Positions 1 through 64,000 of a stretch of 64,000 nucleotides of DNA are shown here, piece after piece. The notes beneath the pieces were generated by a model that had not been told where the DNA came from, did not search any database, and worked only from the letters and a program-made list of their open reading frames with translations. The stretch comes from Candidatus Magnetominusculus dajiuhuensis (GTDB taxonomy: Bacteria > Nitrospirota > Thermodesulfovibrionia > Thermodesulfovibrionales > Magnetobacteriaceae). The translations under genes were made by a program, and so were the position numbers. Within the stretch, counting starts at the first letter, position 1; every line of letters begins with the position of its first letter. The stretch spans positions 1 to 64,000 of the forward strand of contig JADFXP010000013.1 of NCBI GenBank assembly GCA_015233465.1. The letters run 5' to 3'.

Positions 1-62
1 TCTTGGAATTCAGAAAAATTAAAATCTTGTAGCGTTGTTTGTGGTCTCTTTTGCTCTTCCAT
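1..62 (-). CDS. N-terminal fragment of an unidentified protein, cut by the window edge
   Basis: Reading leftwards from an ATG at 62-60, the frame stays open to the window edge and encodes MEEQKRPQTTLQDFNFSEFQ. An AAGGAG ribosome binding site sits about 7 bases upstream (near 70-76), which supports this as a real start. Only about 20 residues are visible, so no family can be assigned. The hicBA genes lie upstream on the same strand with a gap of about 160 bases. Confidence 0.55.
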   Translation of the reverse strand, partial: MEEQKRPQTTLQDFNFSEFQ

Positions 63-224
63 GTCAATTCTCCTTTTAAAGGTTTATTACCTTTTCGGTA
101 CTTTGACACAGTTTATTTAACAGCCTCTTAGCCACCCTCTTAATATATCATAAAGTCAGCTCCAGATTAAATTTGTCCCAAAAAAAATTCTTCACCTCAG
201 AGAAAAATCAAAAAACTATGTAAA

Positions 225-422
225 TTATTCTAAATTAAGCGATTTAATTACTTGTTTAATTATCTTAGGATGCAATGTAATGCCAGCGTGCATTGGCACA
301 ACTATTCGTCTATTATCTTTTTTGTATATTCTATGACTTCCCTTGCTTCTTATCATTTCATACCCTGCATTCAAAAGCATAGTTTCTGCTTCTTGAGCAG
401 TCAAGCGAGGCAGTTTAGGCAA
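225..422 (-). CDS. hicA: HicA-type mRNA interferase toxin
   Basis: This 65-residue protein matches the HicA (YcfA) family in size and layout: an N-terminal helix followed by the GSHRIYKK segment, which carries the histidine that family members need for RNA cleavage, then a VVPMHAG strand. HicA toxins have a double-stranded-RNA-binding fold and cut mRNA when their antitoxin is lost. The start overlaps the end of the upstream hicB by 8 bases, so the two are translationally coupled. Antitoxin-first order is one of the known HicAB arrangements. The toxin is intact. Family recognition is confident; activity is inferred. Confidence 0.9.
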   Translation of the reverse strand: MPKLPRLTAQEAETMLLNAGYEMIRSKGSHRIYKKDNRRIVVPMHAGITLHPKIIKQVIKSLNLE

Positions 423-639
423 CTTCTACCTCAAGCGATGTGGTCATTATCTCTTTACTTAAATAAATTCTTCTTTCATCCTCTGTAAGGGTCTCTAAAA
501 AAAGCTCAACTGCTTCCCTTATATTATACATAACCTCTTCAAAGGTATCCCCTTGTGATTGACACCCTGTTAGCATTGGACTATACGCGTAATATCCGTA
601 ATCATCTTTTTCTATTGTTACACTTACTTTATATGACAT
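415..639 (-). CDS. hicB: HicB-type antitoxin
   Basis: The 74-residue protein has the typical HicB N-terminal partial RNase-H-like fold: a VTIEKDDYGYYAYSP strand pair, the GCQSQGDTFEEV turn, and an amphipathic helix with EAVELFLE. HicB binds and neutralises HicA. The short C-terminus (about 20 residues after the core) shows no clear helix-turn-helix or ribbon-helix-helix, so operator binding cannot be confirmed from the sequence. It starts 37 bases after the end of pheT on the same strand and might be partly co-transcribed with it. A GAGGT-like ribosome binding site precedes the ATG. Confidence 0.88.
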   Translation of the reverse strand: MSYKVSVTIEKDDYGYYAYSPMLTGCQSQGDTFEEVMYNIREAVELFLETLTEDERRIYLSKEIMTTSLEVEVA

Positions 640-676
640 ATCAGCCTACCTCAACTATATATTTTATCCCCAAATA

Positions 677-2722
677 CTACCGCAAACTCCCCCCAGTCCC
701 ACTAATCACATACTCTACCAGCCGATTATGCAGTTCATCAACCTCAGTCTCTATCAAAGTCCTCTCATTAGACTTATAAATCACGTGAAATGCCAGATTC
801 TTTTTCCCCTTTGGGATATTCTTCCCAGCATAAGAATCAAAGACCTCTGCATCAGCTATTAACTTATCGGGGAATTTTCTTATCAATTCCTCAATCACCC
901 CAGCAGAAATTGAATAGTCCACAAGCATTGCAATATCGCGGTTAATCACTGGATACTTAGAGATCGGAACATATTTTAATCTTTTCGCTTCCAGATTTAA
1001 AAAGCTGTCCAGATTGATTGAAAACACCGCTATCATCGGATTTTTTAGCTTAATATCTATATTTGTTACCACATCTGGCGAGAGCATTCCCATATATCCA
1101 ATATTATCAGCCCCATAGATTATATCAAGCGCCTGTCCCTTAAATAAAAACGGCTGATCAGTTGGTTTAAATTTGTAATCCCATAGGCCAAAGCCCTCAA
1201 ATAATCCCTGTATTAATCCCTTTAGACGATAAAATAAACCCGCTGGTTCACTCCATAACACCTGACTATTATTACTAAATGATAACCCGCTTAACAACAA
1301 CTGTTCCTTTGGCAAAATATCATCTGTCTTTATAAATGTCTTTGAAATCTCATAGATATTTATATCATCAGAGCCGCGATTTAGATTAAATACAAGATTA
1401 TTTATCAGTGATGGAATGATTATTGTCCTCATCATTGTATGATCCTTGCGAAGAGGATTTTTAATGGATACCGCCCTTACTCGCTCATCGCCTTTAGAGA
1501 TATTTAGCCTTGAAAGCGTTTCAGCAGACATAAAACTATAATTAATCACCTCAGTAAACCCCGCCTGTCTCAGATAATCCATTATCTTAAATCTATCCGT
1601 AAAACTACTTCCACTTTTGTTTATAGAAACCTCAGTCTTTGGCATAACGGAGGGTATTCTGTCATAACCATATATCCGCGCTATCTCTTCTATAATATCC
1701 GCAGGAAGTTCCATATCGCCTCTATAAGAAGGCGGACTGACTGTTCTATTTATCGGATTAATTACAAATCCAAGAGAAGTTAAAATCCTGTCTATCTCAT
1801 TATCTGCTATCTCAATCCCAAGCAGACGCTTTACATTAAGCCTATCAAAGCCAATCTCTATCGGTTTATGCTTTATTGGATAAATATCAGTGATTTGGCA
1901 GGCATTACCTCCACAAAGCTCAATAACCAGCCCTGCGGCTGCCTTTAATGCATCAACTACGATTAAAATATCCGCCCCGCGCTCAAAACGATATGAGGAT
2001 TCAGTCTTTAGCCCAAGTTTACGTGAGGCTGCTCGAATTGAGGCAGGATTAAAATATGCGCTTTCTATAAATATATCTGTAGTCAAATCCCTGATCTCAG
2101 TCTCAAACCCGCCCATTATTCCGCCAATTGCAATAGGTCTGCTTTGATCAAATATAATGACCGCTTCCTCTGGCATTACCCTGTCAATGCCGTCTATGGT
2201 CTTGATTTTTTGATTCTTGCCTGCCTTGTTTATTGAGATGGAATTACCATTTAGAGATGATAGGTCAAAGGCATGAAGGGGCTGGCCATATTCTAATTGT
2301 ATATAATTTGTTATATCTACAACATTATTTAAAGCCCTGATACCGCTCGATATTAGCCTTGTCTTTAGCCATTCAGGCGACTCATTTACCTTTATTCCCT
2401 TTATGACAATACCAGCGTATCTGCAGCAAATCTCTGAATCTTTTATATCTATTGAAATATCAGAATTAGTTTCATAATTAATTGTCTTAATATTTGAATT
2501 ATTTAGGGGAATATTAGTAATTGCTGAGAGTTCGCGGCAGATGCCTAAGACACTCAAGCAATCGCCTCTGTTAGGGGTAATTTCAATAACAAGAGCCTGC
2601 TGCCCTCTATCCAAGGTTATAGCCTCAGTCTCAATCCCTGCCATAGTTAAAAGATGAGCTACCTTAGAGGCGGGTTCATTTATATCTATGAAATCTTGTA
2701 TCCAGCTATATGGAATCTGCAT
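677..2722 (-). CDS. pheT: Phenylalanine-tRNA ligase beta subunit lacking the EMAP II-like domain
   Basis: The beta subunit of the (alpha-beta)2 enzyme charging tRNA-Phe. Seen in order: an N-terminal B1 segment (SWIQDFIDI, LLTMAGIE), the TPNRGDCLSVLG motif, a B3/4 editing-type domain (about 100-260), the B5 domain, the catalytic-like core, and a C-terminal FDX-ACB anticodon-binding domain (from about residue 588, YVPISKYPVINRDIAML). Bacterial PheT is usually near 790-800 residues; this one has 681. The shortening is localised: residue ~35 (MAGIETEAI) runs directly into the TPNRGDC motif at about residue 50, so the usual ~110-residue OB-fold tRNA-binding insert is absent. pheS is not adjacent; tRNA-Asn lies just upstream. 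Confidence 0.93.
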   Translation of the reverse strand: MQIPYSWIQDFIDINEPASKVAHLLTMAGIETEAITLDRGQQALVIEITPNRGDCLSVLGICRELSAITNIPLNNSNIKTINYETNSDISIDIKDSEICCRYAGIVIKGIKVNESPEWLKTRLISSGIRALNNVVDITNYIQLEYGQPLHAFDLSSLNGNSISINKAGKNQKIKTIDGIDRVMPEEAVIIFDQSRPIAIGGIMGGFETEIRDLTTDIFIESAYFNPASIRAASRKLGLKTESSYRFERGADILIVVDALKAAAGLVIELCGGNACQITDIYPIKHKPIEIGFDRLNVKRLLGIEIADNEIDRILTSLGFVINPINRTVSPPSYRGDMELPADIIEEIARIYGYDRIPSVMPKTEVSINKSGSSFTDRFKIMDYLRQAGFTEVINYSFMSAETLSRLNISKGDERVRAVSIKNPLRKDHTMMRTIIIPSLINNLVFNLNRGSDDINIYEISKTFIKTDDILPKEQLLLSGLSFSNNSQVLWSEPAGLFYRLKGLIQGLFEGFGLWDYKFKPTDQPFLFKGQALDIIYGADNIGYMGMLSPDVVTNIDIKLKNPMIAVFSINLDSFLNLEAKRLKYVPISKYPVINRDIAMLVDYSISAGVIEELIRKFPDKLIADAEVFDSYAGKNIPKGKKNLAFHVIYKSNERTLIETEVDELHNRLVEYVISGTGGSLR

Positions 2723-2749
2723 TTAAATTATATGAGGATATAAATATTT

Positions 2750-2825
2750 TGGCTCCTGGGGAGGGATTCGAACCCCCGACAAGGTGGTTAACAGCCACCT
2801 GCTCTGCCGGCTGAGCTACCCAGGA
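2750..2825 (-). tRNA. tRNA-Asn (anticodon GTT)
   Basis: The minus strand folds as a complete cloverleaf. Acceptor arms are TCCTGGG and CCCAGGA, the D-arm contains TAGCTCAG, the anticodon loop CTGTTAA gives anticodon GTT (Asn), and the T-loop reads GGTTCGAATCC. The 3' CCA is encoded (plus-strand TGG at 2750-2752), with G as discriminator base. It lies about 28 bases upstream of pheT on the same strand. Confidence 0.95.
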
Positions 2826-3372
2826 ACTTTTTCAGTCCTAAAACCTTCCTATTATAATACAGTTCTATTATTATTTGTCAAACTTAAAATAAAAAAGAAT
2901 AATATTCACCAAAAGACGCATCTCTCTGTGCGGGAGCAGGTGTCCCAAAGGGCAGGGTCTAAGACCCGTTCTAAAAAAGCTTCTTAATATTTAAACATTA
3001 AGTCTATTTATAAACTTGTAGGTCTGAGCGTATAAATATTAAGAAACATTAAACTTGAAATGTTGAAACATTTAGGAGCAAGTCACAGACTTGCTCCCGC
3101 GTCAGGGTCTGAGACTAATTCGCAATTCAAAAGGTAAAATAATTCGATTGCTGAAATAGAAATTAACAACGTAGGAGCATATTGCATATGCCCTATTCGT
3201 TTGCCAAGAGGGCAGGTTCAACCTGCCCCTACGTAAACCCTCAATATTGAGTATCCTTTTTTATTATATTGGACAGATGTGGTCACAGACTTGCTCCGCA
3301 AGGTTTTTTATTTTCCTCTGCGACCTCTGCGTCTCTGCGGTGAAATATCTTTTAGTTTTTTTAATTAAAGAT
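2826..3372. other. 547-base spacer filled with palindromic repeat fragments
   Basis: No supported gene lies here. The spacer is a mosaic of short palindromes: a GGGAGCAGGTGTCCC-like unit near 2935, AGGGTCTAAGACCCG near 2957, GGAGCAAGTCACAGACTTGCTCC at about 3075-3097, AGGGTCTGAGAC near 3104, the longer repeat at 3116-3232, and a partial GTCACAGACTTGCTCCGC near 3279. A CTCTGCG-type low-complexity stretch at about 3315-3345 resembles text dispersed in many bacterial genomes. Confidence 0.7.
3116..3232 (+). repeat. Dispersed ~117-base repeat, copy A
   Basis: This stretch is the inverted counterpart of 8818-8937. Shared blocks include TAATTCGCAATTCAAAAGG at one end, AGAAATTAACAAC in the middle, a GCATATTG.ATATGCCC hairpin, and a GGCAGGTTCAACCTGCCCCTAC hairpin-type end. 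It encodes no protein and has two strong imperfect palindromes, typical of a small non-autonomous mobile or REP-like element. Confidence 0.8.
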
Positions 3373-3401
3373 TTGACATTCCTAACAATATAATATATAG
3401 T
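3373..3401 (+). promoter_or_regulatory. Sigma-70-type promoter for rplM-rpsI
   Basis: A perfect TTGACA (3373-3378) is separated by 17 bases from TATAGT (3396-3401), about 54 bases ahead of the rplM start. Position and spacing fit a housekeeping promoter for the ribosomal protein pair. Confidence 0.7.
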
Positions 3402-3454
3402 ATGTATTAAATAATATTTCTATAAATTTAAAAGGCGAAAAAAGGTGTTATAAT

Positions 3455-3880
3455 ATGACCAGTTATGCTAAAAAAGACGAGTATAAAAGAGAATGGTTAG
3501 TAATTGACGCAACCAACAAGATATTAGGCGAACTTGCAGTAACCATTGCAGTTCATCTCAGAGGCAAACACAAGCCAGTATTTACCCCTAATGTTGATAC
3601 AGGGGATTTTATCATTGTAATTAATGCCGAAAAGGTCAGAGTTACAGGCAATAAACTTGATAAAAAAATGTATCATCGTCACTCAGGTTATCCCGGAGGT
3701 TACAAATCTGAGGCTCTTAGGCATTTGCTCAAGAGAAAGCCTGAAGATGTTATCTACAAGGCAGTTTGGGGAATGATTCCTAAAAATAGGCTCGGCAGAG
3801 ATTTATACAAAAAATTAAAGGTTTATAGCGGCGCTGAACATCCACATTCTGCTCAAAAACCGCTTGCCCTCAGTATATAA
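3455..3880 (+). CDS. rplM: 50S ribosomal protein L13
   Basis: The 141-residue product is full length for bacterial L13, an early-assembly 50S subunit protein. Recognisable blocks are [15 protein letters not shown] near the N-terminus, [18 protein letters not shown], then [12 protein letters not shown] and [17 protein letters not shown]. An AAAGGTG segment upstream of the ATG can serve as ribosome binding site. It forms the conserved rplM-rpsI pair, with rpsI starting about 40 bases downstream, driven by the promoter at 3373-3401. Confidence 0.97.
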
Positions 3881-3921
3881 CAAACATATAATAAGAATAT
3901 AATTAATTAAATGGAGATATG

Positions 3922-4314
3922 ATGGCAAATATACGTTACACAGCCACTGGAAAAAGAAAGACATCTGTTGCAAGGGTTATACTTCAAAGCGGGACTGGAC
4001 TCATAACAGTTAATAGCCGTCCCTTTGATGCATATTTTCCAAGAGAAACATTGAGAATGATAATCAAACAACCCCTTGAACTTACAGGGATGTATGATAA
4101 ATTTGACACGCTTGTAAATGTCTTTGGGGGCGGTCTTGCCGGTCAAGCTGGAGCAGTAAGGCATGGAATATCCAGGGCATTAATAAACATGGATTTAGAC
4201 CTAAAGCCAAAACTCAAGAAAGAAGGTTTTCTCACAAGGGATTCAAGAGAGAAGGAAAGAAAGAAATACGGTCAGAAAGGCGCAAGAAAGAGATTCCAGT
4301 TCTCAAAGAGATAA
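3922..4314 (+). CDS. rpsI: 30S ribosomal protein S9
   Basis: The 130-residue product has the S9 hallmarks: an N-terminal [14 protein letters not shown] block, [10 protein letters not shown]-like [13 protein letters not shown], the [19 protein letters not shown] core, and the basic [16 protein letters not shown] tail that reaches the P-site tRNA. Two ATGs are in tandem (3919 and 3922). GGAG at 3913-3916 is only 2 bases from the first but 5 from the second, so 3922 (MANIRY) is preferred. It is the second gene of the rplM-rpsI operon; argC follows after a palindromic repeat. Confidence 0.96.
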
Positions 4315-4368
4315 TTTTTTATTCCTTTAGTTTCAAAATAAACTTTTCTAAACATATAACCAAAATAA

Positions 4369-4424
4369 TGGGGTAAAGGGGACGAGTCCCCTTTTGGGAG
4401 TTTGAGGGTGAAGCCCTCAAAATA
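4369..4424 (+). repeat. GACGAGTC/GAGCCC palindromic repeat, copy 1
   Basis: AAGGGGACGAGTCCCCTT forms one hairpin and TGAGGGTGAAGCCCTCA a second. This is the first of at least nine related copies in the window. It lies directly upstream of argC and ends 6 bases before its ATG, where a ribosome binding site would be expected. Confidence 0.85.
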
Positions 4425-4430
4425 ATTTCA

Positions 4431-5462
4431 ATGTATAAAGCGATAATTTGCGGTGGCAGCGGATATACAGGCAGTGAACTTTTACGTATCCTCTATTCAC
4501 ATCCAGATATTGAAATAACCTCTGTAACAGCCGAACGTAATGTCGGAAGTGAAATTACAGATTTATTTCCTCATTTATATCCTTATAAAGGATTAAAATT
4601 TGAACCATTAGATAAAGAGACATTATTTAAGAAGGGCGATATTTTTTTCATGGCCCTCCCCCACTCTGCATCCCAAGAAGCAGTTGATTATTTCTATAAA
4701 AAAGGCAAAAAGATTGTTGACCTTTCCGCTGACTTCAGACTAAAAAACCTCGCTGCTTACGAAAAATGGTACGAGGTAAAACATCATTATCCAACAACTC
4801 TTAAAGAAGCAGTCTATGGACTTCCAGAACTTTATAGGGATGAGATAAAAAAGACATCTCTTATCGCATGTCCCGGATGTTATCCAACATCTGCAATACT
4901 TGGATTATATCCAGCATTAAAAAATAGGATTGTTTCTCCAACAGGGATTATTATAGATTCTAAATCAGGCACATCTGGGGCTGGAAGAAAGACAGATGTT
5001 TCACTTTCATTTTCAGAGGTAAACAGTGGATTTAAGGCATATAAAATAGCCTCGCACAGACATACGCCTGAGATAGAACAGGAATTATCACTTATAGCAG
5101 GCGTGGATTTAAAGGTTAATTTTACCCCTCATCTCCTGCCTGTGCCAAGGGGTATATTAAGCACAATCTATGCAAAGGTGACTAAGGATGTTGATATTAT
5201 AGAAATCTATAAAAATACCTACAAGGATGAGCAGTTTGTAAGGGTATTGGATAAAGGCATTTTCCCTGATATACGAAATGTAATAGGCACAAACTACTGC
5301 GAAATAGGTATTGGTATAAACAAAGAGACGGATACATTAATAATAGTTTCAGTGATTGATAATCTTATTAAAGGCGCTTCAGGACAAGCAATTCAGAATA
5401 TGAATTTAATGCTTGACCTGCCTGAAATTACTGCTCTTAATACCATTGGGATACTCCCCTAA
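4431..5462 (+). CDS. argC: N-acetyl-gamma-glutamyl-phosphate reductase
   Basis: The 343-residue enzyme catalyses the NADPH-dependent third step of arginine synthesis. The N-terminus shows the Rossmann motif GGSGYTGSELLRIL; ACPGCYPTSAILGLYP (about 145-160) carries the catalytic cysteine; SGTSGAGRK, ASHRHTPEIEQEL and FTPHLLPVPRGIL are further conserved blocks. Length is normal for the long ArgC type. No Shine-Dalgarno is visible because a palindromic repeat ends just before the ATG, so its two hairpins may affect translation. argH, another arginine gene, lies at 47.6 kb on the other strand. Confidence 0.95.
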   Translation: MYKAIICGGSGYTGSELLRILYSHPDIEITSVTAERNVGSEITDLFPHLYPYKGLKFEPLDKETLFKKGDIFFMALPHSASQEAVDYFYKKGKKIVDLSADFRLKNLAAYEKWYEVKHHYPTTLKEAVYGLPELYRDEIKKTSLIACPGCYPTSAILGLYPALKNRIVSPTGIIIDSKSGTSGAGRKTDVSLSFSEVNSGFKAYKIASHRHTPEIEQELSLIAGVDLKVNFTPHLLPVPRGILSTIYAKVTKDVDIIEIYKNTYKDEQFVRVLDKGIFPDIRNVIGTNYCEIGIGINKETDTLIIVSVIDNLIKGASGQAIQNMNLMLDLPEITALNTIGILP

Positions 5463-5477
5463 AGGATGCTGATCTAA

Positions 5478-7289
5478 ATGTCTATTAAACAATTTCTTAT
5501 CGGAACACCTATTGAATCAATAAGAGAATCAGAACAAAGGCTCACTAAGGTCGCAGGGCTTGCTGTGTTTTCATCTGATGCCCTTTCGTCAGTTGCATAT
5601 GCTACGGATGAAATTTTACTTGCATTGATAATCGTAGGAACGGGCTTTCTAAATTATTCTATATATGTTGCAGTCATGATTACTGCGCTGATGATAATAG
5701 TAGCAATCTCCTATCAGCAAACTATTAGAGAATACCCTTCTGGAGGAGGGGCATATATTGTTGCTAAAGAAAATCTTGGCGATAATGTTGGAATTGTGGC
5801 AGGAGTTGCATTATTGCTTGATTATGTGCTTACTGTGACGGTTAGTATTTCTGCAGGGATTGCAGCTATAACCTCTGCGTTTCCACAATTGCTTAGTCAT
5901 ACGGTTTTCTTATGTCTAATATCGCTCTGTTTTATAATGTTTGTAAATCTTAGAGGGGTTAAAGAATCTGGCAAGGCGTTTTCAATACCTACGTATTTTT
6001 TCATTGTTGTTATGTTTTTGTTAATCATATTTGGTTTTAAGAATTATATTATGGAACCTTATCACCCTATAAGCTTGAAACCTGCTGAACCATTATCTTG
6101 GGTATATGTATTTATATTGCTAAAGGCATTTGCATCAGGCTGCGCGGCGCTAACAGGTATTGAGGCAGTGGCAAATGGGGTAAAGGCATTTAAGCCGCCA
6201 GAGTCTAAAAATGCGCGTATTACCCTTGGGGCGATGGTGTTGATACTTGCTTCTATGTTTATGGGTATTACAATGTTAGCCGATTATTATCATATAATAC
6301 CTAATGAGACTGAAACCGTACTATCACAGCTTTCAAAGGCGGTATTTTCTAAAGGTTTAATGTACTATGGAATCCAGTTTGGAACTGCCCTAATACTTAT
6401 TTTAGCAGCAAATACATCTTTTGCAGATTTTCCAAGACTTTCATCTATTATGGCTACAGATAGATTTCTTCCTCGTCAATTAAGCAATAGAGGTGATAAA
6501 CTTGTATTTTCAAATGGTATAATTTTGCTTGGTTTTTTTTCAGCCCTTTTGATAATTATATTCAACGGTGACACTCATTTACTTATACCACTTTATGCAG
6601 TAGGAGTATTTACTGCATTTACCCTTTCGCAGGCTGGAATGGTTGTGCATTGGAGAAGATTCAAAGGAAAGCATTGGATTAAAGGTATAATAATCAATGG
6701 CTTAGGAACGATTACAACTGCTGTTGTACTATGTATCATAGGATTTGAGAAGTTTGAGCATGGGGCATGGATAGTCATAGTCGCAATACCAATATTGGTT
6801 TTATTAGTTAAAAAAATCCATAAACATTATGTGTCAGTGGGAGAACAGCTTGCTATAAAACCAGATTCATTTCAGTTGCAAAATTATACACATCATTCTG
6901 TTATAATCCCTATTTCAGGACTTCACCAAGCGGTTCTAAGCGCAGTCAAATATGCAAAAACCCTCTCAAAAGATGTATTTGCCGTATATGTTTGTATTGA
7001 TCCAGAAGCAACAAAGAAAGTAAAGACCACATGGTGTAAATTATTTCCAGAGGTCTCACTCATAGTGCTTGACTCCCCATACAGATCAATAACCCAGCCG
7101 CTGCTTGAGTTTATAGATGAAGTTCATAATGACCATCCAAATGGAATTATTACCGTTATACTGCCAGAATTAGTACCGTCAAAATGGTGGCATCATTTAT
7201 TACATAATAATACTGCGCTTTTTATCAAGGGACTGCTGCTGTTTAAAAAGGGGATTGTGTCAACAAGCCTGCCATTTCATTTGAAGTAA
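5478..7289 (+). CDS. APC-superfamily permease, KimA-like K+ importer
   Basis: A 603-residue membrane protein with about 12 hydrophobic segments in residues 25-455 and a soluble C-terminal tail of about 140 residues. The N-terminus (EQRLTKVAGLAVFSSDALSS, then VAYATDEILL) resembles Bacillus subtilis KimA (YdaO), a high-affinity K+ transporter of the same length; GVALLLDYVLTVTVSISAG and SGCAALTGIEAVANGV are typical APC helices. The cytoplasmic tail (HHSVIIPISGLHQAVLSA) looks like a universal-stress-protein fold. In KimA this region responds to cyclic di-AMP; that is known for the family and not shown here. It starts 15 bases after argC, so it may share its transcript. An amino-acid transporter is the alternative. 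Confidence 0.75.
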   Translation: MSIKQFLIGTPIESIRESEQRLTKVAGLAVFSSDALSSVAYATDEILLALIIVGTGFLNYSIYVAVMITALMIIVAISYQQTIREYPSGGGAYIVAKENLGDNVGIVAGVALLLDYVLTVTVSISAGIAAITSAFPQLLSHTVFLCLISLCFIMFVNLRGVKESGKAFSIPTYFFIVVMFLLIIFGFKNYIMEPYHPISLKPAEPLSWVYVFILLKAFASGCAALTGIEAVANGVKAFKPPESKNARITLGAMVLILASMFMGITMLADYYHIIPNETETVLSQLSKAVFSKGLMYYGIQFGTALILILAANTSFADFPRLSSIMATDRFLPRQLSNRGDKLVFSNGIILLGFFSALLIIIFNGDTHLLIPLYAVGVFTAFTLSQAGMVVHWRRFKGKHWIKGIIINGLGTITTAVVLCIIGFEKFEHGAWIVIVAIPILVLLVKKIHKHYVSVGEQLAIKPDSFQLQNYTHHSVIIPISGLHQAVLSAVKYAKTLSKDVFAVYVCIDPEATKKVKTTWCKLFPEVSLIVLDSPYRSITQPLLEFIDEVHNDHPNGIITVILPELVPSKWWHHLLHNNTALFIKGLLLFKKGIVSTSLPFHLK

Positions 7290-7393
7290 TACAGAAAGAT
7301 TATTATAAATTTGTACACTTAGTATATTACAAATGTGTTACAATGGAAAGGTTTAATACAAAATTATTTATAAATTAAAGGGGAATAGCTTTT

Positions 7394-7846
7394 ATGGGGA
7401 TTGAAGTATGGCATATATGGATAATTGCTGCAGTTATCCTTTTTATTGTTGAAATTTTCGCACCAACATTTATATCAATATGTATAGCTATCGGCTGTCT
7501 TGCCTCTGGGTTATTTTCTTATTTTGACTATGGAATAAAAATTCAAACAATTATATTTTTCATTGGGACTATTGCAAGTTTTTTTGGGGTGAGACCGCTA
7601 ATGCTTAAATACGCTTACAAAGAAGGTAGAGGAATCAAAACAAACGTTGATGCACTTATAGGAAAAATTGGAAGAGTGACTATTAAAATAGACCCTAACA
7701 AAGATGAAGGAAGAGTCATTGTTGATGGTGAAGACTGGAGAGCAATAAGTGAAGGAAATATTATAATAAACTCTGGAGAGAAGATAGAAGTTATAAAAGT
7801 GGACAGCACAATTTTGATAGTTAAATCAATAAAAAAGGGGGAATAA
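7394..7846 (+). CDS. NfeD-like membrane protein
   Basis: The 150-residue protein has an N-terminal block of two or three hydrophobic helices (VWHIWIIAAVILFIVEIFAP; FSYFDYGIKIQTIIFFIGT) and a C-terminal OB-fold NfeD domain (LIGKIGRVTIKI, GRVIVDGEDWRAISEG, GEKIEVIKVDS). This is the short NfeD1b form without the protease domain. It precedes the slipin gene by 3 bases; NfeD and slipin/stomatin genes are a well-known pair acting on membrane microdomains. It is preceded by an AAAGGGGAAT ribosome binding site. Confidence 0.88.
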   Translation: MGIEVWHIWIIAAVILFIVEIFAPTFISICIAIGCLASGLFSYFDYGIKIQTIIFFIGTIASFFGVRPLMLKYAYKEGRGIKTNVDALIGKIGRVTIKIDPNKDEGRVIVDGEDWRAISEGNIIINSGEKIEVIKVDSTILIVKSIKKGE

Positions 7847-7849
7847 GTT

Positions 7850-8809
7850 ATGGGAGTGATTATTATTTTACTGTTATTGGTTATTTTTGCAATTGTCTTT
7901 GTAGTAATGGGTATCAAGATCGTCCATCAATCAGAAACAATGGTAATTGAAAGGCTGGGTAAATATAGCCGAACATTAGATGCTGGAATAAATATTATTT
8001 GGCCAGTCTTTGACAGAGCAAGAGAGATACAATGGCGCTATCTCAAAGATGGAGGATCTATAGGTAAATATGTATTGAAAACAAATGCCAACAAAATTGA
8101 TTTAAGAGAAACCGTTTATGATTTTCCAAAACAAAATGTAATTACAAAAGATAATGTTGTTACTGAGATCAATGCTATATTATATTTTCAAATCATTGAT
8201 CCTGTTAAGGCAGTTTACGAAATCTCAAACCTGCCTGACGCTATTGAAAAACTAACACAAACAACTTTAAGAAATGTAATTGGCGATATGCACTTAGACG
8301 AAACTCTTACTTCAAGAGATACTATTAATGGGAAATTACGAACTGTTTTAGATGAAGCTACTCACAAGTGGGGAGTAAAAGTAAATAGAGTTGAACTTCA
8401 AGACATAAATCCGCCTGAGGATATACGAGGCGCAATGGAAAAGCAAATGCGTGCAGAACGTAATAAGCGTGCAACAGTTCTTGAAGCTGAGGGAGAGAAA
8501 CAAGCTAGAATTTTACAATCAGAAGGATTAAAATTAGCGGCGATAAATAATGCTGAAGGCGAAAAACAAGCCAGAATATTAAGGGCAGAAGGAGAAGCAG
8601 CAGCAATTCACAATATCATAGTAGCGATTGCTACAACAAACAGCGACCCTGTAAATTACCTCATAGCACTCCGCTATATTGACACATTAAAAGAAATGGT
8701 AAGCGGTCAGGGAAATAAGGTTATATATATGCCTTATGAAGCTACTGGAATATTAAGTTCAATAGGCGGGATAAAGGATCTGCTTAATAAAACAATTAAT
8801 AAAGAATAA
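7850..8809 (+). CDS. Slipin/stomatin-like SPFH-domain protein (QmcA type)
   Basis: The 319-residue protein has one N-terminal membrane segment (IIILLLLVIFAIVFVVMG), an SPFH/band-7 domain (VIERLGKYSRTLDAGINII, then ITKDNVVTEINAILYFQI and LRNVIGDMHLDETLTSRD), and a charged helix rich in AEGEKQARIL repeats that drives oligomerisation. It pairs with the NfeD gene just upstream (GGGGGA ribosome binding site within the nfeD end). Members organise lipid microdomains or assist membrane proteases. The C-terminal VNYLIALRYIDTLKEM segment is typical of paraslipins/QmcA. Confidence 0.92.
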   Translation: MGVIIILLLLVIFAIVFVVMGIKIVHQSETMVIERLGKYSRTLDAGINIIWPVFDRAREIQWRYLKDGGSIGKYVLKTNANKIDLRETVYDFPKQNVITKDNVVTEINAILYFQIIDPVKAVYEISNLPDAIEKLTQTTLRNVIGDMHLDETLTSRDTINGKLRTVLDEATHKWGVKVNRVELQDINPPEDIRGAMEKQMRAERNKRATVLEAEGEKQARILQSEGLKLAAINNAEGEKQARILRAEGEAAAIHNIIVAIATTNSDPVNYLIALRYIDTLKEMVSGQGNKVIYMPYEATGILSSIGGIKDLLNKTINKE

Positions 8810-8817
8810 TGAACTTG

Positions 8818-8937
8818 TAGGGGCAGGTTGAACCTGCCCCTATTGGTAAGCGAACAGGGCATATACAATATGCCCCTATGTTGTTAATTTCTGTTTCATC
8901 TAATCATATTATTTTACCTTTTGAATTGCGAATTAGT
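8818..8937 (-). repeat. Dispersed ~120-base repeat, copy B (inverted relative to copy A)
   Basis: Read on the minus strand it matches 3116-3232 over nearly its whole length, with scattered substitutions concentrated in the middle. It starts about 9 bases after the slipin stop codon. The GGGGCAGGTTGAACCTGCCCC palindrome is essentially perfect here and could act as a terminator-like hairpin. Confidence 0.8.
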
Positions 8938-9091
8938 ATAAGAAAGCAACTTCGTATAAAAGAGCCTATCCTTTAAGACATTTTAACGAATATAACATTT
9001 GAATTTTTTATTGGATTACAATATGAAAATGTCCCTCTTGTAATTTATACTATCAAAGATATGAATAATTCAGAATTATAATCAGAAAACC

Positions 9092-9361
9092 TCATCTGAC
9101 AGACTTATTTCTGTAATACAATAAAATATCAACAAATACCATCAATCCATTTAATATATATAAATAAACTACAAAATCAAAATGATAAAATACTTTATGT
9201 GCAATGCCGCTAAGATAACCAATAAAGACTATAAATAAAAAAAGCACGCTTTTACCTGCATTATCTTTAGCCTTATATGACTTATAAATAGAAACAGGCC
9301 ATGCAAATCCAAAACATAACAGCATAATAATCTCAAAAATCTTTGAATTCATAATTGTCAA
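9092..9361 (-). CDS. Small membrane protein, SemiSWEET/PQ-loop-like
   Basis: An 89-residue protein with three predicted hydrophobic helices: about 7-23, 37-55 and 65-82. The first helix ends in FAWPVSIYKSYKAKDNAGKS, which resembles the PQ-loop of small three-helix SemiSWEET transporters with WP in place of PQ. SemiSWEETs dimerise to carry sugars. The identification rests on this motif and on the helix count only, so transport is a guess. An internal ATG three codons in (MNSKIFEI) is an alternative start. It stands alone between the slipin and tauE regions. Confidence 0.6.
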   Translation of the reverse strand: MTIMNSKIFEIIMLLCFGFAWPVSIYKSYKAKDNAGKSVLFLFIVFIGYLSGIAHKVFYHFDFVVYLYILNGLMVFVDILLYYRNKSVR

Positions 9362-9475
9362 TTTATAAATAACATTTTACAAGACAGATAAGACTTTATT
9401 TCAATTTGTTTTCATTTAGATGCTGCGGGGATATTTTGAAACTAAAATCGCAAATTGTCTATTATCGCTATCATT

Positions 9476-10237
9476 CTAACGAACGAAATAAATCACAGCA
9501 ACTATTGTACCTGTTACCACAACAATACGGCGCAATATTTCTGGCTTAATCCAGCCTGCCAAACGTCCGCCCAATACCCCTCCTACAAGCGCACATACAG
9601 CCATAACAATCGCGGCAGACCATACAACCTTTCCTGAGAATATGAAAAAAATTGCAGCAGCAATGTTAATGCTAAATGAGACCGATTGTTTTAGGGCATT
9701 TAATCTTGTAAAAGACTCTTCCAGAACAAGTCCAAGTACCGCAAGCACAATAACGCTAACCCCTGCTCCAAAATAACCTCCATAAACCGCAGCAGGAATA
9801 ACTGGAAGTATTACCCATGCGTCATGCAGGGTAACTACTCCGTTTTTGCCTGAACGAGATATTACCCAAGCACGCAATTTATCCTGAAAAGCTAGTAAAA
9901 CTACTGCCATTAGAATCAGATACGGCACAAGATTTCGGAATGCTTGATCCCCAGTTTTCAAAAGTAATACCCCGCCGCCAACGCCTCCCAGCAGACTGAC
10001 AGGCAGCAGCAGCCATAGCCTAGCCATTTGACCTTTGAGATCCTTCATCTGCGCAAATGTAGCGCCAAGATAACCGGGACAAAGGGCAACTGTATTGGTT
10101 ACGTTAGCTGCAACAGCAGGAACACCTACAGCAGTAAGCATAGGGAATGTGATAAGTGTCCCCCCGCCAGCAAGTGCATTTACTGCACCTCCTAATATTG
10201 CTGCAAATCCCACTACAAGTAAATCAACATAACTCAT
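9476..10237 (-). CDS. TauE/SafE family sulfite exporter-like permease
   Basis: The 253-residue polytopic protein shows the family signature in its first helix pair ([23 protein letters not shown], split across the start, then [22 protein letters not shown]) and the mirrored second half ([36 protein letters not shown]). About seven to eight membrane segments are visible. TauE/SafE proteins export sulfite, sulfoacetate or related anions; the substrate here is unknown, although a sulfur role would fit a dsr-carrying host. It starts 24 bases before the upstream response-regulator stop on the same strand, so it may be the last gene of that transcript. Confidence 0.88.
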
Positions 10238-10261
10238 AATTGCCTCACTAATTGCCCATCA

Positions 10262-11593
10262 CTATACTTGCTCAAGTGATGCATCATAAAACTGATAATT
10301 ATTCCTTCCGCTTTCCTTTGCATGATACATTGCAACATCTGCCATTTTAACAAGCATATCTATATCATAACTGTCTGTTGGGAATATACTTATCCCAATA
10401 CTTGCGCTTACAGAGCAGTCATAACTATCTAATTTATAAGGATTCATTATTGACTGAACAATCTTTGAGGCAACTATCTCTACGTCTTCACGATTTTTGA
10501 TATTTGATAGAATTACCGTAAACTCATCTCCTCCCATACGGGCAACTGTATCTGATTCACGAACACAGCTATTAAATCTTGATGCAGTCTCCTTTAAAAG
10601 CATATCCCCTATATGATGACCAAATGTATCATTTACATATTTAAACCGATCTAAATCTATAAAGAGTAATGCAAAACTCTGTTTAGTTCGCTTTGCCTGC
10701 GCATGAAGCTGATCAAGACGGTCAAAAAAAAGAGTTCGGTTTGGAAGTGATGTTAATATATCAAAATGCGCAAGATATTCAAGCCTCTGCTCTGCCTCTT
10801 TGCGCTCTGTTATGTCTCTAAAGATTATCTGTCCAGCAGTCATATCACTATACTGAAGCGGTACAGCCGCTATCTCAACATCTATAATTCTACTATCTGG
10901 CCTTATTATTTTTGCGCAAATCCAAGGCATTTTTGATTTTTCATACTCTACTATGTTTAAAACCTTTTTAATATTTTCCTTATACTCTTCCTCAATAAAT
11001 TCAACTATCTCTCTTCCAATTAACTCTCTCATATCTCTTGCGCCAAGCAGTTTTATACCTGCAGAATTAACAAAATTTATCTTACCGCTTGTATATATCG
11101 CAATTCCATCAGGAGACATCTCCACAAGGAGTTTATAACGCTCTTCACTTTCAGCAATAAGTTTGAACATGCGCTTTTGCTCTTCAATCATCTCCTGTCT
11201 CTGCATTGCCTGCTCTATAACCATTGGAATGAGCTCAAGATAACGAGTACCGCTGTCTTTAACAATGTAATCATATGCCCCAAGTTTCATTGCCTCTACT
11301 GCCACATTTTCATTGCCATGGGCTGTGATCATTATTGCAGGTATCGGGAGCGTGTTGTCTTCGTTGTTGCTCTTAGCAAGAGCCTTAATAACGTCAACCC
11401 CTCCAAGAATAGGCATGTTATAGTCAATAAGCAGGATGTCATATTTGCTTTTTTCTATCATATTAAGACCATCCTTGCCGTTACTTGCTATATCAACTGT
11501 ATATCCTTTGCGGCCAAGGCTTTTTTGTAAGAGTCTGGCAAGTCCGTTATCATCTTCCATGTATAAAATATTATAATTTTTCAGGGCTTTCAC
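10262..11593 (-). CDS. Response regulator-PAS-diguanylate cyclase
   Basis: The 443-residue protein has three domains. A receiver at about 8-128 has acidic EDD near the N-terminus, phospho-acceptor in DILLIDYNMP and the DYIVKDSG lysine. A PAS domain follows at about 150-270 (ERYKLLVEMSPDGIAIY, ending IIFRDITERKEAEQ). A GGDEF domain at about 275-440 contains LTSLPNRTLFFDRL and an intact GGDEF loop in ARMGGDEFTVIL. An RESD inhibitory site sits five residues before GGDEF, so product inhibition is expected. It should make cyclic di-GMP. It lies 23 bases after a single-domain response regulator, likely a phosphorelay pair; no kinase is adjacent. Confidence 0.93.
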   Translation of the reverse strand: MKALKNYNILYMEDDNGLARLLQKSLGRKGYTVDIASNGKDGLNMIEKSKYDILLIDYNMPILGGVDVIKALAKSNNEDNTLPIPAIMITAHGNENVAVEAMKLGAYDYIVKDSGTRYLELIPMVIEQAMQRQEMIEEQKRMFKLIAESEERYKLLVEMSPDGIAIYTSGKINFVNSAGIKLLGARDMRELIGREIVEFIEEEYKENIKKVLNIVEYEKSKMPWICAKIIRPDSRIIDVEIAAVPLQYSDMTAGQIIFRDITERKEAEQRLEYLAHFDILTSLPNRTLFFDRLDQLHAQAKRTKQSFALLFIDLDRFKYVNDTFGHHIGDMLLKETASRFNSCVRESDTVARMGGDEFTVILSNIKNREDVEIVASKIVQSIMNPYKLDSYDCSVSASIGISIFPTDSYDIDMLVKMADVAMYHAKESGRNNYQFYDASLEQV

Positions 11594-11616
11594 CTATATT
11601 TCTCTCTTAAAAATAA

Positions 11617-12048
11617 TTACGGTATCTTTATCAATGATAAAAATAATCCAAGTTTACGAATTGTCTCAGCAAACTCCAAATATTCTACTGGTTTTGTCAG
11701 GTATAAATTACAACCTAGCTCATAACATTTACTGATTTCATGTGGATTATCTGTTGTAGTCATAATGATTACAGGCAGATACCTTGAATTAACGTCTTCT
11801 TTTATAATCTTAAGGACTTGATAGCCGTCAAGAACTGGGAGATTGAGATCTAAGAGCACTAACATTGGGGTAGAAGAATGAGCAAAACTTTTGTTTTCAC
11901 CGCTAAATAAATAATCTACTGCCTGCTGCCCATCAGTAAATTTTAAAACCTTATTTTCTATCTCTGCACGTTTGAGATTTTTCTCAATAAGACGCGCATG
12001 TCCAGAATCATCTTCAACAAGTATAATGGTTACAGTTTTATTTTCCAT
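11617..12048 (-). CDS. Single-domain response regulator (Rcp1-like)
   Basis: The 143-residue protein is a receiver domain alone. VEDDSGHARLIEKNLKRA supplies the acidic pocket, VLLDLNLPVLDGYQVL the phospho-acceptor Asp, MTTTDNPHEI the conserved Thr region, and YLTKPVEY the Lys. The N-terminal ILVEDDSGHARLIEK pattern and the long gap before the Asp resemble Rcp1/CheY-like regulators of phytochrome-type kinases. It is the first gene of a minus-strand unit with the PAS-GGDEF regulator and divergent from lexA. Confidence 0.92.
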   Translation of the reverse strand: MENKTVTIILVEDDSGHARLIEKNLKRAEIENKVLKFTDGQQAVDYLFSGENKSFAHSSTPMLVLLDLNLPVLDGYQVLKIIKEDVNSRYLPVIIMTTTDNPHEISKCYELGCNLYLTKPVEYLEFAETIRKLGLFLSLIKIP

Positions 12049-12134
12049 AATTTAAGCCAATTTAACGGTTTCATTCTTCTATCATCTTACCATAATAATA
12101 ATTTTATAATCAATTAATAATTGTTCATTTTAGA

Positions 12135-12162
12135 TTGACAATACTATACATTTGTATGGTAT
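12135..12162 (+). promoter_or_regulatory. lexA promoter with candidate LexA operator
   Basis: TTGACA (12135-12140) is followed at once by an inverted repeat: arm ATACTATACA (12141-12150), TT, then arm TGTATGGTAT (12153-12162), with 9 of 10 positions complementary. It lies 8 bases before the lexA ATG, over the core promoter, where an autoregulatory operator is expected. The sequence differs from the E. coli and Bacillus SOS boxes. Confidence 0.6.
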
Positions 12163-12170
12163 CATAGAAC

Positions 12171-12782
12171 ATGGAACTGACAAAGCGGCAGGCAGAGATA
12201 TTAGATTTTATAAAGGCGCACATATCAAAAGCAGGCTTTCCTCCTACAGTAAGGGAGATATGCGCACATTTTGGGTTCACATCTCCAGCCTCTGCAAAGC
12301 AGCATATAGATGCCTTAAAAGCTAAGGGATATATAAAGAAGAGTCCATTTAAGGGACGCGGGATTGAGATAATCGGGGCGATAGCCCCACAGATTAATAA
12401 AAGCATTATGAAAGTTCCAATTGTCGGAAGGATTAGGGCAGGAACGCCTATACTTGCAGCAGAAGAGATAGAGGAATACATATCAATAGACCGTAATATC
12501 TTTAGAAATGAATCTGGTTTTGGACTTAGGGTTGTAGGCGAAAGCATGATAGATGCAGGGATATTAGAAGGCGATATTGTATTTATTTCAACGGATACAG
12601 AGGTTAATAACGGAGATATTGTGGCTGCCATGATAGATGACTGCGCTACATTAAAGAGATTTTTTAGAGACGGCGACATTGTCAGGCTTGTTCCAGAAAA
12701 TATTGATATGTCTGCGATTATCTTACCTATTAAAGATGTAAAGATCATTGGCAGGGTCATGGTAGTTATGAGGAAGTTATAG
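12171..12782 (+). CDS. lexA: LexA SOS repressor/autopeptidase
   Basis: The 203-residue protein is full length. The N-terminal winged helix (LTKRQAEILDFIKAHI, PTVREICAHFGF, SAKQHIDALKAKGYI) binds the operator. The C-terminal S24 peptidase part has the Ala-Gly cleavage site in GRIRAGTPIL (about 87-96), the nucleophile Ser in GESMIDAGI and the general-base Lys in ATLKRFFRDG. It represses DNA-damage genes until RecA filaments trigger self-cleavage. It leads an operon with a DUF6504-like gene 5 bases downstream and dinB, so it likely controls translesion synthesis. Confidence 0.96.
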   Translation: MELTKRQAEILDFIKAHISKAGFPPTVREICAHFGFTSPASAKQHIDALKAKGYIKKSPFKGRGIEIIGAIAPQINKSIMKVPIVGRIRAGTPILAAEEIEEYISIDRNIFRNESGFGLRVVGESMIDAGILEGDIVFISTDTEVNNGDIVAAMIDDCATLKRFFRDGDIVRLVPENIDMSAIILPIKDVKIIGRVMVVMRKL

Positions 12783-12787
12783 TAAAT

Positions 12788-13030
12788 ATGGAACCCATTA
12801 ATGAAAAAATCAGCGTTCTTGCCCTCTTTGGAGATAAAGAAAAACTGCGTCCATATAGATTTAAATGGGGAAACAGGATTTTTAATATTAAAGATGTGAC
12901 TTATTCATGGGTAGATACGTTAGGGAGCGCTAAGATTTATCATTTTGCAGTTACAGACGGCGCTACGGTATTTGAGCTTGGATTTAATTCCCTTTCTATG
13001 GTTTGGAGGCTTGAGCGTACAGATGCCTAA
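12788..13030 (+). CDS. DUF6504-like small protein in SOS operon
   Basis: An 80-residue protein with the pattern RPYRFKWGNRIFNIKDV, a WVDT segment, YHFAVTDGATVFEL and a closing WRLERTDA. This resembles DUF6504 proteins, which are encoded next to Y-family or ImuB polymerase genes and have no established biochemical role. It sits between lexA (5-base gap) and dinB, whose start overlaps its stop by 8 bases, so it is translated with the polymerase. A role as polymerase accessory is inferred only from context. Confidence 0.7.
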   Translation: MEPINEKISVLALFGDKEKLRPYRFKWGNRIFNIKDVTYSWVDTLGSAKIYHFAVTDGATVFELGFNSLSMVWRLERTDA

Positions 13031-14237
13031 GACTATAATCTTGGTAGATATGGATGCCTTTTTTGCCTCTGTTGAGCAGCAGTGTAATCCCAGTCTAAGG
13101 GGCAGGCCTATCGGAGTTATCGGTTCAGACAAAAGGACAGTTATTACTGCTGCATCTTATGAGGCAAAGGCACTTGGCATAAAGACTGGTATGAATAAAT
13201 TTGAGGCAAAACGCCTGTGTCCTGAAATAATCTTAGTTATTGGAAATAATCGCAAATATACCCATACATGCAGTGAACTTGCAAAGATATATGCAAGATA
13301 CACCCCTGATGTTGAAGTTTATTCCATAGATGAGGCATTCCTTGACATAACAGATACTCAGCATCTATTTGGCGGGGCAATGGAAATAGGGGCTCAGCTT
13401 AAAAAAGAGATAAAAAAAACCTTTGGGATAAATGCAAGCGTAGGCATAAGCCATAACAAACTTCTGGCAAAACTCGCCTCTGATATATCAAAACCAGATG
13501 GTCTGCGATATATTAGTATGGAAGATGCTCCATCAGTTCTTGAGGACATGCCTACGGATAAATTATGGGGTATTGGCAGAGGCATTGGCAACAGGCTGAA
13601 ACTAATGGGTATAACAACATGCGGACAGCTTGGCAGGATGTCTGAGACATTTTTAAGAAGTCATTTTGGTATAATTGGAGAGAGATTAAAGGAGATGGGA
13701 CAGGGAATTGGTTCATTCTCAGTATTGAAAGAAACGGCCATTGCTAAATCTATTGGTCACAGCATGACCCTGCCCAAAGATATTATTAATATGAGAGATA
13801 TTGAGGCACATATACTAAAACTATCTGAAATGGTAGCAAGGCGGGGAAGATTATATAATCTGCTTGGTGAAGTTGTATCTGTGGTTATACGCTATAAGAG
13901 TTTTAAGACATTTACAAGACAAAAAAAGATAAACACACATACATATGACACGCACATTATCTATGACACTGCAATTGGAATAATCAAAGTGATACGACTG
14001 GCAGAACCAGTACGACTGCTTGGAGTTACGCTTTCAGGGCTTCGAGAAGATTCAGGTCAGATGTCTATATTTAATGAATGCAATAAAAAAGATGCGTTAA
14101 TAAAGAGCATGGACAGTATAAACGATAAATACGGCGAATTCACTGTATCATGGGCATCGTATTTAGATATTCGCAGACATCTTGGCGTAATATCGCCAGC
14201 ATGGAGACCATCTGGGCTAAGAAGAACAGATGTATGA
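13023..14237 (+). CDS. dinB: DNA polymerase IV (Y family)
   Basis: The 404-residue protein is a complete Y-family polymerase. IILVDMDAFFASVEQQ holds the first metal-binding Asp, and YSIDEAFLDIT the second catalytic acidic pair; GIGRGIGNRLKLMGI is the helix-hairpin-helix thumb, and the little-finger domain follows after about residue 240. It performs error-prone bypass of lesions. A longer frame begins at 12945, but the family start MPKTIILVDMD is at 13023, overlapping the DUF6504 stop by 8 bases. Operon position behind lexA points to SOS induction. Confidence 0.95.
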   Translation: MPKTIILVDMDAFFASVEQQCNPSLRGRPIGVIGSDKRTVITAASYEAKALGIKTGMNKFEAKRLCPEIILVIGNNRKYTHTCSELAKIYARYTPDVEVYSIDEAFLDITDTQHLFGGAMEIGAQLKKEIKKTFGINASVGISHNKLLAKLASDISKPDGLRYISMEDAPSVLEDMPTDKLWGIGRGIGNRLKLMGITTCGQLGRMSETFLRSHFGIIGERLKEMGQGIGSFSVLKETAIAKSIGHSMTLPKDIINMRDIEAHILKLSEMVARRGRLYNLLGEVVSVVIRYKSFKTFTRQKKINTHTYDTHIIYDTAIGIIKVIRLAEPVRLLGVTLSGLREDSGQMSIFNECNKKDALIKSMDSINDKYGEFTVSWASYLDIRRHLGVISPAWRPSGLRRTDV

Positions 14238-14394
14238 TTAATAAAAAAACTCATATTAAAATATATGATTCTTATCATTTTATATTTTAAATCTATAGTT
14301 ATATAATATATCTATAATTATAATTTATAAACAAATAGTTTGGATAGTCACATATTATAAACCGAATATTATTTATTAAAAGGAGGCAGTATAA

Positions 14395-15684
14395 ATGTTT
14401 TGTAATCAATGCGAACAAACGGCAAAAGGCACAGGATGCACAATATCTGGAGTTTGTGGTAAAAATGAAGACATTCAGAGTATGCAGGAGATTTTGTTAT
14501 ACGGACTAAAAGGTATAGCAGCTTATGCATATCATGCAAGAAAACTTGGAGGAATAGACCCTGAAGTTGACGGATTTATGCACGAGGCTCTCTTTAACAC
14601 TATCACAAATGCTAATTTTAATCTTGATTCACATATCAAACTTGCCCTTAAATGCGGAGCTATGAACCTTAAAGTAATGGAGCTGCTAGACAAATGCAAT
14701 ACTGAAACATTTGGCATACCAGTACCAGCGCATGTTGAAACAGGTACAAGGGCTGGACATGGTATCTTAGTTACTGGACATGATTATGGTGACCTGCTTA
14801 ATCTTTTGAAACAGACAGAGGGAACAGGCATTAACATTTATACACATAGCGAGATGCTTCCTGCACATAGCTATCCTAAACTTGCAAAGTATAAACATCT
14901 TGTAGGAAACTACGGCGGACCTTGGCAGTTACAAAAGAAGGAATTTGCAACATTTCCAGGCGCAGTTTTATCAACAACAAATTGTGTCTTGATTCCACCA
15001 GACAATACCTATCTGGACAGATTATTTACAACTGGGCCTACTGGGATTCCAGGAGCTGTTCATATTGAAGGAAGTGACTACAGCGCAATTATTGAAAAAG
15101 CTAAGTCTCTGCCTAAACTTCCTGACTCACCCGGCAAAAAACTATTAACCGGCTTCCATCATACCTCTGTGCTTGGTTTGGCTGGTAAGATTATTGAAGC
15201 AGTCAAGGCTGGAAAGATTCGTCATTTCTTTTTAATCGGAGGATGTGACGGAGCAAAGGCAGGACGTAATTATTATACAGAATTTGCAGAGAAAGTTCCT
15301 AAGGATTGCGTGATCCTCACACTAGCCTGCGGAAAATATAGATTTAACCATATGGATTTTGGCGACATAGACGGCATCCCTAGACTCATTGACCTTGGGC
15401 AGTGTAATAATGCGTATTCAGCGATTCAGATTGCCGTAGCACTTGCCGGGGCATTTAATTGCGGAGTAAACGACCTGCCATTATCTTTAGTCTTATCGTG
15501 GTTTGAACAAAAGGCGGTTGCTATACTTCTTACACTCCTTAATTTAGGGATTAAGAATATTCGCATTGGGCCAAGCCTGCCAGCTTTTATCTCACCAAAT
15601 GTGCTCAATGTATTAGTTGAAAAATTCAACATCACGCCTATCACAACACCAGATGCTGATTTGAAGGCTATTTTGAAGAAATAA
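14395..15684 (+). CDS. hcp: Hybrid cluster protein, short class III form
   Basis: The 429-residue protein begins with MFCNQCEQTAKGTGC, and Cys3, Cys6, Cys15 and Cys21 form the N-terminal Fe-S ligand set. Later blocks GHDYGDLLNLLKQTEGTGIN, NYGGPWQLQKKEF, SDYSAIIEKA, GCDGAKAGRNYYTEFA and LACGKYRFNHMDFGDI belong to the hybrid-cluster fold. Class I/II proteins have about 530-550 residues with an extra helical domain 1; this one lacks much of that, as in class III. Hcp reduces nitric oxide and is linked to nitrosative-stress tolerance in anaerobes. A strong AGGAGG site precedes the start. It appears monocistronic; no Hcr reductase is adjacent. Confidence 0.93.
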   Translation: MFCNQCEQTAKGTGCTISGVCGKNEDIQSMQEILLYGLKGIAAYAYHARKLGGIDPEVDGFMHEALFNTITNANFNLDSHIKLALKCGAMNLKVMELLDKCNTETFGIPVPAHVETGTRAGHGILVTGHDYGDLLNLLKQTEGTGINIYTHSEMLPAHSYPKLAKYKHLVGNYGGPWQLQKKEFATFPGAVLSTTNCVLIPPDNTYLDRLFTTGPTGIPGAVHIEGSDYSAIIEKAKSLPKLPDSPGKKLLTGFHHTSVLGLAGKIIEAVKAGKIRHFFLIGGCDGAKAGRNYYTEFAEKVPKDCVILTLACGKYRFNHMDFGDIDGIPRLIDLGQCNNAYSAIQIAVALAGAFNCGVNDLPLSLVLSWFEQKAVAILLTLLNLGIKNIRIGPSLPAFISPNVLNVLVEKFNITPITTPDADLKAILKK

Positions 15685-15686
15685 AT

Positions 15687-15740
15687 AATCCGCAAAGGGA
15701 TTTTTAAAACGGGTCTATGACCCTCCCTTTGAACCCGTTA
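15687..15740 (+). repeat. Palindromic repeat, copy 2 (variant)
   Basis: AATCCGCAAAGGGATTTTT is followed by AACGGGTCTATGACCCT and TCCCTTTGAACCCGTT. The outer AACGGGT and ACCCGTT arms can also pair. It combines elements found separately in the other repeats and starts 3 bases after the hcp stop. Confidence 0.75.
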
Positions 15741-15791
15741 TAAAAAAAAGGGTAAGATTTTTTGACAATTACAAAATATGTACAATAAGTA

Positions 15792-15819
15792 GGGGCAGCC
15801 CTTGTGGCTGCCCTTTTTT
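15792..15819 (+). terminator. Rho-independent terminator after hcp
   Basis: Stem GGGCAGCC (15793-15800) pairs with GGCTGCCC (15806-15813) across a CTTGT loop and is followed by TTTTTT. It lies about 110 bases downstream of hcp, in a convergent region. Confidence 0.8.
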
Positions 15820-15867
15820 ATGGACTAAACATTAAATAAATGGTTTAATTAATACTAAAAAATTATG

Positions 15868-15940
15868 GGTTCAAAGGGACGAGTCCCTTTGCGGGTCAAG
15901 GGCAGAGCCCTTGCAGGTGTTTGAGGGCAGAGCCCTCAAT
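15868..15940 (+). repeat. Palindromic repeat, copy 3 (extended)
   Basis: Three hairpins follow one another: AAAGGGACGAGTCCCTTT, AAGGGCAGAGCCCTT and TGAGGGCAGAGCCCTCA. This is the longest copy and shows that the GGGCAGAGCCC unit can be duplicated within one element. It abuts the 3' end of the minus-strand gene at 15949. Confidence 0.85.
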
Positions 15941-15948
15941 CTTTAAAA

Positions 15949-17502
15949 TTAGTGGTAAATATATATCTGACCAATATCAGCACAATTTCGTATAATGGCA
16001 GGGATGCCATATTTTTCAATAATCTTATCAGAATTCAGGTCTTTAATGATAATCATAACAGGTTCTTTTCCATGTGGAAGCGGCGCTTTATTATACCATT
16101 CATTATGATTAAGCCAATGAAATTCCTCTATATTAGCATCCCATTGATTTACCTTTAGACTGCTCTTTGATAAATATGTAATATAATTTGCCAGCCTATA
16201 ATCTGAATAAGCAAATTTTATAGAATTCTCCATTGCCACAATGTCAATGCATTCTACAACCGATGGATACGGAACATGAAATGCCAATTTATTGACTAAC
16301 AGATAACTTAAATTATTATATAAAATTAAAGACATTAGAATAACTATGGCAGTATTTTTTATTTTAATAATATTCCTATTATCAGAAAAATTAAAGAACA
16401 TTAACCATATAAACAATATAGGAGAAATAATCCATAAGGAAGAAAAATACCTCAATGACCCTAAATCCTTCCATGTGCCCATTATTATCGGAGCAGAGAT
16501 TGTGAATATTATTTGACTCATTGTGAAAATGGCTAAAAATATACCAACTGAAATTGACTCAGAGTCTGATGATTGATCTATAGAAGTCACCCTAAGATAT
16601 TTTCGATAATTGATTAACGAAGCAATAGAAAGAATAAAACAAAGGGTGACAGATACAAATTCCAGCTTAAAATCAAAGAGTCTTATATCGCTAATAAATT
16701 TAAATAATACGTCCTTTGAAAAAAGCCTGATACCAATTCCAGATATATTTAGATGTTGATAAACAACCATATCCCTCAGTATTAATTCAGAAATAAGAGA
16801 TCCTATTCCATAACATGTAAAGGTCATAATAACAACACGCCATGAAACCAAACCAATAATTGTAGTGATGAATAATGATGCCATGATTGGAATAAAAAAT
16901 TGCGAGATTATCAATTTATCTGAGGCAATCAGTAGTATGCTCAATATTAATTGCAAAATAAATGTAACCTTTGTATAAACACGCCTTGTTATAATATGAG
17001 CAGATAAAACAAGGCTTGCAAATCCTAAAACAATCTCACCGCCATGAAAATTAGGCCATAATCTCTCTACAACTTGATTATTAGGAAAACTTAGCAAAGA
17101 TGACAGAGCCAGTATTGCAATACACCCATATTCATATGACTCCAGTCTTGGCACTGTTAACATATTAAACAGTTTTATACACAAAAATACTATAAATGCT
17201 AATAATAAAAGTACATATAAGGCATTACTAAAAAATATATTTGATGACAGCGATTTTGTTATAAAAAAAAGCGGTATATCAGGAAAAAATTGAGGCGCAG
17301 CAGAGAAATTCCAGCCGTTAAAACCCAGCCTTTCAACAATAATTGCATTATAAAGGGCTGTCAATGCAAGTTTATCAGAATTAAAATCATGCAGCATAAT
17401 TAATACTGCATTGATAAATCCCAATCCTGCCAGTATCAACAAAAGTATAATATTTAATAAATGCGCAGTTCTATGATTTGATGAGATATCGTTCATTTTC
17501 AA
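15949..17502 (-). CDS. Polytopic membrane protein of unknown function
   Basis: The 517-residue protein has about 10-12 hydrophobic helices over residues 15-410 and a soluble C-terminal part of about 100 residues. The first extracytoplasmic loop carries NFSAAPQFFPDIPLFF, a PxFFPD pattern reminiscent of GT-C glycosyltransferases, where acidic residues after helix 1 bind the lipid-linked donor. The C-terminal region (YSDYRLANYITYLSKS, then DANIEEFHWLNHNEWYNKAP) looks periplasmic and may be a substrate-binding tail. No exact family is recognised. It stands alone on the minus strand with a palindromic repeat at its 3' end. Confidence 0.6.
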   Translation of the reverse strand: MKMNDISSNHRTAHLLNIILLLILAGLGFINAVLIMLHDFNSDKLALTALYNAIIVERLGFNGWNFSAAPQFFPDIPLFFITKSLSSNIFFSNALYVLLLLAFIVFLCIKLFNMLTVPRLESYEYGCIAILALSSLLSFPNNQVVERLWPNFHGGEIVLGFASLVLSAHIITRRVYTKVTFILQLILSILLIASDKLIISQFFIPIMASLFITTIIGLVSWRVVIMTFTCYGIGSLISELILRDMVVYQHLNISGIGIRLFSKDVLFKFISDIRLFDFKLEFVSVTLCFILSIASLINYRKYLRVTSIDQSSDSESISVGIFLAIFTMSQIIFTISAPIIMGTWKDLGSLRYFSSLWIISPILFIWLMFFNFSDNRNIIKIKNTAIVILMSLILYNNLSYLLVNKLAFHVPYPSVVECIDIVAMENSIKFAYSDYRLANYITYLSKSSLKVNQWDANIEEFHWLNHNEWYNKAPLPHGKEPVMIIIKDLNSDKIIEKYGIPAIIRNCADIGQIYIYH

Positions 17503-17695
17503 TAAATTGATACTTCAATAAATAATTTTATGTTACTATAAAATACTGTAAATATGCTAATAATTATTGGGTGAAGCGCAAAGGAGAGAGAGATTAATAC
17601 ATTAGAGCTTTCAATTGAAAAAACATGAGCAAAAAATGTTTATTGGATATCTGATAGACTGAGGCCAAAACTAATAAAATCCATTGACTACGGAT
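17503..17695. other. Divergent spacer before small ORF and histidine kinase
   Basis: AT-rich, no palindromic repeat. An AAGGAGAGAGAG tract near 17580 resembles a ribosome binding site, but no frame of useful length follows it. Together with the small ORF at 17696-17833 it makes up the 327-base gap between annotated genes. Confidence 0.5.
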
Positions 17696-17833
17696 ATGAC
17701 ACAAACAGCTGCCTCAAGTTATGTTAAAGGCGGAGGAGATTTGTTAATGCCAAAATCTGCTTTCAGTAATCTCAGGGATAAAATATGCGATATTAACTAT
17801 CATGATCAAGATATTTTATCATTAAAAATATGA
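17696..17833 (+). CDS. Small ORF coupled to the histidine kinase (hypothetical)
   Basis: A 45-codon frame from ATG 17696 to TGA 17831-17833, whose stop overlaps the kinase ATG as ATGA. An internal ATG at 17747 is preceded by GGAGGAG and would give a 28-residue product (MPKSAFSNLRDK...), the more likely translated form. No family is recognised. The strong ribosome binding site and overlap suggest translational coupling to the kinase; it could also be the tail of a decayed gene. Confidence 0.4.
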   Translation: MTQTAASSYVKGGGDLLMPKSAFSNLRDKICDINYHDQDILSLKI

Positions 17834-19917
17834 CGTTATTAAATATTAACACTAAAACAATATGCGTTTATAAAACGATACTTTTTCTTACCGTAATTAT
17901 TCTAACGCTCCAAGTCTTCTTAATATCTTCTGCGTTCTGCCAAAATATTGTAGTATTAACCGATAATTGCATTGAATATCCAATAGGTTTATCACTTGAA
18001 CTTTTTGAAGATAAGGGAAGGAACTTAACTATTGACGATATGATAAAGCCTGAAAACACATTGAGGTTTAAACCATCTGAAGAGATATATCCAAATTTTG
18101 GTCTAAACTCTTCTGCTATATGGAGCCGATTTACTGTAAAAAATGAATCAAACAAGGATATTTGGCTGCTTGAATTCAGTATGGCTAAAGTTGGGGAGAT
18201 TGAATTATACATGCCTGACTATTTAAATGGTTATCATGTAAAAAAAACAGGTTATATGCAGCCCATAAATATGAGGGATGTGCCGCACAGATATTTTGTC
18301 TTTAACATGCCAATTTCAAAAGGTGAGACTAAGACCTTTTATCTACGAATTGTATCTCAAGATGCAATTAACCTTCCAATATATATAGAGACTGAACATG
18401 CCTTAGACGAAAAAGATTATCAAAGACAGTATCTTTTAGGGATTTATTATGGCGTTCTAACTGTAATGTTATTTTATAATCTTTTTATTTATTTGTCTTT
18501 AAGAGACATAAGTTACCTCTACTATGTTTTATATTTTGGGAGCTTTCTAATGGTTCAATCATATATTGACGGCACCTTATACGGTTACGGATGGACAGAA
18601 TTAACTGGGCTTGGAATAAAAGGAGAATGTTTTTTTACTGGTCTTACTATGATATTTGGGATAATTTTTTCAAAGAGTTTTCTACAAACAGCTGTATACG
18701 CAAAAAACATAGATAAGGTTATTAGAATATTATTGTTTTTTTCTTGTATTTACACTTTACTGACCTTTCTAATACAGCCAACTATTATGTTTACAATCTT
18801 ATCCGTATTGGGATTAATTGTTATTATCACTACTTTATATGCTGCTGCAATTTGTTATTACAGAGGATATAGGCCTGCAAGATTTTATTTGCTGGCTACT
18901 ATATTATTTTTAAGTGGTATTTCATTAAAATTACTTGCAAATTTATCTATCGTTCCAATGAATTTTTTGGCAACACACGGCATGCACATTGGATCAGGAC
19001 TTGATGTAACCATGCTTTCAATAGCCCTTGCAGACAGAATAAGCATTTTAAGAGGTGAAAAAGAAAAGGCTGAGATAGAGACAAAGATGCTCAATATCCA
19101 ACTTGAACAAAAGGTCTTAGAACGAACAGCAGAACTTAAAGAAAGCCGTGACCAACTGGTGCAGTCAGAAAAAATGGCATCACTTGGTCTGCTTGTGGCA
19201 GGAGTAGCGCATGAGATTAATACGCCTATAGGTATTGGTATTACAGCAACATCTCATTTTCAAGATATTACGGAAAAAATAATAAATTTGTTTGAGAATA
19301 AAATAATGAAGAGATCTGATCTGGATAGATATTTCAAGGATGCAAAAGAAACCAGCTTTCTGATATTTAAAAATCTAAAACGTATAGGCGATCTTATAAT
19401 CAGCTTTAAGATGATCTCTGCTGATCAGGCCTATCAAGAGATAAGAAAATTTAATCTAAGTTTATATATCAAAGATATAATTATAAGCCTTAGCCCTAAA
19501 CTAAAAACTACTAAACATGTTATAGAAGTTCAATGTCCTGAGAATATTGAAATAAAAAGTAATCCCGGAGCCTTATCCCAGATAATAACAAATCTAATAA
19601 TGAATTCTCTAATACATGCCTTTGATGAAGAAGATAAGGGGCATATCATTATTTTATGTGAAAAAATAAACGATATTATTTTATTAAAATATAGTGACAA
19701 TGGAAAAGGAATATCTGAGAAACATTTACACAAGATATTTGATCCATTTTTTACAACTAAACGCGGTTCAGGGGGAACTGGATTAGGACTAAATATAGTA
19801 TTTAATCTCGTAAATCAAAATCTAAACGGGACAATAAGATGTGAAAGTATTATCGGGAAAGGCGCAACATTTATACTTGAATTACCTGTGGATTTGAATA
19901 ATAAGGCCTCTGCGTAA
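17830..19917 (+). CDS. 7TMR-DISM sensor histidine kinase
   Basis: A 695-residue kinase. Residues 1-38 contain a signal or anchor segment. A periplasmic 7TMR-DISMED2-type beta domain follows (about 40-190; SSAIWSRFTVKNES, DVPHRYFVFNMP). Then come seven membrane helices (about 198-400; LGIYYGVLTVMLFYNLFIYL), a coiled coil (EKEKAEIETKMLNIQLEQKV) and the kinase core. GLLVAGVAHEINTPIGIG holds the phospho-accepting His, with N-box NLIMNSLIHA, G1 DNGKGISEKH and G2 GGTGLGLNIV. The periplasmic domain probably binds a carbohydrate-type ligand. No cognate regulator is adjacent on this strand. Confidence 0.92.
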   Translation: MTLLNINTKTICVYKTILFLTVIILTLQVFLISSAFCQNIVVLTDNCIEYPIGLSLELFEDKGRNLTIDDMIKPENTLRFKPSEEIYPNFGLNSSAIWSRFTVKNESNKDIWLLEFSMAKVGEIELYMPDYLNGYHVKKTGYMQPINMRDVPHRYFVFNMPISKGETKTFYLRIVSQDAINLPIYIETEHALDEKDYQRQYLLGIYYGVLTVMLFYNLFIYLSLRDISYLYYVLYFGSFLMVQSYIDGTLYGYGWTELTGLGIKGECFFTGLTMIFGIIFSKSFLQTAVYAKNIDKVIRILLFFSCIYTLLTFLIQPTIMFTILSVLGLIVIITTLYAAAICYYRGYRPARFYLLATILFLSGISLKLLANLSIVPMNFLATHGMHIGSGLDVTMLSIALADRISILRGEKEKAEIETKMLNIQLEQKVLERTAELKESRDQLVQSEKMASLGLLVAGVAHEINTPIGIGITATSHFQDITEKIINLFENKIMKRSDLDRYFKDAKETSFLIFKNLKRIGDLIISFKMISADQAYQEIRKFNLSLYIKDIIISLSPKLKTTKHVIEVQCPENIEIKSNPGALSQIITNLIMNSLIHAFDEEDKGHIIILCEKINDIILLKYSDNGKGISEKHLHKIFDPFFTTKRGSGGTGLGLNIVFNLVNQNLNGTIRCESIIGKGATFILELPVDLNNKASA

Positions 19918-19923
19918 CTTATC

Positions 19924-20012
19924 CTTTAAGGGCTCTGCCCTTAAAAATCCCGCAAAGGGCCTTTTTGTAAACTTTTTTATAAAAAGTATTACTTCCCTTT
20001 GAACCCGTTTTA
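19924..20012 (-). repeat. Palindromic repeat, copy 4 (reverse orientation)
   Basis: TTTAAGGGCTCTGCCCTTAAA is followed by ATCCCGCAAAGGG, a TTTGTAAACTTTTTTATAAAAAGT spacer and TCCCTTTGAACCCGTTTT. The last bases overlap the stop codon of the PHP gene, so the element abuts coding sequence on both sides. Confidence 0.8.
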
Positions 20013-20618
20013 CAGAATTACAGCCCTGCAAGCCTTTGCCTTAATAGCCCTAACAAGGTCTGCTTCATTATTAATATCAAAATCAAAGCTGGTATAAAAT
20101 CTTCCAACATCATCAATCTGATGGGCATCACTGCCGGCAGTTGTACAAAGATTTAGAGTGTTAGCAAATTTAAGGGTCAAAGACATCTCCTCATCAGTGA
20201 TATTGGTGCTTTTTACCTCAAGTCCATTAACCTGCATCCTTGCAACATCAGAGACATTAACCCTTCGTCCATATCTTAACATATGAGCAGCAACTATAAC
20301 GCCTCCGCATCTATTTACCTCTTTATACATATCTTCTTCATTCATATATTCATAGAGATTAATATCAGTGATAGAGAGATCATAATAAATAAGATAATGA
20401 AGAGAACGCTTGCAATTAAGTTCCATGCCAAATAAGATAAAAACATCAGGACAATAAGCCCTTAACTCTTCACGTTCCTTTTGATTCCATACGTAATCAT
20501 GTTCTGTGATAACAATACCATCAATCGGAAGATATTTGACCCTTTTGACCAAACTATAAGGATCAATCAAGCTGCACGGTGAATGAAGTTTTGTGTGTAC
20601 ATGAATATCTATCAGCAT
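20010..20618 (-). CDS. PHP-domain metal-dependent phosphoesterase
   Basis: The preferred start gives 202 residues beginning MLIDIHVHTKLHSPCS, the first PHP metal-binding motif (HxH). ITEHDYVW provides motif 2 and AAHMLRYGRR motif 3, and the C-terminal TTAGSDAHQIDDVGRFYTSF the last His/Asp motif. These members hydrolyse phosphate esters such as 3',5'-nucleotides; the substrate here is unknown. A frame upstream to 20666 adds 16 residues with no family support; neither start has a clear ribosome binding site. It is divergent from the NagA-like gene, with little room for separate promoters. Confidence 0.88.
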   Translation of the reverse strand: MLIDIHVHTKLHSPCSLIDPYSLVKRVKYLPIDGIVITEHDYVWNQKEREELRAYCPDVFILFGMELNCKRSLHYLIYYDLSITDINLYEYMNEEDMYKEVNRCGGVIVAAHMLRYGRRVNVSDVARMQVNGLEVKSTNITDEEMSLTLKFANTLNLCTTAGSDAHQIDDVGRFYTSFDFDINNEADLVRAIKAKACRAVIL

Positions 20619-20676
20619 AATTAATATTTTACTATTTTTATTGCATAAATACACTAAATTTCTCATAATAATTTAA

Positions 20677-21600
20677 ATGAAAATCATTGATACACATATA
20701 CATGGGCTAAATGGTCTTGACAGCAGGACAACTGATGTCTCACATATTCTTAATATTACCAGCCTCCTTGCTGAACTTGGAGTATCAGAGATAATTCTCT
20801 CCATTTATCCCTCTTGTATTGAGGTCATGCGAAGCAATCTATCTGTTATCAAACAGGCAATAAATATTCAAAATGAAGACAAGATGGATGAAATTATTAA
20901 TGACACAACAATATCAAATGGTAATATTATCTTTCCAAAACTCAAAAAGACAAAGATATGCGGAGTTCACCTTGAAGGGCCATTTTTAAATCCAATGTAT
21001 TGCGGAGCATTAAATGCTGCGAGTTTTCTTGAACCTTTAGAGCACAACTTGATGAGCTTGATTGATGGATATACAGACATTATCCGCATTATTACTGTAG
21101 CCCCAGAGCTGAACGGTGCAGTTAAACTGATAAAAAAGATAACGAATATGGGTATTATTGTAAACATGGGACATTCAAATGCCTCTTATAGTCAAGCAGA
21201 GGCTGGTTTTAATGCAGGAGCAAGAGGCATTACTCATTTATTTAATGCAATGCGTCCATTTAAACATAGAGAACCGGGGCTTGCAGGATTTGCCCTGACT
21301 AATAAGGATATTTATGTAGAGGTAATTGCAGACCCATTTCATTTACACCAAAGTACAATTGATCTAATATTTGGGGTAAAACGAACGGAAAGGATTATAA
21401 TTATTTCTGACAGCGTAAAAGAGACAACTCTGACAACCTTTAATAAATCTCCAATTTCTGTTTCAGACAAACTCTTAGGAGGAGCAATGAGTGTTACAGA
21501 GGCGGCTAAAAGATTGGTTGATATTGGATATCCGCCTGAAACAGTTCTTAAATGTATATCTGCTAATCCTATTAGATTTCTTTCAAATAACATTCATTAA
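20677..21600 (+). CDS. NagA-like amidohydrolase (N-acetylhexosamine-6-phosphate deacetylase family)
   Basis: The 307-residue protein shows most NagA landmarks: N-terminal IDTHIHGLNG metal site, GVHLEGPFLNP (catalytic metal and substrate residues), NMGHSNASYSQAEAGFNAGA, GITHLFNAMRPFKHREPG, and a late IIISDSV in place of the usual catalytic SDA motif. The substrate segment reads VEVIADPFHLHQ rather than the usual ELIADGIHV. It is shorter than the ~380-residue enzymes because the N-terminal beta-sandwich is reduced. It is an amidohydrolase; whether it deacetylates GlcNAc-6-P is uncertain. It starts 10 bases from the longer PHP frame and runs divergently. Confidence 0.8.
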   Translation: MKIIDTHIHGLNGLDSRTTDVSHILNITSLLAELGVSEIILSIYPSCIEVMRSNLSVIKQAINIQNEDKMDEIINDTTISNGNIIFPKLKKTKICGVHLEGPFLNPMYCGALNAASFLEPLEHNLMSLIDGYTDIIRIITVAPELNGAVKLIKKITNMGIIVNMGHSNASYSQAEAGFNAGARGITHLFNAMRPFKHREPGLAGFALTNKDIYVEVIADPFHLHQSTIDLIFGVKRTERIIIISDSVKETTLTTFNKSPISVSDKLLGGAMSVTEAAKRLVDIGYPPETVLKCISANPIRFLSNNIH

Positions 21601-21695
21601 TAATATTACGCCCTTCTAAATGAGTATGCAAGTCTTTTAAATATTTATGCCTAACTTTATCAAAACTTGACATTAAAATTAAAACAAAAGAAAAT

Positions 21696-21818
21696 AATTT
21701 ACATAAACTATAAATATATGGTATAGTTTCTACATCACGTTGTAAAAGTGATTGAAAATAATGGAACGAGCAAAACGAGGCAGAAAAGGTTGGCATTGAA
21801 TAAATGCCGACCTTTTTT
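21696..21818 (+). ncRNA. Candidate structured small RNA or riboswitch-like element
   Basis: A short stem ACTATA/TATAGT encloses AATATATGG and is followed by TTTCTAC, the invariant J2/3 sequence of purine riboswitches. Then stem ATCAC/GTGAT encloses GTTGTAAAA. A tiny frame (ATG at about 21761, MERAKRGRKGWH then stop) leads into the terminator. Against a riboswitch: P1 is weak, the L2-L3 kissing bases would be G-U only, and no gene follows on this strand. An alternative reading is a TTTACA-18-TATAGT promoter driving a ~100-base sRNA. Confidence 0.35.
21787..21818 (+). terminator. Rho-independent terminator
   Basis: Stem AGGTTGGCATT (21787-21797) pairs with AATGCCGACCT (21803-21813), with one G-U pair, across GAATA; a TTTTT run follows. 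It ends the candidate small transcript above. Confidence 0.8.
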
Positions 21819-22041
21819 GTTTCAGCATAGGGAAAACTAAAATAGATGTAGTTATACAAAAAGATTGGTATGAATAATAAAACAAAGCTCATTTTTCTGA
21901 TGTGATTTCATCTAATAGACTCAATAATCACATTGAAGAGATAAGAAGAACTATTCAGGTATGAATTTCTGGGGGTAACGCTTCCATAATAAGTTAGGGC
22001 ATAGTTATTACATCATCCCTAAAGGTAAAAGACGAGTAGAA

Positions 22042-22548
22042 TTAAAAAAATGCCTTCATTACAAGTGAAACTACACCAGCAAACATAATGCCTATCATCC
22101 AATGCAGAAGTTTAATATCGCTTTTAAGTTCGGAGGTAGATTTGTCAATCTTGCTGTTAAGTTCGGAAGTAGACTTATCAATCTTACTGTCCAATTTATC
22201 AATCTTGCTGTCTAACGTAGCAATTTTACCTTTAAGTTCGAAATGTACATTGTCAATTTTACTGTTTAGTTCGAAATGTACATTGTCAATTTTATTGTTT
22301 AGTTCGGCATGTACATTCTCAATTTTATTGTTTAACTCAAAGTAGGCTTTGTCAATCTTATTGTCAAGTTCAGAATGGACATTATCAATCTTTCTGTCAA
22401 GTTCATTTTTGGCCTCAAGGAGATCAGTTTTAGTGACAAGGTCTTTTTTGCTTTCAAGGTCAATACTGTTTATGACAAAAACAAAGGCATCTGTAGCTTC
22501 TTCTCCAAGTTTTTCTCTTAGTGGCTTTGGTATTGTTAAAAGTGTCAT
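22042..22548 (-). CDS. Membrane-anchored 11-residue-repeat coiled-coil protein, copy 1
   Basis: The 168-residue protein has an N-terminal globular-looking part (TIPKPLREKLGEEATDAFVF), a central coiled coil and a C-terminal hydrophobic anchor (LHWMIGIMFAGVVSLVMKAF). The coil is built from 11-residue units such as ELNNKIDNVHF and ELNSKIDKSTS, a hendecad pattern expected to make a slightly right-handed coil. It resembles DUF1640/LA_3696-type proteins, which have no assigned function. A 132-residue paralogue lies 100 bases upstream on the same strand, differing mainly in repeat number. Strand and spacing suggest tandem duplication. Confidence 0.8.
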   Translation of the reverse strand: MTLLTIPKPLREKLGEEATDAFVFVINSIDLESKKDLVTKTDLLEAKNELDRKIDNVHSELDNKIDKAYFELNNKIENVHAELNNKIDNVHFELNSKIDNVHFELKGKIATLDSKIDKLDSKIDKSTSELNSKIDKSTSELKSDIKLLHWMIGIMFAGVVSLVMKAFF

Positions 22549-22647
22549 ATATTTTATATTAGCAAATTAAATATTTTTTAAACAATGATATTTTACTTTA
22601 AATATTAAATGTATATCTACAAATCCAAAAGAATTTATTTCAAATAG

Positions 22648-23046
22648 TTAAAAAAATGCCTTCATTACAAGTGAAATAACACCAGCAAATATTATACCTA
22701 TCATCCAATGCAGAAGTTTAATATCACTTTTAAGTTCGGAGGTAGATTTGTCAATCTTACTGTTTAGTTCAGAATGGACATTATCTATCTTGCTGTTTAG
22801 TTCAGAATGGACATTATCTATCTTGCTGTTAAGATCAGAGTGGATATTATCAATTTTATTATTTAATTCAGAATGAACATTATCAATCTTTCTGTCAAGT
22901 TCATTTTTTGCTTCAAGTAGATCAGTTTTAGTGACAAGGTCTTTTTTGCTTTCAAGGTCAATACTGTTTATGACAAAAACAAAGGCATCTGTAGCTTCTT
23001 CTCCAAGTTTTTCTCTTAATGGCTTTGGTATAGTCAAAATTGTCAT
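22648..23046 (-). CDS. Membrane-anchored 11-residue-repeat coiled-coil protein, copy 2
   Basis: The 132-residue paralogue of the gene at 22042. The first ~55 residues are nearly identical (TIPKPLREKLGEEATDAFVF, then DLVTKTDLLEAKNELDRKI), as is the C-terminal anchor. The coil has fewer 11-residue units (SELNNKIDNIH, SDLNSKIDNVH, SELNSKIDNVH twice). The 33-base DNA unit is repeated almost exactly, so length change by slippage is likely. No function is known; the anchor suggests an inner-membrane location with the coil in the cytoplasm or periplasm. Confidence 0.8.
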   Translation of the reverse strand: MTILTIPKPLREKLGEEATDAFVFVINSIDLESKKDLVTKTDLLEAKNELDRKIDNVHSELNNKIDNIHSDLNSKIDNVHSELNSKIDNVHSELNSKIDKSTSELKSDIKLLHWMIGIIFAGVISLVMKAFF

Positions 23047-23109
23047 ATTTTATATTACCTTATTTAATATGACATAGGCAAGTATATTCTATGAGAGTTA
23101 GGGGCTTCG

Positions 23110-23212
23110 TTTTTTATAATGGAGTCAAGTGGCCTTTTTGGAAACTTTTTTGTAAAAAGTTTCGGAGATTAATCCCCTTGCGGGATTTTTAAGGGCAGAG
23201 CCCTTAAAAAAA
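23110..23212 (+). repeat. Palindromic repeat, copy 5
   Basis: GGGGTCAAGTGG-like start, then a CTTTTTGGAAACTTTTTTG / AAAAAGTTTC stem, ATCCCCTTGCGGGAT, and TTTAAGGGCAGAGCCCTTAAA. Its AAACTTTTTT spacer matches that of copy 4. It lies between the coiled-coil pair and the 3' end of the GNAT-like gene. Confidence 0.8.
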
Positions 23213-23217
23213 TTCAT

Positions 23218-24327
23218 TTAAACCGCCTTATCATAAACTCTATATGTCTTATAATGCCTACCGCCTATCATCTTAATAGACATCTGAACGGCAGTATTAT
23301 CTTCAAGTATCCAAGAGAATTCGACCTGCTCGTACTTCAATCTCTTAACCCCCTTAAAAGCCTCTCTATAGAGCAGGGCATCAACGCCTTTTCTTCTATA
23401 TCCTTCCTTGATGCCAAGTATCATCAACCTTCCATCCTTTATCTTTTTCTCATAATAAAGCGCCTTGCCCAAAGATAATGGATTAAGAGAGCCGCCCATC
23501 TTTCTTAATACATAATTAAAATCAGGGAAAAGACCAAGAAATCCAACAGGTTCGCCGTCTTTTTCTGCAATTGCCGTCATATCAGGGACAACGATCATCT
23601 TGAGTTTATTGCCCATATAATCAAGCTCTTCATTTGTTAAAGGAATATACCCCCAATTTTTCTCCCAAGCAGAGTTATAAACCTTTTTGAATTTTTCAAG
23701 TTCATTTTTAAAATCTTTTTTATTCAGATGACGAGCAGAAAGTCCGCGTTGTTCAGCTAGTTTAGCAACGCGCAGAGCCTTTTCTGGAAGCTCATCAGGA
23801 GTCTTTATAATATACGCATATAAATCCTTAGCCTTTACCATTCCGTATTTTGTTATAAGGTCTTGATAATATGGAGGATTATATGGGGTCATTAGTAATG
23901 GGGGAAGGTCAAAGGCATCAATTAATAATCCGCATTCCTCATTGACTGAAAAATTCATAGGCCCGCGCATGATCTTAAGCCCATGGGTCTTTAGATCAGC
24001 GGAAACCCTGCCTAAAAGGGCATTAGCAACTTCTTGATCACTAATGACCTCAAAAAATCCAAAGAAACCAACACCATCATTATGATATTGCAGATGAAGG
24101 TCATTGACAATAGAGACAATCCTGCCTGCACATTTACCATCTTTGTATGCAAGATAAAACTTAACCTTAGCATGTTTAAAGAATGGATTTTTATCTTTAT
24201 TAAAGTCGGTCTTTAAATCCATAGTAATCTGAGGAGAATAGAGAGGATAATCTTTATAAAGTTCAAGTGGAAATTTGATAAATTTAGTTATGTCACTTTT
24301 AGAAGTAATTTCTTTTATTTCAATCAT
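23218..24327 (-). CDS. GNAT-like N-acyltransferase family protein (YghO-like)
   Basis: The 369-residue protein has two acyltransferase-like lobes. The N-terminal lobe holds FIKFPLELYKDYPLYSPQI, KFYLAYKDGKCAGRIVSIV and VGFFGFFEVISD. A middle segment carries RGPMNFSVNEECGLLID and LMTPYNPPYYQDLI. The C-terminal lobe has TAIAEKDGEPVGFLGLFPD and GIKEGYRRKGVDALLY, a GNAT-type coenzyme A-binding loop. The order matches the YghO-like family, whose substrate is not established. It is a lone gene between repeats, transcribed toward the coiled-coil genes. Confidence 0.75.
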   Translation of the reverse strand: MIEIKEITSKSDITKFIKFPLELYKDYPLYSPQITMDLKTDFNKDKNPFFKHAKVKFYLAYKDGKCAGRIVSIVNDLHLQYHNDGVGFFGFFEVISDQEVANALLGRVSADLKTHGLKIMRGPMNFSVNEECGLLIDAFDLPPLLMTPYNPPYYQDLITKYGMVKAKDLYAYIIKTPDELPEKALRVAKLAEQRGLSARHLNKKDFKNELEKFKKVYNSAWEKNWGYIPLTNEELDYMGNKLKMIVVPDMTAIAEKDGEPVGFLGLFPDFNYVLRKMGGSLNPLSLGKALYYEKKIKDGRLMILGIKEGYRRKGVDALLYREAFKGVKRLKYEQVEFSWILEDNTAVQMSIKMIGGRHYKTYRVYDKAV

Positions 24328-24383
24328 ATTGTTCCCCTTTTAATAATTTTATACCTAAGGTTTATCATATCATGTTTTTAATT

Positions 24384-24430
24384 ATGGGGTCAAGGGGACG
24401 AGTCCCCTTGCGGGATTTTAAAGGGCAGAG
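24384..24430 (+). repeat. Palindromic repeat, copy 6
   Basis: GGGGTCAAGGGGACGAGTCCCCTT forms a hairpin, followed by GCGGGATTTTAAAGGGCAGAGC; the last arm is degenerate (ACTGT), so the second hairpin is damaged. It separates the GNAT-like gene from the dsr operon terminator. Confidence 0.8.
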
Positions 24431-24442
24431 CACTGTAAATAA

Positions 24443-24476
24443 ACAAAAAAAAGGGTTTGGCAAGCCAAACCCTTTT
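24443..24476 (-). terminator. Terminator of the dsrMKJOP operon
   Basis: A long stem AAAAGGGTTTGGC/GCCAAACCCTTTT lies 12 bases after the dsrP stop. On the minus strand it is followed by a run of eight T, a classical intrinsic terminator. The stem is palindromic, and the T-run also on the plus side is weak. Confidence 0.85.
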
Positions 24477-24487
24477 ATATATTTATC

Positions 24488-25654
24488 TTAATGATCAGTA
24501 GAAACGCTTTGTTCCTTTACAGTTATAGCAATTCTGTATAAAATTGAAAGTACGAGAAATCCAATAGCCCAGACACCGGCAGTTACAAGCAGCTCATTTA
24601 TTGTAGGCCAATATTCAGTAACCCTATCAAATGGATTAGGGATAAAACCGCCAATAACAAATCCAAAGCCCTTATCAAGCCACAGCGCAACATGTATTCC
24701 CAAACATGCGGCTATCAACATATTTTCGTTTTTTCTTACCGCAGGGGTTAATAAAGCAGCTAATGATGTAAACGCCAATATCATAGATGTCCACATTACA
24801 GGCACCAACTTGTGATAACCATCAAGCCCTGCAAAAAGATAAATAAAAGAATTTTTCTCTGCTGGAATACCGCTATAAAATGCGGTAAATAACTCAAGCC
24901 CTATGAAAAATAGATTTATGAGCATTGCATATGAGATGATATTCAATATGCCGTCTATTGCCCTCTGTCCTGGGTCAAATTTTGAACATCTGCGAACAAG
25001 TAATGCAAGTATCACCAAAAACGCAGGCCCGCTTGCAAAAGCGGATGCCAAAAATCTCGCTGCTGTGATTGCTGTCAACCAGAAATGTCTTCCCGGTAAA
25101 CCACAATATAAAAACGCAGTTACAGTATGTATACTAACCGCCCATGGTATTGATATATAAATTAATATCTTTAACCACTTTGGAGGAGCGACAGTCCTAG
25201 CCTCAGAACTCAACATATACCATCCGATTATCAGATTAAGCATCAAATAACCATTTAACACAACCACATCATAAAACACGATTGCATTAAGCGTTGGATG
25301 CAGTAAAACATTGGTTATACGAATCGGCTGTCCTACGTCAACAAAGATAAATAAAACACACATTATTACTGCAGGTATTGCCAGAAACTCGCCAAGTATA
25401 GTAATCTTGCCAAATCTCTTATAATTATGTAGATAATAAGGCAGTACCACCATTACCGCAGACGCTGCAACTCCAACAAAATATGTAAATTGCCCAATAT
25501 AAAATCCAAAAGATACATCACGGCTCATTCCAGTCACGCCTAAGCCCAGATTAAACTGCCTGATGTACGCTAACACCCCTACTGAGATAACGGCTAATAA
25601 GAAAAATATCCATCTATAGTAGGCCTTACTTCCAACTAACGCCTTCTCAAGCAT
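24488..25654 (-). CDS. dsrP: DsrMKJOP complex integral membrane subunit DsrP (NrfD family)
   Basis: The 388-residue protein has about ten hydrophobic helices and NrfD/PsrC-family character (FYIGQFTYFVGVAASAVMVV, LPGRHFWLTAITAARFLASA, ending GVWAIGFLVLSILYRIA). DsrP is the quinone-interacting membrane anchor that works with the ferredoxin-like DsrO on the outer face. It overlaps dsrO by 8 bases and is the last gene of the operon, followed by the terminator at 24443-24476. Identity is supported by order and neighbours more than by single residues. Confidence 0.93.
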   Translation of the reverse strand: MLEKALVGSKAYYRWIFFLLAVISVGVLAYIRQFNLGLGVTGMSRDVSFGFYIGQFTYFVGVAASAVMVVLPYYLHNYKRFGKITILGEFLAIPAVIMCVLFIFVDVGQPIRITNVLLHPTLNAIVFYDVVVLNGYLMLNLIIGWYMLSSEARTVAPPKWLKILIYISIPWAVSIHTVTAFLYCGLPGRHFWLTAITAARFLASAFASGPAFLVILALLVRRCSKFDPGQRAIDGILNIISYAMLINLFFIGLELFTAFYSGIPAEKNSFIYLFAGLDGYHKLVPVMWTSMILAFTSLAALLTPAVRKNENMLIAACLGIHVALWLDKGFGFVIGGFIPNPFDRVTEYWPTINELLVTAGVWAIGFLVLSILYRIAITVKEQSVSTDH

Positions 25655-26432
25655 GCTCCTGTCCTCCTATTATATAATATACATTAGGACCTGTTCCTAA
25701 ATCCGTCTTTCGCGTAACTGCATAATTAGTGGCTAGCGCTGCCCTTACCGCTGAATCTGGGTCATCCAACTTCCCAAATACCATAGCTCCTTCTGACGCA
25801 TCCACACATGCTGGTTTTAGTCCGCGCTCTATTCTCTCTATACAAAAATTACACTTCTCAACAACTCCAATAGTCCTTGTTGGATAATCAGGATTTACAT
25901 CTTTAATATATTTCCTTGGATTCTCCCAATTAAAACTCCTTGATCCATACGGACAAGCTGCCATGCAAAACCTACACCCAATACAGCGATGATAATCCAT
26001 CTGCACAATACCGTCTGACTTACGCTTAAAGGTCGCCTGAGTTGGACATACCCTTACACACGCTGGGTGATCGCAATGGTTGCACAATACTAAAAATGGC
26101 TTTGCCTTTAACTCTTCTGATAAATGTTCACTTGTATTTTCAGGAAAGGCATTTTCGTATTTTTCTGTCCATATCCATTTTATTTCATGCTTGGTATTGT
26201 CAATGCTTGGTACATTATGGGCGCGATTACATGCCTCTATAACATTTTCTATAGTGGTTGGAGTCTGAAACAATTCCATATCTATAACCATGCCAAGCTG
26301 ACCAGATGCAGCCCCCTCAACATTTGCAAGTATCTCATCAGGAGATAATAATTTAAACGCTGATGCACTGCCAAGTCCAAACAGGGCAGTCAAAGCAGTT
26401 ATCTTTAAGAAATCTCTTCTATCTAAACTCAT
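25647..26432 (-). CDS. dsrO: DsrMKJOP complex periplasmic ferredoxin subunit DsrO
   Basis: The 261-residue protein starts with a twin-arginine signal (LDRRDFLKITALTALFGLG), so it is folded before export. Cysteine clusters follow: CNHCDHPACVRVCPTQATF, CIGCRFCMAACPYGSR and CNFCIERIERGLKPACVD, giving ligands for several [4Fe-4S] clusters. DsrO passes electrons between DsrP and the cytochrome DsrJ. It overlaps dsrJ by 4 bases and dsrP by 8. Length and domain layout are normal. Confidence 0.95.
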   Translation of the reverse strand: MSLDRRDFLKITALTALFGLGSASAFKLLSPDEILANVEGAASGQLGMVIDMELFQTPTTIENVIEACNRAHNVPSIDNTKHEIKWIWTEKYENAFPENTSEHLSEELKAKPFLVLCNHCDHPACVRVCPTQATFKRKSDGIVQMDYHRCIGCRFCMAACPYGSRSFNWENPRKYIKDVNPDYPTRTIGVVEKCNFCIERIERGLKPACVDASEGAMVFGKLDDPDSAVRAALATNYAVTRKTDLGTGPNVYYIIGGQEHA

Positions 26433-26983
26433 TCTTTTACCCCTCCTTTTGAATCTTCTACTTTTTGTTCAGCCTGAGGATTGATTTTAGTATCAGAAGA
26501 TTCATTTGAGGACTTTGAATTTTCTACTTTTGGCTCAACAGGCAGATTAATTTTGTTATCTGAAGATTCATTTGAGGTCTTTACAGCCTCTTCTTTAGGT
26601 CTAACGTGGCAGTCCCAGCAATAAACCTTTACTGAAGCATAGGAGTGGCATTTATCACAGAATTCACTTGGATTTGAATGACATTTAAGACAGGTATGCT
26701 GAAGGCTTTTTTCATACATCACACCGTCAATCTCGCCTAAATTCCTATCTCCGCCTCTTACTACAGTATCACGCCAACTATTTAACATAGTCATATGATT
26801 GGCACGCATATATGCAGCAGGTTTTACACACTGTTTATTCGTCATAGCATTAATTGCTGGAGTATCAATGCTCAGCTTAGGCCCTAATGCGCTTTCTTTG
26901 TTACACGACAACGATAATGCCGCAAAGAGAAGCAATATAACCATGCCGACTATGATCAATTTTTTACCAAATATCATCATCAC
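26429..26983 (-). CDS. dsrJ: Triheme cytochrome c subunit DsrJ with repeated C-terminal tail
   Basis: The 184-residue protein has an N-terminal signal/anchor (LIIVGMVILLLFAALSLSC) and three heme motifs, CLKCH (98-102), CDKCH (109-113) and CWDCH (122-126). Cys52 in QCVKPAAYMRANHM corresponds to the unusual heme-ligand Cys described in DsrJ of Allochromatium. After residue ~135 there is an atypical extension of two similar 22-residue units (TSNESSDNKI... and SSNESSDTKI...), giving a protein about 40 residues longer than usual. A LSLSC segment at the N-terminus might also allow lipoprotein processing, though the lipobox is imperfect. It overlaps dsrK by 4 bases. Confidence 0.93.
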   Translation of the reverse strand: MMMIFGKKLIIVGMVILLLFAALSLSCNKESALGPKLSIDTPAINAMTNKQCVKPAAYMRANHMTMLNSWRDTVVRGGDRNLGEIDGVMYEKSLQHTCLKCHSNPSEFCDKCHSYASVKVYCWDCHVRPKEEAVKTSNESSDNKINLPVEPKVENSKSSNESSDTKINPQAEQKVEDSKGGVKE

Positions 26984-28626
26984 TCCTCCTTCTCCTCATC
27001 GTTATCTTCGTCTTCTTCATCTTCTTCTACACACCCTGGAAGTAACTCGCCTCTAAGGTTTTTATTTCTCTTCTTTTCATCCTTCATAACTAAGGCATTT
27101 GCCACAAGCTCTGTTACTCCGCATACTGCAACCCCAGGCGCCCAATAATCACATACCGTTGAAAGGGCAGCCCTGTCTATAGCGCATACGCAGCTAAGCA
27201 TATTTACATTATTATGATCCCTGACAAACTTAACCGCCTGACCGCGAGGGAATCCGCCTCTTAATCTTAAATCCATATTCTCAGAGGCATTTAGTCCAGA
27301 ACCGCTGCCACAGCAGAAGGTCTTTTCCCTTATTGTATGCTCAGGCATCTCATGAAAGTGATTGACCACATTATTAAGAACATAACGAGGCTCTTCAAAT
27401 AACCCCATACCCCTTGCTGTATTACAAGAATCATGATAACTTACGATTAAATCATCATTTCTGGATGGGTCAAGTTTTAATTTATTATGCTTGATTAAAT
27501 CAGCCGTAAACTCAGATATATGAACCATCTTTGTAGAGGCTGCATTTTCAAATACTGTGCCTGTTATAGGAGACTTAGGTACTTGCAGGAAATCCGCAGG
27601 CCCATTCCATGTATCCATGTATTGGTTTAAAACCCTCCACATATGCCCGCACTCACCGCCTAGTATCCATTTAACACCAAGCCTCTTTGCCTCAGCATAT
27701 ATCTTTGTATTTAATCTCTTTGCCATCTCATTAGATGTAAAGAAACCAAAATTACCGCCCTCTGAAGCATATGTGCTCCAAGTATAATCAAGCCCAAGCT
27801 CATGAAATAATATCATATACCCCATACAGGTATAAATTCCAGGGTCGGCAAATATATCTCCAGAAGGGGTTATAAATAATATCTCTGCTCCCTTTCTATT
27901 AAAACTCGGATTTACTCGTACTCCAGTCATCTCTTCAATATCATCTACTAGGGATTCAATCGTACCAGTTATTGTATGAGGCTCAAGTCCAAGGTGATTG
28001 CCTTTTCTGAAACAATTTGAAACTGGCCCTGCAAGCCATTCAATATTTAAACCAAGCAGATTTAATAACTCCCTTGCTATAATCGTTACCTCAGCAGTAT
28101 CTATTCCATATGGACAAAAAACAGAACAGCGCCTGCACTCTGAACACTGAAAGAAATAATACCACCATTCCTTCAGCACATCCATCGTAAGTTCCCTTCC
28201 TCCAGCAAGCTTTCCTAATATCTTGCCAACCTTAGTGAACTCTTTCCTATAGATAGACCTTAGAAGTTCAGCCCTAAGCACAGGCATATTTTTTGGGTCT
28301 CCAGTGCCAAGATAAAAATGACACTTGTCAGCGCATGCGCCGCATCTTACGCAGACATCCATAAATACCTTAAACGAACGGTATTTTTCAAGCCTTTCAG
28401 CCATGCCCTTTATAACTATCTCCTGCCAATTACTAGGGAGCTTCCAGTCTTCGTCAGTTACAGACCACTGCCTTGGATTAGGAAAGTCTACAGCAGCAAG
28501 GCTTGCCTCTTTTGCGCCATGACAGAACATGCCTTTTTGTATATCTACCTTATTATCCATCCACTCTTTCTCAGGAGGAAGGTAGTTAATTTTCGACATT
28601 TCTTCAGGTTTAATTGTCTTAGACAT
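26980..28626 (-). CDS. dsrK: DsrMKJOP complex cytoplasmic HdrD-like subunit DsrK
   Basis: The 548-residue protein resembles the heterodisulfide-reductase catalytic subunit HdrD. Two [4Fe-4S] sites are in CVRCGACADKCHFYLG and CSECRRCSVFCPYGID; the CCG-type cysteine domains appear at SYHDSCNTARG and EKTFCCGSGSGLNASEN. DsrK is believed to act on the DsrC persulfide/trisulfide in the cytoplasm. The C-terminus ends in a very acidic tail (EEDEEDEDNDEEKEE), which is unusual. It starts 10 bases after dsrM and overlaps dsrJ by 4 bases. Confidence 0.95.
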   Translation of the reverse strand: MSKTIKPEEMSKINYLPPEKEWMDNKVDIQKGMFCHGAKEASLAAVDFPNPRQWSVTDEDWKLPSNWQEIVIKGMAERLEKYRSFKVFMDVCVRCGACADKCHFYLGTGDPKNMPVLRAELLRSIYRKEFTKVGKILGKLAGGRELTMDVLKEWWYYFFQCSECRRCSVFCPYGIDTAEVTIIARELLNLLGLNIEWLAGPVSNCFRKGNHLGLEPHTITGTIESLVDDIEEMTGVRVNPSFNRKGAEILFITPSGDIFADPGIYTCMGYMILFHELGLDYTWSTYASEGGNFGFFTSNEMAKRLNTKIYAEAKRLGVKWILGGECGHMWRVLNQYMDTWNGPADFLQVPKSPITGTVFENAASTKMVHISEFTADLIKHNKLKLDPSRNDDLIVSYHDSCNTARGMGLFEEPRYVLNNVVNHFHEMPEHTIREKTFCCGSGSGLNASENMDLRLRGGFPRGQAVKFVRDHNNVNMLSCVCAIDRAALSTVCDYWAPGVAVCGVTELVANALVMKDEKKRNKNLRGELLPGCVEEDEEDEDNDEEKEE

Positions 28627-28636
28627 AATTACTCCT

Positions 28637-29626
28637 TTATTCCTTATCTAGCGGTAAACCCGCCTTTCTCATTTTTTCTCTAAACTCATCTTCGTATTCC
28701 TCATAAGTATGCACTTTAACCTTATAATTCCATGGGTTAATATGCCTTACTATTCTGCTGTTATTTGCCATATTACGAGTTGGAGAAAAGAATACTCCAC
28801 CAGCATGCATTAATTTACTAAATGGGAAATATGCAAGCAGCGTGCATACCAAAAGCAGATGAGCATAAAATATTGTCCCAATACCTGGCTGGATACGCGG
28901 AGATAATGTCACAAGCCCCATTATAAACTGTTTGACTCCGACAATGTCTACCTTTGTAAAATAACGCATAAATATCCCTGAAAGGGCAATCGCAAATATC
29001 AAAAACAAAGGAAAATAATCAGCTGGTAACGAGATGTACTTTACCTGCGGGATGTGTATTCTTCTTGCAAATAGATACACTGTAGCAAGCAGTAATATCA
29101 CGCCGCTCATATAAAGAATCGGAGTGCCAATCTGCATAAAACTATCTAACAACTCAACTACATGCAGACACCTTGGCACAGGCTCTACAAACAGCCTCAT
29201 ATGTCTTAATAATACCGTAAAAAATGTTGCGTGAAATACTATTGCCCCAAGCCACAGCCATTTTCTTGAACTATGCACCAAACGGCCGTCTCTAATCTCT
29301 GAAAATGTGTTTCTAAAAAGTGACCGAAATAATAATACCTCTAAAGCCATACGCATAATAACTGAAGAACCTTTGCTTGGATTTTCAAGCTCATTATTTT
29401 TAATCCAAGGGAGGGTCTTTTGCTGCCCGCATGTTGTAGGGATACAAAATGGAACTGGGGATTTAAACCAATCCATTATACGCGCAACAAACCCTGCGAT
29501 AAAGATTATTATCGCCGCATACGGAATCACGACTCCAATTAGGAATTGCAGATGTGGTATTCCTCCTAATATCAGAGCCAACAAAAAAATTGCTGCAACT
29601 GCAACTAACGGAACAAATACTTTCAT
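28637..29626 (-). CDS. dsrM: DsrMKJOP complex cytochrome b subunit DsrM (NarI-like)
   Basis: The 329-residue membrane protein has about six hydrophobic helices and a NarI-like core: LGAIVFHATFFTVLLRHMRL (candidate heme b histidines), YFPLFLIFAIALSGIFMRY and FYAHLLLVCTLLAYFPFSK. DsrM anchors DsrK and exchanges electrons with menaquinone. The N-terminal helices (FVPLVAVAAIFLLALILGG) and a cytoplasmic tail rich in charged residues are typical. It is the first dsr gene; an RsbRD-like gene lies about 50 bases upstream. Confidence 0.94.
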   Translation of the reverse strand: MKVFVPLVAVAAIFLLALILGGIPHLQFLIGVVIPYAAIIIFIAGFVARIMDWFKSPVPFCIPTTCGQQKTLPWIKNNELENPSKGSSVIMRMALEVLLFRSLFRNTFSEIRDGRLVHSSRKWLWLGAIVFHATFFTVLLRHMRLFVEPVPRCLHVVELLDSFMQIGTPILYMSGVILLLATVYLFARRIHIPQVKYISLPADYFPLFLIFAIALSGIFMRYFTKVDIVGVKQFIMGLVTLSPRIQPGIGTIFYAHLLLVCTLLAYFPFSKLMHAGGVFFSPTRNMANNSRIVRHINPWNYKVKVHTYEEYEDEFREKMRKAGLPLDKE

Positions 29627-29677
29627 CTTTTGTCACCTCGTTGAAATTTATAACCGCCTATAGCCGCCTATAAGCTT

Positions 29678-30211
29678 CTAAGTCTCGTTGGTAATAAGTT
29701 TAGCCATCTTCAGCAATCTTGAATTAGATGCCATTATTTCCTTTATCTTAAGATTAAACAATCTCTCTCTAATATTCATATATATATCAAATGAAACACC
29801 CATGGCATTATTGATATTTTCAATAAATACAATAAATTGATTATTCATCTCCTCTTCAAGTAACTGTTTTTTAAATCTATTCTTAATCAAAGATGTTAAC
29901 ATCGTATAAAACGAAAGCGCCTTTGATGGAGCGGAATCTTGAATAGCCAGAATCGCAATGACATCATTTAACATTGGATGTTTAATATCGGGCAGTTTAC
30001 CATCAATAAGTTCATCAAAAATCCTCTCAAGTCCTGCAACAAATATATGCTTTAAAGGAATATCAGTGTTACAGCCGGGCATTGATGAACAACTCATGCC
30101 AGAATTACCGCGTGAAAAGCATTGATCCCAAGCCTTACTTGTCCATTCATTGACAATTGACTCACGGTCTTTAATGATTATATCTTTAAAAATGACGTTG
30201 AATTTCTTCAT
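29678..30211 (-). CDS. RsbRD N-terminal-domain-like protein at the head of the dsr operon
   Basis: The 177-residue helical protein (REDSIV-like start DRESIVNEWTSKAW, then LERIFDELIDG, ending MASNSRLLKMAKLI) fits the RsbRD_N family, a globin-like helical sensor domain. In sulfur-metabolising bacteria such a gene is often found before dsrM; its role is unknown. An internal CSSMPGC motif with further Cys may bind a cofactor, which is speculative. It leads the transcript, ahead of dsrM by about 50 bases, and is the only non-dsr gene in the unit. Confidence 0.75.
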   Translation of the reverse strand: MKKFNVIFKDIIIKDRESIVNEWTSKAWDQCFSRGNSGMSCSSMPGCNTDIPLKHIFVAGLERIFDELIDGKLPDIKHPMLNDVIAILAIQDSAPSKALSFYTMLTSLIKNRFKKQLLEEEMNNQFIVFIENINNAMGVSFDIYMNIRERLFNLKIKEIMASNSRLLKMAKLITNET

Positions 30212-30239
30212 ATTTTTTCAATAAATTACTAATGTTGAT

Positions 30240-30269
30240 ATTATGTTGAATTTAGTTTTATGAAGTCAA
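30240..30269 (-). promoter_or_regulatory. Promoter of the dsr operon
   Basis: On the minus strand TTGACT (30269-30264) is separated by 18 bases from CATAAT (30245-30240), about 29 bases before the start of the RsbRD-like gene. A TTGATA/TAAAAT-like element points the other way to aroD (about 30317-30346), making this a divergent promoter region. Confidence 0.55.
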
Positions 30270-30350
30270 TAGCTGCTCATATTTTACCTTAAAATAATTT
30301 AAATAGACTAAAACGTTGATAGAATATTCTTTTATTTAGTAAAATAATCT

Positions 30351-31070
30351 ATGACAAATATATCTATTGGAAATATTCCACTTGGAGAGAAGGTAATTTG
30401 TGTCAGCCCGCTTACAGATATTGATGTTTACAGTATAGAATCTGTCGAAGGCGTAGATATTATAGAATTAAGGATTGATATGTTTTCAGATATTTCTGAA
30501 AAAGGGACATCTGACACATTTACTGTGGCACGCGATAAATTTAATCTTCCAATAATTGCTACTTGCAGATCTCATCGCGAAGGCGGTGCAGTAGATATTA
30601 ATGACAATCTGAGGCTCAAGCTCTTTAAGTCAGTTATTGACCTTTCTGACGCAATAGATATTGAGATAAGATCAAAGATATCCAAAGATGTTATTAGCTT
30701 TGCTAAAGATCATAATAAAACCACTATCGCCTCATATCATGATTTTAAACAAACTCCAAACTTATCAACACTTGAAGATATTGATAAAATGGGCAGAGAC
30801 CAAAACTCCGATATTGTAAAGATTGCAGTTACCCCAATCAATTATAATGATCTAAGAACATTAACTGAGTTTACCCTTAAATATCACAACAAAGGGATTG
30901 TCACAATTGCAATGGGTGAATTAGGACGAACTTCAAGGCTTTTCCTCCCCCTTATAGGATCTCTTTTTACATTTGCCTCAATAAAAACAATTTCCGCTCC
31001 AGGTCAACTTACAATAAGAGAATTAAGACAATTCTTCCCTGCTGTTGTAAAGACCTGTAAAGATTTGTAA
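30351..31070 (+). CDS. aroD: 3-dehydroquinate dehydratase, type I
   Basis: The 239-residue enzyme forms 3-dehydroshikimate in the shikimate pathway. VDIIELRIDMFSD holds the substrate-binding acidic pair, TIASYHDFKQTP the catalytic His, and SDIVKIAVTPIN the Schiff-base Lys; GQLTIRELRQF ends the barrel. Length matches type I enzymes. It is a single gene divergent from the dsr operon, followed by a promoter and hairpin before the DUF167 gene. Confidence 0.94.
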   Translation: MTNISIGNIPLGEKVICVSPLTDIDVYSIESVEGVDIIELRIDMFSDISEKGTSDTFTVARDKFNLPIIATCRSHREGGAVDINDNLRLKLFKSVIDLSDAIDIEIRSKISKDVISFAKDHNKTTIASYHDFKQTPNLSTLEDIDKMGRDQNSDIVKIAVTPINYNDLRTLTEFTLKYHNKGIVTIAMGELGRTSRLFLPLIGSLFTFASIKTISAPGQLTIRELRQFFPAVVKTCKDL

Positions 31071-31093
31071 AGATTGTTTTACAATAAATTTAT

Positions 31094-31181
31094 CTTGACA
31101 TTAAATCTGATATATGGTTTAATATATTCATAGGCGCCTCGTTCCTCCCCTTTGCTGCTGTCCTTACCCAGGACAGCAGCA
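31094..31181 (+). promoter_or_regulatory. Promoter followed by a perfect 12-bp hairpin (DUF167 leader or small RNA)
   Basis: TTGACA (31094-31099), 17 bases, then TTTAAT (31117-31122). About 30 bases later TGCTGCTGTCCT (31153-31164) and AGGACAGCAGCA (31170-31181) form a perfect stem with a TACCC loop. No T-run follows, so it is not a standard terminator. A GGCGCCTCG segment precedes it. It may lead the DUF167 gene at 31218. Confidence 0.5.
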
Positions 31182-31217
31182 CCTTTAAAAATCCACTTAT
31201 TATATATTAATTATTTT

Positions 31218-31472
31218 ATGACTAATTCTCCAATTCTCTATACAATAAAGGTTATCCCAAGGTCATCCAAAAATGAGGTAACCGCATCCCCTGACGGCAT
31301 ATTAAAGGTCAAATTGACTGCAGCGCCAGTAGACGGCGCAGCCAACGCTGCCCTTATTGAGGTATTAGCTGACTATCTTAAAAAAACTCTAAATATAAAG
31401 GTCAAGAAAACTGACATTGAAATAATCAAAGGAATGTCGTCAAGGGTTAAGATTGTAAGAATAAACGATTAA
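31218..31472 (+). CDS. DUF167 (YggU) family protein
   Basis: The 84-residue product starts at the ATG of MTNSPILYTIKVIPR. The family pattern is plain: IKVIPRSSKNEVTASPDGIL, VKLTAAPVDGAANAAL, and IIKGMSSRVKIVRI. DUF167 proteins have no settled function. A longer frame from a TTG at 31152 would run through the hairpin and is rejected. The upstream hairpin (31153-31181) may be part of its untranslated leader. Confidence 0.9.
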   Translation: MTNSPILYTIKVIPRSSKNEVTASPDGILKVKLTAAPVDGAANAALIEVLADYLKKTLNIKVKKTDIEIIKGMSSRVKIVRIND

Positions 31473-31489
31473 TATAAATATATTTTACA

Positions 31490-31518
31490 TTGTATTTTCC
31501 AACTATATTGTTTATAAT
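31490..31518 (+). promoter_or_regulatory. Promoter of the OmpA-like porin gene
   Basis: TTGTAT (31490-31495), exactly 17 bases, then a consensus TATAAT (31513-31518), 52 bases before the start codon. AAAGGAGG provides a strong ribosome binding site. Confidence 0.75.
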
Positions 31519-31569
31519 GATTTTATCATATAATTAATCTTAAATCTTAAAAACAAAGGAGGAAATTTT

Positions 31570-32715
31570 ATGCGATTAAAATTCAACAGTAAACTTAAGG
31601 GATTATTTTTATTCAGCTTAATTGCGTCAATGGTAATTTCATCTGTAGCATTTGCTGAAATTCAAGCTAATACGTTTTCAATAACTCCATCTGGCGGAAT
31701 CTATTTTTTTGACCACAGGGAAACCATTAGCACTTCTTCAGAATTTGGCTTGAGCTTTGGTTATAATTTTAGCAAGTATTTTGAGATTGAAGCAGCTTAT
31801 AATATAGTGCCTTCAACTTCAGTTACTGGTTCTCTTATCCATCTTGACGGACTCATTCACCTAACAAGCGGCAATGTTGTTCCATATATCGCATTTGGCC
31901 CTGGCGGAATTTTTCTTGACAAAAGTACCACCCATTACAATGAATTTTTTGTTAATGCTGGTCCAGGTATAAATTTCTTTGTCAATGATACTATATCATT
32001 AGGCTTTGATGCACGTTACATTTATACAGCAAAAAATACCTTTAGTAACTTTATGCTTTCAGCATTTATACAATTCCAATTAGGGAATAAAAATACATCT
32101 GAGCCAATAGCGAAGGCAGAGCCTAAGCCAGCTCCTAAGCCAGCTCCTAAACCTGAACCTATTGCAGAGGTTAAGCCTGAACCCAAACCAGAACCAAAGC
32201 CTGAACCTATTGCAGAGGTTAAGCCTGAACCCAAACCAGAACCAATCGTAGAGGTTAAACCTGAACCTGCACCAGAGCCTCCTGCGCCTGTTGACAGCGA
32301 CCATGACGGCGTAATTGACTCTTTAGACAAATGTCCAAATACTCCAGCAGGAGTTAAGGTTGATGCAAATGGATGCTGGGTTTTAGAGACTATTTACTTT
32401 GATTCAGGTAAAGCAATTATTAGACCAATATTTAATAAGGAACTTAATGAGGTTGCTAATGTTTTAAAGGCAAATCCAACATTAAAGATCGAAACCCATG
32501 GATATACAGATAATGTTGGCTCTAAGGCTTCTAACCAAAAGCTCTCTGACAGACGCGCATTAGCTATCAAAAAATACCTTGTGAAAAAAGGCGTTAAATC
32601 TGATAAGATTATAACTAAGGGACTTGGAATAGATACAGTTATGTTATCTAACGAAAACACTGAAGAAAAGGCCAAGAGCCGAAAGGTTGAACTCGTAGAA
32701 GTAAATAAAGAATAA
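31570..32715 (+). CDS. OmpA-family outer membrane protein
   Basis: The 381-residue protein has a signal peptide (LFLFSLIASMVISSVAFA), an eight-stranded-type beta-barrel region (about 30-175; FGLSFGYNFSKYFEIEAAY), a Pro/Glu/Lys-rich linker of repeated PEPIAEVKPEPK units (about 178-237), a thrombospondin type 3-like calcium motif (DSDHDGVIDSLDKCPNTP) and a C-terminal OmpA peptidoglycan-binding domain (IYFDSGKAIIRP, then NQKLSDRRALAIKKYL). The linker likely spans the periplasm. It is transcribed alone, with its own promoter and terminator. Confidence 0.93.
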   Translation: MRLKFNSKLKGLFLFSLIASMVISSVAFAEIQANTFSITPSGGIYFFDHRETISTSSEFGLSFGYNFSKYFEIEAAYNIVPSTSVTGSLIHLDGLIHLTSGNVVPYIAFGPGGIFLDKSTTHYNEFFVNAGPGINFFVNDTISLGFDARYIYTAKNTFSNFMLSAFIQFQLGNKNTSEPIAKAEPKPAPKPAPKPEPIAEVKPEPKPEPKPEPIAEVKPEPKPEPIVEVKPEPAPEPPAPVDSDHDGVIDSLDKCPNTPAGVKVDANGCWVLETIYFDSGKAIIRPIFNKELNEVANVLKANPTLKIETHGYTDNVGSKASNQKLSDRRALAIKKYLVKKGVKSDKIITKGLGIDTVMLSNENTEEKAKSRKVELVEVNKE

Positions 32716-32733
32716 TATATTATTAACAATATA

Positions 32734-32767
32734 AAATCCCCTTTCTAAACGGAAGGGGATTTTTTTA
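32734..32767 (+). terminator. Rho-independent terminator after the OmpA-like gene
   Basis: ATCCCCTTTC pairs with GGAAGGGGAT (one G-U pair) across TAAAC, followed by TTTTTTT. It lies 18 bases after the stop codon. Confidence 0.9.
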
Positions 32768-32853
32768 TTAATCCAGATTATAATTCCCTTTAATATTTCC
32801 AGTCTTTCTGATATAATATTACTAATATAACTTAAATATTATTTTATTCCACT

Positions 32854-33702
32854 ATGTTAAAACTCGTTGACGGTATCGTAGAATTATACAAAAAAGTGGC
32901 TACTTCTATTCCTCCAGATATAGAAGAAGCCCTACGCAATACCCTTAAACTCGAAAATCCAGACTCCAATGCCTATAAGGCTTTAGAAATAATCCTTGAA
33001 AATATCAAGCTGGCAAGAAAGGAAGGCAGACCTATATGTCAAGATACTGGTATTCCAATCTTCTCAGTTAAACTACCAAGCGGGCTTGTACAAAGAGATA
33101 TTAAAGAAATAATCCTTGAGGCAACCACACTTGCTATTAAAAAAGTCCCGCTTAGGGCTAATAACATAGATATTATAAATGACCTTCCAATAGATTCTGA
33201 CAAGGATTCTGGAATGCCTATAATTAATTTTTCAGAACATGAAAGACAGTCTCTTATAGTTGATTTGATGTTAAAGGGCGCAGGGTGTGAGAATGCTGGC
33301 AGGATGTATAAACTCCCAGATATGTCATTAAATGCACAAAGAGATCTGGATGGAATCAGGCGGTGCGTAATTGATGCAGTGATACAAATTCAGGGTAAGG
33401 CGTGTCCTCCGTACACTATAGCTGTTGCAGTTGGAGGATCAAGAGATCAGGTCACAGCATTATCAAAAAAACTACTTTTTAATAAGATAAATACTATAAA
33501 TCCAAGCCCAACGCTTGCTAAATTAGAAGAAACACTACTTGCGGATATTAATTCCCTAAATATTGGGACAGCCGGATTATCTGGGGCAGTTACAGCTTTT
33601 AAGGTCATAATTGGCGCTCAAAAGCGTCATCCAGCATCATTTTTTGTAGATGTATCATTTGCATGTTGGGCAAATCGTAGAGGCAGGTTAATTTGGAGTT
33701 AA
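32854..33702 (+). CDS. Class I fumarate hydratase/tartrate dehydratase alpha subunit
   Basis: The 282-residue protein belongs to the Fe-S hydro-lyase alpha family (FumA N-terminal half or TtdA). GRPICQDTGIPIF, LKGAGCENAGRMY and GKACPPYTIAVAVGG hold the three cluster cysteines. It needs a beta subunit (TtdB/FumA C-terminal half), but the next gene is cooC behind two palindromic repeats, and no beta subunit is found in this window. It would interconvert fumarate and malate. The TATAAT near 32812 may belong to its promoter. Confidence 0.9.
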   Translation: MLKLVDGIVELYKKVATSIPPDIEEALRNTLKLENPDSNAYKALEIILENIKLARKEGRPICQDTGIPIFSVKLPSGLVQRDIKEIILEATTLAIKKVPLRANNIDIINDLPIDSDKDSGMPIINFSEHERQSLIVDLMLKGAGCENAGRMYKLPDMSLNAQRDLDGIRRCVIDAVIQIQGKACPPYTIAVAVGGSRDQVTALSKKLLFNKINTINPSPTLAKLEETLLADINSLNIGTAGLSGAVTAFKVIIGAQKRHPASFFVDVSFACWANRRGRLIWS

Positions 33703-33708
33703 TTTTCT

Positions 33709-33763
33709 TTAAGGGCTCTGCCCTTAAAAATCCCGCAAGGAGGCTCGCCCCCTTGACCCATTA
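33709..33763 (-). repeat. Palindromic repeat, copy 7 (reverse orientation)
   Basis: CTTTAAGGGCTCTGCCCTTAAA, then ATCCCGCAAGG and GGCTCGCCCCCTTGACCC. It follows the fumarase stop by 6 bases and is in opposite orientation to copy 8 just downstream. Confidence 0.85.
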
Positions 33764-33820
33764 ATCTTTATATTAATTGCTTAATGAAAAAACTTGTTAT
33801 TATAAATAACCCAAAATTAC

Positions 33821-33876
33821 GGGTTCAAAGGGACGAGTCCCTTTGCAGGGATTTTTAAGGGGCAGAGCCCCTTAAA
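33821..33876 (+). repeat. Palindromic repeat, copy 8
   Basis: GGGTTCAAAGGGACGAGTCCCTTT, a GCAGGGATTT joint and TTAAGGGGCAGAGCCCCTTAA. With copy 7 it makes an inverted pair flanking about 57 bases. It ends 8 bases before cooC, leaving only AAGAGG as a ribosome binding site. Confidence 0.85.
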
Positions 33877-33884
33877 GAGGTTAT

Positions 33885-34646
33885 ATGGCAAAAACTATAG
33901 CATTTGCAGGTAAAGGCGGCACAGGCAAAACTACATTAGCAGCATTAACTGTTAGATATTTAATAGAAAAAACGGGCAGGCCGATACTTGCAGTTGATGC
34001 TGACAGCAATTCATGTTTAAATGAAGCGCTTGGGGTTAGCGTACATACAACTATCGGAAAGATACGAGAGGAATCTCTTGCAGCGATACGTTCAAGCGGA
34101 GGAAGACCCGGTGGAATGTCAACAGAGGAATTATTTAATTATCGAGTCCAGCAGTCAATAATAGAGGCAAAGGGGTTTGATTTATTAGTGATGGGCAGAC
34201 CTGAAGGTGCTGGGTGTTATTGTGCTGCTAATAATATAATAAGAAAATATACAGATATGCTTTCAGATGATTATCCATTTGTAGTGATTGACAATGAGGC
34301 AGGGATGGAGCATCTAAGCAGACGAACCACCCATAAGGTAGATGTTCTTTTTATAGTCAGCGACTGTACGGTAAAAGGAATAAAGACTGCAAAGAGAATA
34401 GTTGACTTGGTTGCAGAGCTTGCACTTGAGATAGACCAGTCAGTAGTTATTATTAATCGCGCTAAGGAAGATGAGGGATTGATTGCGCTTGCAAAGGAAT
34501 ATGGATTAACTTTGGCAGGTGAAATTCCTGATGACAGAGAAATCTTTGATATTGACCTAAAAGGCGGGACTGTTTTTGATATTCCAGAGAGTTCAAATTG
34601 TAAAAAAATAGGATATTCAATGTTTGATACATTTATTAAGATTTAA
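33885..34646 (+). CDS. cooC: CooC-type CO dehydrogenase maturation ATPase
   Basis: The 253-residue protein is a MinD/ParA-type ATPase with a deviant Walker A (FAGKGGTGKTTLAAL), a Walker B-like switch (FVVIDNEAGMEHLSRR) and a CYC motif in GAGCYCAANNII, matching the metal-binding CxC of CooC dimers. CooC inserts nickel into carbon monoxide dehydrogenase. No cooS/acsA gene is seen within the window, so the target enzyme must be encoded elsewhere. Copy 8 of the palindromic repeat lies immediately upstream. Confidence 0.9.
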   Translation: MAKTIAFAGKGGTGKTTLAALTVRYLIEKTGRPILAVDADSNSCLNEALGVSVHTTIGKIREESLAAIRSSGGRPGGMSTEELFNYRVQQSIIEAKGFDLLVMGRPEGAGCYCAANNIIRKYTDMLSDDYPFVVIDNEAGMEHLSRRTTHKVDVLFIVSDCTVKGIKTAKRIVDLVAELALEIDQSVVIINRAKEDEGLIALAKEYGLTLAGEIPDDREIFDIDLKGGTVFDIPESSNCKKIGYSMFDTFIKI

Positions 34647-34671
34647 TTTTAAATATTTGTTATAATTATCA

Positions 34672-35919
34672 ATGGATAAAAGAAGGGTAGTAATAACAGG
34701 ACTTGGAGCAGTGACATCCATAGGGATAGGGAAAGAAGAGTTTTGGAATGCCTCTATAAACGGGGAATCTGGAGTTAAGTTAATAGATTTTTTTGATGCC
34801 TCACTATTTTCATCAAAGATCGCTTCATATATTACAAATTTTGACCCCCTTAATTATCTTGATAAACAGGTAGCAAAAAGAACAGATAGATTTGTACATC
34901 TTGGGATAGCTGCAGCAGCCCTTGCGATAGATGATGGCCAGCTAAAACTTGAAGATGTTGATAGAACCAGAGTCGGTACTATAATAGGTTCAGGGCTTGG
35001 CGGAATATTATTTCATGAAGAGCAGATACTTGCTGGATATGAAAAGGGAGTTCATAGGTTAAACCCTTATTGCGTGCCAAGGATTTCACCAAACGCAGTT
35101 TCAGGACAGATAGCGATAAGGTTTAATGCACAAGGCCCAAGCATGGTAATATCAACTGCCTGTTCTTCTGGAAATATTGCTATAGGCGAGGCATTTCGCA
35201 AGATTCAATATGGCGAGGCAGATATATGTATAACTGGCGGAGTTGAGGCTCCTCTTACCCAATTTACATTTGGAGCCTATGATGCAATGCGTGTGCTTTC
35301 AAAGAGAAACAGCGCGCCAATTGAGGCATCAAGACCATTTGATAAAGATAGAGACGGCTTTGTGCTTGGTGAAGGCGGAGGCATGTTAATCCTTGAAGAA
35401 CTTCATTCTGCATTAAAACGAGGGGCAAAGATATACGCAGAGCTTGGCGGATACAGTCTAAATTCTGGCTCTTATAATATGGTAATACCTAAACCTGAGG
35501 CAGACGATATTGCAAAGGTGATGATAGATTCTATCAAAGATGCTCAACTTGAAATCAGTGATATAGATTATATAAATGCTCATGGCACATCCACGCTGCA
35601 AAACGATAAGGCGGAATCAAAGGCAATCACAGATGTCTTTAAGGAAAGGGCTAAGGAAGTAAATATCTCATCAACAAAATCAATGATTGGTCATACAATA
35701 GCAGCATCAGGGGCTTTAGAGACAATAATTTGCTGCCTTGTTATTGAAAATAACATTATACCGCCTACAATAAATTATCATACGCCAGACCCAGATTGCG
35801 ATTTAAATTATACTCCAAATACAGCGGTTAAAAAGACAGTGAATAATTGCATCACAAACTCATTTGGTTTTGGATCAAGCAACTCCTGCCTCATTATAAA
35901 GAGGTTTATAAATAACTAA
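34672..35919 (+). CDS. fabF: Beta-ketoacyl-ACP synthase II
   Basis: The 415-residue enzyme has the full thiolase-fold catalytic set: Cys in STACSSGNIAIG, His in AHGTSTLQNDKAE and His in SMIGHTIAASGALE. The N-terminus VVITGLGAVTSIG is typical. It elongates acyl-ACP by two carbons. The next gene, 11 bases downstream, encodes an acyl carrier protein, so this is a dedicated synthase-carrier pair. That reverses the usual acpP-fabF order and no other fab gene is adjacent, so a specialised acyl chain (not only bulk fatty acid) is possible. Confidence 0.93.
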   Translation: MDKRRVVITGLGAVTSIGIGKEEFWNASINGESGVKLIDFFDASLFSSKIASYITNFDPLNYLDKQVAKRTDRFVHLGIAAAALAIDDGQLKLEDVDRTRVGTIIGSGLGGILFHEEQILAGYEKGVHRLNPYCVPRISPNAVSGQIAIRFNAQGPSMVISTACSSGNIAIGEAFRKIQYGEADICITGGVEAPLTQFTFGAYDAMRVLSKRNSAPIEASRPFDKDRDGFVLGEGGGMLILEELHSALKRGAKIYAELGGYSLNSGSYNMVIPKPEADDIAKVMIDSIKDAQLEISDIDYINAHGTSTLQNDKAESKAITDVFKERAKEVNISSTKSMIGHTIAASGALETIICCLVIENNIIPPTINYHTPDPDCDLNYTPNTAVKKTVNNCITNSFGFGSSNSCLIIKRFINN

Positions 35920-35930
35920 GCAGGTTAAAA

Positions 35931-36182
35931 ATGGACAAAAAAGAGATACAAAAAAAGGTAATTGATATAATAACTGAAAATCGGGATATGGATAAGTCTC
36001 TGATAACCCCTGAATCATCGCTTAGAGATGACCTTGGAATGGATTCATTTGAGGCTATGGAGTTTATATTTTATCTTGAAGAGACCTACAATATCAAGAT
36101 ACCTGACAGCGATCTAGTAAAACTGCGAGTTATAAAAGATATTGTTGATTATCTTGAAATTCGTTTTAATGAAAAAAACTAA
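35931..36182 (+). CDS. Acyl carrier protein
   Basis: The 83-residue protein has the carrier-protein core: LRDDLGMDSFEAMEF, with Ser in the DSxE motif as phosphopantetheine site, and YNIKIPDSDLVKLRVIKDI as helix III region. It is predicted to be acidic. It follows fabF by 11 bases, and a metallophosphoesterase gene lies 54 bases downstream. The DSFEAM wording (instead of DSLDTV) suggests a specialised ACP. Confidence 0.9.
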   Translation: MDKKEIQKKVIDIITENRDMDKSLITPESSLRDDLGMDSFEAMEFIFYLEETYNIKIPDSDLVKLRVIKDIVDYLEIRFNEKN

Positions 36183-36236
36183 CTGCTTATAATCCCGCAT
36201 TGGTTTGTTCTAAAGAGGATTCTCTTATCTAAAATT

Positions 36237-37145
36237 ATGACAATTGATAATAATAAAGATCCAATAAATAGAAGAACATTTCTGCGTAATATGATGTGGC
36301 TGGGAACAGGCGTAATATCTGGATTTTCTCTAATAGAGGGACGAAGGGAAATAGATAAAACAGAGATTACTTATCACAACATCAAGACAGAAAAACTTAA
36401 AAAAAACATAAAGATAGTCCACCTAACTGATCTGCATCTGGATGAAGGCTCCAGAAGATTAAACACAATTGAACTGATAAATAATCAAGAGCCAGACCTG
36501 ATTTTAATGACAGGCGATTATACAAATTCAAACTATTATCATCAAGTCAATCAGTCAATAGTTAAAGATTATATGAATAGTTTAAGGTCTATATACGGGA
36601 TATATTCAACCTTTGGTAATTGGGATATAGGTTATGAAAGAAGGATGTTTAATGGAACAGAGGTCAAGACAATCAGAGACAGCCATGTGGAAATTGCATT
36701 AGGAGAAGATAGAATTAACCTTGTAGGATTGGATTATTTTAAGGAAGATAATTATACAAAATTCAAGACGGATAAGATCTTTAAGCAAATAAATTCAGAT
36801 ACTTATAATATATTTATGTATCATACGCCAGATTTGATAGAAGACATCTCTCAAAGCGGGAAGATTGACCTATATTTAGCAGGTCATACACATGGCGGGC
36901 AGATAAGGGTACCATTTTTACGTTATTTAACCAATGGTGCAGGAGATTTAAATAGTGAATTTCCATATTCAGGGGCAATTGTAACGCTTTCTAAATTTGG
37001 GACAAAATATCAATCAGGGATATTTACAGTAGGACAGACAAAACTCTTTGTAGGAAGAGGCATAGGGGTTGGGCTTCATATAACTATAAGGATATTTTGT
37101 AGGCCTGAGATTGGAGTGTTTACTATTGGGCATGATGTGGTTTGA
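36237..37145 (+). CDS. YkuE-like calcineurin-type metallophosphoesterase with Tat signal
   Basis: The 302-residue protein begins with a twin-arginine motif (NRRTFLRNMMW) and hydrophobic stretch. Metal-site motifs are in order: VHLTDLHLDEG, LMTGDYTNS, FGNWDIGYE, MYHTPDL and LAGHTHGGQIR. This is the YkuE/LpxH-like exported phosphoesterase family; Bacillus YkuE is cell-wall associated and Mn/Zn dependent. The natural substrate is unknown. It is a third gene in line with fabF-acp, but a 54-base gap leaves operon membership open. Confidence 0.9.
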   Translation: MTIDNNKDPINRRTFLRNMMWLGTGVISGFSLIEGRREIDKTEITYHNIKTEKLKKNIKIVHLTDLHLDEGSRRLNTIELINNQEPDLILMTGDYTNSNYYHQVNQSIVKDYMNSLRSIYGIYSTFGNWDIGYERRMFNGTEVKTIRDSHVEIALGEDRINLVGLDYFKEDNYTKFKTDKIFKQINSDTYNIFMYHTPDLIEDISQSGKIDLYLAGHTHGGQIRVPFLRYLTNGAGDLNSEFPYSGAIVTLSKFGTKYQSGIFTVGQTKLFVGRGIGVGLHITIRIFCRPEIGVFTIGHDVV

Positions 37146-37211
37146 CCAAATATTGTATAATAAATAAGATTAATAGTTTTTCATATATTATTACCCATTA
37201 AAAGAATTTTT

Positions 37212-37403
37212 ATGCTAAATCATAGAAACATTAAAAATCTTACAAATTTAACCTATGAAGAAAAAGTTCAGATAGTTCATAATATGCAAAGAATTGCTAA
37301 GGAATTAAAAAAAAGCTCTTACGTTAAGCCTAATTCAATCGGTTTAAAGAAAGAAAGTGAAGAAATTTTAAGTGACTCAAAATATATGCAAAGAACAAAA
37401 TAA
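37212..37403 (+). CDS. Small hypothetical protein
   Basis: A 63-residue product with a basic helical middle part (EEKVQIVHNMQRIAKELKKS) and a Lys/Ser-rich end. No family is recognised and no strong ribosome binding site is seen, although AAAAG precedes the ATG. It lies next to a decayed gene on the other strand, in a region of relaxed coding. Confidence 0.45.
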   Translation: MLNHRNIKNLTNLTYEEKVQIVHNMQRIAKELKKSSYVKPNSIGLKKESEEILSDSKYMQRTK

Positions 37404-37408
37404 TATAA

Positions 37409-37830
37409 TCAATGAATTGTTTTTGAGACCTTTTCAACTCCATTGATTAAATCTTCTATCTCATCCTTAGTTGGTTCTTTTCCTTTATTATGGTCACATA
37501 AATTTCTAAAATCTGCTAAATGCTGCTGAAATTTAGGAATGGCATCTTTTGGTTCATATAAATTAGTTTTTGTAATCCAATAAAATAACCTTCAATAATT
37601 TAATTAACTTCAAGAATATATTTCCTCTCTTTTTCAATCTTATACTGCTTAACAAAATCTTCTAAACGCTATAGTAAACAAAATTTAATTATTGCCAATG
37701 ATTCAGAGTACCAAGACTGATAATTATCCTTAAAAGATGAACCACCACGATTCATATCATTAAGCAAATTATCCCCCTCTTCAATCAATTGGTCTAAGTC
37801 TTTTTTATATTTATCTAAGTTAGAAATCAT
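37409..37830 (-). pseudogene. Decayed gene for a conserved hypothetical protein (N-terminal part)
   Basis: From ATG 37830 the minus strand reads MISNLDKYKKDLDQLIEEGD, then a WYSESLAIIKF block, and a TAG follows. The continuation RLEDFVKQYKIEKERKYI stays in that frame but meets another stop. After a frameshift the sequence resumes EPKDAIPKFQQHLADFRNL and ends at 37409. These pieces match, in order, a widespread bacterial family of unknown function (YQSWYSESL...RLEDF...Y...PKFQQQL). The full family is longer, so the C-terminal part is missing as well. At least two stops and one frameshift mark it as dead. Confidence 0.75.
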
Positions 37831-37873
37831 ATTATATTATTCAATTCAAGGCAGATTAATGAATCTTTTAATC

Positions 37874-37925
37874 ATGGGGTAAAGGGGGCAAGCCCCCTTT
37901 TGGGAGCTTGAGGGCAAAGCCCTCA
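37874..37925 (+). repeat. Palindromic repeat, copy 9
   Basis: GGGGTAAAGGGGGCAAGCCCCCTTTT and TTGAGGGCAAAGCCCTCAA, with wording closest to copy 1 (both have the TTTTGGGAG joint). It ends 12 bases before the thiolase stop. Confidence 0.85.
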
Positions 37926-37937
37926 AGACAATAAAAT

Positions 37938-39119
37938 TTATTTAACTCTTTCTACGATTACTGCGATACCCTGTCCGCCGCCAATACATAATGAGGCAAG
38001 TCCGAGGTTTTTACTGCTTCTGACCATTTCATGTAATAATGTAATCAAGATCCTAGTACCGCTTGCGCCAACTGGATGGCCAATTGCAATTGCTCCGCCA
38101 AGCACATTAACCCTTGCCAAGTCCCACTTCATCTCTCTATGAACTGCGATTGACTGGGAAGCAAATGCCTCATTAATTTCAAGCAGATCAATATCATTAA
38201 TATTGCATTTTGCCTTAGCAATTGCGCCCTTTGAAGCCTCTATTGGACCAAGACCCATAACTGAAGGATCAATGGCTGCTGAATGAGTGGAGACAACCTT
38301 AAATGCCCACTTTGGCTTTAAAGCCTCCATCTTTGCCTTTGAAACAACCATAACTACGCCTGCCCCATCATTAATTCCTGAGGCATTACCAGCAGTAACT
38401 GTGCCGTCTTTTTTAAATGCCGGCCTGAGTTTACTTAATGTAGCAAGGGTAGTTCCTGCCTTTGGATATTCGTCTGTATCAAATACCTTATCATCACCCT
38501 TACGCTGTTTAATCCTTACAGCTACAATCTCGTCTTTGAACTTACCATCTTTTATTGACTGTTCTGCTTTTTGCTGCGAATGTGCAGCAAATTCATCCTG
38601 ATCCTGACGAGTTATATTATGTTTTTCAGCAATGTTTTCAGCGGTTATTCCCATATGGCAGTCATACTGTTTGTCCCAAAGGGCATCACAGATCATGGAA
38701 TCAACCATCTCTCCATTACCCATACGCTGTCCCCATCTTGCGCTCCTTAATAAATATGGGGCACCGCTCATATGCTCCGTGCCTCCAGCAATTATCATCT
38801 CTGAAGAACCTGAAGCTACTGCCTGAGCAGCTAATGCAACGGTCTTTAGTCCTGAACCGCAGACCTTATTTACAGTAAAAGCAGGAACCTCTATTGGAAG
38901 CCCAGACTTTAAGGTTGCCTGTCTTGAAACATTCTGTCCAAGACCTGCCTGTATAACATTCCCTAAAATTACTTCATTAACATCTGCAGGATTAGCATTT
39001 GTTCTTGCAAGGATTTCCTTTATAACAATTGAACCAAGCTCAATAGCATCTACAGATTGCAACGCTCCGCCAAATGACCCTACTGGAGTTCTTACTCCGC
39101 CAATGATATATGCTTCCAT
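37938..39119 (-). CDS. Acetyl-CoA C-acetyltransferase (thiolase)
   Basis: The 393-residue enzyme has the thiolase catalytic set: nucleophile Cys in VNKVCGSGLKTVALAAQ (about 88), His in EINEAFASQS/GHPVGASGTRI and the second Cys in LCIGGGQGIAVIV. Biosynthetic-type thiolases make acetoacetyl-CoA from two acetyl-CoA. A reductase of the FabG/PhaB type is encoded about 86 bases upstream on the same strand, so this may be a 3-hydroxybutyryl-CoA module. No phaC or crotonase gene is present. Confidence 0.94.
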   Translation of the reverse strand: MEAYIIGGVRTPVGSFGGALQSVDAIELGSIVIKEILARTNANPADVNEVILGNVIQAGLGQNVSRQATLKSGLPIEVPAFTVNKVCGSGLKTVALAAQAVASGSSEMIIAGGTEHMSGAPYLLRSARWGQRMGNGEMVDSMICDALWDKQYDCHMGITAENIAEKHNITRQDQDEFAAHSQQKAEQSIKDGKFKDEIVAVRIKQRKGDDKVFDTDEYPKAGTTLATLSKLRPAFKKDGTVTAGNASGINDGAGVVMVVSKAKMEALKPKWAFKVVSTHSAAIDPSVMGLGPIEASKGAIAKAKCNINDIDLLEINEAFASQSIAVHREMKWDLARVNVLGGAIAIGHPVGASGTRILITLLHEMVRSSKNLGLASLCIGGGQGIAVIVERVK

Positions 39120-39147
39120 TAAAAAACCTCCGATTATCTATATCATA

Positions 39148-39172
39148 CAGAAGGGCAATCACAGTGGATTGC
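39148..39172. repeat. Short GGGCAATC palindrome
   Basis: AAGGGCAATCACAGTGGATTGCCCCT forms a hairpin between thiolase and SDR genes. It resembles, in form, the hairpin near 15793. Confidence 0.65.
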
Positions 39173-39205
39173 CCCTAAATTTTTAATAATGTCAATATTA
39201 ACTTA

Positions 39206-39949
39206 CTATATCCTCATACCGCCGTCTACTTCTATAACCCTTCCAGTAAAAAAGTCGTTTTCAATAATGAACTTTACTGTCATAGCGATCTCCTTCATCT
39301 CTCCAAGCCTTCCAGCAGGTATCTGCTTTATAATCTTATCAAGTACATCCTGACGAATCTTTGCTACCATCTCTGTATTGATATAACCAGGGGCTATTGC
39401 GCCAACCCTGATTCCATATCTTGAAAGCTCTTTTGCCCAAGTAACGGTCATTGCGTCAACTGCTGACTTAGTTGCTGAATAATTGGTCTGTCCAAGATTT
39501 CCTGCACGGCTGATTGAAGAGATATTTACAATTACACCCTTTACGCCAGCCTTAATCATCTGTCCTGCTGCCTCTCTGCCGCAAAGAAATACGCCTGTTA
39601 GATTTACAGCTATAACCTTATTCCAGTTATCCATAGAAAACTTTAATATTTCTTTATCCTTTTCCCTGCAGAATAGTCCGTCAGATGTGATTCCAGCATT
39701 ATTTACAAGGACATCTGGTGCTCCATTATTCTTTACATATTCCTCAAAGAAACCAACAACAGAAGCCTCATCTGTTACATTAACAACTCTGCCGTCAATG
39801 CCAGTCTCTTTCTTTAACGCATCAAGATTTTCCTGAATAACATCAACTACAAAAGGAATTCCGCCAAGCTCCTTCATAGTAAGGGCAAACTGTTTACCCA
39901 TTCCACGTCCGCCGCCGGTTATAATAATCTTTTTTCCTGCAATATCCAT
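39206..39949 (-). CDS. Short-chain dehydrogenase, FabG/PhaB-like 3-oxoacyl reductase
   Basis: The 247-residue protein is an SDR: nucleotide site ITGGGRGMGKQFAL, structural NNAGITSDG, catalytic Ser in NISSISRAGNLG and the YSATK Tyr-Lys pair, ending GRVIEVDGGMRI. It would reduce 3-oxoacyl-ACP or acetoacetyl-CoA with NAD(P)H. Pairing with thiolase points to acetoacetyl-CoA reduction; this is inference, as FabG and PhaB differ little in sequence. Upstream are a palindrome and asd. Confidence 0.88.
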   Translation of the reverse strand: MDIAGKKIIITGGGRGMGKQFALTMKELGGIPFVVDVIQENLDALKKETGIDGRVVNVTDEASVVGFFEEYVKNNGAPDVLVNNAGITSDGLFCREKDKEILKFSMDNWNKVIAVNLTGVFLCGREAAGQMIKAGVKGVIVNISSISRAGNLGQTNYSATKSAVDAMTVTWAKELSRYGIRVGAIAPGYINTEMVAKIRQDVLDKIIKQIPAGRLGEMKEIAMTVKFIIENDFFTGRVIEVDGGMRI

Positions 39950-40002
39950 TTTAAAATCCTCCTAATAATTTTTATATTTGATAAAGATCAAATTTATGGG
40001 AA

Positions 40003-40022
40003 CAGGGTCTAAGACCCGTTTT
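40003..40022. repeat. CAGGGTCTAAGACCCG palindrome
   Basis: AACAGGGTCTAAGACCCGTT lies just after the asd stop. The same sequence occurs near 2957 and inside hpt (46806-46829), and a variant in copy 2 (15706-15722). Confidence 0.8.
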
Positions 40023-40028
40023 AAATTA

Positions 40029-41042
40029 TTATAATATTAATCTCTCAGCAATCTGCACAGCATTAAGGGCAGCGCCCTTTCTTAGATTATCTGAAACAAC
40101 CCACATATTTATACCATTTTCAATACTCTCATCCTCTCTGATACGCCCAACATACACATTATCCTTAGAAGCTGCATCAATAGCCATAGGATATATATTT
40201 TTCTGAGGGGCATCATACACCGTAACCCCTTCGGCAGTTGATAAAATCGCCCTTACCTCATTGGCAGAGAGTTTCTTTTTTGTCTCTATATTTACGGCCT
40301 CGCTATGTCCTCTAAACACTGGTACTCTAACCGTTGTGGCAGTAACCCTGATAGAGGCATCACCCATAATCTTTTTAGTCTCAAGCACCATCTTCATCTC
40401 TTCTTTTGTGTAGCCGTTTTCTAAAAACACATCTATATGAGGGAGACAATTAAATGCAATCCTATAAGGATAGACCTTACATATAGGATCCTGAAAACTT
40501 AGTAACGCCTTAGTCTGATCCATAAGCTCTCTTATAGCCTTATTTCCAGTACCAGAAACCGCTTGAAATGTAGTGACAACCACACGGGTAATGGCAGCTG
40601 CATCATGAATTGGTTTTAGCGCAACAACCATCTGAATGGTAGAACAATTTGGATTAGCGATAATCCCTTTATGCTTTAAAATATCCTGCGGATTTACCTC
40701 AGGAACCACAAGCGGAACCTCTGGATCCATCCTCCATTGACTTGAATTATCAATAACCACACAGCCGTCTTTGGCGGATATTGGGGCAAACTCCTTGCTG
40801 ACCGACCCTCCAGCTGAATAAAGGGCAATATCAATACCCTTAAAGACATCCTTGGTCAGAAGTTCAACCTCTACCTCATCACCCTTATACTCTATCATTG
40901 TGCCAGCAGAACGCTGAGATGCAAATAGCCGCAGTTTACTGATTGGAAATTTACGCTCTTGGAGTATTTCAACCATCTCCCTGCCTACAGCACCTGTAGC
41001 ACCGACAACAGCCACAACATACTTATCCTTTTTCTTGATCAT
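40029..41042 (-). CDS. asd: Aspartate-semialdehyde dehydrogenase
   Basis: The 337-residue enzyme reduces aspartyl phosphate in Lys/Thr/Met synthesis. The N-terminal AVVGATGAVGREMVEIL binds NADP, the catalytic Cys is in ANPNCSTIQMVVAL, and VFRGHSEAVNIETKK holds the active-site His. Length is typical. It is the first gene of a minus-strand run with SDR and thiolase; no lysC or dapA is adjacent. Confidence 0.95.
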   Translation of the reverse strand: MIKKKDKYVVAVVGATGAVGREMVEILQERKFPISKLRLFASQRSAGTMIEYKGDEVEVELLTKDVFKGIDIALYSAGGSVSKEFAPISAKDGCVVIDNSSQWRMDPEVPLVVPEVNPQDILKHKGIIANPNCSTIQMVVALKPIHDAAAITRVVVTTFQAVSGTGNKAIRELMDQTKALLSFQDPICKVYPYRIAFNCLPHIDVFLENGYTKEEMKMVLETKKIMGDASIRVTATTVRVPVFRGHSEAVNIETKKKLSANEVRAILSTAEGVTVYDAPQKNIYPMAIDAASKDNVYVGRIREDESIENGINMWVVSDNLRKGAALNAVQIAERLIL

Positions 41043-41238
41043 CTTGGAAAATTCCCTCTATTAAATTGATAATGGCATTACAGCTTTTAGATATTATCAT
41101 AATAGTATTATTTTGTACAAGTTTTTTGATGATAGAGAATATTTATAGAAAATTTAAATGGAGAAATTGACAAACATTCTGATTAAATGTTAATTAAAAT
41201 TATAAATAAAATCTATTAATTCAAACGGATAACTATTT

Positions 41239-42426
41239 ATGAAGATAGATACCTTTCAATATGAAAATAAGGCTGCTGGACTAAAAATAAGTCCAATTGA
41301 CTTTAACTCTGATCTTACATTGTTGGTTGGGGCTTCTGGGGTTGGGAAGACACTGATTTTATCAGCTATTGGTGAATTGATAAGGATAGTAAGAGGGGCA
41401 TCGCTAAATGGCGTTGAATGGGAAATTAAATTTTCTTCTGATAAAGAACATAAATATTTATGGAAAGGCGCTTTTGAGACAATTGATTTTGAAAAGCGAC
41501 TACAATCCAGTTATTTATTAAAAAGTGATGACATAGAAAACGCTCTTAAACCTAAGATTATTCAAGAATTATTACAATTAAATGACGAGCCAATTCGAAT
41601 TATAGAAAGAAATGATAAAACATTTAAATTCAAAGGAACTGAAGCTTTTCCTAAACCTTCCTCATATAAAAGTGGAATAAATCTTTTTGCCGATGTAGAT
41701 GATATTATTATAGCTTATAAAGGACTAAACCAAATTAATCTATTTCAGAATTTTAGACCTGATGTGATATATGCGTCTTCAGAACTAATAAATAATTTAG
41801 CAAAATATAAAACATTAGATGAGATACGAAATTCAGACTTATCAACATATATGAAACTATTTATTGTCTATAAAAATTTCCATGATGATATTTTTAAAGA
41901 GATAAAAGAGAATTTTATTTTAATTTTCCCTCAGATTAGCGATTTAAGTATGGGTATTATTGAACCAATTCATATTCCTGAACCACTTCATATGCCAAAT
42001 ATTGTCGACGATAATAATTATAAGTTTTTTCTTCAAATAAAGGAAAAAGATGTGGAAAAATGGATTAACCCCCCTTCCATTTCTATGGGAATGTTTAAGA
42101 CATTATTATTAATCAGCGAACGATATCTATGTAATAATGAGACTGTAATACTTATTGATGAGTTTGAAAATAGTCTTGGGCTAAACTGTATAGATGCTGC
42201 GGTAGATAATATTTTTAATGTTGAACAAGACCTTCAATTTATTATTACCAGCCATCATCCATATATTATTAATAATATTGATATGAACCATTGGAAGGTT
42301 GTTTCAAGAAAAGGCGGAGTCATTAGTACAAAAACTGCACGTGATCTTAGACTTGGGGAATCCAGACATGAGGCATTTAAACAGCTTATTCAATCCCCCG
42401 ACTATTCTAAGGGAATAAATGTATAA
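41239..42426 (+). CDS. AAA/ABC-type ATPase of a two-gene putative defence module
   Basis: The 395-residue protein is a compact ATPase of the AAA_21/OLD-like group. Walker A is GASGVGKT (31-38), an ABC-signature-like PPSISMGMFKT is near residue 280, Walker B is VILIDEFENSLG (about 302-313), and the H-loop ITSHHPYIIN is near 337-345. There is no long coiled-coil arm, unlike SMC proteins. The start codon of the next gene overlaps this stop by one base. Such ATPase plus TOPRIM/RloB-type pairs act in phage defence (for example AbiL, PARIS); no sequence match to a named system can be claimed. It is very AT-rich. Confidence 0.82.
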   Translation: MKIDTFQYENKAAGLKISPIDFNSDLTLLVGASGVGKTLILSAIGELIRIVRGASLNGVEWEIKFSSDKEHKYLWKGAFETIDFEKRLQSSYLLKSDDIENALKPKIIQELLQLNDEPIRIIERNDKTFKFKGTEAFPKPSSYKSGINLFADVDDIIIAYKGLNQINLFQNFRPDVIYASSELINNLAKYKTLDEIRNSDLSTYMKLFIVYKNFHDDIFKEIKENFILIFPQISDLSMGIIEPIHIPEPLHMPNIVDDNNYKFFLQIKEKDVEKWINPPSISMGMFKTLLLISERYLCNNETVILIDEFENSLGLNCIDAAVDNIFNVEQDLQFIITSHHPYIINNIDMNHWKVVSRKGGVISTKTARDLRLGESRHEAFKQLIQSPDYSKGINV

Positions 42427-43139
42427 TGAATGTCTACTTTTTGCTTGAGGGAAAAAGTACTGAAACTGAAGTTTATCCTAAATGGCTTGATTATCTTGTA
42501 CCTGAATTAACTCAAGTTTCTAACTATAAAGATGTGACTCACAATAATTATTATTTATTTAGTAGTAATGGGATTCCAAGTATTTATACAGATTTGATTG
42601 CAGCAATTCAAGATATTAATCAAATTAATAAATATAAATATTTAGTTATTTGTTTAGACGCGGATGAATTAACGGTAGATGAAAGAATATCTGAATTATA
42701 TGAAAATATCAAGAATGAAGAACAACTAAATAAAACTAAATTAAAAATTATTGTCCAAAATCGTTGTATTGAAACGTGGTTTTTAGGTAATCGCTATTTT
42801 TATACAAAAAATCCCCATAATCATCAAAAATTTATAGAATATTCAAAATTCTATAATGTATATAACAATGATCCTGAACTAATGAAAAAACCTGATACTT
42901 TTAAAGATACTGATTCTAAATTTCATGTAGCTTATTTAAGGGCAATGTTTACTGAAAAAGGTATGATTGAAAAGCGTAGATTGATTTACAATAAATCTTA
43001 CTCAAAAGAAATTCAAAAAAAATCTTATTTAGCCGAATTAAAAAAAAGGATAGATAATACCCCCACTCATCTAAAAACATTCACAAATTTTATCAATTTT
43101 TGCACTCAATTAAGGTCTGAAATCTCCCATTCCCGCTAA
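42426..43139 (+). CDS. TOPRIM/RloB-like partner protein of the ATPase
   Basis: The 237-residue protein begins with FLLEGKSTETEVYP, where EGKSTE is the acidic TOPRIM motif, and has YLVICLDADELTVDE near residue 75, the DxD-type motif. CIETWFLGN near residue 115 is a conserved block of RloB/DUF4276-like proteins. C-terminal helices are basic (KEIQKKSYLAELKKRI). TOPRIM effectors paired with ATPases cut nucleic acid, sometimes tRNA, on phage sensing. This is a candidate effector. The 1-base overlap ties its translation to the ATPase. Confidence 0.72.
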   Translation: MNVYFLLEGKSTETEVYPKWLDYLVPELTQVSNYKDVTHNNYYLFSSNGIPSIYTDLIAAIQDINQINKYKYLVICLDADELTVDERISELYENIKNEEQLNKTKLKIIVQNRCIETWFLGNRYFYTKNPHNHQKFIEYSKFYNVYNNDPELMKKPDTFKDTDSKFHVAYLRAMFTEKGMIEKRRLIYNKSYSKEIQKKSYLAELKKRIDNTPTHLKTFTNFINFCTQLRSEISHSR

Positions 43140-43163
43140 AACTACCCATTTCATATAAAATGA

Positions 43164-43298
43164 TTAATATTCCTTCTTTAAAATTACTCTCTTAAAATAC
43201 TCTTTCCCATGAGACCTAATAGAAATTTCTTCACTTGTTTCATCTTCTGACATTGCATTATTAATACTATCTAATAATTGATTTGATGCTATTTTCAT
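43164..43298 (-). CDS. Small hypothetical ORF behind the ATPase/TOPRIM module
   Basis: A 44-residue frame (MKIASNQLLDSINNAMSEDE..., ending KRVILKKEY) on the minus strand, ending 24 bases from the TOPRIM gene and running convergent to it. No ribosome binding site is visible and no family is recognised. It may be a genuine small protein or chance frame. Confidence 0.3.
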   Translation of the reverse strand: MKIASNQLLDSINNAMSEDETSEEISIRSHGKEYFKRVILKKEY

Positions 43299-43334
43299 AC
43301 TTATAGTAAAACTTAAAGTGGAAATTTCTGACTA

Positions 43335-44591
43335 TTACTTCAAAAGCGTAAAATAAAACGCAGCACCCTGCCCTACCTTTGACTCAACCCAGACCTGACC
43401 ACCGTGAAGGTTTATTATCTTTTTTACAATAGACAACCCAACACCTGTGCTTTCATGTTTATCCCTTGACTTTAAGGTCTGAAATATCTTAAATATCTTT
43501 TCAAAATATTTATCCTCAATACCAGGCCCATTATCTCTAACACTGAATTTCCAATATATGCCGTCATTTTCACAATTAATATCTACAGTGCCGTCAGGTC
43601 TGTCCACATAATTTATCGCATTTGTGATAAGATTTAAAAAAACCTGTCCTATCATGATCTTTGCACACTTGATACTTGGAAGATTAGAGGCTATATTAAT
43701 CTTAAACCCGCTTGGCAGATCTACAAATTCTATCGCCTCACGTATAATTACATTTATATCTTCTATCGCCATCTCAACATTAACATGTCCCAGCTTTGCA
43801 TACTTTAACAGTCCCTCAATCAGATTATACATACGAGCGCATCTTCGGCTTTGAAGATTTATTAATTCCTTGCCCTTTTCAGGAAGAATATCCCCATAAT
43901 CCGTTAATAAAATGTCAGCAAGCGACCCAATTGCCCTAAGCGGAGCCTTTAGGTCATGAGATACAATATGCGCAAAATCATTTAATTCCTTATTTGATAT
44001 TTCAAGCTCTTCAACCTTTCTCTCAAGCTGCTCATTTAATACCTTCAAACCAAGCTGGGCATTTTGGAGCGCCTTGTTTTGCTGCACCGCGTTTTCATAT
44101 GTAGAAAGAAGCAGGTTTAATATCTGCTGTCTTTCAGATGTAATCAGATGTTTTCTTCCATCAAAAAATATCTCAAGAGGATTACAAACTGACTCTGAGT
44201 CAGCATTTATTGGATTAATCAGCAGATATTCAATGGAAGAGAGCAGATGTTTCACATCATATGGTTTTGTAATATAATTATCAGCCCCTGCATCAAGTCC
44301 TTTGATGATTTCCTTTGGGTCTGAAAGCTGTGTAAGAAGTATTACTGGGATGGTTTTAAGCGTTTTATCGTCTTTAATCTTCCTGCATAATTCAAAACCG
44401 TCCATCTCTGGCATTGAAATGTCACTTACTACAAGCGATATTTTATTTTCTAATAATTTTTCATACCCTACCCTGCCGTTTACAGCCATAACAGTGTTAT
44501 AATTATGACCAGAAAGTATACGCCTTAGAAGTTCAGCCTGAATTGCGCTGTCTTCAACTATCAAGATATTTATTTCTGAATTATTTATCAT
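43335..44591 (-). CDS. Receiver-histidine kinase hybrid (N-terminal REC)
   Basis: The 418-residue protein starts with a receiver domain: ILIVEDSAIQAELLRRIL, VVSDISMPEMDGFELC and DNYITKPYDV. A coiled-coil linker (NEQLERKVEELEISNKELN) leads to the kinase: FAHIVSHDLKAPLRAIG holds the His, LNLITNAINYVDRP is the N-box, RDNGPGIEDKYFEKIF and ESTGVGLSIVKKII the ATP lid. It has no membrane segment, so it is cytoplasmic. An N-terminal receiver suggests input from another kinase. It is 3 bases downstream of the pmbA stop. Confidence 0.93.
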   Translation of the reverse strand: MINNSEINILIVEDSAIQAELLRRILSGHNYNTVMAVNGRVGYEKLLENKISLVVSDISMPEMDGFELCRKIKDDKTLKTIPVILLTQLSDPKEIIKGLDAGADNYITKPYDVKHLLSSIEYLLINPINADSESVCNPLEIFFDGRKHLITSERQQILNLLLSTYENAVQQNKALQNAQLGLKVLNEQLERKVEELEISNKELNDFAHIVSHDLKAPLRAIGSLADILLTDYGDILPEKGKELINLQSRRCARMYNLIEGLLKYAKLGHVNVEMAIEDINVIIREAIEFVDLPSGFKINIASNLPSIKCAKIMIGQVFLNLITNAINYVDRPDGTVDINCENDGIYWKFSVRDNGPGIEDKYFEKIFKIFQTLKSRDKHESTGVGLSIVKKIINLHGGQVWVESKVGQGAAFYFTLLK

Positions 44592-44594
44592 TAA

Positions 44595-45935
44595 TTATGA
44601 ACTAATATCCATCTCATCAATTAACAAACTTGGACATCCAATTCCGCCATAAAATCTCATATCATCGCCTATTGCTGTAACTCTTTTAAATATATCAAGT
44701 ATACTGCCTGTAATAACCGCATCTCTTACAGGAAATCGAACCTCTCCAGACTCAATCCAAAGCCCATTAACCCCAATAGAAAACTCGCCAGTAACAGGGT
44801 TTGCAGTATGAAGCCCCATTGCCTCAGTAATATAAAGCCCTTTTGGAATCATTGCAAAAATCCTATGAAGAGGATAAATAAAATCATCAGTACTTGATTT
44901 AAGATATAAATTAGAAGAACCTACTCCAGGAAGCCCATATATCCCGCTCCTGACCGCATTACCAGTAGATTTACGTCCATCCTTTTTAGCAGTGTATGTA
45001 TTATATAAAAATTCCCTTAATATCCCATCACTTATCAAGATGTTTTTCTGTGAACTTACGCCTTCGCTGTCAAAGGGCCTTGAGGCTGGATGAAATGGCA
45101 GAAGCGGATCATCTATAATAGAAATCTTTTTAGAGACTATCTCTTGCCCAATCCTACCTGAAAGCTGAGATTTTCCTTTTTGAACATTTTCAGAGGATAA
45201 AGAAGATGTTAGTACCCCAAGAAATTCATTAGCAACCGAATTTTCAAGTATTACAGGGGCTTTAACGCTCTCTATTTTCTTAGCGCCTAGTAAATCAATC
45301 GCCCTCTGAGAGGCCTTTTTACCTACCCTTTGCACTGAGCAGTCAGATAATCTCTTACTTGTCTCAAAGTCCCAGCCAACTTGGCTTTCATCATTATGCT
45401 GCGCCATAGCAGTAACAGATATGGAAGACGATGTTGAGCGGTATGTCCCATAAAATCCATTTGAATTAGCAATGAACTTTTCATAATTTGAAAGACTTAC
45501 AGATGCCTTGCGCACTTTTTTTATCCGATTATCAGCATCTAATGCAGATTCCTCAAGTTCAATAGCCATCTTAATAGCGGTTTCTTCAGTTGAATCAACG
45601 ATTGCCTTATCTTCTATCTCAACAATTGGATACAGATTATTTTCTGGAAGTCCATGAAACTCATCCTCTACTCCCCATTTAGCAGAGATAATTGCCTTGT
45701 CTACTACATCTTCCCAAATATCTGTATCTGTAGAATATGAAAATCCAGGCCTTTTGCCAATGATTATTCTAAGCGAAAACCCTGCATCTTCTGAGCGCTC
45801 AAGGGCATCAACCTGCCTATCCTTTGCCTCAACAGAGATTGAGCGGGAAGTCATTGCAAAGACCTCTGCCTGATCTGCGCCTTTTTTAATGGCTGACGCG
45901 AGTATTTTATCTATAGCGTTTTTATCAATCTTCAT
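44595..45935 (-). CDS. PmbA/TldD-family metallopeptidase-like protein
   Basis: The 446-residue protein belongs to the TldD/PmbA family. Markers are the N-terminal ADQAEVFAMTSRSISVEAKD, KRPGFSYSTDTDIW-like segment, PVILENSVANEFLG, LLPFHPASRPFDSEGV and ITEAMGLHTANPVTGEFSIG near the end. TldD/PmbA act as a heterodimer on small peptides (such as microcin precursors); here only one member is present, of PmbA type by its length. The start overlaps the queD end by 11 bases. Confidence 0.87.
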   Translation of the reverse strand: MKIDKNAIDKILASAIKKGADQAEVFAMTSRSISVEAKDRQVDALERSEDAGFSLRIIIGKRPGFSYSTDTDIWEDVVDKAIISAKWGVEDEFHGLPENNLYPIVEIEDKAIVDSTEETAIKMAIELEESALDADNRIKKVRKASVSLSNYEKFIANSNGFYGTYRSTSSSISVTAMAQHNDESQVGWDFETSKRLSDCSVQRVGKKASQRAIDLLGAKKIESVKAPVILENSVANEFLGVLTSSLSSENVQKGKSQLSGRIGQEIVSKKISIIDDPLLPFHPASRPFDSEGVSSQKNILISDGILREFLYNTYTAKKDGRKSTGNAVRSGIYGLPGVGSSNLYLKSSTDDFIYPLHRIFAMIPKGLYITEAMGLHTANPVTGEFSIGVNGLWIESGEVRFPVRDAVITGSILDIFKRVTAIGDDMRFYGGIGCPSLLIDEMDISS

Positions 45936-46296
45936 AGTAAGTAGCAGAGGCAGTTTCAGATTCCCAAACCGTTATAGCTGCAACAGATACATTTTCTTCA
46001 TCAATTTTCTTTATCAATGAATCATATACCCATTTTGCAATATTTTCTGACGACGGATTGATCTGTGTAAATGGAAATATTTCATTTAAAAATCCATGAT
46101 CAACTGTGCTTAATATCTCCTTAGTATAGTCTTTTATCTGATGAAAATCCATGCCAAGGTCAATCTCATTGAGTTTTTCAACCTGTATAAATACCTGTAC
46201 CTTCCAGTTATGCCCATGCAGAGCCTCACACTTTCCCTTATAACCCCTTAATTGGTGAGCTGCAGCAAAACCTGTCTCTACCATTAATTCAAACAT
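45925..46296 (-). CDS. queD: 6-carboxy-tetrahydropterin synthase (QueD)
   Basis: The 123-residue protein is a QueD/PTPS-type enzyme. Zinc ligands are in ETGFAAAHQLRG and in HGHNWKVQVFI; the catalytic Cys is in GKCEALHGHNW. SSENIAKWVYDSL and TVWESETASATYYED complete the fold. It feeds queuosine synthesis. It overlaps hpt by 8 bases upstream and pmbA by 11 bases downstream. No queC/queE is adjacent. Confidence 0.9.
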   Translation of the reverse strand: MFELMVETGFAAAHQLRGYKGKCEALHGHNWKVQVFIQVEKLNEIDLGMDFHQIKDYTKEILSTVDHGFLNEIFPFTQINPSSENIAKWVYDSLIKKIDEENVSVAAITVWESETASATYYED

Positions 46297-46849
46297 TATC
46301 TTCCTTTTTTGAGGAATCTTCTAAGACCTTTATATCTGGCAAGTTTCTATACCTTCCTTCATAATCAAGCCCATAACCAACAATAAATCTATTTGGTATC
46401 TTAAATCCAATATAATCAATGGTTACATCAGCAGTGCGTCTTTCGCTTTTATCCAAAAGAGCACATATTTTTAGAGACCTTGGGGATTTCTTTTTAACAA
46501 GCTCTATGGTTTTATTCATGGTCAAACCAGTATCAATTATGTCATCAACGATCAATACATCTTTCCCAATAAGATCATTGAGCGGGTCATAAAGCAGCTT
46601 GACCTGACCTGATGAGGCATCTTTTATATAGCTTTGAGCAGCAATAAAATCAACCGTCAGATCAAGATTAATCTTACGAATCAGGTCTGCAAAAAACATA
46701 AAAGCGCCTTTTAAAATGCCAACAACAAGTAAATTGGCTTCTCTATAATCAATAGTAATCTGTAAAGCAAGTTCATTTACCCTTTGCTCTATCTCTGATT
46801 GAGTAAACAGGGTCTTAGACCCGTTTGAAAAAGTTTTACCTAAAATCAT
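46289..46849 (-). CDS. hpt: Hypoxanthine phosphoribosyltransferase
   Basis: The 186-residue enzyme salvages hypoxanthine/guanine with PRPP. The PRPP motif is VLIVDDIIDTGLTM; LLVVGILKGAFMFFADL and FVIGYGLDYEGRYRNLPDI are typical. Near the N-terminus the residues NGSKTLF are encoded by a 20-base palindrome identical in wording to repeats elsewhere (40003-40022). The TLFTQSEIEQRV segment that follows is the usual start of the conserved region, so a repeat appears to have been absorbed into the coding sequence. Confidence 0.94.
   Translation of the reverse strand: MILGKTFSNGSKTLFTQSEIEQRVNELALQITIDYREANLLVVGILKGAFMFFADLIRKINLDLTVDFIAAQSYIKDASSGQVKLLYDPLNDLIGKDVLIVDDIIDTGLTMNKTIELVKKKSPRSLKICALLDKSERRTADVTIDYIGFKIPNRFIVGYGLDYEGRYRNLPDIKVLEDSSKKEDNV
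46806..46829. repeat. CAGGGTCTNAGACCCG palindrome inside hpt
   Basis: AAACAGGGTCTTAGACCCGTTT within the hpt coding region, about 7 codons after its start. It matches the palindromes near 2957 and at 40003 with one base different in the centre. Confidence 0.8.
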
Positions 46850-46922
46850 TTTAAGAAACCCCCTATGAACTTATATATTAACAAAATCATATGGGAATAG
46901 TAAATTGATTTATTAATGGGGA

Positions 46923-47429
46923 TCAAGACCAGACTAAAGGGGTATGAATTTTATAATCCATAGTATGACTATGACAAAGAGCCATTGCCAAGGCATCAGA
47001 AGAATCAAATGAGAGATCCTGTTTTATTCCAAGTATTGCCTTGACCATATGCTGAACCTGTTTTTTATCTGCGTGCCCGTAACCTGTAACAGACTGCTTT
47101 ATCTCAAGTGCGCTGTATTCAATCACTGGAATATCCTGCATAGACGCTGTAAGCATTGCTACCCCTCTTGCATGTCCCAAATGAAGCGCCGATTTAATGC
47201 CTTTTGCAAAAAATATCTTTTCAATCACTGCCTCATCAGGCTGATATGTATGAATAATCTCTGAAAGACCTTCATGGAGATATTTAAGCCTGACAGATAA
47301 AGGCTGTTTTTTGGGCATGGCTATCTGACCTGCGGTTATATATATAGTTGCACCGCGCTCCTTCCTAATTATTCCGTACCCGCACATTATGCTGCCCGGG
47401 TCTATTCCTATGACAATCTTATCTTGCAT
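46923..47429 (-). CDS. ruvC: Holliday junction resolvase RuvC
   Basis: The 168-residue nuclease has the RNase-H-fold acidic residues: Asp in VIGIDPGSIMCGYGI, Glu in AVIEKIFFAKG, and the closing SSDALAMALCH. GYGHADKKQVQHMVKAIL is the conserved basic helix. It cuts Holliday junctions with RuvAB; those genes are not in the window. The upstream lipoprotein frame runs into its start by about 20 bases. Confidence 0.95.
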   Translation of the reverse strand: MQDKIVIGIDPGSIMCGYGIIRKERGATIYITAGQIAMPKKQPLSVRLKYLHEGLSEIIHTYQPDEAVIEKIFFAKGIKSALHLGHARGVAMLTASMQDIPVIEYSALEIKQSVTGYGHADKKQVQHMVKAILGIKQDLSFDSSDALAMALCHSHTMDYKIHTPLVWS

Positions 47430-47578
47430 AATTCTATCCGTTCTTTATTTAATTGATTATAAGTCTCTACTGGAGGAATCAATTTGCCTTTTTTCCCGCA
47501 TGAATCTACCAGCATACAGGACATTACAAACATAATTAAATATAAAAATATTTTAATGAATAAAAAATATCTATTCAT
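47408..47578 (-). CDS. LptM-like small lipoprotein between argH and ruvC
   Basis: A 56-residue frame starts at ATG 47578, whose ATGA overlaps the argH stop, and ends within ruvC. A hydrophobic N-terminus leads to a VDSCGKKGKLIPP segment, which matches the CGxKGxLxxP pattern of LptM/YifL-type lipoproteins, often found beside argH or lysA/dapF. Those proteins help oxidative assembly of the LPS transporter LptD. The lipobox is LVDSC, weaker than usual; an earlier MSC (position 20-21) could serve instead. Too short for many gene finders. Confidence 0.6.
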   Translation of the reverse strand: MNRYFLFIKIFLYLIMFVMSCMLVDSCGKKGKLIPPVETYNQLNKERIELCKIRLS

Positions 47579-48957
47579 ATCTTATTTCTATAATCTCTAA
47601 GGAAATTTTTAATCTGCCTCTCTACTTCAGTCGGCGATGTCCCGCCAAGAGACGTTCGCGCAGTTACAGAGGCTGAAAGCGTCAGCTTATGATAGATATC
47701 CTCTCCTATCACACTTGAGAACTCCTTGTATATATCTAATGACAAGCTTTCAAGTTCAGCATTATTATCTATGCAATATCTTACAACCCTGCCTGTAATC
47801 TCATGGGCATTTCTAAATGGAATGCCCTTTTTTACCAAATATTCTGCTAAATCTGTAGCAAGGCTGTAACCAGAGCCTGCGGTATTTAATAACCGTTCTA
47901 CATTAAAAGTAACGCTGCCCAGCAATTCAGTTAAAATACTTAGGACTGCCTTAATTGTATCAATAACCTCAAAAAGCGGCGTTTTATCTTCCTGCATATC
48001 CCTATTATATGCAAGAGGCAGACCCTTCATCGTTGTCAGGATATTTATTAAAGCCCCATAGATCTTACCGGTTTTACCTCTTATTAATTCAAGTACATCC
48101 GGGTTTTTCTTTTGAGGCATGATGCTTGAACCAGTTGTAAAGGCATCTGAAAGTTTTATAAATGAAAACTCCTCAGTTGCCCATAATATCAATTCCTCTG
48201 CCATTCTGCTTAGGTGCATCATTATTATAGAGACATCTGAAATAAACTCTATAACAAAGTCCCTGTCACTTACTGCATCAATACTGTTTTCAGAAATCCT
48301 GTCAAATCCTAAAAGCTCAGCCGTATAAGCCCGATCTGTGTTAAGGGTTGTTCCAGCAAGCGCGCAAGCTCCAAGGGGCATAGTATTTATCCTTTTATAG
48401 ACATCTCTAAGCCTCTCAATATCACGTTTAAACATCTCTAAATATGCCAGCATATAATGAGCTAAGGTTACTGGCTGCGCCCTTTGCAGATGTGTATAGC
48501 CGGGCATTATAGTCCTTGTGTGTATCTTTGCAATATCAATCAAGACATCCTGTAAGTCTTTTAATAGATTAATAATCAAGGATGTTTCATGCCTAAGATA
48601 TAATCTAAGGTCAAGTGCAACCTGATCATTTCTTGAACGCGCAGTATGAACCTTGCCTCCTACATCTCCAATTCTATGTATAAGGGCGGATTCTATGTTC
48701 ATGTGAATATCTTCAAGTTCCTGTTTGAAGACAAACGCGCCTGTTTCAATATCTCTTGCAATAGAATTTAGCCCTTCAATTATATCTTCAGCGTCTTTGT
48801 GAGATATAATACCTTGATGAGCAAGCATCTTTGTATGCGCAATACTTCCTTCAATATCATAACGCCAAAGTCTTTGATCAAATGATATTGACTCAGTAAA
48901 CTCTTCTACGCTCAAAGCTGTTGCTGCATTAAATCTTCCTGACCATAATTTCTTCAT
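47575..48957 (-). CDS. argH: Argininosuccinate lyase
   Basis: The 460-residue enzyme forms arginine and fumarate. The N-terminus KKLWSGRFNAATA, HTARSRNDQVALDLRLYLR, GYTHLQRAQPVTLAHYM and the signature TGSSIMPQKKNPDVLELIRG are all present, with a normal length. Its first 35 bases are repeated twice upstream in a 70-base tandem array (48923-49097), each upstream copy giving a tiny frame MKKLWS followed by a stop. The LptM-like gene overlaps its stop codon. Confidence 0.96.
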   Translation of the reverse strand: MKKLWSGRFNAATALSVEEFTESISFDQRLWRYDIEGSIAHTKMLAHQGIISHKDAEDIIEGLNSIARDIETGAFVFKQELEDIHMNIESALIHRIGDVGGKVHTARSRNDQVALDLRLYLRHETSLIINLLKDLQDVLIDIAKIHTRTIMPGYTHLQRAQPVTLAHYMLAYLEMFKRDIERLRDVYKRINTMPLGACALAGTTLNTDRAYTAELLGFDRISENSIDAVSDRDFVIEFISDVSIIMMHLSRMAEELILWATEEFSFIKLSDAFTTGSSIMPQKKNPDVLELIRGKTGKIYGALINILTTMKGLPLAYNRDMQEDKTPLFEVIDTIKAVLSILTELLGSVTFNVERLLNTAGSGYSLATDLAEYLVKKGIPFRNAHEITGRVVRYCIDNNAELESLSLDIYKEFSSVIGEDIYHKLTLSASVTARTSLGGTSPTEVERQIKNFLRDYRNKI

Positions 48958-49097
48958 TTCAATATTATTCTCAAGCGCTCACCAAATAGTACGCTGCATT
49001 AAACCTTCATGACCATAATTTCTTCATTTCAATATTATTCTCAAGCGCTCACCAAATAGTACGCTGCATTAAACCTTCATGACCATAATTTCTTCAT
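48923..49097 (-). repeat. 70-base tandem array containing the argH start
   Basis: The block GCTGCATTAAA.CTTC.TGA, CCATAATTTCTTCAT recurs at 48923-48957, 48993-49027 and 49063-49097, exactly 70 bases apart, with ATTTCAATATTATTCTC and CGCTCACCAAATAGTACG between. The first copy is the real argH start; the other two differ by TGA instead of GGA, so they encode only MKKLWS. Confidence 0.95.
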
Positions 49098-49240
49098 AAC
49101 ACCAAAGGATATAACTTTTTAATCTATAAGTCAATAGTTCAATACAGAAAATTTCTCATTTACATAATTTTTACAAATAGGTTTGTTTAGAATGCCTGTT
49201 TCTTTTTAAATATCGTTTTTTATGCGGTTACATTGTATAA

Positions 49241-49327
49241 TTAGAACATGACCTTACATTAAGGCTGGGAGGTATGCTCGCTGCCGGCATTGCGATTGTT
49301 GCTGCGCTTGTTAAACTGCTTAGTTAG
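49241..49327 (+). pseudogene. C-terminal remnant of a DUF1640-like coiled-coil membrane protein
   Basis: A short open frame reads LEHDLTLRLGGMLAAGIAIV then AALVKLLS and stops. It matches the hydrophobic C-terminal anchor (LRLGG..AAGI..VAALIKLL) of DUF1640-like proteins and is GC-richer than its surroundings. There is no upstream coil, and a TAA stops the frame just before. The intergenic stretch 49098-49362 shows no other gene. Confidence 0.55.
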
Positions 49328-49362
49328 CTGATGTATAGAAGTTATGGACGTTGAACATATTC

Positions 49363-52300
49363 CTACTCCGTTTCAACTGACCTCAAAAGAAGCGGTAAAA
49401 ACAAAAGTATCATTATAGTTCCAACAAACATCCCTCCAACTACCACAATGGCAAGAGGTTTTTGAACCTGACTCCCAATTCCATGGGACATTGATGCAGG
49501 CAGTAATCCAAATGATGCTACAATTCCACCCATAAGCACTGGCCTGAATTTATCCGTTACAGTCTCTATTATCGCAGTCTCCTTGCTTAAACCGTCTCTA
49601 ATCAGCCTGATATAATGATTTATAATAATAGATGAATTAAGCACAGAAACCCCAATAATTGAAATAAATCCAACCATTGAAGACACACTAAGAGATTCCC
49701 CTGTAATCAGCAGACTCATAAGCCCTGCAAACACTGAAAATAATGGAGAAGCCATAGTTATAAATACATTTTTTACAGACCTATAAAGTATATATAAAGA
49801 TGTAAGAATCAGGAAAAACGATATTGGCACTGAGACAGAAAAACGCTTAAAAGATTCTTTCATCTCATTAAACATCCCGCTCCACATCATGAAATATCCC
49901 TCTGGAAGCTGAATCTTAGACGTTGCAGCCTGAGCCTTTGCAACAGTGCCTCCAAGGTCTTTTGAGGTAACTGAAAACTTTACAGGTATATATCTCCTAA
50001 ACCCTTCTCTATAGATAAATGACGCTCCAGTATCGTAATGGATATTAGCTACCCTTGAAAGTGGAACAACTCCTCCGTTTGAAAGGACAAGCGGGATGCT
50101 TGAGATCTTTCCATAAACCTTTTTATATTCAGAAGGAAAACTGACCATAAGTGAGAAACTCTTCTCTCCTTCAATTACCTTGCTTATCTCTTTGCCGCCA
50201 AGTGCGGCTGAAACTGTATCAAGCACATCCTGTACAGTCAGTCCAAGTGCAGAGACATTCTCCCTATTTACCTCTATTAGCAGATTAGGCTGTCCTAATT
50301 CCTTCATTATTCCCACATCTTCTATGCCAGCGGTCTTTTCAAGACCATCTTTAACACCTTTTGCTGCTTCTTCAAGTTTAATCAGATCATCGCCAAAAAT
50401 CTTTACTGAATTCTCACCTTTGACTCCAGACATTGCCTCTTCAAGGTTATCCTCTATATATTGTGACAGATTAATGTCAGCATTTGGAAAAAGAGCCTTT
50501 AATTTTTCTCTAATATTATCTTCAAGCAGTTCTTTTGTCTGTCCTGCCTTCCATTGATCATAGGGCCTGAGCATTACATTGTATTCTGTATTAAAAGGAC
50601 CAGAAGCATCTGAGCCGTCTTCAGGTCTTCCAGCCTGAGATTGAACGGTCTGTACTTCAGGATAAGTGAGCAAAATATCATTTACCTTTAAAGAATTTTC
50701 ATATGACTTCTCCAGTGAAATAGAAGATGGAAACACTATCCTCATATAAATATTGCCTTCATCCATCTTAGGCAGAAACTGACTGCCTATCATATTTCCC
50801 CCTATTATTAGCCCAGCAGCAACAACAGTAAATACTATAATAAGCGCCTTCTTCGTATTTGGAAGCAATATCTTAACAACACGGATATATCCAGCATTAA
50901 GATACCTTACAAAACCGAATTCCTTGTCATGTACATTTCTCAAAAAAAGACTCTTCGCTGCCACAAGATATGTAAAAGTCAAAATCAAGGTAAATACAAT
51001 TGCATATATATAAGTCTTTGCCATAGGGGAGAAAATCTCCGCTTCAGCTCCCTTCATCATAAATATAGGAATAAATGCTAAGAGTATAATCATGATTGAA
51101 AAAAACATCGGTTTGCTTACCTCAGACGCTGCCTTCTCAATTGACCTTAGTCCAAAACCATAACGCTTAGACAGCCTAAAATAGTCTTCTATGAGTATAA
51201 GAGGAATATCTACAATAATTCCGAAATCTATAGCGCCAATAGATAGCAGATTAGCAGAGTCCCCTTTTAACGCCATAATAGCAAGGGTTATCAGCAGAGA
51301 TATCGGGATTACAAAGGCAGTGATAAGGGCTGCCCTTACATTTCCAAGAAATAGAAATAACGCTATTGCAACAAGCGCAATACCTGATAATGCAGTTTCA
51401 ATAACCTTCTTAACCACTGTAATAATAAGGTTCCACCTTTCATAAAAAGGGGAAACCTTTATTCCCTTTGGAAGTATTCTCTTATTTAGTTCTCTAATCT
51501 TATGATGTATAGATTTTATTGATGGAATACTCTGAGCTCCCTTTCTAAGAACCACAGTGCCCCTTACAATGTCATGATTATTATTCATTGAGGCTATTCC
51601 AGTTCTCGGGAAATTACCGATAGAGACCTGCGCAATATTTTTTATAAGTATTGGTTTCCCATTTTTTACAATCACAAGGGCATTATTAATATCTTCAAGG
51701 CTTTTGATAAGTCCTAATCCCCTGACCATATAATATTGATCACCCATCTCAACAACCCTTCCGCCAACATTCAGATTCGTCTTTGAAAGGGCATCAATGA
51801 CCTGAGAAAGGGTTATTCCAAATTTGACTAGATTTTCAGGCTGTACAATAACATTATAGGTCTTTATATACCCTCCAAAACTTGGCACATCCTCAACTCC
51901 GTCTGCTGTCTTTAGATACCTTGAGACTGTCCAATCCTGAATAGTCCTTAATTCAAGCAGATTATCAGAACCTGTTATAGTATATCTCATAACCTCGCCA
52001 ATAGGATTTGGAACAATAGAAGGTTGTATACCTTCAGGCAGCGTTACATTTGAAAGCCTGTTAATAACCTCCTGCTTTGCAGATTTATAGTTTATTGCAT
52101 AAGAAAACTTACACTTTATATCAGAAAGCCCATAAAGAGATATTGAATTTATCCTCTCAAGCCCCTCCATGCCTGCAAGTGCTATCTCCGTAGGAATGGT
52201 TATCTGCCTCTCCACCTCTTCTGCAGACCTGCCTTCAAACAAAGATGTAATTTCTATGATAGCTGGCGCTGGATCTGGAAATGCCTCAATATTTAGATCT

Positions 52301-52392
52301 CTTACAAAAAATAAAGAGATAATAAACCCTGCCATTATCAGGAGTAGAAATAAAATACTATTATCACTAACAAATAAAACCCATTTTCTCAT
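49363..52392 (-). CDS. HME-type RND heavy-metal efflux pump (CzcA/CusA-like)
   Basis: A 1009-residue RND transporter. TM4 carries DFGIIVDIPLILIED: Asp389, Asp395 and Glu402 match the D/D/E proton-relay and metal signature of CzcA-type pumps. Twelve membrane helices with two large periplasmic loops are as expected; NIEAFPDPAPAIIEI is the usual N-terminal porter start. It exports divalent cations such as Co, Zn, Cd or Ni. The exact metal is unknown: methionine pairs of CusA are not evident. It overlaps the membrane-fusion gene by 4 bases and is last in the tripartite operon. Confidence 0.93.
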   Translation of the reverse strand: MRKWVLFVSDNSILFLLLIMAGFIISLFFVRDLNIEAFPDPAPAIIEITSLFEGRSAEEVERQITIPTEIALAGMEGLERINSISLYGLSDIKCKFSYAINYKSAKQEVINRLSNVTLPEGIQPSIVPNPIGEVMRYTITGSDNLLELRTIQDWTVSRYLKTADGVEDVPSFGGYIKTYNVIVQPENLVKFGITLSQVIDALSKTNLNVGGRVVEMGDQYYMVRGLGLIKSLEDINNALVIVKNGKPILIKNIAQVSIGNFPRTGIASMNNNHDIVRGTVVLRKGAQSIPSIKSIHHKIRELNKRILPKGIKVSPFYERWNLIITVVKKVIETALSGIALVAIALFLFLGNVRAALITAFVIPISLLITLAIMALKGDSANLLSIGAIDFGIIVDIPLILIEDYFRLSKRYGFGLRSIEKAASEVSKPMFFSIMIILLAFIPIFMMKGAEAEIFSPMAKTYIYAIVFTLILTFTYLVAAKSLFLRNVHDKEFGFVRYLNAGYIRVVKILLPNTKKALIIVFTVVAAGLIIGGNMIGSQFLPKMDEGNIYMRIVFPSSISLEKSYENSLKVNDILLTYPEVQTVQSQAGRPEDGSDASGPFNTEYNVMLRPYDQWKAGQTKELLEDNIREKLKALFPNADINLSQYIEDNLEEAMSGVKGENSVKIFGDDLIKLEEAAKGVKDGLEKTAGIEDVGIMKELGQPNLLIEVNRENVSALGLTVQDVLDTVSAALGGKEISKVIEGEKSFSLMVSFPSEYKKVYGKISSIPLVLSNGGVVPLSRVANIHYDTGASFIYREGFRRYIPVKFSVTSKDLGGTVAKAQAATSKIQLPEGYFMMWSGMFNEMKESFKRFSVSVPISFFLILTSLYILYRSVKNVFITMASPLFSVFAGLMSLLITGESLSVSSMVGFISIIGVSVLNSSIIINHYIRLIRDGLSKETAIIETVTDKFRPVLMGGIVASFGLLPASMSHGIGSQVQKPLAIVVVGGMFVGTIMILLFLPLLLRSVETE

Positions 52393-53474
52393 TGTTTTTC
52401 CATATCAATCGCGCTGCTCACTATCTCATCTCCGTCTTTAAGCCCCTCAACTGCCATTAATTTATTAGAAACATCCTTTACAGCCTTTACCTCTGTCAAC
52501 ACTACCTTTTCGCCAGACTTTACATTGACATAAAATTTCTCATCTTTATAGATGATCGCTGACTTTGGAACTATTGGAAGTAATCTTTCTCCATCAAAAA
52601 TATTAATCTTTAGAAACATATTCTGTTTAAAATAATCCATACCCTTTAAAATCTTTATATAGACCTTAATCGTCCTTGAATCCATATCCTCAACATCGCT
52701 GACATATGAGACAATGCCTTTAAATTGTGTATCTGGAAATGTATCAACTGCAAAGACAACCTCTCTGCCTTTATGAATCTTCCTAATATCCGTATCATAG
52801 ATATTTGCTACAACCAACACCTTATGCGGATTGGCTAAGGTCATCAAGGCAGTTGCAGTATCAAACCTATCTCCTATGTGCGCCGTAATGTCAGCAACAC
52901 ATCCATCAATCGGAGCTTTTAAAGTCAATCTGTCAGCAGAGGTATTTTTAGTATATGTGCCGTATATATCCAGCTTCCTCTTTAAACCTTCTGATATTGC
53001 CTTTGCCTGTTCAAGATTAGCCTCGCTCCCTAAAAGGTCATTTTTTGTAACTGCCCCAACGTCAAAGAGTTCTTTATTTAGATTATAAAGCCTCTCAGTC
53101 TGTTTAATCTGCGTGAGAGATGAAAGGTAGCCGGCATAAATATCTGTCATATCAGAGCTTTTAATAACTGCAAGTGACATTTCTTTTCTTACACAGTCGC
53201 CAATCTTTACAAAGATATTCTCAACAGAACCCTGCAGAGGAGAAAGAATCTTTGCCCCTCCCTCAAGATCTGGCTGAATGCTTCCGCTGCCTTCTATATA
53301 TGACGGAACTTTTTGAAAAACTACCTTAGCAGTATGTAATTCAACTTTTTTATCCTCTATTGCCTCATTTTTAGGAGATGTGCCTTTGCTGCAGCTCAAT
53401 AAAAGAAAAAGGGTTAAAATAAAAACAATATTTATCCTATGTTTATGGGTGACGCCCCTCGACTTTATTATCAC
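52389..53474 (-). CDS. Efflux membrane-fusion protein (CzcB-like)
   Basis: The 361-residue lipoprotein starts with a signal and LLLSCSKG lipobox. GSIQPDLEGGAKILSPLQG and VKIGDCVRKEMSLAVIKSSD form the lipoyl halves, followed by a hairpin (NLNKELFDVGAVTKNDLLGSE), LTLKAPIDGCVADITAHIGD, and a beta-barrel (VLVVANIYDTDIRKIHKG). It bridges the RND pump to the outer-membrane channel. Overlaps of 4 bases exist with both flanking genes. Confidence 0.92.
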   Translation of the reverse strand: MIIKSRGVTHKHRINIVFILTLFLLLSCSKGTSPKNEAIEDKKVELHTAKVVFQKVPSYIEGSGSIQPDLEGGAKILSPLQGSVENIFVKIGDCVRKEMSLAVIKSSDMTDIYAGYLSSLTQIKQTERLYNLNKELFDVGAVTKNDLLGSEANLEQAKAISEGLKRKLDIYGTYTKNTSADRLTLKAPIDGCVADITAHIGDRFDTATALMTLANPHKVLVVANIYDTDIRKIHKGREVVFAVDTFPDTQFKGIVSYVSDVEDMDSRTIKVYIKILKGMDYFKQNMFLKINIFDGERLLPIVPKSAIIYKDEKFYVNVKSGEKVVLTEVKAVKDVSNKLMAVEGLKDGDEIVSSAIDMEKQ

Positions 53475-54706
53475 AATATTTCTCCTGTATAGACCTTTAA
53501 TAATTCTCTGTTCAAATTTCCCTGCACCAAAGCCTGATTATATTTGGTCATAAAATCCCTGTATGTCTTTTCTGTGTCAAGGAGGTCAAGAATTGTTATT
53601 CCGCCAAGTGAAAATGCCTTTTCACTCCTTGCCTTTAAATCATCCAAATCACTTTTCCTGCTCTTATATGACTCGAATATATGTATAGAACTTGAATAAT
53701 TATTTAGCGCCTGTCTAATATCAGAGACAATCTGCCTCTTCACCTTATCCCTCTCAGCTTGAAGCTGATATAACTCAGCCTGTCTTCTTGCTATCTCGCC
53801 TTGATTTCTATTAAAAATTGGAAGCGGTATGCTAATGCCAAAACCTATGCTTGGGTTATTCCATCCTTCAACAGTCTCAAACTCAAGCCCAACTGTGATA
53901 TCTGGAACTGCCTGAGACTGCGCCAATTGCTTGTTAAATTCAGAGGCATTAATCTGCTTTTCAATTGAAAGCAGATCAAATCTGTATTGATATGCCCTTT
54001 GTAATAGGTCATCTTCCGTGTTTCCAGAAAAATCCTCTCTAACCGATAAAGATGGTTTTAGCGGGGTAGAACTCCCAAGCAGGAAACTAAATTGCTCTAT
54101 ATCATTATTCATCTGTGCCTGCAAAGTTGAAAGATTATTCTCAAGGTCAATACGCGCAATCTTTAATTTTGCATAATCAACGTAGGATAAAAAACCTGCA
54201 CGAAATCTACGATCTGCTATCTCTAATGTCCTGTCAAAACGCTTTAATTCTTCCTTAGCCAGTTCAGCATTGAGAATATCAGCGTTAATATTAAAAAATA
54301 ACGTATAAAAACCAATAAGAAGAAGCCTCACTGTGTCTTTTTGCGTCAACTTGACTGCCTCAATAGTAACAGATGCGAAATCTGAGCGAAGCCCCCTTTT
54401 GCCTCCAAGTTCAATCAATTGGTCAACTCTTAAAGTGGTCTGCGTATTATCGGTTGTACTTGGAAAACCCTTCAGCCCAATAAAAGAATAATTAAAACTT
54501 AGGTTTGGATTAGGGATAAGCCTTGCAGCAATATAGTCAGCCTGAGCCTTATCAATCTCATATTTACTTATCAGAATATCATAGTTATTACTATAAAACG
54601 CACTCAAAGACTGCTCAAGATTAATACCATCCTCTGCCGAAAGCGCGCCCACTCCCAATAAAACAAACACAATAACTATAAAAAATCCTATAATCCTATT
54701 TTGCAC
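53471..54706 (-). CDS. TolC-family outer-membrane channel (CzcC-like)
   Basis: The 411-residue protein has an N-terminal signal (IIGFFIVIVFVLLGVGALSA) and two OEP repeats, with helical hairpins such as LEQSLSAFYSNNYDILISKY and RRFRAGFLSYVDYAKLKIARI. GGITILDLLDTEKTYRDFM is the typical closing helix. It forms the outer-membrane exit of the metal pump. It is the first gene of the operon and overlaps the fusion protein by 4 bases. A promoter with palindrome lies upstream. Confidence 0.92.
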   Translation of the reverse strand: MQNRIIGFFIVIVFVLLGVGALSAEDGINLEQSLSAFYSNNYDILISKYEIDKAQADYIAARLIPNPNLSFNYSFIGLKGFPSTTDNTQTTLRVDQLIELGGKRGLRSDFASVTIEAVKLTQKDTVRLLLIGFYTLFFNINADILNAELAKEELKRFDRTLEIADRRFRAGFLSYVDYAKLKIARIDLENNLSTLQAQMNNDIEQFSFLLGSSTPLKPSLSVREDFSGNTEDDLLQRAYQYRFDLLSIEKQINASEFNKQLAQSQAVPDITVGLEFETVEGWNNPSIGFGISIPLPIFNRNQGEIARRQAELYQLQAERDKVKRQIVSDIRQALNNYSSSIHIFESYKSRKSDLDDLKARSEKAFSLGGITILDLLDTEKTYRDFMTKYNQALVQGNLNRELLKVYTGEIL

Positions 54707-54761
54707 GTATAGTCAAACACCTTTTGATAGACTTAGTTGATAATAAAAATCAATATCTTTG

Positions 54762-54791
54762 ATTGTAGACAAGCTTAGTAATAATTGTCAA
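54762..54791 (-). promoter_or_regulatory. Promoter of the metal-efflux operon
   Basis: Minus-strand TTGACA (54791-54786), 18 bases, then TACAAT (54767-54762), 56 bases before the start of the outer-membrane channel gene. Confidence 0.7.
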
Positions 54792-54825
54792 GCAGTATTA
54801 AACTAATTGCATTTATCCAAAGTTC

Positions 54826-54843
54826 ATATAAGTATACTTATAT
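54826..54843. promoter_or_regulatory. 18-base perfect palindrome upstream of the efflux promoter
   Basis: Arms ATATAAGTA and TACTTATAT are perfect complements, 35 bases beyond the -35 box. It may bind a regulator of metal efflux. No CueR/CzcR-like protein gene is nearby. Confidence 0.4.
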
Positions 54844-55131
54844 ATTATGAAGAAAATATGAAGAAAATGATTATTTAACTATATCGTTCAATTATTACTT
54901 TGTAAAATCTTTAATCCCTAATAACCTTGCCTGTAAATAAATTATGAATCCCAAATCACCGCCATTTCATTATCCAAATTAAATACAACTAAATCCAACA
55001 TTAATCATAAATTATTTTAAAATACTTAAAGAATTACTTGACATATTTATATGATTAATATAAACATAGAGTAGATTGAGTAAATATATTATTGAATTTG
55101 TAAGATAATTATAAATAAAAGGAGACAAAAA
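54844..55131. other. AT-rich spacer before the chemotaxis operon
   Basis: No gene or palindromic repeat. A TTGACA at 55038-55043 with TAAACA 17 bases on (55061-55066) is a second candidate promoter. A duplicated TATGAAGAAAA occurs near 54847-54868. Confidence 0.5.
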
Positions 55132-55159
55132 TAAAGTATTTTTATAATACGTACGATAT
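55132..55159 (+). promoter_or_regulatory. Candidate sigma-28 (flagellar/chemotaxis) promoter
   Basis: TAAAGTAT (55132-55139), 12 bases, then TACGATAT (55152-55159), close to the consensus TAAAGTTT-N11-GCCGATAA. It lies 40 bases before the small ORF that heads the chemotaxis cluster. Confidence 0.5.
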
Positions 55160-55198
55160 GATGGCATATAAGTGGTACAATATTAAAAGGTTTAAACA

Positions 55199-55366
55199 AT
55201 GAAACAAACCGAATTTGCACAAGTGCAGATAGTAATAGAAGATGCAACTCAAAACATTATGGATATTCCAGATGAATTAGCGCCAGCATTTAGAGAATTA
55301 ATGGCGAAAGAAAGACATTTAAACATTATTACTAATATATTGATAGGAGGAATTAAAAAGTGTTAA
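55199..55366 (+). CDS. Small protein at the head of the chemotaxis operon (hypothetical)
   Basis: A 55-residue product, [20 protein letters not shown] then [20 protein letters not shown], with an AAAAGG ribosome binding site. Its last codons (GGIKKC) contain the ribosome binding site and overlap the GTG start of the chemoreceptor by 7 bases, so the two are coupled. No family is recognised. The amphipathic, acidic character suggests a soluble helical protein. Confidence 0.6.
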
Positions 55367-57117
55367 AAAACATGTCAATTGGAGCAAAGCTCATTTCAGC
55401 GTTTATGCTAATAGCATTAGTTGTCTTGGTATCAGGTATTTTCCAGTATGTCAAGATCAAAGAACAAAATGAATTATCAAAGTTAGTAGCTGAGACAAAT
55501 GATAGAGTCCGTACAATCGGCAACACGGTTACATTCTCTCATATAGTAGGCAAAATAAAGTATCAAATGATGCTTGATAAGAGTGCAGATAAATTCAATC
55601 CCCGCAAAGAGTCATTTAACGAAGCTGCCAAGAATATGAAGATAGATGTAGAAGCAATGCTTAATGGCGGAAACAACGATAAGGGAGATAAAATCTTACC
55701 TACTAAAAACGCTGAAGTTATAACTTTCTTAAAAGATACGCTAAATGATTATCCTGAATGGCTGAAGGTAACTACAGAAATTATTGAGACATTAGATAAA
55801 AGGATTAAGGGAGACAATGACCCTGAACTTACTGCAAAGGTAGACCAATTAGAGGTAAAAAGTGACACTCTTGCAAAAAAGATGAGGACTCAGTGCGAAG
55901 GGGCAAAGGCAAAGATGATTAGTACTGTTGAACAGAGGACAAAGGAATATGACGCAGTAGTATCTGCCACAACCTCTGCTATAGTTACCTCAATTATAAT
56001 TACATTAATACTTGCAATCGCCTTAGGCATAATAATCTCACGGATGATTACTTCACAGATGAATAAGGTTATAACCGATCTATCTGACGTTACACACGGC
56101 GTAAGTTCCGGAGCACATCAGATAAATTCAGCATCTGCCCAGGTCTCAGATTCAAGCCAAAATATTGCTGAAGGCGCAAATAATCAAGCAGCATCCCTTG
56201 AAGAAACATCCGCTTCCCTTGAACAGATGTCTGCAATGGTCAAACAAAACGCTGATAACTCTAAACAGGCTGCTTCTATGTCATCAAATACAAGCAAGTC
56301 TGCAGCAAAGGGAAAAGAGGCAATGGCTAAGATGTCTACTGCCATTGAAAAGATTAAAACATCCTCTGATGAAACTGCAAAGATTATTAAAACTATAGAT
56401 GAGATAGCATTCCAGACCAATCTTCTTGCACTAAACGCAGCAGTAGAGGCAGCAAGGGCGGGAGAGGCAGGAAAGGGATTTGCCGTTGTTGCTGAAGAGG
56501 TAAGGAATCTTGCCCAGCGCAGCGCTGAGGCAGCAAAGAATACAGCAGAATTAATTGAAGAATCTCAAAAGAATTCTGATAATGGAGTTGCTGTTTCAAC
56601 TGAAGTTGGCGGAATTTTAAATGACATAGTAGAAGGTATACACAAGGTAGGGCAGCTTATCAATGAGGTCTCAGCTGCTACAGATGAACAGTCACATGGA
56701 CTTGATGAGATAAATAAGGCAGTATCAGAGTTGGATAAGGTAACGCAGGGAAATGCCGCTAATGCTGAAGAAACTGCATCAGCCAGCGAAGAGCTTTCAG
56801 CTCAGGCAGCAGAGCTTGGAGATCATGTAAAGAGACTTGGAGAGGTAGTTCAGATAACAAGGGCATTAATCGGCGGGGCATCGTCAGCGAATCTCCTTGC
56901 ATATGACAGCCATTCTGAAAGAGTCGAGCCAGTAAGAAAGGCAGTGCATACTAAGACCATAACGCCTAAGAAATATGTCCCCTCTGAATCTGAACACAGG
57001 AGTCATTCAAAACGACGTTTAGATAATGCACATCATGAAGAAGCTCCAAAGGGCCGCAGATCATCTGAGGCAAGAGATATTATACCTTTAGATGATAATG
57101 AGCTTGATCAGTTCTAA
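55360..57117 (+). CDS. Methyl-accepting chemotaxis protein
   Basis: The 585-residue receptor has TM1 ([19 protein letters not shown]), a periplasmic four-helix-type sensor (about 30-200), TM2 ([19 protein letters not shown]), a HAMP linker and a signalling domain whose tip is [20 protein letters not shown] then [20 protein letters not shown]. The C-terminal tail is basic and His-rich ([20 protein letters not shown]). The start is GTG at 55360, with GGAGG 9 bases upstream; the internal ATG at 55372 is too far from it. First large gene of the che operon. Confidence 0.94.
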
Positions 57118-57190
57118 GGATAGATTAAGGGCAGAGTGCCGCGGCATCTACTCTATGGTTTTACAAAGTAAATGAATAGGAGGGTTAAAA

Positions 57191-57709
57191 ATGGATGATG
57201 TAAAAGAGCAATCCACAAGTGATAGACTGCTAAAGGCAGGCAAATATCTCACCTTTGAACTTGGAAATGAGATATACGGACTTGAGATACTAAAGGTGCA
57301 AGAGATAATTGGGATGATGAATGTAACTCGTGTGCCAAAGACTGCTACTTATGTACGCGGGGTAATTAATCTTAGGGGCAAGGTAATACCTGTAATAGAC
57401 TTACGTCTTAAATTTGGGCTTGAGGCAAAGCCAGATACTGAACGCACATGTATAATAGTTGTAAAGATAGAGGTAAAACAGTTAGAGATGACTATGGGCA
57501 TCATTGTTGATGAGGTATCAGAGGTATTGGACATTCAAACCAGCCAGTTAGAAGAGACCCCTTCATTTAGCTCTAATATGAATACTGATTATCTATTAGG
57601 TATTGGCAAGGTAGAAGAAAAGGTAATCATGCTGCTTGATATAGATAAGGTTCTTTCGAATGCGGAAGAGGCAGAATTATTAAATATCGCAAACAAAGAG
57701 GAGAAATAA
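57191..57709 (+). CDS. cheW: Chemotaxis coupling protein CheW
   Basis: The 172-residue protein is a CheW SH3-like double barrel: YLTFELGNEIYGLEILKVQE, VPKTATYVRGVINLRGKVIP and VIDLRLKFGLEA. It links the receptor to CheA. A GGAGGGT site precedes its ATG. It lies 73 bases after mcp and leads to the CheD-like gene. A N-terminal extension of about 18 residues before the core is usual. Confidence 0.95.
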   Translation: MDDVKEQSTSDRLLKAGKYLTFELGNEIYGLEILKVQEIIGMMNVTRVPKTATYVRGVINLRGKVIPVIDLRLKFGLEAKPDTERTCIIVVKIEVKQLEMTMGIIVDEVSEVLDIQTSQLEETPSFSSNMNTDYLLGIGKVEEKVIMLLDIDKVLSNAEEAELLNIANKEEK

Positions 57710-57732
57710 CATGACAAAAGAGAGAGAGACCT

Positions 57733-58224
57733 ATGTATAATATATCTTTGTACATTGAGCCGGGGAATGTCTTTTTTTCAAAGAAACCTCACAGGATGTC
57801 AACTGTAGTAGGAAGCAGCGTTGCTGTATGTCTTTGGGATAAGAAAAATAAGTGCGGAGCAATGAGCCATTTTATGTATCCGTACATCAGAGACAAAGAG
57901 CAGGCAACACTATGGTATGGAAATGTAGCTATGATTACACTGATTAAATTGATGGACAAATCTGGCATCAACAGACATGACGTTGTAGCCCAGATACTTG
58001 GCGGGGCTCGTTCAAGCAATGAAAACGAGATAAATAACATGGGACAGGAAAATATCAGCGTTGCTAAAAAGGCACTGGCATTTTATAAAATCCCAATTGT
58101 TGCAGAAGATGTAGGCGGGATCATTGGCAGAAAAATTGTATTTGATTCAACAACTGGTCATATAGCAGTCTTAAAGGTATTTGACTTAAGACAGAGCGAC
58201 TGGTATACTAAATATCCTCAATAG
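57733..58224 (+). CDS. CheD-like protein with catalytic Cys replaced by Ser
   Basis: The 163-residue protein has the CheD fold: MSTVVGSSVAVCLWD, CGAMSHFMYP, ILGGARSSN and IVAEDVGGIIGRKIVFD. CheD deamidates receptor glutamines with a Cys-His-Thr triad (Thermotoga Cys27, His44, Thr21). Here the motif reads GSS where GSC is expected, so Ser29 replaces Cys27; His46 is kept, and Ser23 takes the Thr position. It is probably inactive as a deamidase, or uses Ser. A second, standard CheD begins at 63923. It lies between cheW and cheR, and a 9-codon frame (57711) precedes it. Confidence 0.85.
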   Translation: MYNISLYIEPGNVFFSKKPHRMSTVVGSSVAVCLWDKKNKCGAMSHFMYPYIRDKEQATLWYGNVAMITLIKLMDKSGINRHDVVAQILGGARSSNENEINNMGQENISVAKKALAFYKIPIVAEDVGGIIGRKIVFDSTTGHIAVLKVFDLRQSDWYTKYPQ

Positions 58225-58229
58225 ACATA

Positions 58230-59036
58230 ATGGATGACAAAACTTTCAATAAATTTAGAGCCTTAGTATTTAAAAAGAGCGGGATATATCTAAGGGAGAA
58301 TAAGAAATCATTGTTATTGTCCAGATTGGGCAAGAGAATGAGGGATTTAGACATAAAGGATCACAAGGACTATCTTAATTATATCTTAAATGATAATTCT
58401 GGACAAGAGATAGTCCAGTTTCTTGATGTTATAACTACCAATGTAACGTCTTTCTTTCGAGAGGAAAAGCACTTTGAGGTGCTGACTCAATACATGAAAC
58501 AATGGCTAGGCGAGGGCCAAAGAAAGTTCAGGTTTTGGTCTGCAGCATGTTCAAGCGGCGAGGAACCCTACAGCACTGCAATTACCTTGCTTGAGGCAAC
58601 TAAAGGGTATCAGGTTGACATGAAGATATTGGCAACAGATCTCTCAACAAGAATACTTGCCAGCGCCAAAAAAGGGGTATATACTGAAGATAAAATATCA
58701 ACTGTAAAAAAACCTATGCTTTCAGAGTATTTTAAACGTGTGACAGATGAAGGACAAAATTTATATATAGTCAAGGATTCTGTTAAATCTATAATCTCAT
58801 TTAACAGCATAAATCTCTCAACACCTCCCTTTAAGATGAAGGGGCCATTTGATGCAGTATTTTGTCGAAATGTTATGATATATTTTAATAATGACACAAA
58901 AAGCGCATTACTAAAAGATATTGCAAGGTTATTAAAGTTAGGAGGCATACTATTTGTTGGACATGCAGAGTCACTCACTGGACAGCTGTCAGAGCTTAAG
59001 GCTATAAAACCCTCTGTGTATTTTAAAGAAAAATAA
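58230..59036 (+). CDS. cheR: Chemotaxis receptor methyltransferase CheR
   Basis: The 268-residue enzyme methylates receptor glutamates. It has the helical N-terminal domain (FRALVFKKSGIYLRENKKSL), SAM motif FRFWSAACSSGEEPYSTAI, and GPFDAVFCRNVMIYFNNDT. No tetratricopeptide extension is present. It follows the CheD-like gene by 5 bases. Confidence 0.95.
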   Translation: MDDKTFNKFRALVFKKSGIYLRENKKSLLLSRLGKRMRDLDIKDHKDYLNYILNDNSGQEIVQFLDVITTNVTSFFREEKHFEVLTQYMKQWLGEGQRKFRFWSAACSSGEEPYSTAITLLEATKGYQVDMKILATDLSTRILASAKKGVYTEDKISTVKKPMLSEYFKRVTDEGQNLYIVKDSVKSIISFNSINLSTPPFKMKGPFDAVFCRNVMIYFNNDTKSALLKDIARLLKLGGILFVGHAESLTGQLSELKAIKPSVYFKEK

Positions 59037-59132
59037 TTATAATTTAATATAGATTTTAATGACAGAAGAAGAATATAATATACAGAAATAGTAACATTTT
59101 AATTTTACAGTATAAATATCAAGGAGGCGGTA

Positions 59133-59510
59133 GTGGCACATGATCTAAAGATACTCGTAGTTGATGATTTTGCTACTATGAGGAAGATTGTACGTAATCT
59201 GCTTAGACAACTTAATTACAATCAAGTTCAAGAAGCTGAAGACGGCGAAGTGGCATTTAGGATGTTACAGTCAGAAAAATTTGATTTTGTTGTAACAGAT
59301 TGGAATATGCCAAATATGACAGGACTTGAGCTGCTTATTTCTATCAGAAAAACTCCGTCGCTTGCTAAACTGCCTGTATTAATGGTAACGGCAGAGGCAG
59401 ATAAGGAAAACATCCTTGCAGCTGCTAAGGCTGGGGTTAATGATTATGTAATCAAACCCTTTACTGCGACAACACTTGCTGATAAGATAAAAAAAATATT
59501 TAAACTATAA
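59133..59510 (+). CDS. cheY: Chemotaxis response regulator CheY
   Basis: The 125-residue receiver has [20 protein letters not shown], phospho-acceptor in [17 protein letters not shown], Thr in [11 protein letters not shown] and Lys in [13 protein letters not shown]. The start is GTG at 59133 with AAGGAGG (59121-59127) in place. It links CheA to the flagellar switch. Confidence 0.95.
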
Positions 59511-59560
59511 TATTTTTAGAACATATTTTAATTGTTAACGTCATATTGGCGGAGAAATAG

Positions 59561-62500
59561 ATGTCAAAAGAACCTTTAATAAATGCTATAAATGATATAT
59601 CATTAAACCTTATAGAGATGGATCTTGAAAATCCTGACGACCTTTCCTCACTCCTAACCTCATTTAAAGAAATTAGCGCTAAGTCCGAATCTTGCGGTGA
59701 ATCAGTAGCACTTAAGGCTGCATCAAAGGCCGTTATAATCATTCAAAAAATAATAAATAAAGAAAGCCAACTTGATAAGCAAGGCGCATTTGAAACACTT
59801 TCACTAACCATTACTGCATTACAAGAGCTTATTATAAACTTTCGTCCAGTTGAAGACATCGCCTTTCCTGACGAACTTGGTATGGATGATGAAGAGTCAA
59901 TTGCTGTTACTACTGAGGAGACCGCCAATGCCCTTGATTCAACCCAGATACCTGAGGTTATTGAGATTGCAGCAGAACCAGCAGCAGATCAGCCAATAGA
60001 TTTAGATAACGCAGGCTTTGAAAAATTACAAAATTCTATTAATGAACTTTCATCTATGATATTACTGGCAAATGCTGAAAAGATGGAAGATGTAGTGGTT
60101 ATTCTAAATTCATTTGAAGCAATAAAAAATGAGGCATCAGAATTAGGACAAGAGAAGATTTCTAATAAGGCTCAAACTGCTTCTGAGATTGCAAAACAAA
60201 TCTTATTTGATGATATTCATGATAAAAAAGCAGTAATAGATACATTATATCAGACAGTAAAATACATGTCTGGGATTTTAAACGGAGACACTGAGATTGA
60301 AGAACCTTCTTTAACAATAGATTCAGCCCCTCCAGCAGCTATAGAGGAATCTGCTCAAATATTAGCACAGCATGATGCAGCATATCCTCAAAGGATTATA
60401 GAGATAATCACTGACCTCGCTTCTAAGATAAAAGAGGCTGACTTTGAATCCTTACAAGATATTGCAAATATACATTCAATATATGAAGAACTGTTTCTCA
60501 TGGCAAAAGAAGAGGGACAAGACTTTATCCATCAAGAGGCTGTAAAATGCGCAGAGATTGCAAGAAAGATGGTAATGGATGAGGTTGAAGATAAAAAAAC
60601 CTCATTTGAGATAATTTCAACTGCATCTCTATCATTAAATGAGATTGTCACTGGAGGCGGAGTTGCTACAGAAGAAAAACCAGTGCAAACAGAAGAGCCT
60701 GCAGCAGATGAAACTCCTATCCAGAAAAATCTCCCAATATTAATTGAAGAACTGGTAAAGGCACTTAGCACAGCTGAGGTAGATAGTCTGCAAGATATAG
60801 CAAATCTACATTCAGCTTATGAAGTTATAACAGAAATGACAGCAGTAAACGGACCAGAGATTGTACATCAGGCAGCAGTTAAATGTACTGAAATTGCAAA
60901 AAAGATGGTTATGGATGAGGTTGAAAACAAAAGCGCCTCATTTAATACACTATATATGGCAGCTCAATCAATTAAAGAAATAGTGATTGATGGAAGACCT
61001 AATGATCAAACTGCGTTTCCTCAAGAACTGGGATTTCCTAAGGTTGAGGCAGCTGTTAAACAAGATGTTGAGAGTAAAACCGAACCAAAAGAACCAGAAA
61101 GTGAGGGAGGCGAAATTTCAAAACAAAGCACACTTTCTGATTTAGTAAAATATCTTGCATCCAGCATCAGCACAGCAGATGTTGAGAGTCTGCAAGACAT
61201 CGCAAATCTTAACAGCACATTTGATGAAATCTCAACAAAAGCCTCTGAGCAAGGGAAAGAGCTTATCCATAAGGCAGCTGCATATTGCGCTGAACTTGCA
61301 AAGAAGATAGTTATGGGTGATGCTGGAGATAATAATGCTGCATTTAAGGTATTATCCTCTGCATCAGCAGCCATTTTTGAGGTTATTATTAACGGCAAAT
61401 CAGATGACCAAGCAGGTTTTCCAGAAGAATTAGGACTTAATATAGTTAAAAAAGCTGTCCCTGTTGAAAAAATAGCCCCTGCTGCGGTTAAGCCTGCGCC
61501 AGCTAAACCTGCTCCTGTCAAACAAGATATTCCAGCTAAAAAACCAGCTCCAGCAATTAAACTCCCTAAAAATGTTAATCAAGAGATACTTTCTGAATTC
61601 CTTTCAAAACAAGAAGAAACCCTTGAGGGGATTGAAAATGCAATACTTGAACTAGATAATAAGAAAACTGAAGAATCTTTCTCAGAATTAAAACGCATAC
61701 TACACACCCTGAAAGGCGAATCAGGGATGCTTGGTCTAAATCAAATATCTAATATATGTCATGTAGTTGAGGACTATATTGCCGCAAATTCGCTGCATAC
61801 AGACACTGACAGACTCTTTGAGTTTAAAGACTGGTTATCTGAGACATTCCGTTATTTATCTGGAACGAGTTCTACATTAAGCATCACTGAAGAATATATA
61901 TTACAGAGATTTTCTACAACTCATGACACAAAATCACTTGTTGAAAATGCAAAAAAGGAAGCTGAATCAACGGCTGTAGAGAATATTACTGAAGCAAAGG
62001 TAGAATCTCAACCTGAATTTAGCGAGACAGAGGCGCATCTGGAAGGCGATATGTCAATATTAGCCGACTTTGTAGGAGAGGCGCGGGATCATCTGGACTA
62101 TTTAGATACTCATCTGCTTGAACTGGAAACTGACCCTGAAAATTCTGAGACATTAAACGCTGTATTTAGGGTATTTCATACAATTAAAGGCACTGCTGGC
62201 TTTTTAATGCTTTCAGAGACCGAAAAACTTGCCCATCATGCTGAAAACTTACTTGATAATGCGCGTTCTGGCAAGGTTCCCTTAAATGCCATAAGCATTG
62301 ATATAATCTTTGACACAGTAGATATGTTAAAGACCCTGATAGATCAAATAAAGGGAGCACTTGATACAGGCGGAACGTATATTATTAAGACTCAATACTA
62401 TAGTATACTTGAGAGCATCAAGGCATTCCAAGAAAACAGGACAATCATTAAACCAGAACCAAAATACATAGCTCCAGATGGGAAGCGTATTGGTGATATA

Positions 62501-63877
62501 CTTTTAGATCAAGGCAAGGCTACTAAAGAGGCAATAGATACTGCGGTTATGACTAAGGAGATATTTGGCGATCCTTCCTCTAAACTAGGAGAATTCTTAG
62601 TAAAAGAAGGGATTAAACCAAAAGACGTTGCCCATGCCTTACGCAGTCAGAACCTTCCTACAGAACAAAGCACTGAAAAGATAAAGGTTAAAAAGGCGCT
62701 GCGAGTGGATGCAGACAGGCTTGATGCAATGGTTGACACCATTGGTGAATTGGTAATCATAGCATCTATGATCTCTCAAGATAAAGATGTCAGACGGGCT
62801 GCATCTAAGAATTTCCTTAAAAATCTAGCGCTTTTGGATAAAATCACCAAAGAACTTCAAAACTCAAGCCTTTCGATGAGAATGGTGCCTGTTAAGGCAA
62901 CCTTTCAGAAAATGGCTCGAATGGTTCGAGATTTGGCAAAGAAAAGCAATAAAAATATTAATTTTGCAATGTATGGCGAAGATACTGAATTAGATTCATC
63001 TGTAATTGAGATGATAAGCGACCCATTGATTCACCTTGTGCGAAACGCAATAGATCATGGAATAGAGGCAAACCCTGATGACCGCGTAAGGGCTGGGAAA
63101 AAAGAGGCTGCAAAGGTCTCTCTTCATGCCTTTCATAAAGGTGGGAATGTCTATATTCAGATACGTGATGACGGAAAGGGATTAGATAAAGATATTATCT
63201 TAAAAAAGGCAATGCAAAAAGGACTTCTGAAAGAAGGACAAAATCTATCTGCAGATGAAATACATAATCTAATATTCTTACCGGGTTTTTCAACAAAGGA
63301 TGTTGTAACAGATGTCTCTGGACGCGGCGTTGGGATGGATGTAGTTAAGAGAAATATAGAGTCTCTAAGAGGGACAGTTGAGATAGATACAGAACTTGGC
63401 AAGGGCAGCACATTTTCACTGCGTCTGCCATTAACTCTTGCTATAATTGATGGAATGCTGGTAAATGTTGGAAAAGAGATATATATAATACCTACAATTT
63501 CTATAGTTGAATCACTTAACCCCAAACAAGACGATATAATGACTGCCTTTGGGACAATAGAGATGATAAAGGTCAGGGGCGAGTTGATAGCATTATTCCG
63601 CCTTGCGGGTTTATTTGATGTAAAAGATGCTAAGACAGATATAACAAAGATGCTGGTAGTTGTAGTAGAGGATTCAGGCAATAAGGCAGCTATAGCAATA
63701 GATAATCTGCTTGGCCAGCAATCAACGGTTATAAAGAGTCTCGGAGAAAACTTTCAAGGCATACCGGGCATATCAGGCGGAACTATACTTTCAAACGGAC
63801 AAGTTGGTATAATCATAGATGTTGGGGGAATTGTCAAACTTGCAAAGACTATTACTGCTAAAAATATAAAAGATTAA
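59561..63877 (+). CDS. cheA: Giant CheA histidine kinase with five N-terminal repeats and two Hpt domains
   Basis: A 1438-residue kinase; typical CheA has about 650-750. Five similar helical repeats come first, at about 1-110, 150-245, 275-365, 385-495 and 515-630, marked by SLQDIANLHSAY and KCAEIARKMVMDEVE blocks. After a Pro/Ala linker, Hpt1 (RILHTLKGESGM, His715) and Hpt2 (RVFHTIKGTAGF, His873) follow. A GspE-N-like segment (GKRIGDILLDQGKATKEAID) is at about 974-1030. Then come dimerisation (about 1040-1110), HATPase (HLVRNAIDHGIEANP, VSGRGVGMDVVKRN) and a CheW-like end (from about 1290). Confidence 0.94.
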   Translation: MSKEPLINAINDISLNLIEMDLENPDDLSSLLTSFKEISAKSESCGESVALKAASKAVIIIQKIINKESQLDKQGAFETLSLTITALQELIINFRPVEDIAFPDELGMDDEESIAVTTEETANALDSTQIPEVIEIAAEPAADQPIDLDNAGFEKLQNSINELSSMILLANAEKMEDVVVILNSFEAIKNEASELGQEKISNKAQTASEIAKQILFDDIHDKKAVIDTLYQTVKYMSGILNGDTEIEEPSLTIDSAPPAAIEESAQILAQHDAAYPQRIIEIITDLASKIKEADFESLQDIANIHSIYEELFLMAKEEGQDFIHQEAVKCAEIARKMVMDEVEDKKTSFEIISTASLSLNEIVTGGGVATEEKPVQTEEPAADETPIQKNLPILIEELVKALSTAEVDSLQDIANLHSAYEVITEMTAVNGPEIVHQAAVKCTEIAKKMVMDEVENKSASFNTLYMAAQSIKEIVIDGRPNDQTAFPQELGFPKVEAAVKQDVESKTEPKEPESEGGEISKQSTLSDLVKYLASSISTADVESLQDIANLNSTFDEISTKASEQGKELIHKAAAYCAELAKKIVMGDAGDNNAAFKVLSSASAAIFEVIINGKSDDQAGFPEELGLNIVKKAVPVEKIAPAAVKPAPAKPAPVKQDIPAKKPAPAIKLPKNVNQEILSEFLSKQEETLEGIENAILELDNKKTEESFSELKRILHTLKGESGMLGLNQISNICHVVEDYIAANSLHTDTDRLFEFKDWLSETFRYLSGTSSTLSITEEYILQRFSTTHDTKSLVENAKKEAESTAVENITEAKVESQPEFSETEAHLEGDMSILADFVGEARDHLDYLDTHLLELETDPENSETLNAVFRVFHTIKGTAGFLMLSETEKLAHHAENLLDNARSGKVPLNAISIDIIFDTVDMLKTLIDQIKGALDTGGTYIIKTQYYSILESIKAFQENRTIIKPEPKYIAPDGKRIGDILLDQGKATKEAIDTAVMTKEIFGDPSSKLGEFLVKEGIKPKDVAHALRSQNLPTEQSTEKIKVKKALRVDADRLDAMVDTIGELVIIASMISQDKDVRRAASKNFLKNLALLDKITKELQNSSLSMRMVPVKATFQKMARMVRDLAKKSNKNINFAMYGEDTELDSSVIEMISDPLIHLVRNAIDHGIEANPDDRVRAGKKEAAKVSLHAFHKGGNVYIQIRDDGKGLDKDIILKKAMQKGLLKEGQNLSADEIHNLIFLPGFSTKDVVTDVSGRGVGMDVVKRNIESLRGTVEIDTELGKGSTFSLRLPLTLAIIDGMLVNVGKEIYIIPTISIVESLNPKQDDIMTAFGTIEMIKVRGELIALFRLAGLFDVKDAKTDITKMLVVVVEDSGNKAAIAIDNLLGQQSTVIKSLGENFQGIPGISGGTILSNGQVGIIIDVGGIVKLAKTITAKNIKD

Positions 63878-63922
63878 AACACATAAATCATTTAACTTTA
63901 AAAGAGGGTTTTATATAAGATA

Positions 63923-64000
63923 ATGCCAATAAACGGTTGCAATAGAGTAGTTGTAGGAATTTCTGATATGAAGATTTCTAGTAATCCAAATGATTATATA
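63923..64000 (+). CDS. cheD: CheD receptor glutamine deamidase, N-terminal part
   Basis: The window ends inside this gene. The first 26 residues read MPINGCNRVVVGISDMKISS then NPNDYI, the typical CheD opening (VVVGISDMKVS.NP...I), which in canonical members is followed by TYALGSC. It would be a second CheD next to cheA. The catalytic Cys region lies beyond the window. Confidence 0.75.
   Translation, partial: MPINGCNRVVVGISDMKISSNPNDYI

Follow-up and report, generated by a model that had tools for sequence, protein, structure and literature searches.

The receptor glutamine deamidase CheD of Thermotoga maritima has Cys27, His44 and Thr21 as its catalytic residues, and in Bacillus subtilis CheC gives phospho-CheY feedback. 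Binding and deamidation by B. subtilis CheD are hard to separate because one protein does both. The CheD-F102E variant deamidates at approximately normal levels but shows poor binding to CheC and to receptors, and its chemotaxis defect equals that of a cheD null, which indicates that in this organism binding outweighs catalysis (PMC3513319). The Met101-Phe102 pair of the same protein sits at the interface with CheC (PMC3513319). Elsewhere in the deamidase fold, the Cys-to-Ser mutants BLF1 C94S and NTAN1 C75S are both inactive, yet BLF1 C94S keeps substrate binding (PMC8960835).

We analysed a window of 64,000 nucleotides, positions 1 to 64,000 of contig JADFXP010000013.1 (C4) of Candidatus Magnetominusculus dajiuhuensis, and the adjoining part of that contig. 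The window ends within a chemotaxis cluster with the gene order MCP - CheW - CheD1 - CheR - CheY - CheA - CheD2 - HDOD - receiver - CheX - CheB - CheX. Because cheD1 lies 23 bases 3' of cheW and 5 bases 5' of cheR, this part of the cluster has the appearance of an operon. The features on which the analysis draws are as follows:

55360-57117, plus strand: MCP receptor with a conserved C-terminal tail (Pfam MCPsignal, 1.3e-46)
57191-57709, plus strand: CheW (Pfam, 1.9e-40)
57733-58224, plus strand: CheD1, a CheD bearing the DW tail, with Ser29 in place of the nucleophile, probable pseudo-deamidase (Pfam CheD, 4e-22; AF2; Foldseek)
57817-57819, plus strand: Ser29 codon AGC, where deamidases carry Cys (sequence; aligned with the Cys of 2F9Z_C)
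57868-57870, plus strand: His46 codon, catalytic His retained (17 residues after Ser29; aligned with the His of 2F9Z_C)
58189-58203, plus strand: R153-Q-S-D156-W157, the C-terminal R-x-x-D-W signature (R and D fixed in 54 of 54 subfamily members, W in 49 and Y in 5; absent from the other CheDs examined)
58230-59036, plus strand: CheR methyltransferase, starting 5 bases past the cheD1 stop (Pfam, 8.4e-58)
59133-59510, plus strand: CheY-type receiver (Pfam, 1.2e-31)
59561-63877, plus strand: CheA, 1438 aa, with two Hpt domains and a long repetitive N terminus (Pfam; sequence)
63923-64000, continuing to C4:64417, plus strand: CheD2, with the canonical T-Y-S-L-G-S-C...H (Pfam, 1.3e-26; sequence past the window; 2F9Z_C, 9.6e-23)

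CheD1 is encoded by an intact open reading frame of 163 aa. It matches the Pfam CheD model (PF03975) with 78.9 bits against a curated cut-off of 25, and the AF2 model of the protein (mean pLDDT 93.6) has chain 2F9Z_C, the T. maritima deamidase, as its top Foldseek match (E 4.7e-14; TM 0.81/0.85). The NCBIfam CheD equivalog scores do not discriminate, as CheD1 (118.7 bits; cut-off 223) and the canonical CheD2 (121.8 bits; cut-off 240) both fall below the threshold. CheD1 resembles T. maritima CheD (PDB 2F9Z; PF03975) in fold, in length, in its His and Thr and in its position in a chemotaxis cluster, but differs from it in having Ser for Cys, an R-x-x-D-W tail and an accompanying canonical CheD. 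The active-site stretch reads S23-T24-V-V-G-S28-S29-V-A-V-C, with GSS in place of G-S-C. In a phmmer alignment with 2F9Z_C, S29 falls on the Cys and H46 on the His, and the distance of 17 residues from Ser29 to His46 equals that between Cys27 and His44 of T. maritima CheD. The alignment bears out the initial annotation, which had read AGC at 57817-57819 as a Ser codon at the nucleophile position and had noted that the His is kept. Profile and fold place CheD1 in the CheD family, but its nucleophile position sets it apart from the CheD deamidases. Because the Pfam CheD model begins past the nucleophile position and is blind to its loss, CheDs without the Cys will be annotated as deamidases.

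Scanning genome contigs with the CheD1 sequence alone recovered no relatives; these were recovered by an alignment-based scan. In a set of approximately 76 CheD homologues from 100 related genomes, the Cys was missing only from CheD1 and one unrelated protein. That protein (L064:5364-6083), from a genome of the same order that has further CheD copies (G085), is a CheD of another type that reads VVGTS, and it was the sole non-Cys CheD found outside the subfamily described here. In the wider scan, the closest relatives of CheD1 were found in a Chitinispirillales (Fibrobacterota) MAG, in L079 (labelled Proteobacteria) and in L080 (labelled Cyanobacteria). A C-terminal tail of the form K-V-x-x-[LM]-R-x-x-D-W is common to CheD1 and these three relatives and was found in no other protein among 158 CheDs compared. 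Profile searches in the phyla of the three genomes yielded a set of 54 distinct members, which we call DW-CheDs; the phylum labels of their genomes come from the L078-L080 records, and many of these genomes are probably metagenome assemblies. No further DW-CheD of comparable score was found in 396 genomes of Nitrospirota, and no additional one in the 244 genomes searched from the phylum of L080's genome. CheD1 carries all three marks of a DW-CheD, namely the R-x-x-D-W tail, the profile match and a second CheD in the genome.

At the nucleophile position, 29 of the 54 DW-CheDs have Cys, 12 have Gly, 7 have Ser and 6 have Ala, so that 25 of 54 lack the Cys, compared with 1 of 220 CheDs outside the subfamily (Fisher p=2e-19, a figure that is uncorrected for kinship and inflated by it). 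A tree from which the two catalytic columns had been left out gave about nine independent losses of the Cys (bootstrap 9-11), and these separate losses do not depend on that p value. The seven Ser members represent seven separate changes on the tree. The catalytic His is also gone, replaced by Tyr, Asn or Ser, in 6 of the 25 non-Cys members and in none of the 29 Cys members (p=0.007). All 54 proteins keep G90, G91, N107, D126, G129, G132, R133, R153 and D156. CheD1, which had initially been described as a single odd gene, is instead one case of a recurrent pattern in its subfamily.

The Ser could be a product of gene decay after duplication, or of an assembly error, with the lost activity not replaced, a reading that we regard as very improbable. 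AGC is a single base away from TGC, and the DW-CheD of relative G548 (L266:8416-9000) has an in-frame TAG after 'QQIL', beyond which the frame resumes, so that the gene is broken or its assembly is in error. The CheD1 gene, however, is an intact reading frame in an operon-like cluster and has a confidently predicted fold, and its subfamily combines about nine recurrent losses and fixed non-catalytic residues with low dN/dS in non-Cys relatives (0.20 and 0.10 in two pairs and 0.06 in a third whose dS is saturated; as dS is saturated in several pairs, only the first two values are sound). Since Ser, Ala or Gly occupies the nucleophile site in 24 other genomes with subfamily members, a sequencing error in this one codon, although possible, is unnecessary as an explanation of Ser29. 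The nearest relative of CheD1 (L310/G806) has Cys, and loss in the CheD1 lineage therefore rests on one genome.

Taken with the repeated appearance of Ser, Ala or Gly in the subfamily and the absence of His from some members, the inactivity of BLF1 C94S and NTAN1 C75S suggests that the deamidase activity of CheD1 has very probably been lost, as the initial annotation proposed. Those mutants resemble what is proposed for CheD1 in that a Cys-to-Ser change abolishes catalysis and allows substrate binding (PMC8960835); they differ in being engineered and in acting on other substrates, whereas the change in CheD1 is natural. It is possible that CheD1 itself has a weak Ser-based activity, because it keeps Thr24 as well as His46. 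A stronger version of this idea, in which Ser29 is an alternative nucleophile and CheD1 an amidase or esterase that is slow or has changed its specificity, would make use of these retained residues and of the seven separate changes to Ser, but we think it improbable: sister lineages carry Ala or Gly and some have lost the His, so that catalysis is dispensable in the subfamily, and BLF1 C94S and NTAN1 C75S show no activity (PMC8960835).

CheD2 reads T28-Y-S-L-G-S-C34...H51 (C4:63923-64417), with Thr, Cys and His all present. The initial annotation had seen only the canonical opening of this gene from 63923; the SLGSC and the His read beyond the window exclude the case of a second CheD lacking Cys. 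The source genome has two CheDs in total, alongside ten receptors. At least two CheDs occur in 55 of the 55 DW-CheD genomes checked; among relatives of the window genome that bear a CheD, the figure is 25 of 48, or about half. A partner CheD bearing the GSC motif is present in each of the 25 genomes whose DW-CheD lacks the Cys, and Cys and His are kept in 32 of 32 CheD2-type proteins. The retention of all catalytic residues in CheD2 and of an intact partner wherever the first copy has lost its Cys supports the earlier suggestion that the second CheD would supply catalysis.

The usual setting of a DW-CheD is a conserved cluster that also encodes CheR, CheD2, a receiver, CheX and CheB. Two arrangements are usual, CheD1 - CheR - CheD2 - (HDOD) - receiver - CheX1 - CheB and CheR - CheD2 - (HDOD) - receiver - CheX1 - CheD1 - CheB, and in some genomes CheD2 lies outside the DW cluster. 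In L079 a Ser-CheD is directly 3' of a Cys-CheD. There (L079:5099-6131) and at L255:7845-8849, a Ser- or Ala-DW-CheD stands in tandem with an ordinary Cys-CheD from a different clade, immediately before cheB, a pairing unlike that of CheD1 and CheD2.

The initial annotation had also offered CheC or CheY as a partner for which CheD1 might act as a binding decoy, and for CheC the idea finds no support. No clear CheC was found in the source genome, which is 92.5% complete; its sole match to the CheC model is a CheX-like gene at C4:67636 that scores far better as CheX (4.5e-22) than as CheC (2.9e-5). Opposite the residues S-M-F of T. maritima CheD, CheD1 has R-S-S and CheD2 has S-I-L, and the Met-Phe pair that contacts CheC is absent from CheD1 and, in the alignment, from the DW subfamily. 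Because a clear CheC and the contact pair are both missing, a CheC-binding decoy is unlikely.

We think it likely that CheD1 is a CheD paralogue turned pseudo-deamidase, which attaches to receptors or to a partner but leaves them unmodified, and that CheD2 is the catalytic copy. By homology with receptor-binding CheDs, CheD1 would dock on glutamine-bearing receptor helices without deamidating them, or it may dock on another chemotaxis partner through the conserved GG, DxGGxxGR and R-x-x-D-W residues. Once bound, it could tune receptor-CheA activity or shield modification sites, as CheD does in B. subtilis by binding receptors, and deamidation itself would be done by CheD2. As there is no clear CheC, feedback from phospho-CheY would fall to one of the CheX-type proteins of the same cluster, which is a guess. 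The proposed primacy of binding over catalysis recalls the CheC/CheD/CheY-P system of B. subtilis (PMC3513319), but there CheD is an active deamidase with a CheC partner, whereas the CheD1 genome has only CheX-type proteins and CheD1 lacks the Met-Phe pair.

CheD1 might instead inhibit its own enzymes, as a decoy that competes with CheD2 and with CheR and CheB for receptor sites, or as a partner of CheD2 or of the neighbouring CheX, and so limit modification. That CheD2 is always present, mostly in the same cluster, and that cheX1 adjoins cheD1 in several genomes would suit such a role; with the CheC-contact Met-Phe pair missing and no clear CheC in the genome, we consider it unlikely. It shares much with the explanation given above, from which it departs chiefly in the sign of the effect. 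Binding by a pseudo-deamidase beside a catalytic CheD2 is the reading that we prefer for CheD1. For the subfamily, there is perhaps an even chance that DW-CheDs form a distinct branch of mainly non-catalytic receptor or array adaptors that work through the R-x-x-D-W face, in which the nucleophile drifts freely and two-CheD systems divide deamidation from kinase tuning. Since Cys and His are both retained in about half of its members, the subfamily is not inactive as a whole, and a non-catalytic role common to all of them is deduced. In the open-access literature searched, we found no description of an inactive or nucleophile-less CheD branch, or of a division of labour between two CheDs. If the reading of the DW-CheDs is true, it would represent a division of labour in chemotaxis for which we found no earlier description. 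Evolution has apparently split binding from catalysis many times, so that non-Cys CheDs standing beside an intact CheD allow the two to be tested directly.

In the loci compared, the window cluster's CheD1, CheR, CheA, CheD2, receiver, CheX1 and CheB are closer to their counterparts in G806, G817 and G838, genomes from the phylum to which the Chitinispirillales genome belongs, than to those of the window genome's own family, whose genomes were sampled around CheD genes only. On the tree, CheD1 stands beside the protein of G806, a Cys member (support 92/71). These placements fit horizontal transfer followed by loss of the Cys in the CheD1 lineage, for which support is moderate. The chemotaxis cluster as a whole (55360-64000 and C4:64000-67845) looks acquired.

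The conserved MCP tail (55360-57117, L268 and L269) is found on six of the ten receptors of the source genome, and a similar tail occurs on receptors beside DW-CheDs in other phyla. It is possible that this tail is a docking site for adaptation enzymes. CheA (59561-63877) begins with approximately five helical-looking repeats of roughly 100 residues each, 'DIANLNS'-like, that precede the two Hpt domains and have no Pfam match. Upstream of the cluster, on the minus strand (49363-54706), lie three genes whose translations, judged by eye, resemble an RND efflux pump, a membrane-fusion protein and an outer-membrane protein of the heavy-metal type.
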